A DNA stretch of 35,567 nt, from the NCBI GenBank assembly GCA_016930815.1, contig JAFGFZ010000072.1, positions 1-35,567 of the forward strand, written 5' to 3'. Origin of the DNA: Pirellulales bacterium. GTDB lineage: Bacteria > Planctomycetota > Planctomycetia > Pirellulales > Lacipirellulaceae. Shown here piece by piece: positions 1-35,567 of this stretch (the stretch's first letter is position 1; each line of letters starts with the position of its first letter). The notes below the pieces were generated by a model that made no database searches, was not told where the DNA came from, and saw only the letters and a program-made list of their open reading frames with translations. Made by a program: the position numbers and the translations under genes.

Positions 1-309
1 AACTACAATGTCGGTTACAGTACTGCCATCTATGATGACCTGGGATCAGGTGTGAACTATGGAGACTTCGTTGTTTCAGTGGCAGGATCCCATTTAGATG
101 TCCTCGACTTCTCTCTGAATGCTAATGCATTGGCAGACCTGAATACTGCGATTGGAAATCGTGATACATATTTCTCGATCGGGGGGACACTTCTTCCTGG
201 GCAGGGTGGGGTAATTCCCGAACCGATCACGTTCGTCGTTTGGCTGCTATTAGGTTTCTGCGGCCTAGGTATTGCACGCTATCGAATGAGGTGTAGGGCT
301 GATTCTTGA
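1..309 (+). CDS. PEP-CTERM sorting-signal protein, C-terminal part
   Basis: The reading frame is open from base 1, so the gene begins before the window and only about 102 C-terminal residues are visible. The end has the three-part PEP-CTERM signal: a short Pro-Glu-Pro motif (bases about 217-225), a hydrophobic segment of about 17 residues rich in Leu, Val, Phe and Gly, and a basic tail (ARYRMRCRADS). In this family the tail is recognised by an exosortase, which cleaves it and attaches the protein to the cell envelope or releases it into the extracellular matrix. The visible part of the mature domain is hydrophilic and not recognisable. No exosortase gene lies in the window. The gene converges with rny; only about 64 bases separate their ends. 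The sorting signal is clear; the function of the rest is unknown. Confidence 0.8.
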   Translation, partial: NYNVGYSTAIYDDLGSGVNYGDFVVSVAGSHLDVLDFSLNANALADLNTAIGNRDTYFSIGGTLLPGQGGVIPEPITFVVWLLLGFCGLGIARYRMRCRADS

Positions 310-373
310 GAATATTCTAATTCTCTTCATTGTGGATAATGTATTTATCTCTGGCGAAGGGAATTGAGAACCG

Positions 374-1960
374 TTAGCGTGCGATTTCGGTATGCCGGGT
401 TTCGCGGATCATGGTGACTTTGATTTCGCCGGGGTAGGTGAGACGCTCCTCGAATGCCTTGGCGATATCGCGGCAAGTTTTGGCAGCCGAATCATCGGTC
501 GTGTCCTTGCTCTTGGCGATGACCCGAACTTCGCGGCCGGCCTGGATTGCGAAGGCTTGATGCACATCGTCAAAACTCATGGCGATCGTTTCTAATTCTT
601 CCATGCGTTTGATGTAGCGATCGAGTGTTTCACGGCGTGCACCGGGCCGGGACGCGCTGCAGGCGTCCGCCGCTGAAACAAGGACTGTATAAGGCATGTC
701 ACAACGAAGGTCGTCGTGGTGCCCCAGCGCGGCATGGACAACTTCCGGCTTCTCGTTATATCTTTTCAGCAGATCCGCGCCAATTTTCGGGTGCCCCCCT
801 TCGGAATCATGATCCGCCGCCTTGCCGATATCATGCAGCAACCCAGCACGGCGGGCCAGTTTTCCGTTGAAGCCCATTTCATCGGCGAGCATCCCGGCAA
901 CGAAGGCAACTTCTATCGAATGCCGCAACACGTTCTGGCTATAGCTCGTCCGGTATTGCAGTCGGCCGAGCATCTGAACGATACGTGGATGCAAGCCATG
1001 CACATCGGCCTCTTGGACAGCTTCCTCGCCATAATGTTTGATCTGGGCCTCGATTTCGCTCTCGGTCTCGGCAACAAGTTCCTCGATACGAGAGGGGTGA
1101 ATTCGGCCATCAGCAATCAGTTTGGCGAGTGCAAGTCGAGCCGTTTCCCGGCGGACCGGATCAAATGCGCTGACAATGACTACTCCCGGTGTATCGTCAA
1201 TAATGACATCGACGCCCGTGATCTTTTCAAATGTTCGAATATTCCGACCCTCGCGCCCAATGATCCGGCCCTTCATCTCGTCGTTGGGAATATCTACCGT
1301 ACTGGTTGTTGCCTCAGCCGTGTGGGCCGCGGCAAAACGCTGGATGGATGTGATGAGCATCTCCTTGGCTTTTGCATCACAGGTTTCCTCGATCTGCTTC
1401 TCGTGTTTGCGAATAATCGCGCCCTGTTCGTTGGTTAATTCCGTATCCAGCTGATTGAGAAGACGATTGGTCGCTTCGTCCCTATTGAGCCCGCTTACCT
1501 CATGAAGCGTCTGTCGTTGCAGGTCGAGAAGATCGGTTAATTCATGTGTTCGACGCTTGGCGTCGTCCAGTCTTTCCGCGAGTTTCCGCTGGTTACTCTC
1601 CACCATGCGCTCTTGCTTGGCAAGCTGGTCAGCGCGGAGTTGCAAGCTATCTTCGACTTTATCGAGTTGCCGTTCGCGTTCGTGCAATTCGTTGCGTATA
1701 CCAGCAAGCTGCTCCTCGATTTTGGCCTTTTCCTGGAGGGCCATTTCCTTGGCTTCTACGGCCGCTTCCATCCGGCGGGCTTTGGCCTCCAATTCAGCCC
1801 GATCGATAATCTGAGCTGCCTCTTTCTCGGCGTCCCACTTCCGGAGCCGATCGAGCAGCTTGACTAAAAAGGCACCAATAATCGCAGCCACAATTGCAAT
1901 CAAGATATCCCAGGCGAGTGCATTGCTGTCGCCCAGGAATTGAAAACCGCCTAAAGACAT
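374..1960 (-). CDS. rny: Ribonuclease Y
   Basis: Membrane-anchored endoribonuclease that starts mRNA decay. The 528-residue product has the full family layout. There is one N-terminal transmembrane helix (about residues 17-36), then a long charged coiled coil (about 42-200). A KH RNA-binding domain follows with the [15 protein letters not shown] motif, then an HD phosphohydrolase domain with LLHDIGKA and a second GHHDD metal site. The C-terminus closes with [13 protein letters not shown], typical of Rny. Length matches the usual 510-530. I chose ATG 1960 because AAGGG lies 8 bases upstream; the frame stays open six codons further to a GTG at 1978, which has less support. Nothing is truncated. 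It stands alone on the minus strand, with no co-directional partner close by. Confidence 0.97.
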
Positions 1961-2029
1961 GGCTCTTGCCCTTTTCACGCTCTATTGGATGGTAGCGTCC
2001 TGGAACCATGACCGCACGAACGGCCACTA

Positions 2030-2569
2030 TCACTGGGCAACCCGGGCGCCTTTCAGCGGGATCCAAAAGAGAAGTCCGTCTGCCAGGTAAGAATTGACAG
2101 ATAACGGAAACCAGTTCAGACAATTGATCTCGTGCGGATGCTGTCGCTCTACCTGTGCCACAACCGGAACGTATCGGCCCGAAGGCAGTCGGGTGGATTC
2201 CTTCGCATCGAACGCGATGGGTCCGCTGCAAGCGCTAAACGCTTGCCCCACGGACCGCCCAGGTCGTTGGTCAGCAGATCGAGTCGGAGATATCCCCGGC
2301 ATCGGTGTCGCATGCTCTGTTCGACAGAGGAGTGTGTCCAACCAAATCCTATCCCAGCGCCTGAAAACTCACGGGGCAGAAATCCTGCCTGAAAAATCAG
2401 GCTGCCAAGCAGAACGATCCACAGGACGATCGCCAATTCAAACATCACCACGCACACCTTCCAGGCCAATCGAGTAGCCGAATGCCTTCAATCGCTCGTC
2501 AAACGGTTTCACAATTTCTCTTGCATCCCCTGAAGTTGGCGCCGCAAAGGGTTGCCATCCAGGGCACAT
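2030..2569 (-). pseudogene. Possible decayed small membrane-protein gene
   Basis: This is the 842-base gap between rny and tilS, where no intact convincing gene is visible. On the minus strand three overlapping short frames look like pieces of one disrupted gene. A 43-codon frame from ATG 2569 ends at 2438. A +1-shifted frame (2469-2149) carries a strong hydrophobic helix, VCVVMFELAIVLWIVLLGS. A third frame (2341-2030) contains a more protein-like tail ending in FWIPLKGARVAQ. A TATAAT at 2582-2577 sits where a leaderless transcript starting at about 2569 would need it, but its -35 is poor. The family is not recognised. It could equally be non-coding DNA with chance open frames. Confidence 0.25.
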
Positions 2570-2708
2570 AAGTATAATTATATCAATAGTTTAGGACCAT
2601 GGAAGTGCGAAAAATCGCGTTCGGCATGAAAAGCAGTGGTCCAAGGCCCCCTCAACGCGATAATCGATACAATTTCACATGGCTGTCCCAACGCGGCCCG
2701 AGGCCGCA

Positions 2709-2747
2709 ATATAATCCGAAATTCGAAGCACGAAATCCGAAACAAAT
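2709..2747. repeat. Extragenic repeat of the ATCCGAAATTCGAAGC type
   Basis: A low-complexity stretch built from CCGAAATTCGAA, GCACGAAATCCGAA and ACAAAT blocks just upstream of tilS. The word CGAAAT/CCGAA recurs within it. I recall very similar text between genes in many planctomycete and verrucomicrobial genomes, where its chance translation gives FRISxFEFRI-like peptides; such a peptide is readable on the minus strand here. This identification rests on memory, and only one copy is present in the window. Confidence 0.4.
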
Positions 2748-2802
2748 GTAACAGACTCCAATAAAACTGCAAGCACCCGCACTCAGGATAGGGTTGACCC
2801 AG

Positions 2803-3858
2803 ATGCTGGATAATTCCGTTCCATCGCTGCCTGCGTTCGAGGAGCAAATTGCCAATTGCTGGCCACCCGAGGAATGGACTGGAATCGGTGTGCTGGTGGC
2901 TGTATCGGGCGGAGGGGACAGTGTGGCCCTCCTTCGCTCGCTCCACCACCTTAAGTCGATTCACGGTGGAAGTGGAGAGCTTATTGCAGCCCATTTCAAT
3001 CACAATCTCCGACCAAGGGCCTCTGACGACGAGGCCTGGGTGAAGTCGCTTTGCGATCGGCTTCATATCCCATTGGTGGCTGGCCATGGAGATGTCACGG
3101 CACTGGCGGCCGAGATTGGGGACGGAATGGAAGCAGCCGCCAGGCAAGCTCGGCTTGCATTCCTGGCCTCTACGGCCGAACAGCGTGGAGACCGTTTTGT
3201 CGCCACAGCGCATACTGCCGACGATCAGGTGGAGACCATTCTCTTCAGGATCCTCCGCGGCACCGGAATTGCCGGCCTTGCCGGGATTCGCCGAGTTCGT
3301 CCCCTCCGCCCCGCGGTCACCCTGATCCGGCCCATGCTGGCACTTTCACGAGAATCAGCCGAGGCTTATCTTCGCCAAATTCAACAAGATTGGTGTGATG
3401 ATGAAACGAATTCTAGTTTTTCACATGCTCGCAATCGCATTCGGCACGAGCTTCTGCCTTATATCCGTCGGCATTTCAATCACCAAGTTGATAACGCGGT
3501 GACACGGCTTGCAAAGCAGGCGGAAGCACTTCACAACAGGCTCCAGGAACGGGTTGACGGACTGGTCGCGGAGTGCCTCCGGATCCAAGGTTTGGATCAT
3601 GCGGATCCACATGGATCCGCCACCGGCATTGAAATGGATATCGTGCCACTCGCCCAGGAACCGGATATTATCCTCGCCGAAGTGTTTCGAACCGGATGGC
3701 GCCGAGCGGGTTGGGCGGAACAGGCAATGACGGAATCCCACTGGCAACGGCTCGTGAACCTCCTACGCGATGTGCCGGTCTCTGGGCGTCAAGCGTTTCC
3801 GGGCGGGATCGTGGCGCGACGTGCAGGTAGCCAGATTCACTTCACGACCATGAGCTAG
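2803..3858 (+). CDS. tilS: tRNA(Ile)-lysidine synthase
   Basis: Attaches lysine to C34 of the CAU anticodon of tRNA-Ile2, using ATP, so that the tRNA reads AUA. The 351-residue protein has the N-type ATP pyrophosphatase loop SGGGDS (residues 35-40) after a beta strand. HFNHNLR and the family motif ATAHTADDQVETILFRILRG follow, and then the region NSSFSHARNRIRHELLPYI, which is characteristic of TilS. The C-terminal part is shorter than the E. coli enzyme but similar to compact TilS proteins, ending in GGIVARRAGSQIHF. ATG 2803 is taken as start because AGGG lies 9 bases upstream; a TTG at 2794 with AGGA 5 bases upstream is also possible. It is an essential housekeeping gene and marks the edge of the EPS locus that follows. 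Confidence 0.95.
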   Translation: MLDNSVPSLPAFEEQIANCWPPEEWTGIGVLVAVSGGGDSVALLRSLHHLKSIHGGSGELIAAHFNHNLRPRASDDEAWVKSLCDRLHIPLVAGHGDVTALAAEIGDGMEAAARQARLAFLASTAEQRGDRFVATAHTADDQVETILFRILRGTGIAGLAGIRRVRPLRPAVTLIRPMLALSRESAEAYLRQIQQDWCDDETNSSFSHARNRIRHELLPYIRRHFNHQVDNAVTRLAKQAEALHNRLQERVDGLVAECLRIQGLDHADPHGSATGIEMDIVPLAQEPDIILAEVFRTGWRRAGWAEQAMTESHWQRLVNLLRDVPVSGRQAFPGGIVARRAGSQIHFTTMS

Positions 3859-3917
3859 GAACCGCCATCCGAATCGGTGGAAATGGCCTTTAGATTACAT
3901 GATGGGACCTGTTGAAT

Positions 3918-4766
3918 ATGCATAGGCACGTATGGAAACATCTTTCGTACAAGGCCCGCAAGCTGTCCAGAATGGCGACGATGTCGATGTTCGGGCCGTT
4001 GTGTGCCCGACTGCGGCCAGCCAATGTTGCGATGTTTCACGTCGGACGGAGTGGCAGTACTGTTTTGGGCAACCTGATTGATCAGCACTCGAAGGTATTC
4101 TGGGACAGCGAGGTATTTTTGAAGTACCTTGAACGCCGACAACGTCGTGGCCTCACACTCGGAGAAACGGCTGCGGCTTCAGATGCTGAAAAACTGCTGC
4201 GAAGCCGAATGCGCCTGGCAGGTGGAATCATTTATGGCTGTGAGATCAAGTTCTTTCACTTACATCTCCTTAATTTGGAAGTATCGGCTTTCGTCGACAA
4301 GCTTGAAGACTTTGGATTTAGCCACTTCGTCGTTCTTCGCCGTAGAAACCTGCTTCGAGTGGTTGTATCAAGTGTCGTAGCACATCATCGCTCACAGTTC
4401 CATTCCAGACTAGGTGAACGAGCTGTACTCACCCAGATATGCCTGAACGTCGATTCTGTGAGCATCGACAATGACCAAAAACCTTTGCTCGCGTTTTTGG
4501 AAGACTATCAGGCATCATTCGACGCGCTCGATCAACGACTTTCCGGATTGCATAGTCTGATCCTGACCTACGAAGAGGATGTACTCAAAGATCCAATGGT
4601 GGCGTATGGTCGCCTGTGTCAGTTCCTGGCGTTGCAAGAGCAGAAGCCCATAGTCCGGTTTGGCAGAACCACTCCCTTCGCGCTACGCGACATCCTATCG
4701 AACTTTTCTGAAGTCGAGGCGCGGTTACGGGATACACCTTTTGAGTGGATGACGAAAGATGATTAG
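3918..4766 (+). CDS. Sulfotransferase family protein
   Basis: Probable PAPS-dependent sulfotransferase that would add sulfate to a carbohydrate, plausibly the EPS made by this locus. The 282-residue protein has a 5'-phosphosulfate-binding loop near the N-terminus, MFHVGRSGSTVLGNLIDQHS (after a short basic leader). A 3'-phosphate-binding segment follows further on, FSHFVVLRRRNLLRVVVSSV. Between them is FWDSEVFLKYLE, as in bacterial carbohydrate sulfotransferases. The C-terminal TPFALRDILSNFSEVEARL resembles the end of the sulfotransferase fold, where the last helix closes on PAPS. Start ATG 3918 follows GGGACC; a TTG lies two codons earlier. Its last 4 bases overlap the convergent GNAT gene. 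The donor family is well supported; the acceptor is inference from context. Confidence 0.8.
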   Translation: MHRHVWKHLSYKARKLSRMATMSMFGPLCARLRPANVAMFHVGRSGSTVLGNLIDQHSKVFWDSEVFLKYLERRQRRGLTLGETAAASDAEKLLRSRMRLAGGIIYGCEIKFFHLHLLNLEVSAFVDKLEDFGFSHFVVLRRRNLLRVVVSSVVAHHRSQFHSRLGERAVLTQICLNVDSVSIDNDQKPLLAFLEDYQASFDALDQRLSGLHSLILTYEEDVLKDPMVAYGRLCQFLALQEQKPIVRFGRTTPFALRDILSNFSEVEARLRDTPFEWMTKDD

Positions 4767-5836
4767 CGAAACATCCAGCGTTGGCGTAAAGGCCGACTCC
4801 GCTGGGCTGTCCACCGGATCGGGATACCGAGAATTGGCACTCGGGAGAGCCCACGAGCACAAGAACAAATCTGGCTCAGCACGCGCGTTTTGTGGTGGAC
4901 CAGGACATTACCCTCCGCCACGTTCGTCGCATCTGACATCAGAGACATCTTGTATGGCTCGCAACCCTTGCCGAGGTCGATGCGCTGGATTCCCTGCGAA
5001 CTGGCTGTTTTGGCTATTTCCACGAGGCAAATCATTCCGGGGCTATAACGAGCCAGATCCGGATTATACGCGGGATACCAGTAGTGCAACACATTCCGTG
5101 ACCGCATGCCAAAATGTACGGCGGCCAGCTGATCTCCGAAGTAGAGGGCTGAAGGGACGCCGGAGAATGCCTCATCTTGGAAATCGCGGATTTGCTCCAG
5201 TAAGTTAACCGCCCACGGAAACGTAAACACGTTCATAAGTTTTTCACGCTCGTATTGCGCGGTTTTCCACTGGATAAGTTGTTGAAATAGACCGGAGTCC
5301 GCTGCATGAAACTCGAACCGTACAGGGCCGACACAACGCTCGGCCGCCCGCACATTGCGGCGGATACTAGAGAATCTTTCTGGGCCTCCGCGACGGAGAT
5401 TGTCCTTATACGCCTCGAATCCACCAGACAGATCGATAAAGGGTGAGGGGACGACAGTTCTATGATAAGAGCAAAACGGTTGCTGATCCGCCAGGAGATG
5501 GTCGAACTGCCAGGCGCCAAGTCCGCAGCCCCGGATCAACTCTTCGGCATGGAATGGCATTTCGGGCGTGGTGACCACGCCTTGGAAATCCGAGAGCGGA
5601 GTACCCACAGGCCGTCCTATGTTCCACCGGTCACGCTGAAATGGAAAAAAACCAACAATCTGATCATCCATTTCTAGAATGCCTACGGCAACGTCACTTC
5701 GTACGGCAGCCACGAATTGGACGAACTCTGGACAAAAATAGGGGCTGTCCAGTTGCGGATTGGCACGCTGCAACTGCGACCAGCAAGCAACGTGCTGGCT
5801 TGTCAATTGATCGCCGGGAATGACGGTGATTCTCAT
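4763..5836 (-). CDS. GNAT/FemAB-like acyltransferase (module gene 2)
   Basis: The 357-residue protein resembles the Acetyltransf_6 / BioF2-like / CelD group of double-GNAT proteins found in polysaccharide loci. The N-terminal half has DSPYFCPEFVQFVAAVR and LSDFQGVV. The middle has the family signature FSSIRRNVRAAER, a basic helix after PFIDLSGGFEAY. The C-terminal half has a second GNAT-like core with AAVHFGMRSRNVLHYWYPAYN, SPGMICLVEIAK and RIDLGKGCEPYKMSL, which match the conserved H-x-G and YK positions. Such proteins probably transfer acyl or aminoacyl groups to envelope polymers; the substrate here is unknown. It starts 8 bases after the stop of the upstream GNAT gene (5845-6888), so the two are surely co-transcribed. 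A truncated homologue of residues about 118-149 lies at 16911-17096. Confidence 0.8.
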   Translation of the reverse strand: MRITVIPGDQLTSQHVACWSQLQRANPQLDSPYFCPEFVQFVAAVRSDVAVGILEMDDQIVGFFPFQRDRWNIGRPVGTPLSDFQGVVTTPEMPFHAEELIRGCGLGAWQFDHLLADQQPFCSYHRTVVPSPFIDLSGGFEAYKDNLRRGGPERFSSIRRNVRAAERCVGPVRFEFHAADSGLFQQLIQWKTAQYEREKLMNVFTFPWAVNLLEQIRDFQDEAFSGVPSALYFGDQLAAVHFGMRSRNVLHYWYPAYNPDLARYSPGMICLVEIAKTASSQGIQRIDLGKGCEPYKMSLMSDATNVAEGNVLVHHKTRVLSQICSCARGLSRVPILGIPIRWTAQRSRPLRQRWMFR

Positions 5837-5844
5837 GGCCAGAA

Positions 5845-6888
5845 TTATGTTCCCTTCTGATACAGCTCGACATCCTTGGTTTCGGACCGGTGATTGCCTT
5901 CCTGTCTGGAATAGAGTCCGTTACGGCACTTCTCGGCCCTCCCTCGGGCGGCTTTGTTTCTTGTGACCTCAATTCGCTGCCGCCGATACCGTAGCATATT
6001 TCCCATCAGATGTTTCATTGTGCTGAAGGCGTATGCTTCGATGCGATATTGCGTCATCAACCGTCCTCCCCACATTGTCTTCGCATGAACAACCGTCTCT
6101 GTGTTGGCGCCACAAGAGTTGTAGCCGACTGCGTCCGCTTCCTGGAGGTCATTCATCATATAAGCGATTAATAGTTGTGTCGCGCCGGAATGCAAATAGG
6201 TGTCAATCGTGCCCGCCATCCAATCGCACGCGCGTCCGCTCGGTCGATGGAGCACAATTCGAGCCGTGGCTGGTTCCCCGTTTGGCGCGTAACAGACATA
6301 GACACGGAACGCGTCTGGCCCAAGCAAGTCGTGCGCCATCTCCAAGCCACCTAGCGTTATCCCATAGGAAAAATTTTTCCGCTTCTCGGAACCCGCCAGG
6401 CAGGCAAAGGCATGTCTCAAATTATCCGTGCGTATGCAAGTGAATCCCCCCCGGCGAGCCTTGTTGGCATGCTGTCGGACGACTCGATCCGTCTGGCCAA
6501 GTTCGAAAGGAAAGTCGATAAAGTCAGTAAATCGTGGCAGGACATGGAACCACGACCAAGCCCAGGGACGCGGATCCGTTATCGCCGGAGAGAACGTCAG
6601 CCCACCTCGAATTCCATGAGCAATGATGTCGTCGGCGAACAAACTTCCCAGATCGAGCCATTCTCTCTGCATAAGGCCGATCGTCTCGGTTTCAGTTGGC
6701 ATGAAATACAACGGCAGATGGGGCTGATAAGGTGGCAACATCAGCCGCCCCTTGCGATTACGATAGCACACGACCCGCAATACCGGTCCCTTCATCCCTT
6801 CAGGAGCGTACTCGAAGCGGACCGGCTCGACCTTCCAATAGAGCCCTGTGAATGTTTGCCATTGAGATGTACTTAATGCGGTATCCAT
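5845..6888 (-). CDS. GNAT/FemAB-like protein (module gene 1, copy A)
   Basis: This 347-residue protein is a close paralogue of the product of 15970-16914; by eye about two thirds of positions agree over some 300 residues. Shared blocks include RNRKGRLMLPPYQPHLPL, TFSPAITDPRPWAWSWF, PRFTDFIDFPF and GYNSCGANTETVVHAKTMWG. The stretch GEPATARIVLHRPSG plus HSGATQLLI resembles the second GNAT half of FemAB-type proteins. The function is probably acyl or aminoacyl transfer onto a polysaccharide or lipid precursor; this is inference. I chose ATG 6888 because the next residues line up with the paralogue start; an ATG at 6939 would add 17 residues absent from the paralogue. This copy has a basic C-terminal extension of about 35 residues that the other lacks. 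A consensus TTGACA lies upstream on the minus strand at 6982-6977, without a good -10. Confidence 0.75.
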   Translation of the reverse strand: MDTALSTSQWQTFTGLYWKVEPVRFEYAPEGMKGPVLRVVCYRNRKGRLMLPPYQPHLPLYFMPTETETIGLMQREWLDLGSLFADDIIAHGIRGGLTFSPAITDPRPWAWSWFHVLPRFTDFIDFPFELGQTDRVVRQHANKARRGGFTCIRTDNLRHAFACLAGSEKRKNFSYGITLGGLEMAHDLLGPDAFRVYVCYAPNGEPATARIVLHRPSGRACDWMAGTIDTYLHSGATQLLIAYMMNDLQEADAVGYNSCGANTETVVHAKTMWGGRLMTQYRIEAYAFSTMKHLMGNMLRYRRQRIEVTRNKAARGRAEKCRNGLYSRQEGNHRSETKDVELYQKGT

Positions 6889-7126
6889 ATCTGGTGCCCC
6901 TTCTAGTTCACTTTTTTCGTGTTGTTCATATGAAATCATGTCTATAAACCTTCATGCTGACCACCAGCACCATGCGTGTCAAGAAAATATAAGATTAGAC
7001 CGCCGACTGCGCAGCTACCGCTAGAAATCATCCCGATCCGCAGAACTGGGTTGACGTTGCTGTCGCACAGTACATTACAACCAAACAAATGCCTTCACTT
7101 CTTGCATGAAAGACTACCACAGATGG

Positions 7127-7155
7127 TTGAATTATTAATATATTTCCTATATCAT
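7127..7155 (+). promoter_or_regulatory. Putative sigma-70-type promoter for the cysteine-motif protein gene
   Basis: TTGAAT (7127-7132) and TATCAT (7150-7155) are separated by 17 bases and lie about 43 bases before ATG 7198, in an AT-rich patch of the 309-base divergent spacer 6889-7197. Four of six and five of six positions match the TTGACA/TATAAT consensus. Nothing else gene-like is seen in this spacer. Confidence 0.4.
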
Positions 7156-7197
7156 TCATGATGAAATAGCTTTCGATTTCTCTTCCAGGTTGCCTGT

Positions 7198-8145
7198 ATG
7201 GACTTGCGCCCATCTAATACAAGATCCACCGATCGTTTGCATCGCTTCCGTCGTGGAGACCTCGTCGAGGTGAGGGATCTTGGGGAGATTCTTGCGACCT
7301 TGGATACTCGAGGCAAGCTCGATGGGCTTTCCTTCATGCCAGAAATGGCCTCGTACTGTCGAGGCCGTTTTCATGTCCATCGGCGTGCTGAAAGGGTCTA
7401 TCTGGATGTCCGTCATGATACAGGCAGGATTGAGCCGGTGGTGTTGCTGGAGAACGTCCGCTGCGATGGCTCCGCGCATGGCGGTTGTCAAATGGGATGC
7501 CTCCTCATGTGGAAAGATGCCTGGCTGAAACCGGCAAGCACGAGCAAGGAGACCGGCCGTCAGGCGCCAGCTGATTCGCTCCCGGTCTTGGATGCTCCTC
7601 CCGCAATGGATGCCGATATGTATTCGTGCCAAGCGACGGAGTTGTACGAGCTGGCGACTCCGTCTTCCAGTTGGAACTTGTGGCTCTATCTGCGGGATTA
7701 TTTCCACGGGGAAAGGAGCCTGCGCGAAATCTCCCGGATGTTGTCATTGCTCGCCTGGAACCACGCCCGTTGGCGTATGGGTTGGAAACCTCATGGCATC
7801 ATTCAAGGCCAGCAGAACAGAACTCCGATCGCTGAACTGAATCTCCAGCCGGGCGAACTTGTGCAAGTCAAGAGCTTGCGGGAAATCGTGGTGACGCTTG
7901 ACAAGCTAGGGCGTAATCGTGGTTTGGCTTTCGGGCCCGAGATGGCCAGCTACTGTGGTGGCACCTATCAAGTTGCAAGGCGGATCGAGAAGAAGATTAT
8001 TGACTGGTCCGGTCAGATGCGGGAACTGACCCACACGGTTGCCCTCGAGGGGGTGACGTGCAGCGGGATCGCTCAACGCTGCTGCCCCCGCGCCTGTTAT
8101 CACCTGTGGCGAGAGATCTGGCTCAAGCGGGTAGAGGGTAAATAG
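7198..8145 (+). CDS. Two-domain cysteine-motif protein of EPS loci, function unknown
   Basis: The 315-residue protein carries the same roughly 95-residue domain twice. Copy 1 (about 18-112) and copy 2 (about 216-313) share a GDLVEVRDLGEILATLD / GELVQVKSLREIVVTLD start. Both then have a G-x-x-x-GL-x-F-x-PEMASYC block, a basic RR segment, and an end with C-x7-C-x3-C followed by LWREIWLK-like text. Each copy thus has four shared cysteines, suggesting a bound metal or Fe-S cluster. The roughly 100-residue linker begins with a Cys (MYSCQATELYELAT) and is helix-rich. I recall homologues with the same layout as unnamed proteins in polysaccharide clusters of several phyla, but no known activity. There is no signal peptide or membrane helix. 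It has its own likely promoter and diverges from the GNAT pair. Start ATG 7198 follows CCAGG. Confidence 0.8.
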   Translation: MDLRPSNTRSTDRLHRFRRGDLVEVRDLGEILATLDTRGKLDGLSFMPEMASYCRGRFHVHRRAERVYLDVRHDTGRIEPVVLLENVRCDGSAHGGCQMGCLLMWKDAWLKPASTSKETGRQAPADSLPVLDAPPAMDADMYSCQATELYELATPSSSWNLWLYLRDYFHGERSLREISRMLSLLAWNHARWRMGWKPHGIIQGQQNRTPIAELNLQPGELVQVKSLREIVVTLDKLGRNRGLAFGPEMASYCGGTYQVARRIEKKIIDWSGQMRELTHTVALEGVTCSGIAQRCCPRACYHLWREIWLKRVEGK

Positions 8146-8162
8146 GATTCGAGAATCTTTTT
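8146..8162 (+). terminator. Weak hairpin plus T-run after the cysteine-motif gene
   Basis: GATTC, a 2-base GA loop, GAATC, then TTTTT begin directly after the stop codon at 8145. The loop is tight and the stem short, so this is only a weak terminator candidate in the 48-base spacer between convergent genes. Confidence 0.25.
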
Positions 8163-8193
8163 CCGCAATATGAAGGGGTGATATCCTATCTGT

Positions 8194-9708
8194 CTATCTT
8201 CCATTGCCGCTGGGGACAACTGCCAAGTGCCTTCTGCGGAGACGTGGAACCGATACCAGAACCGGCAGTTCCAGCTCTTCCTCGACGTCTTGGGGTGTTT
8301 CGAGGTGCCTGTTGAACGCGTCGCACGCCAAGGCTAAACCCAATCCCCCGAAGAGTCCTGCCAACAGGCCAAATGCCAGCAACAGAGCCCTGCGCGGCCG
8401 GATAGGCTGCGGCTCGTAGCTGGCCGATTGGATAACGCTGATATTCGAGATCCGCTCGGTCTCCATGGCTTGGTCAATGACCGATTGTTCGAGGTTCGTA
8501 GCATAAGTCCGATAGCTGGCCTGCTTTAATTCAATCTCACGCTCGAGCCTGGTAATCTGAACTTCGTGCTCATTCAACGCGTTCAGCTCCTGCTCAGCCA
8601 CCGCCAATTGCTCTTGTAGCACCTCGGCCTTCGTCGTACAGGCCGCCACAGTGCGCTCTTCTTGCAACAAAATCTGCTCAGTCTGCTCGAACAACGGATT
8701 TTTGACCGTGGTGACTTGGGTACGATCCGGTTCCTGCTGATCGACAATCGCCTGGGCGGCCGCCAACTGCTGTTCGATCTGCTGCATGACGTGATGTTCT
8801 GGCGTATATTTGGTGGCTGCCTCCTCACGTCGGAGTTGTAGGGTGTACAGCTGATTTCGCATTTGGTCGGTTCCCTCGTTTCCAAAGCCGGCCGTCTGAT
8901 CAGCCTCTAAGCGTTCTGGCAAGCCGAGCAACTGGCTTCGTAAATGTTGTACAATGACATTCGATTCCGCCTTCAATCCCTCCGACTGAAGCAATTCATC
9001 TTTCAATCGGCTGACGCGGTCCACCAGGCTCTTGCGCTGGTCAATAAGCGATGCCAATCCGGTCCGTGTTTTGAGTTCGCGAAGTTCATCCTCCTTCTTG
9101 TTCAATTCATCGCGAAGGCGCGCTGTCTGTTCCGCAAAGAAATCGACGGCTCCCCGGGGCCGGTTGAGTCGTGCGTGCTCGGCCTGGTACAGGTCCAGCC
9201 ACTTTGCAACGATGGACCGAGAATAATCTGGTGAGAAACTTTCACAGGAGATCTTGATAACATTCGACTTGCTCACTGGCATGACCGTAATTCGCTCGCC
9301 GAGCCATTGAATTGCCTCTTCGCGCGGGTCCGGGACCGCTGACTTCTCACCACCGGAGTTCTTCCCGCGATCCAGGACCATCTCTGGTCCTAAGGCATCG
9401 ACGACTTTTTCGGCCATCATCCGGCTCTGAAGCACCTCGACAATGGAATTGATCTCGTTCTCGCGCGACTGGGAGATGGCAACAACTGGCTGTTGTCCGA
9501 ACGTTGCTGCTGTGGGGTCAAGCGTTGCGTTCTCGCGCCCGAGCCTCACGAGCAGCTTGCCTTCCGACTGGTACGACTTTGGTAGCAGAAATGCCGCAGC
9601 CGCGACGGAGCCAGTAATGAGCAGGAAGAATGCCAACGCCTTCTTCCGCTGATACAACAGCACCCGGCGAATATCGGCCATTGGGGTTGATGATTTGGCT
9701 GATATCAT
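8194..9708 (-). CDS. Polysaccharide co-polymerase, Wzz/GumC family
   Basis: Inner-membrane chain-length regulator for EPS export. The 504-residue protein has a short cytoplasmic N-terminus and TM1 (about residues 26-43, FFLLITGSVAAAAFLL). The Wzz domain follows with YQSEGKLLVRLGRE. The long periplasmic part contains coiled coils (about 195-260 and 340-420) and a GNVR-type segment, LEREIELKQASYRTYATNLEQS. The proline-rich PQPIRPRRALLLAFGL enters TM2 (about 450-470). The protein then has only a short cytoplasmic tail, so there is no fused kinase domain. The separate CpsD-like protein at 10280 could be its cytoplasmic partner. GAGG about 9 bases before ATG 9708 supports the start. It is divergently transcribed from the rest of the EPS assembly genes. 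Confidence 0.92.
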   Translation of the reverse strand: MISAKSSTPMADIRRVLLYQRKKALAFFLLITGSVAAAAFLLPKSYQSEGKLLVRLGRENATLDPTAATFGQQPVVAISQSRENEINSIVEVLQSRMMAEKVVDALGPEMVLDRGKNSGGEKSAVPDPREEAIQWLGERITVMPVSKSNVIKISCESFSPDYSRSIVAKWLDLYQAEHARLNRPRGAVDFFAEQTARLRDELNKKEDELRELKTRTGLASLIDQRKSLVDRVSRLKDELLQSEGLKAESNVIVQHLRSQLLGLPERLEADQTAGFGNEGTDQMRNQLYTLQLRREEAATKYTPEHHVMQQIEQQLAAAQAIVDQQEPDRTQVTTVKNPLFEQTEQILLQEERTVAACTTKAEVLQEQLAVAEQELNALNEHEVQITRLEREIELKQASYRTYATNLEQSVIDQAMETERISNISVIQSASYEPQPIRPRRALLLAFGLLAGLFGGLGLALACDAFNRHLETPQDVEEELELPVLVSVPRLRRRHLAVVPSGNGR

Positions 9709-10279
9709 GGGCCCAACCTCGAATGGTGAATTACGATCGATGGAAAAACGTTTTGCCAGTGCAAGATGTCAAGTGGGAGTGCTCGGCGATAGGGTTCTAA
9801 GAGATTTTGGCGAGAACAAGGCAGCTGACGATGGAACTCACTTCATTCTAAAAGGGAGTCGACAATACTGCAAATGACGGGCATACCATCCTTACGCTTC
9901 CGGATCGTTTCTTCCGCCGGCATCACCCTAGTCTCTGGACAATGTCGGAAAACACCGAACGAACCAATCTTTCCGGGGCCACACCCATTACCTTCCCCGG
10001 CCGGGGTGCCATGTTTTCGGAGATTTTGCTTGCGTGGGCCTCCAGGAAGAATTACCATGAGAATTGCGGTTCTGATGTCGTGGAAACGGTGTCGAGCCGC
10101 TCTATCCTCGGATTAGAGCGAGGCGTCGTTGTCTGCCATGAGCACGCAATCCTCGCACGCACGGCACCAATCCTTCTCTGGAGTTATTCCGCCGTCATCC
10201 CAGACATAAGGGCCGAGTGCCGTGGAGGCGGGGTGAGTTCCATTCATCATGATTCGCGGGACCGAAATGGGCTCTTTCA
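9709..10279. other. 571-base divergent spacer between wzz-like and cpsD-like genes
   Basis: This must hold promoters for both diverging transcripts. I see no convincing -35/-10 pair, no clear inverted repeat and no RNA gene. A 113-codon frame (9942-10283, listed separately) fills more than half of it. Confidence 0.5.
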
Positions 10280-10283
10280 ATGA
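9942..10283 (+). CDS. Possible small protein coupled to the cpsD-like gene
   Basis: A 113-codon frame whose TGA (10281-10283) overlaps the ATG of the next gene (10280) as ATGA. The same coupling is used by several gene pairs in this locus. The next gene lacks a Shine-Dalgarno sequence, which fits coupled translation. The N-terminus (MSENTERTNLSGATPITFPG) reads like a normal cytoplasmic protein and codon use is unremarkable. I recognise no family, motif, signal peptide or membrane segment, and there is no clear ribosome binding site before ATG 9942. It could be a chance frame in a leader region. Confidence 0.3.
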   Translation: MSENTERTNLSGATPITFPGRGAMFSEILLAWASRKNYHENCGSDVVETVSSRSILGLERGVVVCHEHAILARTAPILLWSYSAVIPDIRAECRGGGVSSIHHDSRDRNGLFQ

Positions 10284-10975
10284 TTGTTGAGACAGAAACC
10301 AAGCAAACACAAGAGCAGTTTGCCAAGACTTCTTATTATGAGTCGGATGTCAGCCTCTACTGCAGGGAGTTGTTGCGGGCAATTCCATGGCCCCAGAGCG
10401 GAATGGCCAGCCCAGATCGCGCGTTGGGAATCACGAGTGTTTCCCGTGGCGAGGGCGCGAGCACGATCGCCGCGCACCTTGCAGCGACGGCGGCCTCGTG
10501 CAATGAAGACCCGGTGCTGCTGATTGATTTCGATTTGACGTGTCCGGCCGTTCATCGCTTGTTTGGAGTGCCCTCTGTTCCCGGATTGGCATGTCTCTTG
10601 GACGAGCGCCATCAAGGTCGGTGCCTCGTTCAGCGTTCACCCTACACAAACCTTTCGATCCTCTCCGCTGGTGAAGTGAATGGCAGTCCGGCCAAGGTGT
10701 ACCATGCAGCCACCCTACCGATGCTATTGCGGGAGATCGTCAGCAACTTTGCCCTGACTATCTTCGACATGCCGCCAGTAGAGCAATCCAGTTACCTAAC
10801 CCCACTAAGCGGATTGATCGACGGCGTTGTGCTCGTCGTCGAGGCACGGCGGGTCAAACGGCAGGCTGCGTTAACCGCAATAGACCTGCTCAACCGCATG
10901 GACCTACCGATTTTGGGAACCGTCTTTAACAAGAGGAGACAACGCCTGCCGGATTGGCTGCGTGCCGGATCGTAG
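10280..10975 (+). CDS. CpsD/CapB-like P-loop protein with altered Walker A
   Basis: The 231-residue protein belongs to the cytoplasmic partner family of Wzz/GumC proteins (BY-kinase / MinD-like fold). It has the Walker A region ITSVSRGEGASTIAAHLA (51-68), Walker A' VLLIDFDLTCPAVHRLFG (79-96) and Walker B LTIFDMPPV (159-167), then DGVVLVVEARRVKR and ILGTVFNK typical of the family. Two features are unusual. The P-loop lysine is replaced by Ala (GEGAST instead of GEGKST), and the C-terminus (RRQRLPDWLRAGS) has no tyrosine cluster. It may therefore bind nucleotide weakly and not act as an autophosphorylating tyrosine kinase, serving instead as a structural regulator of the co-polymerase. Variant GEGxST loops occur in other EPS proteins. 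No Shine-Dalgarno precedes ATG 10280. Confidence 0.85.
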   Translation: MIVETETKQTQEQFAKTSYYESDVSLYCRELLRAIPWPQSGMASPDRALGITSVSRGEGASTIAAHLAATAASCNEDPVLLIDFDLTCPAVHRLFGVPSVPGLACLLDERHQGRCLVQRSPYTNLSILSAGEVNGSPAKVYHAATLPMLLREIVSNFALTIFDMPPVEQSSYLTPLSGLIDGVVLVVEARRVKRQAALTAIDLLNRMDLPILGTVFNKRRQRLPDWLRAGS

Positions 10976-10987
10976 GAGCCAATGATT

Positions 10988-11134
10988 ATGTTCCAGGTCC
11001 GGATCATGAAGTCGCCGAGTGAGGCCATCGAGTTGTTCTCCGTGCGGTGTCTATGGCTCTGGAACGTATTGAAGAGCGACCGTTTACCACGCTTGTCACT
11101 TTCCCTGTTCATGATTTTTGGGCGAAAAAAGTGA
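10988..11134 (+). CDS. Possible 48-residue ORF after the cpsD-like gene
   Basis: AGGAG overlapping the stop of the previous gene (10974-10978) is spaced 9 bases from ATG 10988, an ideal ribosome site. The frame encodes a short basic peptide (FQVRIMKSPSEAIELFSVRC near the start, ending FMIFGRKK) with no recognisable family. An ATG two codons earlier is in frame. It may be a real small gene, a fragment, or chance. The remaining bases up to 11217 show nothing else. Confidence 0.22.
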   Translation: MFQVRIMKSPSEAIELFSVRCLWLWNVLKSDRLPRLSLSLFMIFGRKK

Positions 11135-11217
11135 TCCCGGCCCATAAGGAGCATGAAGAACATTCTCCTAGCAGGAATTGATTTCTTGGAATCGGCATTC
11201 AGCTCAGTGAGACTCCT

Positions 11218-12237
11218 ATGACACAATCCGATTGCCATCCATGGCAGCGGCAAAACTCGCATCAGACGGGATTCCCGGTACTGATTCCGGGGGCACTATA
11301 CCAGTTGTACGATTCGGCCGGGTACTGGGATGGACTGCAGTTTTATCTGCCGAATCACCGACTGGTCCATTTCCGCCGCCGTCTGGCGTCGATCATGGTA
11401 ACACCCCTAACCTGGCTGCTGGGCAGCCGAGCCGATCAGCTGTTTGGTATCCTGATGTATCACCGTGTTGTCCAGCCAATCCCATCCATCGCTTTGCCCA
11501 GGGAAAGCGTGACGACAAGGCGGTTTCGGCAGCAGATGCAAGGATTGCTTTCCTGGGGCTACCGACCTTGGCCCCTTCGAAAGATTCTCGATTACCACAA
11601 CGCGGGGCGATCCATTCCACCGAAGACGTTTCTGGTGACGTTCGACGATGGTTACGAATGTATCTACCACGAGGCTTGGCCGATTCTTAGGGAACTGGCT
11701 GTTCCCGCCACCGTTTTCGTAACCACGGCATACCTCGATACCGACCACCCACTTTCCTCGGACCGCTGGGCAAAGGAGAACGCAGAACGGTCTCCTGCCA
11801 TCTGGTGGCGGTCCTTGTCGACAGAACAATGTGCAAAGATGCAGGCCAGTGGCCTCATCGAATTGGGGAGCCACTCCCACACCCATGCCGATTTCCGCAC
11901 ACGGCCGGAGGCCTTGCGAGCTGATCTACAGACCTCCTTGGGTGTTTTGCGAGATCGCTTCCGTTTGAGGGATGCCACATTTGCATTTCCCTTCGGCCAC
12001 TGCGAGGCTGCCCTGGCGAAGGCAGCGCAGCAGGCGGGGATGCTCTGCGCTCTGACTGTGGAAAGTGAATTGGTGGATCCGCGAAGCAATCCGTTCACTT
12101 GGGGCCGCTTCGCGGTCGAATCATACGACACAGCGGCGACTCTGGCGACGAAACTGGGTGGCTGGTATAGCCTGGCGCAAAACGCTTGGTATCGTCTTAG
12201 GCGATTGAATCCCAAAAGCGGCCGAGGGCATCCATGA
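11218..12237 (+). CDS. Polysaccharide deacetylase (NodB/CE4 family)
   Basis: Metal-dependent deacetylase that would remove N- or O-acetyl groups from sugars of the EPS or its precursor. In the 339-residue protein the NodB domain starts with ILMYHRVV (78-85). The catalytic base motif TFDDGYE lies at 141-147 (Asp143-Asp144). The metal histidines follow in ELGSHSHTHADF (His219, His223), then FAFPFGH and WGRFAVESYD near the end. The first 60 residues are not part of the domain and contain no clear signal peptide; an internal ATG at 11395 is an alternative start. The stop overlaps the flippase ATG (ATGA at 12234-12237), so the two are translationally coupled. Absence of a signal peptide suggests it acts on lipid-linked units on the inner face, or that the start is misplaced. 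Confidence 0.88.
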   Translation: MTQSDCHPWQRQNSHQTGFPVLIPGALYQLYDSAGYWDGLQFYLPNHRLVHFRRRLASIMVTPLTWLLGSRADQLFGILMYHRVVQPIPSIALPRESVTTRRFRQQMQGLLSWGYRPWPLRKILDYHNAGRSIPPKTFLVTFDDGYECIYHEAWPILRELAVPATVFVTTAYLDTDHPLSSDRWAKENAERSPAIWWRSLSTEQCAKMQASGLIELGSHSHTHADFRTRPEALRADLQTSLGVLRDRFRLRDATFAFPFGHCEAALAKAAQQAGMLCALTVESELVDPRSNPFTWGRFAVESYDTAATLATKLGGWYSLAQNAWYRLRRLNPKSGRGHP

Positions 12238-13607
12238 AAACCTGCCCCTCCACTCTCTGCAAAGAAGCCGTACCGGACAGTGGCTTCGGCCGGTGGGCGT
12301 GCCGCCTGGTGCACCCTGTGTCTACGATCATCAGTGGCCACTCGGCATTCAAGGGAATTTTATCGGTGGCAGATCAGGGAGTGGTTAGCGCAACGAGCTT
12401 CCTGACCAGCATTATTGTCGCTCGTACGACATCCCGTGAAGACCTGGGGATTTACTATCTTGCGTTGACTTTATTCATCCTGGCTCGCGGTGTCCAGACC
12501 CAGATCATAACGGCACCCTACGTTGTCTATTGCCCGCATCGGCAGAGGGAAATGATAACTACCTACACCGGGAGCGTGATCGTCCACCAACTCATCTATG
12601 CCATCTTGGCAACAATCTGCCTAATCGCCTTGGGACAGGCAATGCAACTAGGATTCGGATTCCAGGCGCTAGCGCCAACCATATGGATCCTTATGCCAGC
12701 CATGCCGGCCATCCTGATACGTGAATTCCATCGTCACTATTCGATCAGCCACCTGAAAATCGTGAGGGCCTTGATTCTCGATGGAATGACTTCCCTGTTG
12801 CAGTTGAGCCTTTTGTTCTTGCTATGGTATTACAGCAAAATCTCCGTTGCCGGCGTGTTTGCCGTGATGGGCATGGCAGCTGCCATCATCAGCTTGGAGT
12901 GGTTTTTTCAGCGGCGGGAGCGTTGGTGCATCGCATGGTCGCAGGTAGCTGCTGATTGGAAAAACAACTGGCACTTCGGCCGCTGGGCTCTTGGAAGCCA
13001 TTTGGCCGGCTGTTCCACTCCTTATATTATGCCATGGATCTTGGCCACCGTATCCGGAGAAGGGGCCACCGGCCTGTATTGTGCCTGCGGAACGTTAGTC
13101 GGTGTGGCGAATGTCTTGGTTATCGGCATGACAAACTACCTCACCCCGAACGCCCGCAGAGCCTTTATCAGCGGCGGGAAAGCAACACTATGCCGTTTGC
13201 TCGGTAAGGCCGCCGTGGTCTTTGGCGTCCCCGTAGGCGCTTTCTGCCTGCTCTCCGTGATTGCGGGAGAATACCTGATTGTGTTCGTCTACGGCCCCCA
13301 CTTCGCAGGAGGAGGGCCGATCCTGACGGTCTTGATGCTCAGCTTATTGGTCACCAGCATCCAAATCGTTGCCGGCAACGGCCTGTGGGCCATGGAACGA
13401 CCGCAGGCCACGCTTCTCCCCGATACCTCCTCCCTTGCCATTACACTCGGAACAGCCGCTCTGCTTGTCGGTCCCTTGGGCCCGATAGGTGCAGCCTTAG
13501 CCGGCCTCGCCGGATCGATAACCGGCGCTGCGATGAAACTGTTTACTTTATTGTGGTTGATTCGATCTTTGCCAAAGGATCCAGCCCTGAATTGCAACGA
13601 GCCATGA
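12234..13607 (+). CDS. Polysaccharide flippase, Wzx/MATE-like
   Basis: Probable lipid-linked oligosaccharide flippase that moves repeat units across the inner membrane. The 457-residue protein is very hydrophobic, with about 12 predicted helices. It opens with a family-like first helix region ILSVADQGVVSATSFLTSII and TSREDLGIYYLALTLF, matching the polysaccharide biosynthesis protein group. The central basic loop (FFQRRERW) and later KAAVVFGVPVGAFCLLSVIAGEYL fit the usual two-half arrangement. The first 35 residues are hydrophilic and extra. GAGGG before ATG 12234 supports the start. It overlaps the deacetylase gene upstream and the polymerase gene downstream by 4 bases each, so all three are one translation unit. 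The flippase class is well supported; the substrate is unknown. Confidence 0.88.
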   Translation: MKTCPSTLCKEAVPDSGFGRWACRLVHPVSTIISGHSAFKGILSVADQGVVSATSFLTSIIVARTTSREDLGIYYLALTLFILARGVQTQIITAPYVVYCPHRQREMITTYTGSVIVHQLIYAILATICLIALGQAMQLGFGFQALAPTIWILMPAMPAILIREFHRHYSISHLKIVRALILDGMTSLLQLSLLFLLWYYSKISVAGVFAVMGMAAAIISLEWFFQRRERWCIAWSQVAADWKNNWHFGRWALGSHLAGCSTPYIMPWILATVSGEGATGLYCACGTLVGVANVLVIGMTNYLTPNARRAFISGGKATLCRLLGKAAVVFGVPVGAFCLLSVIAGEYLIVFVYGPHFAGGGPILTVLMLSLLVTSIQIVAGNGLWAMERPQATLLPDTSSLAITLGTAALLVGPLGPIGAALAGLAGSITGAAMKLFTLLWLIRSLPKDPALNCNEP

Positions 13608-14914
13608 AACAACCGGAATCCAGTACGATGGCAAACTCCAGCGCAAGCCGGCTGACCCTGGGACTTGCGGTCGTTGTCCTTGGTATCGTGTTTTTCGTGA
13701 CTGAGCACGATCTCAAAAGGTCGAGCCTCGAATCACCTTCTGTCACTACGGAGGAAATGGAGAACGCTGTAAGAACCGGCACTGTGTTGAGGCAAGTAGG
13801 GTTTCTCCTAGTTGCCACGATGGGGCTGTTCTTCCTCCTGCGCCGCCAAGGCTACCTCTTTTATTTCACCGATCCACTCTCTTGGCTATTGATGCTTTAT
13901 CTGACCTGGTGTGTCGCAAGTCTTACCTGGTCGATGGACACGGTATTAACCGCGAAACGAGTCATCGTCTTGGGCTGTTGCTGTCTCGGCGCACTTGGGC
14001 TTGCCCGACAGTTTTCACCGTGCCAATTACATATCCTCGCTACGACGGTTTTGGCAGGATACGTTACACTAGGTATTGTAGTGGAAATCGCGATGGGTGC
14101 ATTCCAGCCATGGTCTACCGCGTATCGGTTTGCCGGGACAGTGCATCCGAATACGCAAGGCGTGTACTGCGCCGTGCTCTGTCTAGCCGCCGCCACCGCA
14201 TTATTCGATGGTCGCTCCTTCAGCAGAAACCTTTCAGCACTCATTCTGTTTGCTGCAGTGGCCGTGCTACTGGTCTTCACCAGATCGCGAACGGCATGCG
14301 CGGGACTGGCCATTACCTTGGCTTTCCTGGTCTTAATGCGGGTTAGAGCAAAAGTGAGGATCCTTATCGCTGTCACCGGAATATGCATCCTCTGCACCGT
14401 CTTGTGCGGTGTCGAACTTGCGAGCGCCGTATGGGGACCTCGCCCAGCACGCCAATTGGCCACAGCCGTCCTGCTCGGAAGAACCGAAAAACTTGAATCT
14501 CTCACGGGTCGGATTCCACTGTGGCGCGAATTGTCATCGTATGTCATCGAGCGGCCCTGGCTGGGTTATGGCTACGGCACATTCTGGAGTCCTGACCACA
14601 TTAGAAAGGTCTCCACAACCTCCGAATGGACGATCAATTCAGCGCACTCATTGTATATGGAAGCGCTTCTCAATGTCGGATTGATTGGGACAGGTCTGCT
14701 CCTGACAGCAGTGGTGGTGGCAACGTGGCGCCTCGCCAGACAGTCCCTGGTAAGCGATGGAAGTGGCTACGCGTTTCTAGCAAGCCTTCAGGTGTTCGGC
14801 ATGGTGACGGGATTACTTGAGTCGGGATTCCTCCAACCGAGGTTCATACCTTTGGTAGCCGCGTCCGGATTGGCGCACGCCGCATTTTGCTCGAGGAGAC
14901 CTGCAACATCATGA
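13604..14914 (+). CDS. O-antigen ligase/polymerase family protein (Wzy-like)
   Basis: Membrane protein that probably polymerises EPS repeat units on the periplasmic face. It has 436 residues and about 10-12 hydrophobic helices. The Wzy_C signature is present: FTRSRTACAGLAITL, then after a periplasmic loop LTGRIPLWRELSSYVIERPW, LGYGYGTFW and NSAHSLYMEALLNVGLIGT, where the Arg and His are the conserved family positions. The frame is open further upstream inside the flippase gene, but ATG 13604 with the ATGA overlap is by far the best start. The stop again overlaps the next ATG (14911). A polymerase rather than a ligase is inferred from the Wzx/Wzz partners and the lack of lipid A context. Confidence 0.88.
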   Translation: MKQPESSTMANSSASRLTLGLAVVVLGIVFFVTEHDLKRSSLESPSVTTEEMENAVRTGTVLRQVGFLLVATMGLFFLLRRQGYLFYFTDPLSWLLMLYLTWCVASLTWSMDTVLTAKRVIVLGCCCLGALGLARQFSPCQLHILATTVLAGYVTLGIVVEIAMGAFQPWSTAYRFAGTVHPNTQGVYCAVLCLAAATALFDGRSFSRNLSALILFAAVAVLLVFTRSRTACAGLAITLAFLVLMRVRAKVRILIAVTGICILCTVLCGVELASAVWGPRPARQLATAVLLGRTEKLESLTGRIPLWRELSSYVIERPWLGYGYGTFWSPDHIRKVSTTSEWTINSAHSLYMEALLNVGLIGTGLLLTAVVVATWRLARQSLVSDGSGYAFLASLQVFGMVTGLLESGFLQPRFIPLVAASGLAHAAFCSRRPATS

Positions 14915-15942
14915 TCGATATTGATGTCAGCATCGTCGTCTGCACTTACAACCGGGCCAAGCTCCTCCGAAGTGCCCTGGAAAGCCTAACAAAACTGCAT
15001 GTCGGGTCTCAGCTTCGGTACGAGATTGTGGTTGTCGACAACGGATCGACCGATGACACTGGGCGAGTGATCGAAGAGGCGGCACGGCAGACTACGGTAC
15101 CGGTATGTGGCATTCACGAGCCATGCGCGGGCGTGGCTTGTGCCAGAAACTGCGGAATACGCGTCGCGCGGGGTGCCTGGATCGCATTTTTCGATGATGA
15201 TCAAGTAGCCGAACCCGACTGGCTGTTGGAACTATTCACGATGGCCAAGCGGAAAGCCGCTCGCTGTGTTGGCGGACCGGTTCGGCTGGTCTTGCCGGAA
15301 ACAGTGTTGCACGAATTACCAAGGCTCTGCCGCCGACTACTCGGCGAGTCGGCAACGGTACGGGAACCTCGCAAGTTCGATCGCAAGTTATCTGCCGGGA
15401 CCGGCAATCTTTTGGTGCACCGTTCGATCTTCGAAGAAGTAGGCCTGTTTGATGAATCGCTGCACGAAGCCGGCGAGGATGCGGACTTCACCCGTCGTAT
15501 CCGGGCGGCAGGAATTGATGGTTGGTTCGCACCGTCAGCCGTGGTGCACCACGCGGTTCCGGGTTATCGCCTGAGCGACAGCTACTTTCGTTGGACCTCC
15601 ACGCGGATCGGGATGCACATTGCCCGGCATGAATGCGCGGAATGGGGGCGAGGCGGCTTCTGGATAATCGCTGCAGCGCGATTTGGCCAGGCGGCACTAC
15701 TGCATCTTCCGTCGTGGCTAGGGGGGCATCTGCTGCGGTCGCGAGCGGCCCTCCTCAAAGGGCGTTGCCTGCTCTGGCGCGCGCAAGGCTATTTCCGATA
15801 CATATTTTCACATAGGGTGCGTTCTCACAGCATTCAGAATCACGCCATGTCGCCATGGAACTTTCGCATGGAACGGAAACTCTTCCCGGAGGGCAAAGAG
15901 GAAAACAGGAGCCGGACGGAATCTGATCCTCAAGTCTTGTAG
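14911..15942 (+). CDS. Family 2 glycosyltransferase
   Basis: Cytoplasmic or membrane-associated inverting glycosyltransferase of GT-A fold that would add one sugar to the lipid-linked unit. The 343-residue protein starts with VSIVVCTYNRAKLLRSALES, followed by VVVDNGSTDDTG and the metal/nucleotide motif AFFDDDQVAEPDW (Asp95-97). GTGNLLVHRSIFEEVGLFDE and AGEDADFTRRIRAAG then mark the acceptor part with its catalytic ED. The C-terminal region has a hydrophobic patch and a basic tail. ATG 14911 overlaps the polymerase stop; a TTG at 14887 is also in frame and would add eight residues. It is the last gene of the overlapping set that begins with the deacetylase. Confidence 0.92.
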   Translation: MIDIDVSIVVCTYNRAKLLRSALESLTKLHVGSQLRYEIVVVDNGSTDDTGRVIEEAARQTTVPVCGIHEPCAGVACARNCGIRVARGAWIAFFDDDQVAEPDWLLELFTMAKRKAARCVGGPVRLVLPETVLHELPRLCRRLLGESATVREPRKFDRKLSAGTGNLLVHRSIFEEVGLFDESLHEAGEDADFTRRIRAAGIDGWFAPSAVVHHAVPGYRLSDSYFRWTSTRIGMHIARHECAEWGRGGFWIIAAARFGQAALLHLPSWLGGHLLRSRAALLKGRCLLWRAQGYFRYIFSHRVRSHSIQNHAMSPWNFRMERKLFPEGKEENRSRTESDPQVL

Positions 15943-15969
15943 TAACTACATGAATCTGGGAGACAAAAT

Positions 15970-16914
15970 TTGGACTCCACATTGGCTACACCCGAATGGC
16001 AGACATTTACAGAACACTACTGGCCGGTCAAGGCGGTACCTTTCGAATACGCGCCGCGTGGACCGAATGGGCCGATGCTTCGAGTGGTGTGTTACCTCAA
16101 CCGAAAGGGACGGCTGGTCCTGCCGCCCTATCAGCCACATCTACCTCTGGAATTTAAGCCGACTCCCACGGATGCGCCCTATCGCCTTCAACGGCAGTGG
16201 CTGGAGATTGCCCGGCTCTTCGTGGATGACATGATCTCGTACGGCATTCGGGGGGAAATGACGTTCTCACCGGTCGTAACAGATCCCCGGCCGTGGCTTT
16301 GGTCCTGGTTCCGCGTCTCGCCGCGATTCACCGATTTCATCAACTTTCCTTTTGCCATCGACGATACGGACTACCGTGTTCAACAGTTGGCCAACAAGGC
16401 GCAACAAGCGGGTTTTGTCTGCCGGATTGTCAGTCATCTCCCGGATGTGATGGTCTGTCTGAGGGGATCAGAGCAGAGGAGGGGATTGACTCATGCCATG
16501 ACGCTACAGGGCCTGGAAATGGCTCGTGAACTGCTGGGGCCGGAAGCCTTTCGCGCTTATGTATGCTACGCACCTGGCGGCGAGCCGGCCACAGGGCGGA
16601 TCGTGTTGCACCGGCCTGGAGGGCGAGCGTGCGACTGGCTGGCCGGAACGGTTGAGAAGCACCTGCACTCTGGCGCCACCCAGTTACTGATCTGGCACAT
16701 GTTCAATGATTTGCAAGAAGCCACAGCGATCGGCTACAACTCCTGCGGCGCCGATCGGAAAACAGTCGCTCACGCGAAGACAATGTGGGGCGGCCGCTTG
16801 ATGACCCAGTACAACGTCCGGGCATACGACTTCCCCTGCATGAAACATCAATTGGGCAACATGCTGCAGTACTTGAAGCGGCAAGCAGCCGTGCGAAAGG
16901 TGAAAAAACGATGA
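15970..16914 (+). CDS. GNAT/FemAB-like protein (module gene 1, copy B)
   Basis: This 314-residue paralogue of the product of 5845-6888 lies in the opposite orientation. Identical blocks include LPPYQPHLPL, DPRPW, SWF, PRFTDFI, IRG and AKTMWGGRLMTQY. The C-terminal half has the FemAB/GNAT-like features GEPATGRIVLHRPGGRACDW and HSGATQLLI. It lacks the C-terminal extension of copy A. The start is a TTG at 15970: GGGAG lies 7-8 bases upstream, the residues MDSTLA match the copy A start, and the next in-frame ATG is far inside the domain. It begins 27 bases after the GT2 stop, so it is likely in the same transcript. Retention of both copies with different ends suggests different acceptors, but that is inference. 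Confidence 0.75.
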   Translation: MDSTLATPEWQTFTEHYWPVKAVPFEYAPRGPNGPMLRVVCYLNRKGRLVLPPYQPHLPLEFKPTPTDAPYRLQRQWLEIARLFVDDMISYGIRGEMTFSPVVTDPRPWLWSWFRVSPRFTDFINFPFAIDDTDYRVQQLANKAQQAGFVCRIVSHLPDVMVCLRGSEQRRGLTHAMTLQGLEMARELLGPEAFRAYVCYAPGGEPATGRIVLHRPGGRACDWLAGTVEKHLHSGATQLLIWHMFNDLQEATAIGYNSCGADRKTVAHAKTMWGGRLMTQYNVRAYDFPCMKHQLGNMLQYLKRQAAVRKVKKR

Positions 16915-17096
16915 AAGCCGCCATGGTTCCCGCGGGCCACTCGATGGCAGAGGGACAACCCTCCTGCCGTTATCATCAGCCAGTGGATTCCACCCTTTTC
17001 CTGGAGTTGTCGATCGGATTCGAGAAGTACCAACGGGATCTTGAACTAACCGGCATTTCAAACACGATCCCCAGGAGGAATCCATGGCAGCGGTAA
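16911..17096 (+). pseudogene. Fragment of a GNAT/FemAB-like gene (module gene 2, copy B)
   Basis: A 61-codon frame starting in an ATGA overlap with copy B. Its residues about 15-50 (GQPSCRYHQPVDSTLFLELS, then IGFEKYQRDLELTG) line up with residues about 118-149 of the GNAT protein at 4763-5836, which reads QQPFCSYHRTVVPSPFIDLS then GGFEAYKDNLRRGG. Gene order relative to module gene 1 is also the same. About 117 N-terminal and 200 C-terminal residues are missing, so this is best read as the remnant of a deletion. The frame runs 13 bases into the next glycosyltransferase gene and contains its ribosome binding site. Alternatively the fragment may still be translated to couple the neighbours. Confidence 0.65.
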
Positions 17097-18886
17097 CTGT
17101 CTTCATGCCTGTCTACAATGCCCTTCCGTACCTGCCGGAAGCGGTCGAATCGATCTGCCGGCAGACATTGGAGGACTGGGTCTTCTTGATCATTGACGAT
17201 GGATCGACAGACGGATCGACCGAGTATCTGCAGCAGCTCAACGATCTGCGAATCCGCGTCCTGCGTCAGCCGCACCAGGGACCCGCGGCTGCTTCCCAAT
17301 GGGCTTTAGAGCTCTGCCAGAGCGAGTTGATCGCTCGCATGGATGCCGACGATATCGCCCATCCCACGCGGCTGGAGGAGCAACTGAGATTTCTGGACGA
17401 ACATCGCGAGGTCGGGTTGCTGGGAACGCAGATCAGGCCGATTGGCAGCAAGCGGGCTGGAAGGCCGTCCTCGCTGCCCACGGACCATGCGACGATCTTT
17501 GCCGACCTGATTCGAGGTCGGCACGCGATATGTAATCCAACGGTGATGTGCCGTGCGTCGCGACTCCGAGAGGCAGGTGGCTACCAGGCAGACGGTGTTC
17601 TGGAAGATTGGTCCATGTTCCTGAGCATGGGCGAAAAGGCACATCTTGCGAACCTGGATCGGGTTCTTCTTTCTTATCGTATCCATTCGGGTGCCACCAA
17701 TAACCGGCACATGGCAGAGTTACGCACGCGAATCGCTTTCGCCTGCGACCGTGCCCGGCGAAGGCAAACAAGGGTACCGCCGATCAACTATGATGAATTT
17801 CTTGCTGCCCGCCGGTCGGCGCCACTCTGGAGCCGAATCGTTCACATTCTGGAAGGTTATGCCATGACAGAGTACCGCCTCGCCCAAGCTGAGTACCTCG
17901 GTGAGCATCGATTGCGGGGCTATATTCGCCTTGCCTGGGCGGCTTTCTGCTCGCCTCCATTGACGTTCCAGCGGATTTTCCGTGTGGCACGCAAGCGACT
18001 GATTGCCCCCCGCCGGGATCAGTACCGGACTTCTGGCTCCCGGGAACCGGGCGAGGTGCCCATCCAGGCAACCGGTATGAAGTGGCCCCCCAAATATGAT
18101 CTCTTCGGTGTACAAATTAGTGCGACAAACTACGACGAGGTGACAGCTAGGATCTTCCAGGCGATTGGCCAACAGATCCCTGCAATTGTCTCGCTCCAGG
18201 CCGTTCATGCCGTCATGACAGCCAGTGGTGATCCTGCACTCCGCAATGCAGTCAATACATTCCAGATCGTGGCGCCGGATGGCCAGCCGGTCCGCTGGGC
18301 GATGAACCTATTGCATGGTTCTGGATTACGCGAGCGTGTCTATGGCCCCGAACTAATGCTGCGTATCTGCCGCCGCGCTGCCGACGAAGGTGTCCCGGTC
18401 TACCTGTATGGAAGCTCGTTCGAGGTGCTCGGCGCCTTGCGGGCAAATCTGACTGCCAAGTATCCAGCGTTGATCATCGCTGGCGCCGAATCACCACCCT
18501 TCCGAGCTCTTACAGTCCAGGAGGAGCAAGACGCCGCTGGACGAATCAATCGAAGCGGCGCGGGCATTGTTTTTATAGGCTTGGGAGCCCCGAAGCAAGA
18601 CTTGTTCGCCCATCGGATCCGTGGCTACCTCCAGGCCGTCCAGATATGTGTGGGGGCAGCGTTCGATTTTCATGCGGGATCTAAAAAGATGGCTCCAGTT
18701 TGGATGCAGCGAAACGGCTTGGAGTGGCTCTTTCGCCTGTGCATGGAGCCTCGGCGATTGTGGTCCAGGTATCTCGTCACCAATAGCATGTTTCTAGTGA
18801 AACTGACTGCAGCGCTAGTACGCCGCGCCGCCTGTCGCCATGGCAATAAACGCCAGGCAACCCATTCACCTCCGGATCCGACGTGA
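17084..18886 (+). CDS. Fused GT2 and WecG/TagA/CpsF-type glycosyltransferase
   Basis: A 600-residue protein with two complete glycosyltransferase domains. Residues 1-230 are family 2: VFMPVYNALPYLPEAVESIC, LIIDDGSTDGSTEYL, and the metal motif ARMDADDIAHP (86-90). About 231-334 form a helical and basic linker. Residues 335-575 are a GT26 (WecG/TagA/CpsF) domain: FGVQISATNYDEV, QAVHAVMTA, the catalytic-type VAPDGQPVRWA (Asp399), IVFIGLGAPKQDLFAH, and VGAAFDFHAGSKKMAP. TagA/WecG enzymes add ManNAc-type sugars to undecaprenyl-linked acceptors. The two domains are usually separate proteins, so this fusion could add two consecutive sugars. AGGAGG (17073-17078) lies 5 bases before ATG 17084, one of the strongest ribosome sites in the window. 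Confidence 0.9.
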   Translation: MAAVTVFMPVYNALPYLPEAVESICRQTLEDWVFLIIDDGSTDGSTEYLQQLNDLRIRVLRQPHQGPAAASQWALELCQSELIARMDADDIAHPTRLEEQLRFLDEHREVGLLGTQIRPIGSKRAGRPSSLPTDHATIFADLIRGRHAICNPTVMCRASRLREAGGYQADGVLEDWSMFLSMGEKAHLANLDRVLLSYRIHSGATNNRHMAELRTRIAFACDRARRRQTRVPPINYDEFLAARRSAPLWSRIVHILEGYAMTEYRLAQAEYLGEHRLRGYIRLAWAAFCSPPLTFQRIFRVARKRLIAPRRDQYRTSGSREPGEVPIQATGMKWPPKYDLFGVQISATNYDEVTARIFQAIGQQIPAIVSLQAVHAVMTASGDPALRNAVNTFQIVAPDGQPVRWAMNLLHGSGLRERVYGPELMLRICRRAADEGVPVYLYGSSFEVLGALRANLTAKYPALIIAGAESPPFRALTVQEEQDAAGRINRSGAGIVFIGLGAPKQDLFAHRIRGYLQAVQICVGAAFDFHAGSKKMAPVWMQRNGLEWLFRLCMEPRRLWSRYLVTNSMFLVKLTAALVRRAACRHGNKRQATHSPPDPT

Positions 18887-18932
18887 GGTTCTTCCCTTCT
18901 GGCATGCCCACGTTTCGCAGAGGTCCTGATCT

Positions 18933-19721
18933 ATGTCCGATTTCTATGTTGATACATTGATGCGATTACTTCGTAACGGCACGTTACATAATGACATGAA
19001 AGTCCTTATGGTTTGCGCCGGGGAGTACGACCAAGACATCGCAAGAAAATGCGGATTTACCAATGTGACCTTATCCAACCTTGACCCTCGCAAACAGGAC
19101 CAAGCATGCGAGCCTTTCAGCTGGCGATGTGAAGACGCCGAGCAAATGAGCTTTGCCGATGGGGAATTTGAAATCGCGATTGCGCATTCGGGCTTGCATC
19201 ACTGCCGTTCACCCCATCGAGCGCTGCTGGAAATGTACCGGGTTTGCCGGACCGGCTTGATCGTATTCGAGCCCAGTGAGAATATCTTGACGCGGCTTGG
19301 CGTGCGATTTGGGCTTGGCCAAGAGTATGAGCTGGCCGCAGTCGCCGGCACGGGAGGCATGTTTGGCGGCCAACGAAATACCTCAATACCCAACTATGTC
19401 TATCGCTGGACCAAGCGCGAAATCGAGAAAACCATTTACAGCTACGCGCCATGGGGTAAACACACCTTATTATACTTTCATCGGCTCCGCATTCCCTGGT
19501 ATCGCTCCCAGATGATGCATAGCCAATTACTGAATTGGATCTATCTCCTTCTGTCACCTGTGGCCAACTGCATCGTCAGGCTCCTGCCATGCCTGAGCAA
19601 CAATTTCGCATTTGTTGTCATCAAGCCTAAACTGCCCGAGGACTTATACCCCTGGTTAACGGCCAACGACGGAGGTATATCACTCAACAAGGCCTGGGTC
19701 AGCCGACGATATCGTCTTTGA
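18933..19721 (+). CDS. Class I SAM-dependent methyltransferase
   Basis: Probable methyltransferase acting on a sugar or lipid-linked unit of the EPS. The 262-residue protein has a Rossmann-like start VLMVCAGEYDQDIARKCG (24-41), where the usual glycine-rich motif I is relaxed. A post-I acidic region (VTLSNLDP) follows, then the Methyltransf_11 segment EDAEQMSFADGEFEIAIAHS with GLHHCRSPHRALLEMYRVCR. The second half (after about 110) is not a standard methyltransferase core and contains a hydrophobic stretch near LLNWIYLLLSPVANCIVRLL, perhaps for membrane association. AGAGG about 9 bases before ATG 18933 supports the start. It follows the fused glycosyltransferase by 46 bases and is likely in the same transcript. 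The substrate is inferred from context only. Confidence 0.82.
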   Translation: MSDFYVDTLMRLLRNGTLHNDMKVLMVCAGEYDQDIARKCGFTNVTLSNLDPRKQDQACEPFSWRCEDAEQMSFADGEFEIAIAHSGLHHCRSPHRALLEMYRVCRTGLIVFEPSENILTRLGVRFGLGQEYELAAVAGTGGMFGGQRNTSIPNYVYRWTKREIEKTIYSYAPWGKHTLLYFHRLRIPWYRSQMMHSQLLNWIYLLLSPVANCIVRLLPCLSNNFAFVVIKPKLPEDLYPWLTANDGGISLNKAWVSRRYRL

Positions 19722-19756
19722 GGTAAGGAACAAGAACGACCAATCAACATCTCCAG

Positions 19757-20845
19757 CTAACATGCCCCTTTCCCGAAAATGACAGAGGGGATGGTCGCTA
19801 GAAGGAGCTTGATATCGTGCCACAATGACTGGCGCTGAATATATTCCAGGTCCATCCGCATCCATTCATCGAACGGAACGGCATTTCGTGCTTTCGCCTG
19901 CCATTCACATGTCAGGCCGGGCGTGACATCGAGTCGACGGCGATGCCACTGTTCACATTGGAGCGATTCCTTGGTCGGTAATGGGCGGGGCCCGACCAGT
20001 GACATCTCCCCACGAAGGACATTCCAGAATTGTGGAATTTCGTCGATACTCAATTTACGCAGCAATCTGCCAACTAGAGTCATCCGTGGGTCTTTCCTGA
20101 TTTTAAAGGCAGGCCCATCCTGTTCGTTCCAAGCCTGCAGGTGATTTTGTTCCGACTCAGCATCCAAATACATGGTACGGAACTTGATGATCTGGAACCG
20201 CCGTCCCGCCAATCCTTCTCGCTCATGGCGAAACAGAATCGGCCCGCGGGATGTCATCTTAATCGCCACGATGGTAAGGACGATAACCGGAGCAAAAAGC
20301 AACAAGCCGCCGACTGCCCCCAAGATATCAACGGTTCGTTTCCACTTAGGTAACGGCCGCATAAAGAACATTGCCATCTGATTGCTTCCCACGGAAACGG
20401 GAATATCGATTCCATCGGCAACCTCTTTCTCCTGATGCTCGACTGGAACGTACGAATCATCAGGATAGATAATAATATCGTAATGCGTCGGATGAATGGG
20501 AGGTTTCAGGAGTTCTAGCAATTCCTGAGCGACCTTGATTGCACCAGAGCGAGGCGTGTCAGGAAGTAATACACCGATGCATGTATCAGAGAAGTGGCCA
20601 GCCGTGTCGGTAATACGTAGCCGGGACTCCAATATTTCGGAGATCCGAAGCAAATCATCCTCGCGCATTGCTTCCACGGGCATTGTTAATAATAAGATCG
20701 CCAGCGGAGAATGATTCCGGTCCACCCGCATCCGCTCACATTCGCTTGCAAACTGGAAGGCCCGTTGATCAAGCAGATATCCGAATTCCCGACAGCCTCG
20801 TTGATGTTGACACCCTCTCTTTGGCGAAAAAATCCTTCGGAACAT
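19757..20845 (-). CDS. Undecaprenyl-phosphate sugar-phosphate transferase with degenerate GGDEF-like N-domain
   Basis: Probable initiating enzyme of EPS synthesis, moving a sugar-1-phosphate to undecaprenyl phosphate. In the 362-residue protein, residues 165-360 form the bacterial sugar transferase domain. This has KRTVDILGAVGGLLLFAPVI (membrane hairpin), GPILFRHEREGLAGRRFQII, KFRTMYLDAE, LRKLSIDEIPQFWNVLRGEM and SLVGPRPLP. Instead of the multi-helix WbaP/WcaJ N-terminus there is a soluble domain (about 20-115). Its fold pattern, with LAILLLTMP, LRITDTAGHFSDTCIGVLLP and AIKVAQELLELL, resembles a GGDEF domain lacking the GGDEF motif. It could sense a nucleotide signal; this is inference. ATG 20845 is preferred over a TTG ten codons upstream. 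The gene faces away from the diguanylate cyclase. Confidence 0.9.
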   Translation of the reverse strand: MFRRIFSPKRGCQHQRGCREFGYLLDQRAFQFASECERMRVDRNHSPLAILLLTMPVEAMREDDLLRISEILESRLRITDTAGHFSDTCIGVLLPDTPRSGAIKVAQELLELLKPPIHPTHYDIIIYPDDSYVPVEHQEKEVADGIDIPVSVGSNQMAMFFMRPLPKWKRTVDILGAVGGLLLFAPVIVLTIVAIKMTSRGPILFRHEREGLAGRRFQIIKFRTMYLDAESEQNHLQAWNEQDGPAFKIRKDPRMTLVGRLLRKLSIDEIPQFWNVLRGEMSLVGPRPLPTKESLQCEQWHRRRLDVTPGLTCEWQAKARNAVPFDEWMRMDLEYIQRQSLWHDIKLLLATIPSVIFGKGAC

Positions 20846-21179
20846 AACATGATTCTCTTTGAAGATTTCACACAAGTAGATGGATAAGGCATAGATCTAG
20901 GGGACGGCCAAATCCTCAGAACTAGGCACCCAGTGGAAGGGACGGCAATTGGAAAGCCTTTATCCCTAGAGCTTTATGACTCCGCCGGGTAGTTTATAAG
21001 GTAGGAAAAATCCACAAATTTTATGTATAATCAAAAATAGGGAGTCTGTCCAGGATTTGGTACGCAATCACTAGGATGGTCTTTGCGCCAACCATTCCAT
21101 GCCGACGCTCCATGGACTTGTCAAGTTCGTTTTTTGGTACATTTTTTATTGATCCCCTCGCAAACTGCATTTCCGTACC
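20846..21179. other. 334-base AT-rich divergent spacer
   Basis: Lies between the sugar transferase (minus) and the diguanylate cyclase (plus). A perfect TATAAT sits at 21026-21031 on the plus strand but has no acceptable -35 at 16-18 bases. On the minus strand TATAAA occurs near 21000. The spacer is noticeably richer in A and T than its flanks and probably holds both promoters. I see no gene. Confidence 0.4.
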
Positions 21180-22205
21180 ATGTGGCAGCACCCCCCACCT
21201 CTATCCGAGGATCCTATCTTGGTGGACTCCTATCGAGTTGCCCTGGATGCCTGTGCGGAGATGGTACTGGTTTTCGACCGGGAGGATCGCTGGCTTCTTG
21301 ATGCCAATCGGATGGCCAGGTATTGGCTACACAATACTTGCGCCGCTGATCTCGGTAATCGAGTCGACGATTTTCTTACCCTCGAGCCCAATCCGTTTTC
21401 TGTCTCCGATGCGATGATTCAATCACCGATCGCGGTCTGGCCTAAGCTGATAAAAACGGCAGTCCACGGGGAAGTTGACCGTGCAAGTCTTCGTCGGATG
21501 GCTGTGGTCCAGACCGTCGGGCAACACCTCATTATGGTGATTTCAACCGATCAGGAACGGATAGTGGGTTGTGCCAACCTTGATCCTCTTACTGGGCTAC
21601 CGGGACGAAATGCCATCATGGAAAGGCTCAAACGGTGGTATTGCGAGACATCAGCGCCTTGTGGATGGCTGGGGCATCATCGAGAACTCGATCCCCCAAC
21701 ACCTGATCCGGTAGGGTCGGATATTGTTCACGAATCCTCCAGCCCTACCAGACCATGCGTTCCGCAACCATCCGTCCCGACCCCACCAGAAGCACACGGC
21801 CTTGCGCTACTGTTCATTGATTTGGATAATTTCAAAGAAGTGAACGACCGTTGGGGGCATCTGGCAGGCGATGCGGTTCTTGCTTCCGTTGCCAGGAAAA
21901 TGGCCTCCTGCATCCGCTCTAAGGACCTCTTTGCCCGATATGGAGGCGATGAATTCGTTGCTCTCCTATCCGGCGTGGTAACGCAGCAAGACGCAGGCCT
22001 TGTAGCCGATCGCATTCGAGCATGCCTAACCGATCCTCTGAATATTGATGGATCGACTATTCTCTTAACCGCTAGCATTGGAATCGCGATGGGCAGCGAA
22101 GGCTTTTCTTCCCCGGAAGCACTCATTCACGCTGCTGACCAGCGGATGTATTCCCAGAAACACGACCCATCCGGGCCAATGCTGCGTGGCTCGTCCACGG
22201 TCTGA
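21180..22205 (+). CDS. Diguanylate cyclase with PAS-like N-domain
   Basis: Makes cyclic di-GMP from two GTP. The 341-residue protein has a PAS-like sensor region (about 15-125, DACAEMVLVFDREDRWLLDA) and then a GGDEF domain opening with NLDPLTGLPGRNAIMERL. The core follows with LLFIDLDNFKEVNDRWGHLA, the intact catalytic motif RYGGDEFVALL (GGDEF at 255-259) and LLTASIGIAM. An RxxD inhibitory site (R246-SK-D249) lies exactly five residues before GGDEF, so product inhibition is expected. A 50-residue proline-rich insert (about 155-207) splits the domain after its first helix, which is unusual. There is no membrane segment and no clear Shine-Dalgarno sequence before ATG 21180. Its position next to the initiating sugar transferase suggests it adjusts EPS output. 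Confidence 0.92.
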   Translation: MWQHPPPLSEDPILVDSYRVALDACAEMVLVFDREDRWLLDANRMARYWLHNTCAADLGNRVDDFLTLEPNPFSVSDAMIQSPIAVWPKLIKTAVHGEVDRASLRRMAVVQTVGQHLIMVISTDQERIVGCANLDPLTGLPGRNAIMERLKRWYCETSAPCGWLGHHRELDPPTPDPVGSDIVHESSSPTRPCVPQPSVPTPPEAHGLALLFIDLDNFKEVNDRWGHLAGDAVLASVARKMASCIRSKDLFARYGGDEFVALLSGVVTQQDAGLVADRIRACLTDPLNIDGSTILLTASIGIAMGSEGFSSPEALIHAADQRMYSQKHDPSGPMLRGSSTV

Positions 22206-22286
22206 CAGATGGCTCATGAGATATTCGCTCAAGGCCGCATATGTCACAAACTATGTCACGAGGAAATGGTTTACAAAATAGACGGA

Positions 22287-22529
22287 CTATGCCCAGTCCA
22301 ATCCGGTCTCTTGCATGACGCGGCTCTCAAAATCCCCGAGCAGGCCACCAATCACATCCCAGCCGCCGGGACGGCGGACTTCAATGTCGCCCTGTCGATT
22401 GATCCGAACAATCGTATCGGCGGAAACGCCCGCGGCAGCCAGGCCACCCGGGTGCAATTCGTCATCCCGAACGACCCGTTCGAGCGTTTTGCCTGTCATT
22501 TCGATAAACGTCATTGTATGCATGGTCAT
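22287..22529 (-). CDS. Small conserved-looking protein downstream of yidC
   Basis: An 80-residue acidic protein with a compact, protein-like sequence: MTGKTLERVVRDDELHPGGL, VSADTIVRINRQGDIEVRR, then GWDVIGGLLGDFESRVMQE. The alternating pattern suggests a small beta-rich fold with a C-terminal helix. There is no signal peptide, membrane helix or known motif. It follows yidC on the same strand after 71 bases and may be co-transcribed with the metallophosphoesterase and yidC genes. ATG 22529 is used; Met at codons 3 and 6 are alternatives. I do not recognise the family. It converges with the diguanylate cyclase gene. Confidence 0.6.
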   Translation of the reverse strand: MTMHTMTFIEMTGKTLERVVRDDELHPGGLAAAGVSADTIVRINRQGDIEVRRPGGWDVIGGLLGDFESRVMQETGLDWA

Positions 22530-22600
22530 TCGGTCCGTGTTGATAGGGCCCCATGCGCGATTCTTCGCGGGTGGCCTAAAAGATTTCTAGGGCGTTGCAT

Positions 22601-24958
22601 TCATCGTTTCCGGTTCGCGGGGGTAACTTTTTTCGGGCGAGTTTCCGCGGCCTTTTCCTTCGAATTCGCGGTAGTCGATACCGATGGCACTCCCGGAGAC
22701 GGCGGAGTCATTTTCGGCAGCAGTTTCCGCTCCGCAATACCCCATAAACTCGATGCGATGAAATAGAGGCACAATCCGCTGGCTACTTTAAAAAACAGAA
22801 CTCCCATGAAGATCATCATGAAGGTCATCATTTTCTGCTGCATCTGAGCCTGTTCGGTCATTGCGGGGGGCATGAAGAGCTTTTGCTGCATGATGAATAA
22901 TCCAATGGTTGCAATTGGTAAAAGGTTGAAATACGGCCCCAGCCACCCTTGGATAAAGGCCGGCATGACACCAGACCAGTCCCAAAGCATGTCGGGCGCG
23001 GACAGGTTGGAACACCAGCGAATCGATTCCGTCAACAGCGGGGCCTGGCGAAGTTCGACATCAATCATCAGCGCCCGATACAATCCGAAAAAAATCGGTA
23101 GTTGCACAAACGCCAAGAGGCAGCCACCCATTGGATTGTAATTGTGTTTCCGCCAGAGTTCTTGCTGTGCTTTGGTCCGTTTTTCCAGATCCTTCTTGTA
23201 TTTCTCGTTGATCCGGTCCATCTCCGGCTTCAGTTCCTGCATCTTGGCCATGTTCAGAGCCTGTTTCCGACTCAGTGGGAACATGCAGCCGCGAACCACG
23301 ATGGTTAGCATGACGATTGCGATCGCATAGTTGCCAACCATGCCGTAAAACGTGTGCAGAATGCCGGACATGACCCGGGCAACACCGCCCCAGATTGGCC
23401 AACCGTAGTAGACGAGATCCTCCAACGAATAGTCCGGGCGATCGCATGCTTTGTACTTCGCCAGAAGCGACGGCCGTTTCGGCCCGCAGAAAATGGTGTA
23501 TCGGTCGAACCGTTCGGCTCCTGGCTCTAGATCGATGGGATTCCGGTGCAACCGGCATGTGACGTTGGTGTAGATCTGTTTTCGTTTCTTGGGTTCAATC
23601 TTCGGATCGATACGGATCGCTTCCGGCTTCTCGAACCACATTTGGTCCAATGATGCTTTCCGGGGCAGAAGCACCGTCGAAAAGTACTGCGCATCGACTC
23701 CGATATATCCAACGGCACTTCCTTTCAGATCGAGCGTGCCTTGATCGGCAATCTGTGAGGCGGAGATTTGATCGGGGCTTTGTCCATCGAAGTGTGTTAC
23801 GACATCGCGGAGCCCCGCAACACCACTCCCCCGGTTGATCCGGTTGGCATACCACCAACCCTCCGTTGGCAAACCGGTCGGCCCATCGAGCGAGTAGGCT
23901 ACCTTGCAGGGCCGATCATTCTGGTTACGAACCGTGATCTCGAGAATCAGATGGTAGGCAGGATAGTCGCGATCGGTTCGTTTCTCTTCCGGGACGGGCA
24001 CGAGCGAAAAGCGTTTCCGGAACTCCAAACGGAATTGCGGCAACTGCTTCGTGAATGTGATGGACGATTCATCTGGATCGGGGGCGATTTGCCAGCGGCC
24101 CGTTCGAAGAGTTGTTCCTGGCAAATCGAGCTGATCCGATTCGGCTTTTCGATCATCGAATTGCGTCATGGAGAGGAGGAAGCTGGCCGGATCCGCGAAA
24201 TCCGCCGGCAACGCCTCTTCACGGGCAATCAAGTTCTCGATTTCCGGCCGCATCACCTCGAGCGGCCGCCGGCCGAGGGTGACATTCAGTTTCTGAATCG
24301 TGCCCTGTTTGCGCCGGACGGTGAGGACAATCTCGTGTTTCGGTTTGGTTTTCTTGAGGGCAGAGGTCAAATCGTTCGAGGTCTCGATCGCAATGTCTCC
24401 GACCGCCGTAATCACATCATCCGGGGCCAAACCGGCAATAGCGGCCGGAGTCCCCCTTCCAACAACGCGTGCCTCAGCGCCACCGCCCTGGGCATCCTTC
24501 CATGCCAGATGGCCCAAATAACCAGACCGGTCGTGGAGATCACGGAACTTACGGCTGGACAGTTCCAGTCGTTGGACCGCTGCTCCTTGATTCGTGAGCG
24601 TGGCGAGCATTCGGTAGGGTCCACCCGGTTCCACAGACCCCAGCGAGATCAGCTCCACAGGCGGATCCGCTTCGGGGGCCAGCCGAGGCTCCGGGGGATG
24701 GCCAAGATCTTGTTCGGCTACGATCCCAGAATCAGCACGATCGGTTTCTGGACGGGACGTCGGTTCTTTCGATGGGGCGGCACCGCCGCCATGGACTGGT
24801 TCGGTATCCTCGGGCACGCGGATATCCGCATCGCCGGCGGCCTGTTGGGCCTCGCCCGGCCTGCGGACCGGTTTCGGGGGTTTCGGCAGAAACCATTCCG
24901 CATAGAGCATAAAAATGGCCAGTGAGACAGCCAGCCAAGCGAGAAATCGTTTTTCCAC
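22601..24958 (-). CDS. yidC: Membrane protein insertase YidC with an inserted PDZ domain
   Basis: Inserts and folds inner-membrane proteins, alone or with SecYEG. The 785-residue protein is longer than the usual 540-620 residues. It has TM1 (about 5-23), a low-complexity acidic and proline-rich stretch (30-100), then a periplasmic domain. Inside that domain residues about 162-232 form a PDZ-like module: GRGTPAAIAGLAPDDVITAV, GDIAIETSNDLTSAL and EIVLTVRRKQG. The conserved insertase core begins near YGWPIWGGVARVMSGILHTF. It includes the groove arginine in IVMLTIVVRGCMFPLSRKQA, the coiled C1 hairpin MQELKPEMDRINEKYKKDLE and the later helices, and ends in a basic tail. The start is GTG 24958 with AGGA 9 bases upstream. 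It lies 21 bases downstream of the phosphoesterase gene. Confidence 0.96.
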   Translation of the reverse strand: MEKRFLAWLAVSLAIFMLYAEWFLPKPPKPVRRPGEAQQAAGDADIRVPEDTEPVHGGGAAPSKEPTSRPETDRADSGIVAEQDLGHPPEPRLAPEADPPVELISLGSVEPGGPYRMLATLTNQGAAVQRLELSSRKFRDLHDRSGYLGHLAWKDAQGGGAEARVVGRGTPAAIAGLAPDDVITAVGDIAIETSNDLTSALKKTKPKHEIVLTVRRKQGTIQKLNVTLGRRPLEVMRPEIENLIAREEALPADFADPASFLLSMTQFDDRKAESDQLDLPGTTLRTGRWQIAPDPDESSITFTKQLPQFRLEFRKRFSLVPVPEEKRTDRDYPAYHLILEITVRNQNDRPCKVAYSLDGPTGLPTEGWWYANRINRGSGVAGLRDVVTHFDGQSPDQISASQIADQGTLDLKGSAVGYIGVDAQYFSTVLLPRKASLDQMWFEKPEAIRIDPKIEPKKRKQIYTNVTCRLHRNPIDLEPGAERFDRYTIFCGPKRPSLLAKYKACDRPDYSLEDLVYYGWPIWGGVARVMSGILHTFYGMVGNYAIAIVMLTIVVRGCMFPLSRKQALNMAKMQELKPEMDRINEKYKKDLEKRTKAQQELWRKHNYNPMGGCLLAFVQLPIFFGLYRALMIDVELRQAPLLTESIRWCSNLSAPDMLWDWSGVMPAFIQGWLGPYFNLLPIATIGLFIMQQKLFMPPAMTEQAQMQQKMMTFMMIFMGVLFFKVASGLCLYFIASSLWGIAERKLLPKMTPPSPGVPSVSTTANSKEKAAETRPKKVTPANRKR

Positions 24959-24979
24959 GGAGAAATGTCCTATTTGGGT

Positions 24980-25732
24980 TTACCGCCCCTCCTTGAGCCG
25001 GTCACCAAGAAAATCGTCCAGATCGAGGGTACGATAAATTTTATCGGCTGTCGCTCCAACATCGTACTCCACGCGGCAGAACAATACCCGATTATCCTCC
25101 TGGACCGCATAGCACGATTGATTGTTGCCGTCTCGCGGCTGGCCAACCGATCCGACGTTGACCATGAATTTCGGATCACCGATTTCGTAAACATCATGAA
25201 TATCTTCGGGCGCCAGGAAGTTCAGATTTTCCGTGAATACGCCGGGGACATGCGTATGTCCCTGAAAACAGCCCTTGGTGATCAAGCTGAAAAGCTTCTC
25301 CATTTTTTTCTGGTTGTAGATATCTTCCGGAAAGACATACTCGTTGATTGGATTCCGGGGCGAGCCATGGACATAGAGCCAGATATTATCACGGTGGATT
25401 CGAGGCAGTTCGCCAAGAAAATCCCACCGGCGAGCCACGGCATCCGGCTTGCCACCTCGCGATTCAAGCTGTTCACGGGTCCAGAAGATGGCTCGCTCAG
25501 CACCAGTATTAAAACCTTCGGGATCGAATAAGGCCCCCTGATCATGATTTCCCAGAAGGCAAATCTGACAGGTATCGATCACGATATCCAGACATTCGCA
25601 TGGATTCGGGCCATAGCCAATGGTATCGCCCAAGCAGAAGATTTCGTCGATCCCACGCCCACGAATATCAGCCAGAACGGCCTGGAGGGCCTCCAGGTTT
25701 CCATGGACATCACTTATAATCGCGCGTTTCAA
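24980..25732 (-). CDS. Calcineurin-like metallophosphoesterase (YfcE/MJ0936-like)
   Basis: A 250-residue dinuclear-metal phosphoesterase with the full motif set: ISDVHGN (D8, H10), [12 protein letters not shown] (D36), LLGNHDQG (N62, H63), [15 protein letters not shown] and [11 protein letters not shown]. The [13 protein letters not shown] block is typical of a bacterial subgroup of small phosphoesterases with in vitro activity on phosphodiesters; the natural substrate is not known. The start is TTG 25732, the only choice that keeps the first strand and the D-x-H motif. It is followed after 21 bases by yidC on the same strand and diverges from tsaB. Confidence 0.9.
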
Positions 25733-25827
25733 ACCGGAGCTCGTGATAGGTCAATCGAATCAGTGTGAAAAAGACTTTCCTCAAAACGCCCAGTCTACGT
25801 GGGCTTGTAGGCCGGGGTCAAGCTGTC

Positions 25828-26604
25828 ATGAATATCCTCAGTTTAGAAACATCTGGGCGGGATGCATCCCTGGCGACACTTCGTGGTGAACCGTCCGGCG
25901 CACGGCTTCTCCAGATCATTCACCTTCCAGGCCAACGCCGCACCGCCCGGGAGTTGGCCCCGGGCATGCGGGAACTCATTGCAGCCAGCCATTGGGTGCC
26001 CCAAGATATTGGGCTGGTTACCGTGTCAATCGGGCCAGGTTCATTCACCGGCCTCCGTATTGGGATCACCGCCGCCAAAATATTCGCCTATGCCGTCGGT
26101 GCCGAGATTCTGGGGATCGCAACCCTTCGAGCCGTGGCCCTCCAGACTTTCAGGAGTTTCAATTTTCAGTCCGCATCCGGGTTAGAACTCCAAGAATCCT
26201 CGCAATCCGATCCATCCCAATCGCCCTGTCCCGGCCAGATCGGCAGGCCCGCGAAAATCCATGTCGCCATGAATGCCGAACGCGGCCAGGTCTTTGTGGC
26301 CTGCTACACACGCAATGCTGCTGGCAACATAGAGCTTGTCGATCCAATCCGGATCCTCGACACCCCCGCATGGATCCGTTCGCTCACACCGATCGATGTG
26401 GTAACAGGTCCCGCCCTGGAAAAACTCGCACAAACTTTCCCACGCCCTATTCGGGTTGCTCGGCAGGTTTCATGGCTGCCATCCGCCGCCACGATTGGTG
26501 ATCTGGGATGGACCGATTATCAGGGTGGTCGCCGCGATGATCTGTGGGAATTGACGCCACAATACCACCGACCAAGCGCAGCGGAAGAAAAACGAGGCTA
26601 TTGA
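25828..26604 (+). CDS. tsaB: tRNA threonylcarbamoyladenosine biosynthesis protein TsaB
   Basis: Scaffold subunit of the TsaBDE complex, which transfers the threonylcarbamoyl group to A37 of ANN-reading tRNAs. The 258-residue product starts MNILSLETSGRDASLATL, has the conserved VSIGPGSFTGLRIGITAAKI segment and ILGIATLRAVA, then the AMNAERGQVFVACY strand. Between the two halves is a serine/glutamine-rich insert (about residues 110-140), absent from most TsaB proteins. ATG 25828 is chosen because the family begins at this point; a GTG at 25765 would add 21 unrelated residues. No tsaD or tsaE is nearby. Confidence 0.93.
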   Translation: MNILSLETSGRDASLATLRGEPSGARLLQIIHLPGQRRTARELAPGMRELIAASHWVPQDIGLVTVSIGPGSFTGLRIGITAAKIFAYAVGAEILGIATLRAVALQTFRSFNFQSASGLELQESSQSDPSQSPCPGQIGRPAKIHVAMNAERGQVFVACYTRNAAGNIELVDPIRILDTPAWIRSLTPIDVVTGPALEKLAQTFPRPIRVARQVSWLPSAATIGDLGWTDYQGGRRDDLWELTPQYHRPSAAEEKRGY

Positions 26605-26695
26605 TTCTTACGCCGTTCACGAATCAGGGCAACCATCGGGAGCCCTGAATTTCGCACATACAAACCTCAACCTGGATTCACTGGCTGAGAAACCA

Positions 26696-27160
26696 TTAAT
26701 GGAACCGGTTTGCCTGCTTACGACGGGCCGAGACAGGAGTGGGTTCCAGAGTTGGAATCAAGGGAATGGATTCTGTTTCTGGTGCCATGATGCCAGAATC
26801 CACATCGCACGAATCACATCCGCCATTGAGGGGGCCATTCCAATGGCCACAACAGTCACATGGATCCCTTGAGGCCGGAGGATCGCTAAACCACTCGCTC
26901 CAATAGACATCACCGGCGCACCCATTGCATCGGAAGAGGAATCCTAAGATTGGGAAGCAACCCAAGAATCCCGGCCGGCAGGTTTCCATCTGGCAGCTAT
27001 CACAATCGTCCACGATGACCGGATCGCCACAAGACTCGCAATTCGGTCCTTGGACACAGGGGGCCTGGTCGCATGTCAGAATCGATCTTAGGCATCCACA
27101 GCCCATCGTCGAGCCCATGAGGAAGCCGGCTAGAACCAGATAAAAGAGTGGATGTTTCAT
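26696..27160 (-). CDS. Cysteine-rich probable lipoprotein
   Basis: A 154-residue protein with an N-terminal hydrophobic signal (PLFYLVLAGFLMG) followed by STMGCG, a lipobox-like site with Cys21 as the likely lipidated residue. The mature part has about 20 cysteines, many in C-x2-C or CC arrangements (CESCGDPVIVDDCDSCQMET, DPCDCCGHWN, GGCDSCDVDSG), with many Asp and Gly residues. This suggests several disulfides or metal sites in an envelope protein. The last 25 residues are Cys-free and proline-rich. Short cysteine-rich lipoproteins of this kind are common in planctomycetes but have no known function. ATG 27160 is chosen over an ATG four codons upstream, which has no room for a ribosome site. 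Confidence 0.72.
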   Translation of the reverse strand: MKHPLFYLVLAGFLMGSTMGCGCLRSILTCDQAPCVQGPNCESCGDPVIVDDCDSCQMETCRPGFLGCFPILGFLFRCNGCAGDVYWSEWFSDPPASRDPCDCCGHWNGPLNGGCDSCDVDSGIMAPETESIPLIPTLEPTPVSARRKQANRFH

Positions 27161-27328
27161 CGTCTCAACCATCCCTACATTTTCGCACAGCGGCCATTAA
27201 ATACAGCCTTGCGTCCCCGTACCCTGGAACTGTTATCGTCCCTAGAGTCGTCAAACTCCAAATAATCAGTACAATCCATGTTTCTAGTGCAACCTTTTTT
27301 CGAAGTCTCCAGCCTATTGAGTCCAATC

Positions 27329-28390
27329 ATGCATGCATCCGCCAAGGAATTCTTTCACCGCTTATTGGAAACACCCAGTCCATCCGGATTTGAAGAACCG
27401 GTCCAGCGAGTCGTTCGGGAATACGCCGCCGGTTTTGCGGACGAGGTGACAACCGATGTGCATGGCAATGTCATCATCTGCTGTAATCCGGGTTCCCCGC
27501 GGCGGATCATGTTCGCTGGCCATGCGGACCAGATTGGCCTGATTGTTTCTTACATCAACGACGAGGGCTTCATCTACACAAACACGATTGGCGGCTGGGA
27601 TCCGCAGCAACTCATTGGGCAGCGGATGACGATTCATACGAAGGCGGGCCCAATCCCGGCCGTGATCGCCCGAAAAGCGATCCACCTGCTCGATGAAGAA
27701 GACCGGAAGAAAGTCGTCAAGGCCAAAGAGTTATGGCTTGACATCGGCTCGAAGGACAAGAATGAATCGATCGCGACGGTCCAGATCGGGGATCCGGTGA
27801 CACTCGAACTGGGCGTGCAGGCAATGGGGAACGATCTGGTCAATTCGCCCGGCATGGACGACAAGGCCGGTCTCTGGGTCGCTGTCGAAGCCGCTCGCCG
27901 TGCGATGCAAAAGTCCCTCTCCGTGTCGGTCTATGCCGTGGCTACGGTCCAGGAGGAAATCGGGCTTCGGGGCGCGAAGACGAGTGCTTATGGGATCGAT
28001 CCCGAGGTCGGTATTGCCATCGATGTGACCCACGCAACCGATTGCCCGACCATCGACAAGACACAGGAAGGCGACGTGAAACTGGGCAAGGGTCCGGTCA
28101 TCTTTCGAGGCCCCAACATGAACCCAACCGTCGTGGAACGACTTCAAGCGGCCGCCCGCGATGGCGACATCCCAATCCAAATGGCTGCCTGCGGCCGTGC
28201 CTCACCAACCGATGCCAGCGTGATGCAACTGACCCGATCGGGTATTGCGGCCGGTCTGGTGAGCATCCCGAATCGGTACATGCACAGCCCCGTCGAAATG
28301 ATTTCATACCAGGATATCGATCATGCGGCCGAACTCCTCGCCCGTTTCGCCGCGAATATCGAACCGGATGCCAATTTTACTCCACAATAA
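27329..28390 (+). CDS. M42 family aminopeptidase (FrvX/endoglucanase M-like)
   Basis: A di-metal aminopeptidase that trims short peptides, usually as a dodecameric shell. In the 353-residue protein the first metal ligands are in MFAGHADQIG (His65, with Asp67 as catalytic support). The bridging Asp is in NSPGMDDKAGLW, the catalytic Glu pair in ATVQEEIGLRGA, a metal Asp in IAIDVTHATD, and the last His in NRYMHSPVEM. The insert with the PDZ-like dimer region (IGGWDPQQLIGQRMTI) is normal for M42. ATG 27329 gives the usual N-terminus (EFFHRLLETPSPSGFEEPVQ); the frame is open to 27278. Family members were long labelled cellulases, but peptidase activity is the established one. Confidence 0.93.
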   Translation: MHASAKEFFHRLLETPSPSGFEEPVQRVVREYAAGFADEVTTDVHGNVIICCNPGSPRRIMFAGHADQIGLIVSYINDEGFIYTNTIGGWDPQQLIGQRMTIHTKAGPIPAVIARKAIHLLDEEDRKKVVKAKELWLDIGSKDKNESIATVQIGDPVTLELGVQAMGNDLVNSPGMDDKAGLWVAVEAARRAMQKSLSVSVYAVATVQEEIGLRGAKTSAYGIDPEVGIAIDVTHATDCPTIDKTQEGDVKLGKGPVIFRGPNMNPTVVERLQAAARDGDIPIQMAACGRASPTDASVMQLTRSGIAAGLVSIPNRYMHSPVEMISYQDIDHAAELLARFAANIEPDANFTPQ

Positions 28391-28397
28391 TCCGCGT

Positions 28398-29531
28398 TTA
28401 CACCGAATCGCCGCGTTGAATTTGAACATAGCTGGCATACCGCCGGGCATCGATCTGGCCGGTGGAAACAGCCTCTTTTACCCGGCAATGGCTTTCGTGC
28501 GTATGGGTGCAATCGGGGAACCGGCAGCTGCTAACGTAGGGCCGAAGTTCCCGGAAGAAGCCGGCAACTTCTTCGGGGATGACATCCCAAAGCTGGAACT
28601 GCCGGATTCCTGGCGTGTCGACGACATATCCGCCGCCGGCAAGTGGGATTAATTCGGCCGTGCTTGTCGTGTGCCGCCCTTTCTGCGATTCGCTGCTGAC
28701 AGCACGTACCGGGAGATTCAAATCCGGATCGATCAGGTTCAGGAGTGATGATTTCCCGACACCACTCTGGCCCGTAATGACACTTTCCCGGCCGCGTACC
28801 TGTTCGGCAAGCCGCGCGATCCCCTGCCCAGTAACCACCGATGTCAAGAGAATGCGATACCCAAGTTGACCGTAAACACCTGTGATGGGAAGGAGTGCGG
28901 CCGGATCCACCAGGTCGATTTTATTGATGCAAAGGACCGGTTCGATTGCATTCCGTTCGGCCGTGACAAGATAGCGATCCAAGAGATTTGGTTTCAGACG
29001 GGGTTCGGCAGCACTGGCAACGATGAGGATTTGATCCACATTCGCGACCAAAACATGCTGCCGGCCGCGGCTCGTTCGGCTCAGGACGCCATGGCGCGGT
29101 TCAATCCGCTCGATAATCCCCTCACCTTCCCCGGCACGCCGTACCCAAACCCGATCCCCGGCCGCGATAACATGCCGCTGATCGGTGGTGAGTGTTTTGA
29201 GAAGTCGCCGGGTCGCGCAGCTGAGGATCTGCTTATCTTCGGTGCTTACGTAACTCACAAGCCCTTGGACCCGGAGTACCCGGCCCAAAACAGACGAGCA
29301 CGGATCGATTTCCGGGAGAATCAACGTGCCCGAAGCGTCCTCGATCACTTCAGCGCCAGCCACCGTTCGCTTCCGCGTTAATTCCCCCCGGCCTGAAATC
29401 CGCTCGGAACGGGGGTCGGTATCCTCATCGACGACCTCCTGGTGAAATCGCTGGGTAAAGTCCTTGTCGCGCGTACGAACCTCGCGATTCTTTCGAAAGC
29501 TAGCCCGAAGATTGCGCTTTTTATTCGACAT
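28398..29531 (-). CDS. rsgA: Ribosome small-subunit GTPase RsgA
   Basis: Circularly permuted GTPase that checks late 30S maturation and releases assembly factors. The 377-residue protein begins with a basic tail of about 75 residues (KKRNLRASFRKNREVRTRDK), then an OB-fold domain. The permuted GTPase motifs follow in the order expected for RsgA: CINKIDLVD (G4, 203-206), SVVTGQG (G5), TGQSGVGKSSLLN (G1, 254-261), HTTS (G2) and DTPGIRQF (G3). The zinc site SSCRFPDCTHTHESHCRVKE closes the protein. It ends 7 bases from the convergent M42 gene end and follows the FHA gene by 60 bases on the same strand. The long basic N-terminus is common in planctomycete and some other RsgA proteins. Confidence 0.96.
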   Translation of the reverse strand: MSNKKRNLRASFRKNREVRTRDKDFTQRFHQEVVDEDTDPRSERISGRGELTRKRTVAGAEVIEDASGTLILPEIDPCSSVLGRVLRVQGLVSYVSTEDKQILSCATRRLLKTLTTDQRHVIAAGDRVWVRRAGEGEGIIERIEPRHGVLSRTSRGRQHVLVANVDQILIVASAAEPRLKPNLLDRYLVTAERNAIEPVLCINKIDLVDPAALLPITGVYGQLGYRILLTSVVTGQGIARLAEQVRGRESVITGQSGVGKSSLLNLIDPDLNLPVRAVSSESQKGRHTTSTAELIPLAGGGYVVDTPGIRQFQLWDVIPEEVAGFFRELRPYVSSCRFPDCTHTHESHCRVKEAVSTGQIDARRYASYVQIQRGDSV

Positions 29532-29591
29532 CCATTCGTAACACGATCGGATTCTTTATGACGCCTGAGCCGCGGAGGCGATCTGCTTCTT

Positions 29592-30101
29592 TCAAACCGG
29601 TTTGTCCGGAAGTTTGATCTGACCCGCCCGGTTGTCGGTTGGATCGTATCGCTTTGCCCGCTCGTAGTCGGTTCTTTCGCCGGTTTTTTCCTTGTCTTCT
29701 CCGCGACGCCGTTCGAGGCCAGCCCGGGCAAGCAGGGACTCGGCCATGATCGCCTGGCTCATCTCATCGGGGGGCGGAGGCCCAACGGCTCCCAGGGCAT
29801 ATGGTGAATACCGGACCTCGTAGCGATGCTTGGCGATGACAATATCGTCGCCCGGATCCAGCCGTTTTTCCGTGACCCGCATCCCGTTCACCTTCGTCCC
29901 ATTGCGGCTCGATAAGTCACGGACGTAGAGATAGCCATCCTTGAATGTCAATTCGCAATGATGGGCCGATACATTGGCGAATCGCAAGACGATATCACAA
30001 CTCTCGCGGCGGCCGATCAAGAGTTTCTTTTTCAATAGGGGGATCGGATCTCCCCCCCCTTTCGGGACCAGTTCACCAAGAATGCGTTCCACGTTCGACA
30101 T
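29592..30101 (-). CDS. FHA-domain protein
   Basis: A 169-residue cytoplasmic protein with one forkhead-associated domain (about 8-98), a reader of phosphothreonine. The key positions are present: LLIGRRESCDIVL (Gly30-Arg31), NVSAHHCELTF (Ser45, His48) and VRDLSSRNGTKVNG (Ser65, Arg66, Asn67). The C-terminal 65 residues are charged, proline-containing and probably disordered, ending in RAGQIKLPDKPV. There is no kinase in the window, so the partner is unknown. It precedes rsgA on the same strand. The 250-base spacer upstream (30102-30351) is AT-rich and shared with the divergent radical SAM gene; it probably holds both promoters. Confidence 0.9.
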   Translation of the reverse strand: MSNVERILGELVPKGGGDPIPLLKKKLLIGRRESCDIVLRFANVSAHHCELTFKDGYLYVRDLSSRNGTKVNGMRVTEKRLDPGDDIVIAKHRYEVRYSPYALGAVGPPPPDEMSQAIMAESLLARAGLERRRGEDKEKTGERTDYERAKRYDPTDNRAGQIKLPDKPV

Positions 30102-30351
30102 GCGAGTTTGGGGGTGTAGGATACCTATAATTTATTGATAATAACGTATACTCTTAAACTTTACGAAATGGCCGAATAATCGTCAATAATTTGTTGTTCA
30201 AGAGTTTCTGACATAAGCTCTTATGGATCCTTGCGCCACGAATGAACCAGGGCGAGTACGCGGGAGCCCGGCAATTTCCGAGTTGGATCTTGAAATGCGG
30301 ATTCTTTCGTTGCGCAACCTTACGTCAAATCCCGTTGGATGGGTAAATTCG

Positions 30352-31284
30352 ATGTCCTGGAGAGACGCTGGATATCGTTATTCCGAATATAACTTCTTTC
30401 TCAGGCAGCGGTTCGGTGGCCGGATCCAGCGCATCAGCATCGATGGCGGCTTCACCTGCCCCAACCGGGATGGATCGATTGGCACGGGCGGTTGCGCCTT
30501 CTGTAACAATCGTAGTTTCAGCCCCAGCCGGCGAATGGTCCGTGCCGGGATTACCGAGCAGATCGACCGTGGGATGGATCGGCTCCGTCTCAGATATCGG
30601 AACTGTGCCGGTTACATCGCCTATTTCCAACCTGCAACCAATACATACGCCCCAGTGGAACGGCTCCGTTGGCTCTATGAAGAAGCCCTGAGGCACCCCC
30701 ATATCGTGGGCTTGGCCATCGGGACTCGGTGTGATTGTGTTCCACCTCCAGTCCTCCACCTGCTCCAAGAAATCGCCGAGCGGACCTATCTCTCGGTCGA
30801 ATACGGTCTGCAGACAATGCACAATCCAACACTCGCCTGGATGAACCGCGGGCATAACCATGATTCATTCATCGATGCTGTCCAGCGCAGCCGTGGTCTG
30901 GGATTTTCCATTGGCGCGCATGTCATACTCGGCCTGCCCGGCGAATCGCATGACGACATGATGGCCACCGCGCGGGAAGTCGGGAGATTGCATTTAGATG
31001 CCGTCAAGATCCATAACCTCTACGTAGCCAAGGATACGCGGTTGGCTGATGCGTTTGCAGCTGGTGAGGTGCCCTTAATGTCCCTTGCCGAGTACGTCAC
31101 GACCCTTGTGGACTTCCTTGAATGGCTTCCACCCGACTGCGTTATCGAACGTACGTTTAGCAACGCACCAGCCGATTATCTTTTAGGCCCCGCCTGGTGC
31201 CTCAATCGAGGGGCGGTTCGGGATGCCATCCGTGCCGAATTCGAACGACGGGAAACATGGCAAGGACGGAAGTTCTTGGGATAA
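30352..31284 (+). CDS. Radical SAM protein, YhcC/TIGR01212 type
   Basis: A 310-residue radical SAM enzyme of the Elp3-like subgroup. The 4Fe-4S site has the family's wide spacing, TCPNRDGSIGTGGCAFCNN (Cys36, Cys48, Cys51, C-x11-C-x2-C). SAM-binding and barrel motifs follow: GYIAYFQPATNTYAP, LAIGTRCDCVP, LSVEYGLQTMH and AHVILGLPGE. The C-terminal part has KIHNLYVAKDTRLADAF. ATG 30352 gives the normal family start (RYSEYNFFLRQRFG); the frame is open to 30223, which would add 43 unrelated residues. The exact reaction is not established for this family. No partner gene is adjacent. Confidence 0.92.
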   Translation: MSWRDAGYRYSEYNFFLRQRFGGRIQRISIDGGFTCPNRDGSIGTGGCAFCNNRSFSPSRRMVRAGITEQIDRGMDRLRLRYRNCAGYIAYFQPATNTYAPVERLRWLYEEALRHPHIVGLAIGTRCDCVPPPVLHLLQEIAERTYLSVEYGLQTMHNPTLAWMNRGHNHDSFIDAVQRSRGLGFSIGAHVILGLPGESHDDMMATAREVGRLHLDAVKIHNLYVAKDTRLADAFAAGEVPLMSLAEYVTTLVDFLEWLPPDCVIERTFSNAPADYLLGPAWCLNRGAVRDAIRAEFERRETWQGRKFLG

Positions 31285-31337
31285 CAGATTCCTAGGGCAA
31301 CGCCTTCGTTGTTTTACACAAGTCAATCAAAGCCTCA

Positions 31338-31410
31338 GCCCCAACGGGGCGACCTTATACAAGCCCAGGGTGCAGAGACGGGAGGGTACCGACCGTCTCG
31401 TAACCCTGGG
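31338..31410. repeat. 73-bp hairpin repeat, copy 1
   Basis: Begins with the small hairpin GCCCC-AAC-GGGGC. It continues into a long nested hairpin: CCCAGGGT pairs with ACCCTGGG at the end, and GAGACGG pairs with CCGTCTC around a central GGTACC palindrome. It lies between the convergent radical SAM and fucosidase genes. It looks like a REP/BIME-type element and may also slow transcription in both directions. Confidence 0.75.
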
Positions 31411-31439
31411 TAATCGTTCCATCATCACCCTTCCCCAAA

Positions 31440-31512
31440 GCCCCAACGGGGCGGCCCTATTTCAGCCCAGGGTGGAGAGACGGGAGGGTACCGACCGTCT
31501 CGCAACCCTGGG
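31440..31512. repeat. 73-bp hairpin repeat, copy 2
   Basis: Same length and structure as copy 1, with 7 mismatches in 73 bases. The substitutions lie outside the main stem arms, apart from changes in the spacer and near the stem bases. The two copies are in the same orientation with a 29-base spacer and end 10 bases before the fucosidase stop. Confidence 0.75.
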
Positions 31513-31522
31513 ATAGGTTGTT

Positions 31523-33301
31523 TTACGGCTTCAGGATCACTTTCCTTAGATTGATCGCTTGCCAATTCTCCCGGACAGGTATCACGGAAAGCTTGACGAG
31601 GCCCGTCTGGTCAAGCGTGATCTGTCCCACCGGGACGACTGTGTATTGATCGTAGTCCCCCGTTGATGGCGCGGTGACGGTGGTAGTCTGATTTCCAGCG
31701 ATGACACGGAACTGGCTGCCGGAATGCGGTGTGCCAATTTCTACCTCGACGTTCATCGCGCCAGGTTGAGTCACATGGAACGACCATTCGATCCACGCCC
31801 GAGGATCGAGCCAGTAGCCGATATTGTCCTTTTTACCTCCCGATTCATAGGCCGCATGTTGGCCATCGCCGGGATTGTGGATCGCGGCATCGATCGCTTT
31901 GAGGACGATGGAACCATCCTCCGCCTGGCGAACATGTTGCTCGATGACATTCGGTGAACCAATCAGGTCCAGGACGATCACCGAACAGACCGGATCGGGC
32001 GCCGCGCCGGCAAGTTGCACTTGGATTCCCTCCATTTCACTGGCACGCACTTCGAATTTTCTGGCTGGATTGGCAAGCAACGAACAATGGCGGACCTGGT
32101 TCGCCACGGGTACATCGATTGTGCCATCCTCTGGCCAATCGAAGACGCAGAGGTGAAGTCGCGTATTGCCTCCCTCAAGGTCCTTGGTCGTGATACGCCC
32201 CCAATCGGGTTTCCGGCATGGGCTGGCATGCGTGCCATAGATGGCCTGACCGTTTACGGCCATCCACTTGCCGACTTCCTTGAGCCGGTCGATCGACGGC
32301 TGCGGAATTTCACCGAGCGACGTGGGCCCGACATTCAATAAATAATTACCCCCCTTCGATGTGATGTCCACAAGATTATGGATCAGCGTTGCCGTCGTTT
32401 TCCAGTTTTCATCGTAGCTCTTGTAACCCCACGTGTCGTTCATCGTCATGCACGTTTCCCAATCCCGGCCGGGAATACCGGTTGCCGGAATGTGTTGTTC
32501 TGGAGTCTCACTATCTCCGGAGAAACCACCACCGAGACGGTTGTTCGTGATCAAGCCCGGCCGTAGTTGAATCAGAGTTCGAAGTAGTTTGGCACGCGAT
32601 TCGTTCATCCAGACAGGTGTATCCCACCATAAAATATCCAGATCGTATTGGGTCAGAATCTCATGGACTTGGGGATAGGCAACCTTCTTGAGATACTGAT
32701 CATAATCACCCTTGTGCGCATCATCCCAACCATCCCCTTCCTGATATCCGGCTTTCGCCCCACCCGGGTGGTTCCAATCTTGGGCTTGGGAATAATAGAA
32801 ACCGAGCCTGAGGCCGTGTTTCTTGCATGCCTGTTCGAGTGGGCGAAGCAGGTCCTTTCCATACGGTGTCGCGTCCACGACATCCCAATCGGTCACCTTG
32901 GAATCGAACAGTGCGAAGCCATCGTGGTGTTTCGAGGTGATGACGATGTACTTCATGCCGGCTTCTTTGGCAAGCCGAACCCAGGCATCGGCATCGTACT
33001 TGACCGGATTGAACTCTTTGGCATACGCCTTGTATTCGGCCACTGGAATCTTGGCACTGTGCATGATCCATTCACCAATGCCGCCAATTTTTTTCCCCTG
33101 ATATGTTCCCGCCGGAACCGAATAGACTCCCCAATGAATAAACATCCCAAATCGGGCATCCCGCCACCATTGCATCCGACAATCACGCTGTTCCTTGGTT
33201 TCATTCAATGGATCAATCCATTCGTCGGCATGCGACGGATCCATTCGACTGAAAAGAACACCTAGAATCATCACGAGGATCCACCGGTTCCAATGGTTCA
33301 T
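31523..33301 (-). CDS. Secreted alpha-L-fucosidase, GH29
   Basis: Retaining exo-fucosidase that removes terminal alpha-L-fucose from glycans or fucose-rich algal polysaccharides. The 592-residue protein has a signal peptide (about 1-25, WILVMILGVLFSRMDPSHA). The GH29 barrel then shows RFGMFIHWGVYSVPAG, VITSKHHDGFALFDSKVTDW, LRLGFYYSQAQDW and the nucleophile site LDILWWDTPVW (Asp227), followed by TSKGGNYLLNVGPTSLGEIP. After the barrel and its beta domain come about 130 residues with a carbohydrate-binding-like beta sandwich (YWLDPRAWIEWSFHVTQPG to the end). ATG 33301 has GGAG about 9 bases upstream; the frame is open to 33463, but that extension is repeat-derived. The general acid cannot be placed with certainty. 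Confidence 0.92.
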   Translation of the reverse strand: MNHWNRWILVMILGVLFSRMDPSHADEWIDPLNETKEQRDCRMQWWRDARFGMFIHWGVYSVPAGTYQGKKIGGIGEWIMHSAKIPVAEYKAYAKEFNPVKYDADAWVRLAKEAGMKYIVITSKHHDGFALFDSKVTDWDVVDATPYGKDLLRPLEQACKKHGLRLGFYYSQAQDWNHPGGAKAGYQEGDGWDDAHKGDYDQYLKKVAYPQVHEILTQYDLDILWWDTPVWMNESRAKLLRTLIQLRPGLITNNRLGGGFSGDSETPEQHIPATGIPGRDWETCMTMNDTWGYKSYDENWKTTATLIHNLVDITSKGGNYLLNVGPTSLGEIPQPSIDRLKEVGKWMAVNGQAIYGTHASPCRKPDWGRITTKDLEGGNTRLHLCVFDWPEDGTIDVPVANQVRHCSLLANPARKFEVRASEMEGIQVQLAGAAPDPVCSVIVLDLIGSPNVIEQHVRQAEDGSIVLKAIDAAIHNPGDGQHAAYESGGKKDNIGYWLDPRAWIEWSFHVTQPGAMNVEVEIGTPHSGSQFRVIAGNQTTTVTAPSTGDYDQYTVVPVGQITLDQTGLVKLSVIPVRENWQAINLRKVILKP

Positions 33302-33347
33302 GGCACCCGCTCCGTTCTTGAAAAAAATGGTTGATCGAGACTTCATT

Positions 33348-33427
33348 GCTGCCGTGTCTCTCCAAGACGCGACAAAACAGCGCTGCCATGTCTCTTCGAG
33401 ACGCGGAATACATCCGCGCTGCCGCGG
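33348..33427. repeat. Degenerate tandem repeat with GTCTC/GAGAC hairpin
   Basis: The 24-base unit at 33348-33371 recurs at 33382-33405 with 3 mismatches, and its first 6 bases (GCTGCC) recur at 33418. Copy 2 contains the hairpin GTCTC-TTC-GAGAC. The period is 34-36 bases. It is an extragenic repeat, read through by the spurious N-terminal extension of the fucosidase frame. Confidence 0.5.
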
Positions 33428-33515
33428 TTTACGAATCCGTGGAAAACGCATCGCGATGGTCATTTTTTGGCAGTATGGTCCATTCCAAAAATTGTGCAGC
33501 GCGTGCCGATCTTAG

Positions 33516-33568
33516 AAGCCCGGCTTTTTCGAAAAGCCGGGCTTCTTTTTCGAAAAGCCGGGCTTCTT
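33516..33568 (-). terminator. Duplicated GC-rich hairpin, likely terminator
   Basis: AAGCCCGGCTTTT-TCG-AAAAGCCGGGCTT (33516-33544) is a near-perfect inverted repeat followed on the plus strand by CTTTTT. The right arm with its T-run is then repeated (33546-33568). It lies 41 bases past the end of the RF-like gene and probably ends that minus-strand transcript, although the longer T-run is on the plus strand. Confidence 0.5.
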
Positions 33569-33608
33569 CACTGTCACAATTCTTTTGGAACGGGCCATAG
33601 AACCTCGA

Positions 33609-34124
33609 TTACTGCAGCCGATGCAATCCCCGTTGTTCGCGGATCCTGTTCACTTCGGCGAACGCGGCCGGTTCCCGCTTCAGAAACCGGATGTATTGCG
33701 ACGTTGAAACACCCAACTTCTGGGCGGTCATGGGTAAATCGTGATCGCATGCATGGAGCATGTCAAGCGCTTCCGCCAACAATGCCGGGAAATCCGAATG
33801 CGATGGACTCACCTCAATCCGGCCGGCTTGGCAACGGGACTGCCAGAGGAGGCTGGGTCTTGTCGTATCGATTCCATGCCTTGGTGTACGGACTTGGATC
33901 GCCAAACGGATTCGAAGACGCCGCAGAGCAACTCCCCGATTCTCGGCCTGGCTACGCCGTTCATTCGCCTCTGCCCTGATTCCGGTCGGCCGATGTTCGA
34001 TGATAATTGCCGTTTCGACCTTATTCCGATGTTGGCCACCGGGGCCGGAACGTCGAGTCCGCACAATGGTACAAGCGGCCAGGAACTCATCCTCCGGAAG
34101 GACTGCCGGATGGGAACGGAGCAT
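33609..34124 (-). CDS. Peptide chain release factor-like GGQ protein
   Basis: A 171-residue protein with the catalytic domain of class I release factors but no codon-recognition domain. The GGQ loop is intact: RRSGPGGQHRNKVETAIIIE (Gly29-Gly30-Gln31), followed by RPTGIRAEANERRSQAENR and ALRRLRIRLA. The remaining 90 residues form a helical region ending in AEVNRIREQRGLHRLQ, longer than ArfB, with a helix-turn-helix-like stretch (DLPMTAQKLGVSTSQYIRFL). It probably hydrolyses peptidyl-tRNA on stalled ribosomes, like ArfB or RF-H; this is inference. GAGG, overlapping the stop of the upstream esterase gene, is 8 bases before ATG 34124, so the two are co-transcribed. No rtcB is adjacent, which argues against a PrfH role. 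Confidence 0.85.
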   Translation of the reverse strand: MLRSHPAVLPEDEFLAACTIVRTRRSGPGGQHRNKVETAIIIEHRPTGIRAEANERRSQAENRGVALRRLRIRLAIQVRTPRHGIDTTRPSLLWQSRCQAGRIEVSPSHSDFPALLAEALDMLHACDHDLPMTAQKLGVSTSQYIRFLKREPAAFAEVNRIREQRGLHRLQ

Positions 34125-34134
34125 GAGAATTACC

Positions 34135-35424
34135 TCACGGATAATGCCGATCAGCGAAGTTGAGATATTGTTCCCAATCGAAATCCGTCACATCATGCTT
34201 CCCCGACCGGACATGGTACCCCACCAAGTCGCCAACGGATTGGTCTGGCGGTGGCATCTGGTCAACACCAACTCCGCTGAGCCCGAAAAGATGGTAAACC
34301 GGGCCGGCATGTCTGGCCGCGAGGAATTCGCCATGGGGATCGGCCCAGCGATCTTCCGTCGCGCTGGCAACATAGACTGGTCGCGGAGCCATCAAGGCAA
34401 TCATCATGTGTGCATCAACGGGTAGTGCATTCTCGCGCTTCGCATAGTCGCGATAGCGCGGGTGGTACCAGTAAGGAAACTGGGTGACGGAATGATGCAG
34501 GGCTTCGCCAAAGCGGCGGCGGATGATGGACGCCCCGCCCTCGCCCGAGTTATTCGAGATGACAATTGCAAATCGGGGATCCTGGGCCCCGGCCCAGAGG
34601 GCGGTTTTGCCCAATCGCGAATGACCCATCACAGCCACCCGTTTTGAATCGATCGCCCCATCTTGTTCAAGATAATCCATCGCCCGGCTCAATCCCCAAG
34701 CCCAAACGCCAATGGTCCCCCAGCGGCTCGGACCGTAGCCCGCCGTTTTGTCCTTGGTATCGAATGCCGTGCGAATTCCGAACTGCCAGCCTTCCGGGTA
34801 GTCCGGTTCGATATCGCCATAGTAGATGGTGGCCAGTGCGTATCCACGAGCCACTATTTTTTTCACTGGCCAGCGGCTGGCGGAGGTGCCTCGGGAAGCC
34901 TCCGTTGCCTGGTGATTCACAATGCCCTTCTCCTCGCTGGAACGCATCCAAGACTCCGATAACTTGATCTTCGGGCTCGCATCCACCGTGTGGTTCCCGA
35001 AGAAGTTCAGCCCCAGAAAGGCAGGCACGGGCTTCTGTGCGGTTTTGGGTATGTAAAGCAGCAAATCGATACTCGGCCCATCCCGCTTCCCGGTGACATA
35101 GATTGTCACTTGTTTCATCGTCGCCATGCCATCAAGCACGTTCGTATCGGTCGATGTCACCGTGTATTCAATCCGATCGGGCGCTACCGGGCCACGGCCG
35201 TGGACATGCTCTTCAAACAGGCGAAGAATCTCGGGCCGCCGTAAGGTTGTCCAATCCTCGGCACTCTCGATTTTCCTCCCATCCTCCATCACCAACGGAT
35301 CGGGTAGCACATACGCAGGCACTTGCGCCTCATCGAAAATCGTATCCGCAGGCTGGGCAGATGCCTTGGCGACGATTGAGCCGAATATCACCACCCAAAC
35401 ACAAGCCAGAATTTTCCACCACAT
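34135..35424 (-). CDS. Secreted glucuronoyl esterase-like hydrolase, CE15 type
   Basis: An alpha/beta hydrolase that in this family cleaves ester bonds of glucuronic acid in plant or algal polysaccharides. The 429-residue protein has a signal peptide (about 1-24, LACVWVVIFGSIVAKASA). The nucleophile elbow is VAVMGHSRLGKTALWAGAQD (Ser269 in the G-x-S-R-x-G-K pattern of CE15), then ISNNSGEGGASI with a conserved Glu. The likely catalytic His is in RSGKHDVTDFDWEQY (His410). TGG-AGG about 7 bases before ATG 35424 marks the start; the frame runs open to 35490. Acetylxylan esterase is an alternative label for related proteins. The first of two co-transcribed genes; together with the fucosidase it suggests glycan scavenging. 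Confidence 0.85.
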   Translation of the reverse strand: MWWKILACVWVVIFGSIVAKASAQPADTIFDEAQVPAYVLPDPLVMEDGRKIESAEDWTTLRRPEILRLFEEHVHGRGPVAPDRIEYTVTSTDTNVLDGMATMKQVTIYVTGKRDGPSIDLLLYIPKTAQKPVPAFLGLNFFGNHTVDASPKIKLSESWMRSSEEKGIVNHQATEASRGTSASRWPVKKIVARGYALATIYYGDIEPDYPEGWQFGIRTAFDTKDKTAGYGPSRWGTIGVWAWGLSRAMDYLEQDGAIDSKRVAVMGHSRLGKTALWAGAQDPRFAIVISNNSGEGGASIIRRRFGEALHHSVTQFPYWYHPRYRDYAKRENALPVDAHMMIALMAPRPVYVASATEDRWADPHGEFLAARHAGPVYHLFGLSGVGVDQMPPPDQSVGDLVGYHVRSGKHDVTDFDWEQYLNFADRHYP

Positions 35425-35567
35425 AAGGAACCTCCAAGTCGTATAGCTTAGGAACGAATTAAGAACTTTTTCATATTTCCTACTCCTCACTCTTCCCTCT
35501 CCGCTAAGGCATTTTCACATCATCCTCCCTCTGGGAGAATTGATCGCAGTGAATGGGTATCTAAGCA

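Follow-up and report, generated by a model that had tools for sequence, protein, structure and literature searches.

A 61-codon frame in a planctomycete exopolysaccharide cluster as the likely remnant of a second FemAB/GNAT-type transferase gene

The closest described systems are the Acetyltransf_6 (PF13480)/FemABX-fold transferases of exopolysaccharide clusters, the relics left when duplicated bacterial genes decay by deletion, and overlapping genes whose translation is coupled. A literature search returned nothing specific to the case described here. The locus lies in a window of 35,567 nucleotides, the whole stretch of DNA analysed, from a Pirellulales bacterium (contig JAFGFZ010000072.1). 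Its neighbours form an exopolysaccharide cluster, with genes for a Wzz-like protein, a tyrosine kinase, a polysaccharide deacetylase, a probable flippase, a Wzy-type ligase, a GT2 glycosyltransferase and an undecaprenyl-phosphate sugar transferase. Within this cluster, a short open frame at 16911–17096 (forward strand) is very probably a decayed relic of a second FemAB/GNAT-type transferase gene, the bulk of which was removed by deletion.

The frame begins with ATG at 16911, ends with TAA at 17094–17096 and encodes 61 amino acids. The intact gene to which it was compared, copy A, occupies 4763–5836 on the reverse strand and encodes a 357-residue Acetyltransf_6 protein (PF13480 match at residues 156–296, E 7.7e-37, 127 bits). 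The 61-residue product itself has no Pfam or NCBIfam match and stays below the PF13480 gathering score. The original prediction, made by inspection of the sequence, had aligned about 33 residues of the frame with copy A residues 118–149. The match proved significant and its limits slightly too narrow: fragment residues 10–48 align without gaps to copy A residues 113–151, with 17/39 positions identical (44%) and 25/39 similar (pairwise BLASTP, E 2e-9). The alignment reached a Smith-Waterman score of 86, whereas shuffled sequences gave 26.7 ± 4.3 (n = 5000, maximum 55) and the other frames of the remnant DNA 26–29 against the same protein. A search of the entire 5.55-Mb assembly with the product returned the copy A gene as the sole credible non-self match (E 3.8e-5), and the one further match was at chance level. 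A genome-scale search with the copy A protein (E 4.4e-4), together with BLASTP, places the retained middle segment at 16935–17081 (forward strand), equivalent to copy A residues 112–161.

A profile of the relatives' GNATs that omitted copy A gave the fragment a weak score, which points to a relation specifically with copy A. The two also pair in a tree (support 90/92), a tentative placement for so short a fragment. Over the fragment's segment, copy A is 23–50% identical to other GNATs. The 44% identity between fragment and copy A is no higher, so a recent duplication cannot be called from identity alone.

The frame directly follows a gene, here termed gene 1 (copy B, 15970–16914, forward strand), which is 63% identical across 312 residues to a gene at 5845–6939 on the reverse strand (copy A of gene 1). 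The two are paralogues, and when all proteins of the window were compared with one another, no second such pair emerged. Because copy A of gene 1 immediately precedes the intact GNAT gene, the fragment occupies the place of copy B's missing GNAT, in agreement with the proposal that it holds the same relative position in a duplicated module. The accompanying description of a second FemAB/GNAT-like gene after its paralogous partner applies in part: the partner is a paralogue of 5845–6939, but no homology between gene 1 and the GNAT gene was detected (hhalign probability 0.1). Gene 1 gave no Pfam or NCBIfam match above cut-off, and a sub-threshold Acetyltransf_6 score was seen in its copy B only; it is assigned to a rare FemAB/GNAT-like family. 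The family occurs in 3 of 398 genomes of the class, the present one included, and in two further named contigs found by profile scan. A two-sequence profile gave no match in that scan; a three-sequence profile retrieved Planctomyces sp. NAT128 and Planctomycetaceae HKST-UBA56. Gene 1 was found in few planctomycetes, and wherever its neighbourhood is intact it adjoins a GNAT gene, except for one distant homologue. This fourth and most distant homologue, in genome G414, sits close to one end of a short contig, where no such neighbour is seen.

An undeleted version of the junction was found in three relatives: genome G086 (L047), Planctomyces sp. NAT128 (L056) and Planctomycetaceae HKST-UBA56 (L057). 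In each, an intact Acetyltransf_6 gene stands immediately after the gene 1 homologue, with a GT2 gene next in line. A WecG gene comes after GT2 in the first two, and the contig of the third stops inside the GT2 gene. The order in the window is gene 1, fragment and a GT2-WecG fused glycosyltransferase (17084–18886, forward strand, 600 amino acids, PF00535 and PF03808), that is, the order of the relatives with the GNAT gene cut to 61 codons. The intact gene at this place supports the proposal that a deletion made the junction between copy B of gene 1 and the fused glycosyltransferase. The GNATs that follow gene 1 in the relatives are positional equivalents, and the tree does not place them clearly as orthologues of copy A. 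It also counts against the remnant reading that no intermediate stage with the same copy of gene 1 was found in a relative.

The segment that remains is the middle of the protein. The fold predicted for copy A (mean pLDDT 78.5) most resembles that of the tandem-GNAT transferase FemX from Weissella, and the retained segment corresponds to the bridge between its two halves. Both the 5' and the 3' parts of the gene had been thought lost. This holds for the 3' half, since homology stops at residue 161 and the acetyl-CoA binding half (copy A residues about 172–300) is absent. As the catalytic GNAT half is missing, we infer loss of function: the product could not be an active acyltransferase. At the 5' end the proposal is probably not fully correct. 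Fragment residues 1–8 (MKAAMVPA, 16911–16934, forward strand) are similar to MRITVIPG, with which the intact copy begins, at a score of 11, equalled by 0.4% of random N-termini of the same composition (p 0.004). Among 162 gene starts, four scored equally high, and these include starts of GNAT genes. The eight-residue match is suggestive, and the start of the lost gene was probably kept; this would point to a deletion within the gene that kept the frame and left the start codon in place. Near the other end, the AGG AGG AAT codons of the fragment may be the counterpart of Arg-Arg-Asn (159–161) in copy A, or else the next gene's native ribosome-binding site; three residues are too few to tell which.

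These features are consistent with the following course of events. The region has a two-gene unit, gene 1 followed by GNAT, in two copies: copy A is still complete at 6939–4763 (minus strand), and copy B kept gene 1 but lost most of its GNAT. An in-frame deletion of about 103 codons within the copy B GNAT, and a second deletion reaching from about codon 161 to just ahead of the start of the GT2-WecG gene, would together yield the observed frame; their number and order are our reconstruction. Deletions that stayed in frame plausibly survived because they let ribosomes pass on into a part of the cluster that is essential. Nucleotide identity between fragment and copy A is 56, 67 and 36% at codon positions 1, 2 and 3, and the excess of changes at position 3 (p 0.008) indicates that most of the divergence accrued under coding constraint, before the deletions.

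The remnant is closely fitted between its neighbours. Its ATG, preceded by an AAGGTGA motif, shares the sequence ATGA with the stop codon of gene 1, and its own stop lies 10 nt beyond the ATG of the glycosyltransferase gene. AGGAGG at 17073–17078 (forward strand), 5 nt ahead of that ATG at 17084, bears out the prediction that the fragment contains the ribosome-binding site of the next gene. From the overlap and the position of the stop, the remnant is probably still translated. The geometry matches that of a coupled operon, from which coupling is predicted. Neither a promoter-like site nor a forward-strand terminator-like site was found in the region. The remnant plausibly persists as a joint that carries ribosomes from gene 1 into the glycosyltransferase gene. 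It is a further step to suppose that selection has kept it as a translated coupler whose AGG AGG codons became, or merged with, the next ribosome-binding site. We consider this unlikely; if true, a dead enzyme gene would have been recycled as a regulatory joint.

It is less probable still that the frame encodes a small functional protein of GNAT origin, such as one acting on the intact copy as a dominant-negative or regulatory partner. The open frame, its start signal and the coding-like divergence by codon position would all suit such a protein. However, a frame that began to decay recently should still be open: with 10% neutral substitutions and no indels, 61% of simulated copies keep theirs, and openness alone is no proof of present function. 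The segment is moreover a linker between two domains, and its fold model is partly of low confidence. Nor does the product have a counterpart in about 400 genomes of the class. A conserved stand-alone family of 61 residues, which would have contradicted the remnant reading, was found neither in the class (398 genomes) nor among the 60 nearest relatives. Matches to the product at E ≤ 0.01 occurred in 4 of the 398 genomes, one being its own, and the matches in the other three each contain a stop codon. The search for such a family thus yielded chance matches only, for example L024, which has an internal stop. Taken together, we regard a functional small protein as very improbable.

An assembly artefact, with a contig collapsed or misjoined across two GNAT copies, is comparably doubtful. 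The genome is a draft, 89% complete and in 528 contigs, which makes such errors conceivable. However, with 56% of residues different from copy A, the fragment is no misplaced piece of it, and both the frame and the overlaps with the two neighbours are clean. That the frame is open by chance and resembles a GNAT by accident is the least credible reading of all, since, although the homology spans only about 39–49 residues and a profile of other GNATs without copy A barely recognizes the fragment, the genome-wide E-value, the shuffle test and the location of the match at the predicted neighbour of a duplicated gene contradict it.

The locus also has a wider history of change. In same-family relatives the equivalent place has neither gene 1 nor GNAT, which counts against the remnant reading, and their clusters (L065, L066, L068 and L069) carry GT2 and WecG/TagA/CpsF as separate genes, with an NAD-dependent epimerase-like gene (named by sequence) between them. 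These differences suggest that the locus gained the gene 1-GNAT unit, or that the relatives lost it, and that loss of the second GNAT and fusion of the glycosyltransferases came later. Three diverged Acetyltransf_6 genes were observed in each of three related clusters (L047:5215–9845, L049:6205–10395 and L056:275–4896), so multiplication of such transferases appears common here. The remnant records that one of two copies of an acyltransferase gene was lost from a planctomycete exopolysaccharide cluster. With the fused glycosyltransferase at the same locus, it speaks for a history of gene gain and loss. It also illustrates clearly how a relic can go on bearing its neighbour's translation start signal, although its general significance is small.

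Compared with the Acetyltransf_6/FemABX-fold transferases of exopolysaccharide clusters, copy A shares both the domain and the FemX-like predicted fold. The remnant retains the middle segment of such a protein and lacks the N-terminal body and all but the first few residues of PF13480, and is not a working member. Its resemblance to translational coupling by overlapping genes, in the ATGA overlap with gene 1 and a stop just past the next start, is one of geometry alone. The closest likeness is with the deletional-decay remnants of duplicated bacterial genes: a short open relic of a paralogue, at its original operon position, with intact equivalents in relatives. It differs from these in nothing essential; that it overlaps the ribosome-binding site of the next gene is a local detail. 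The case is gene decay of an ordinary kind, and its small peculiarity is that the relic holds this site.
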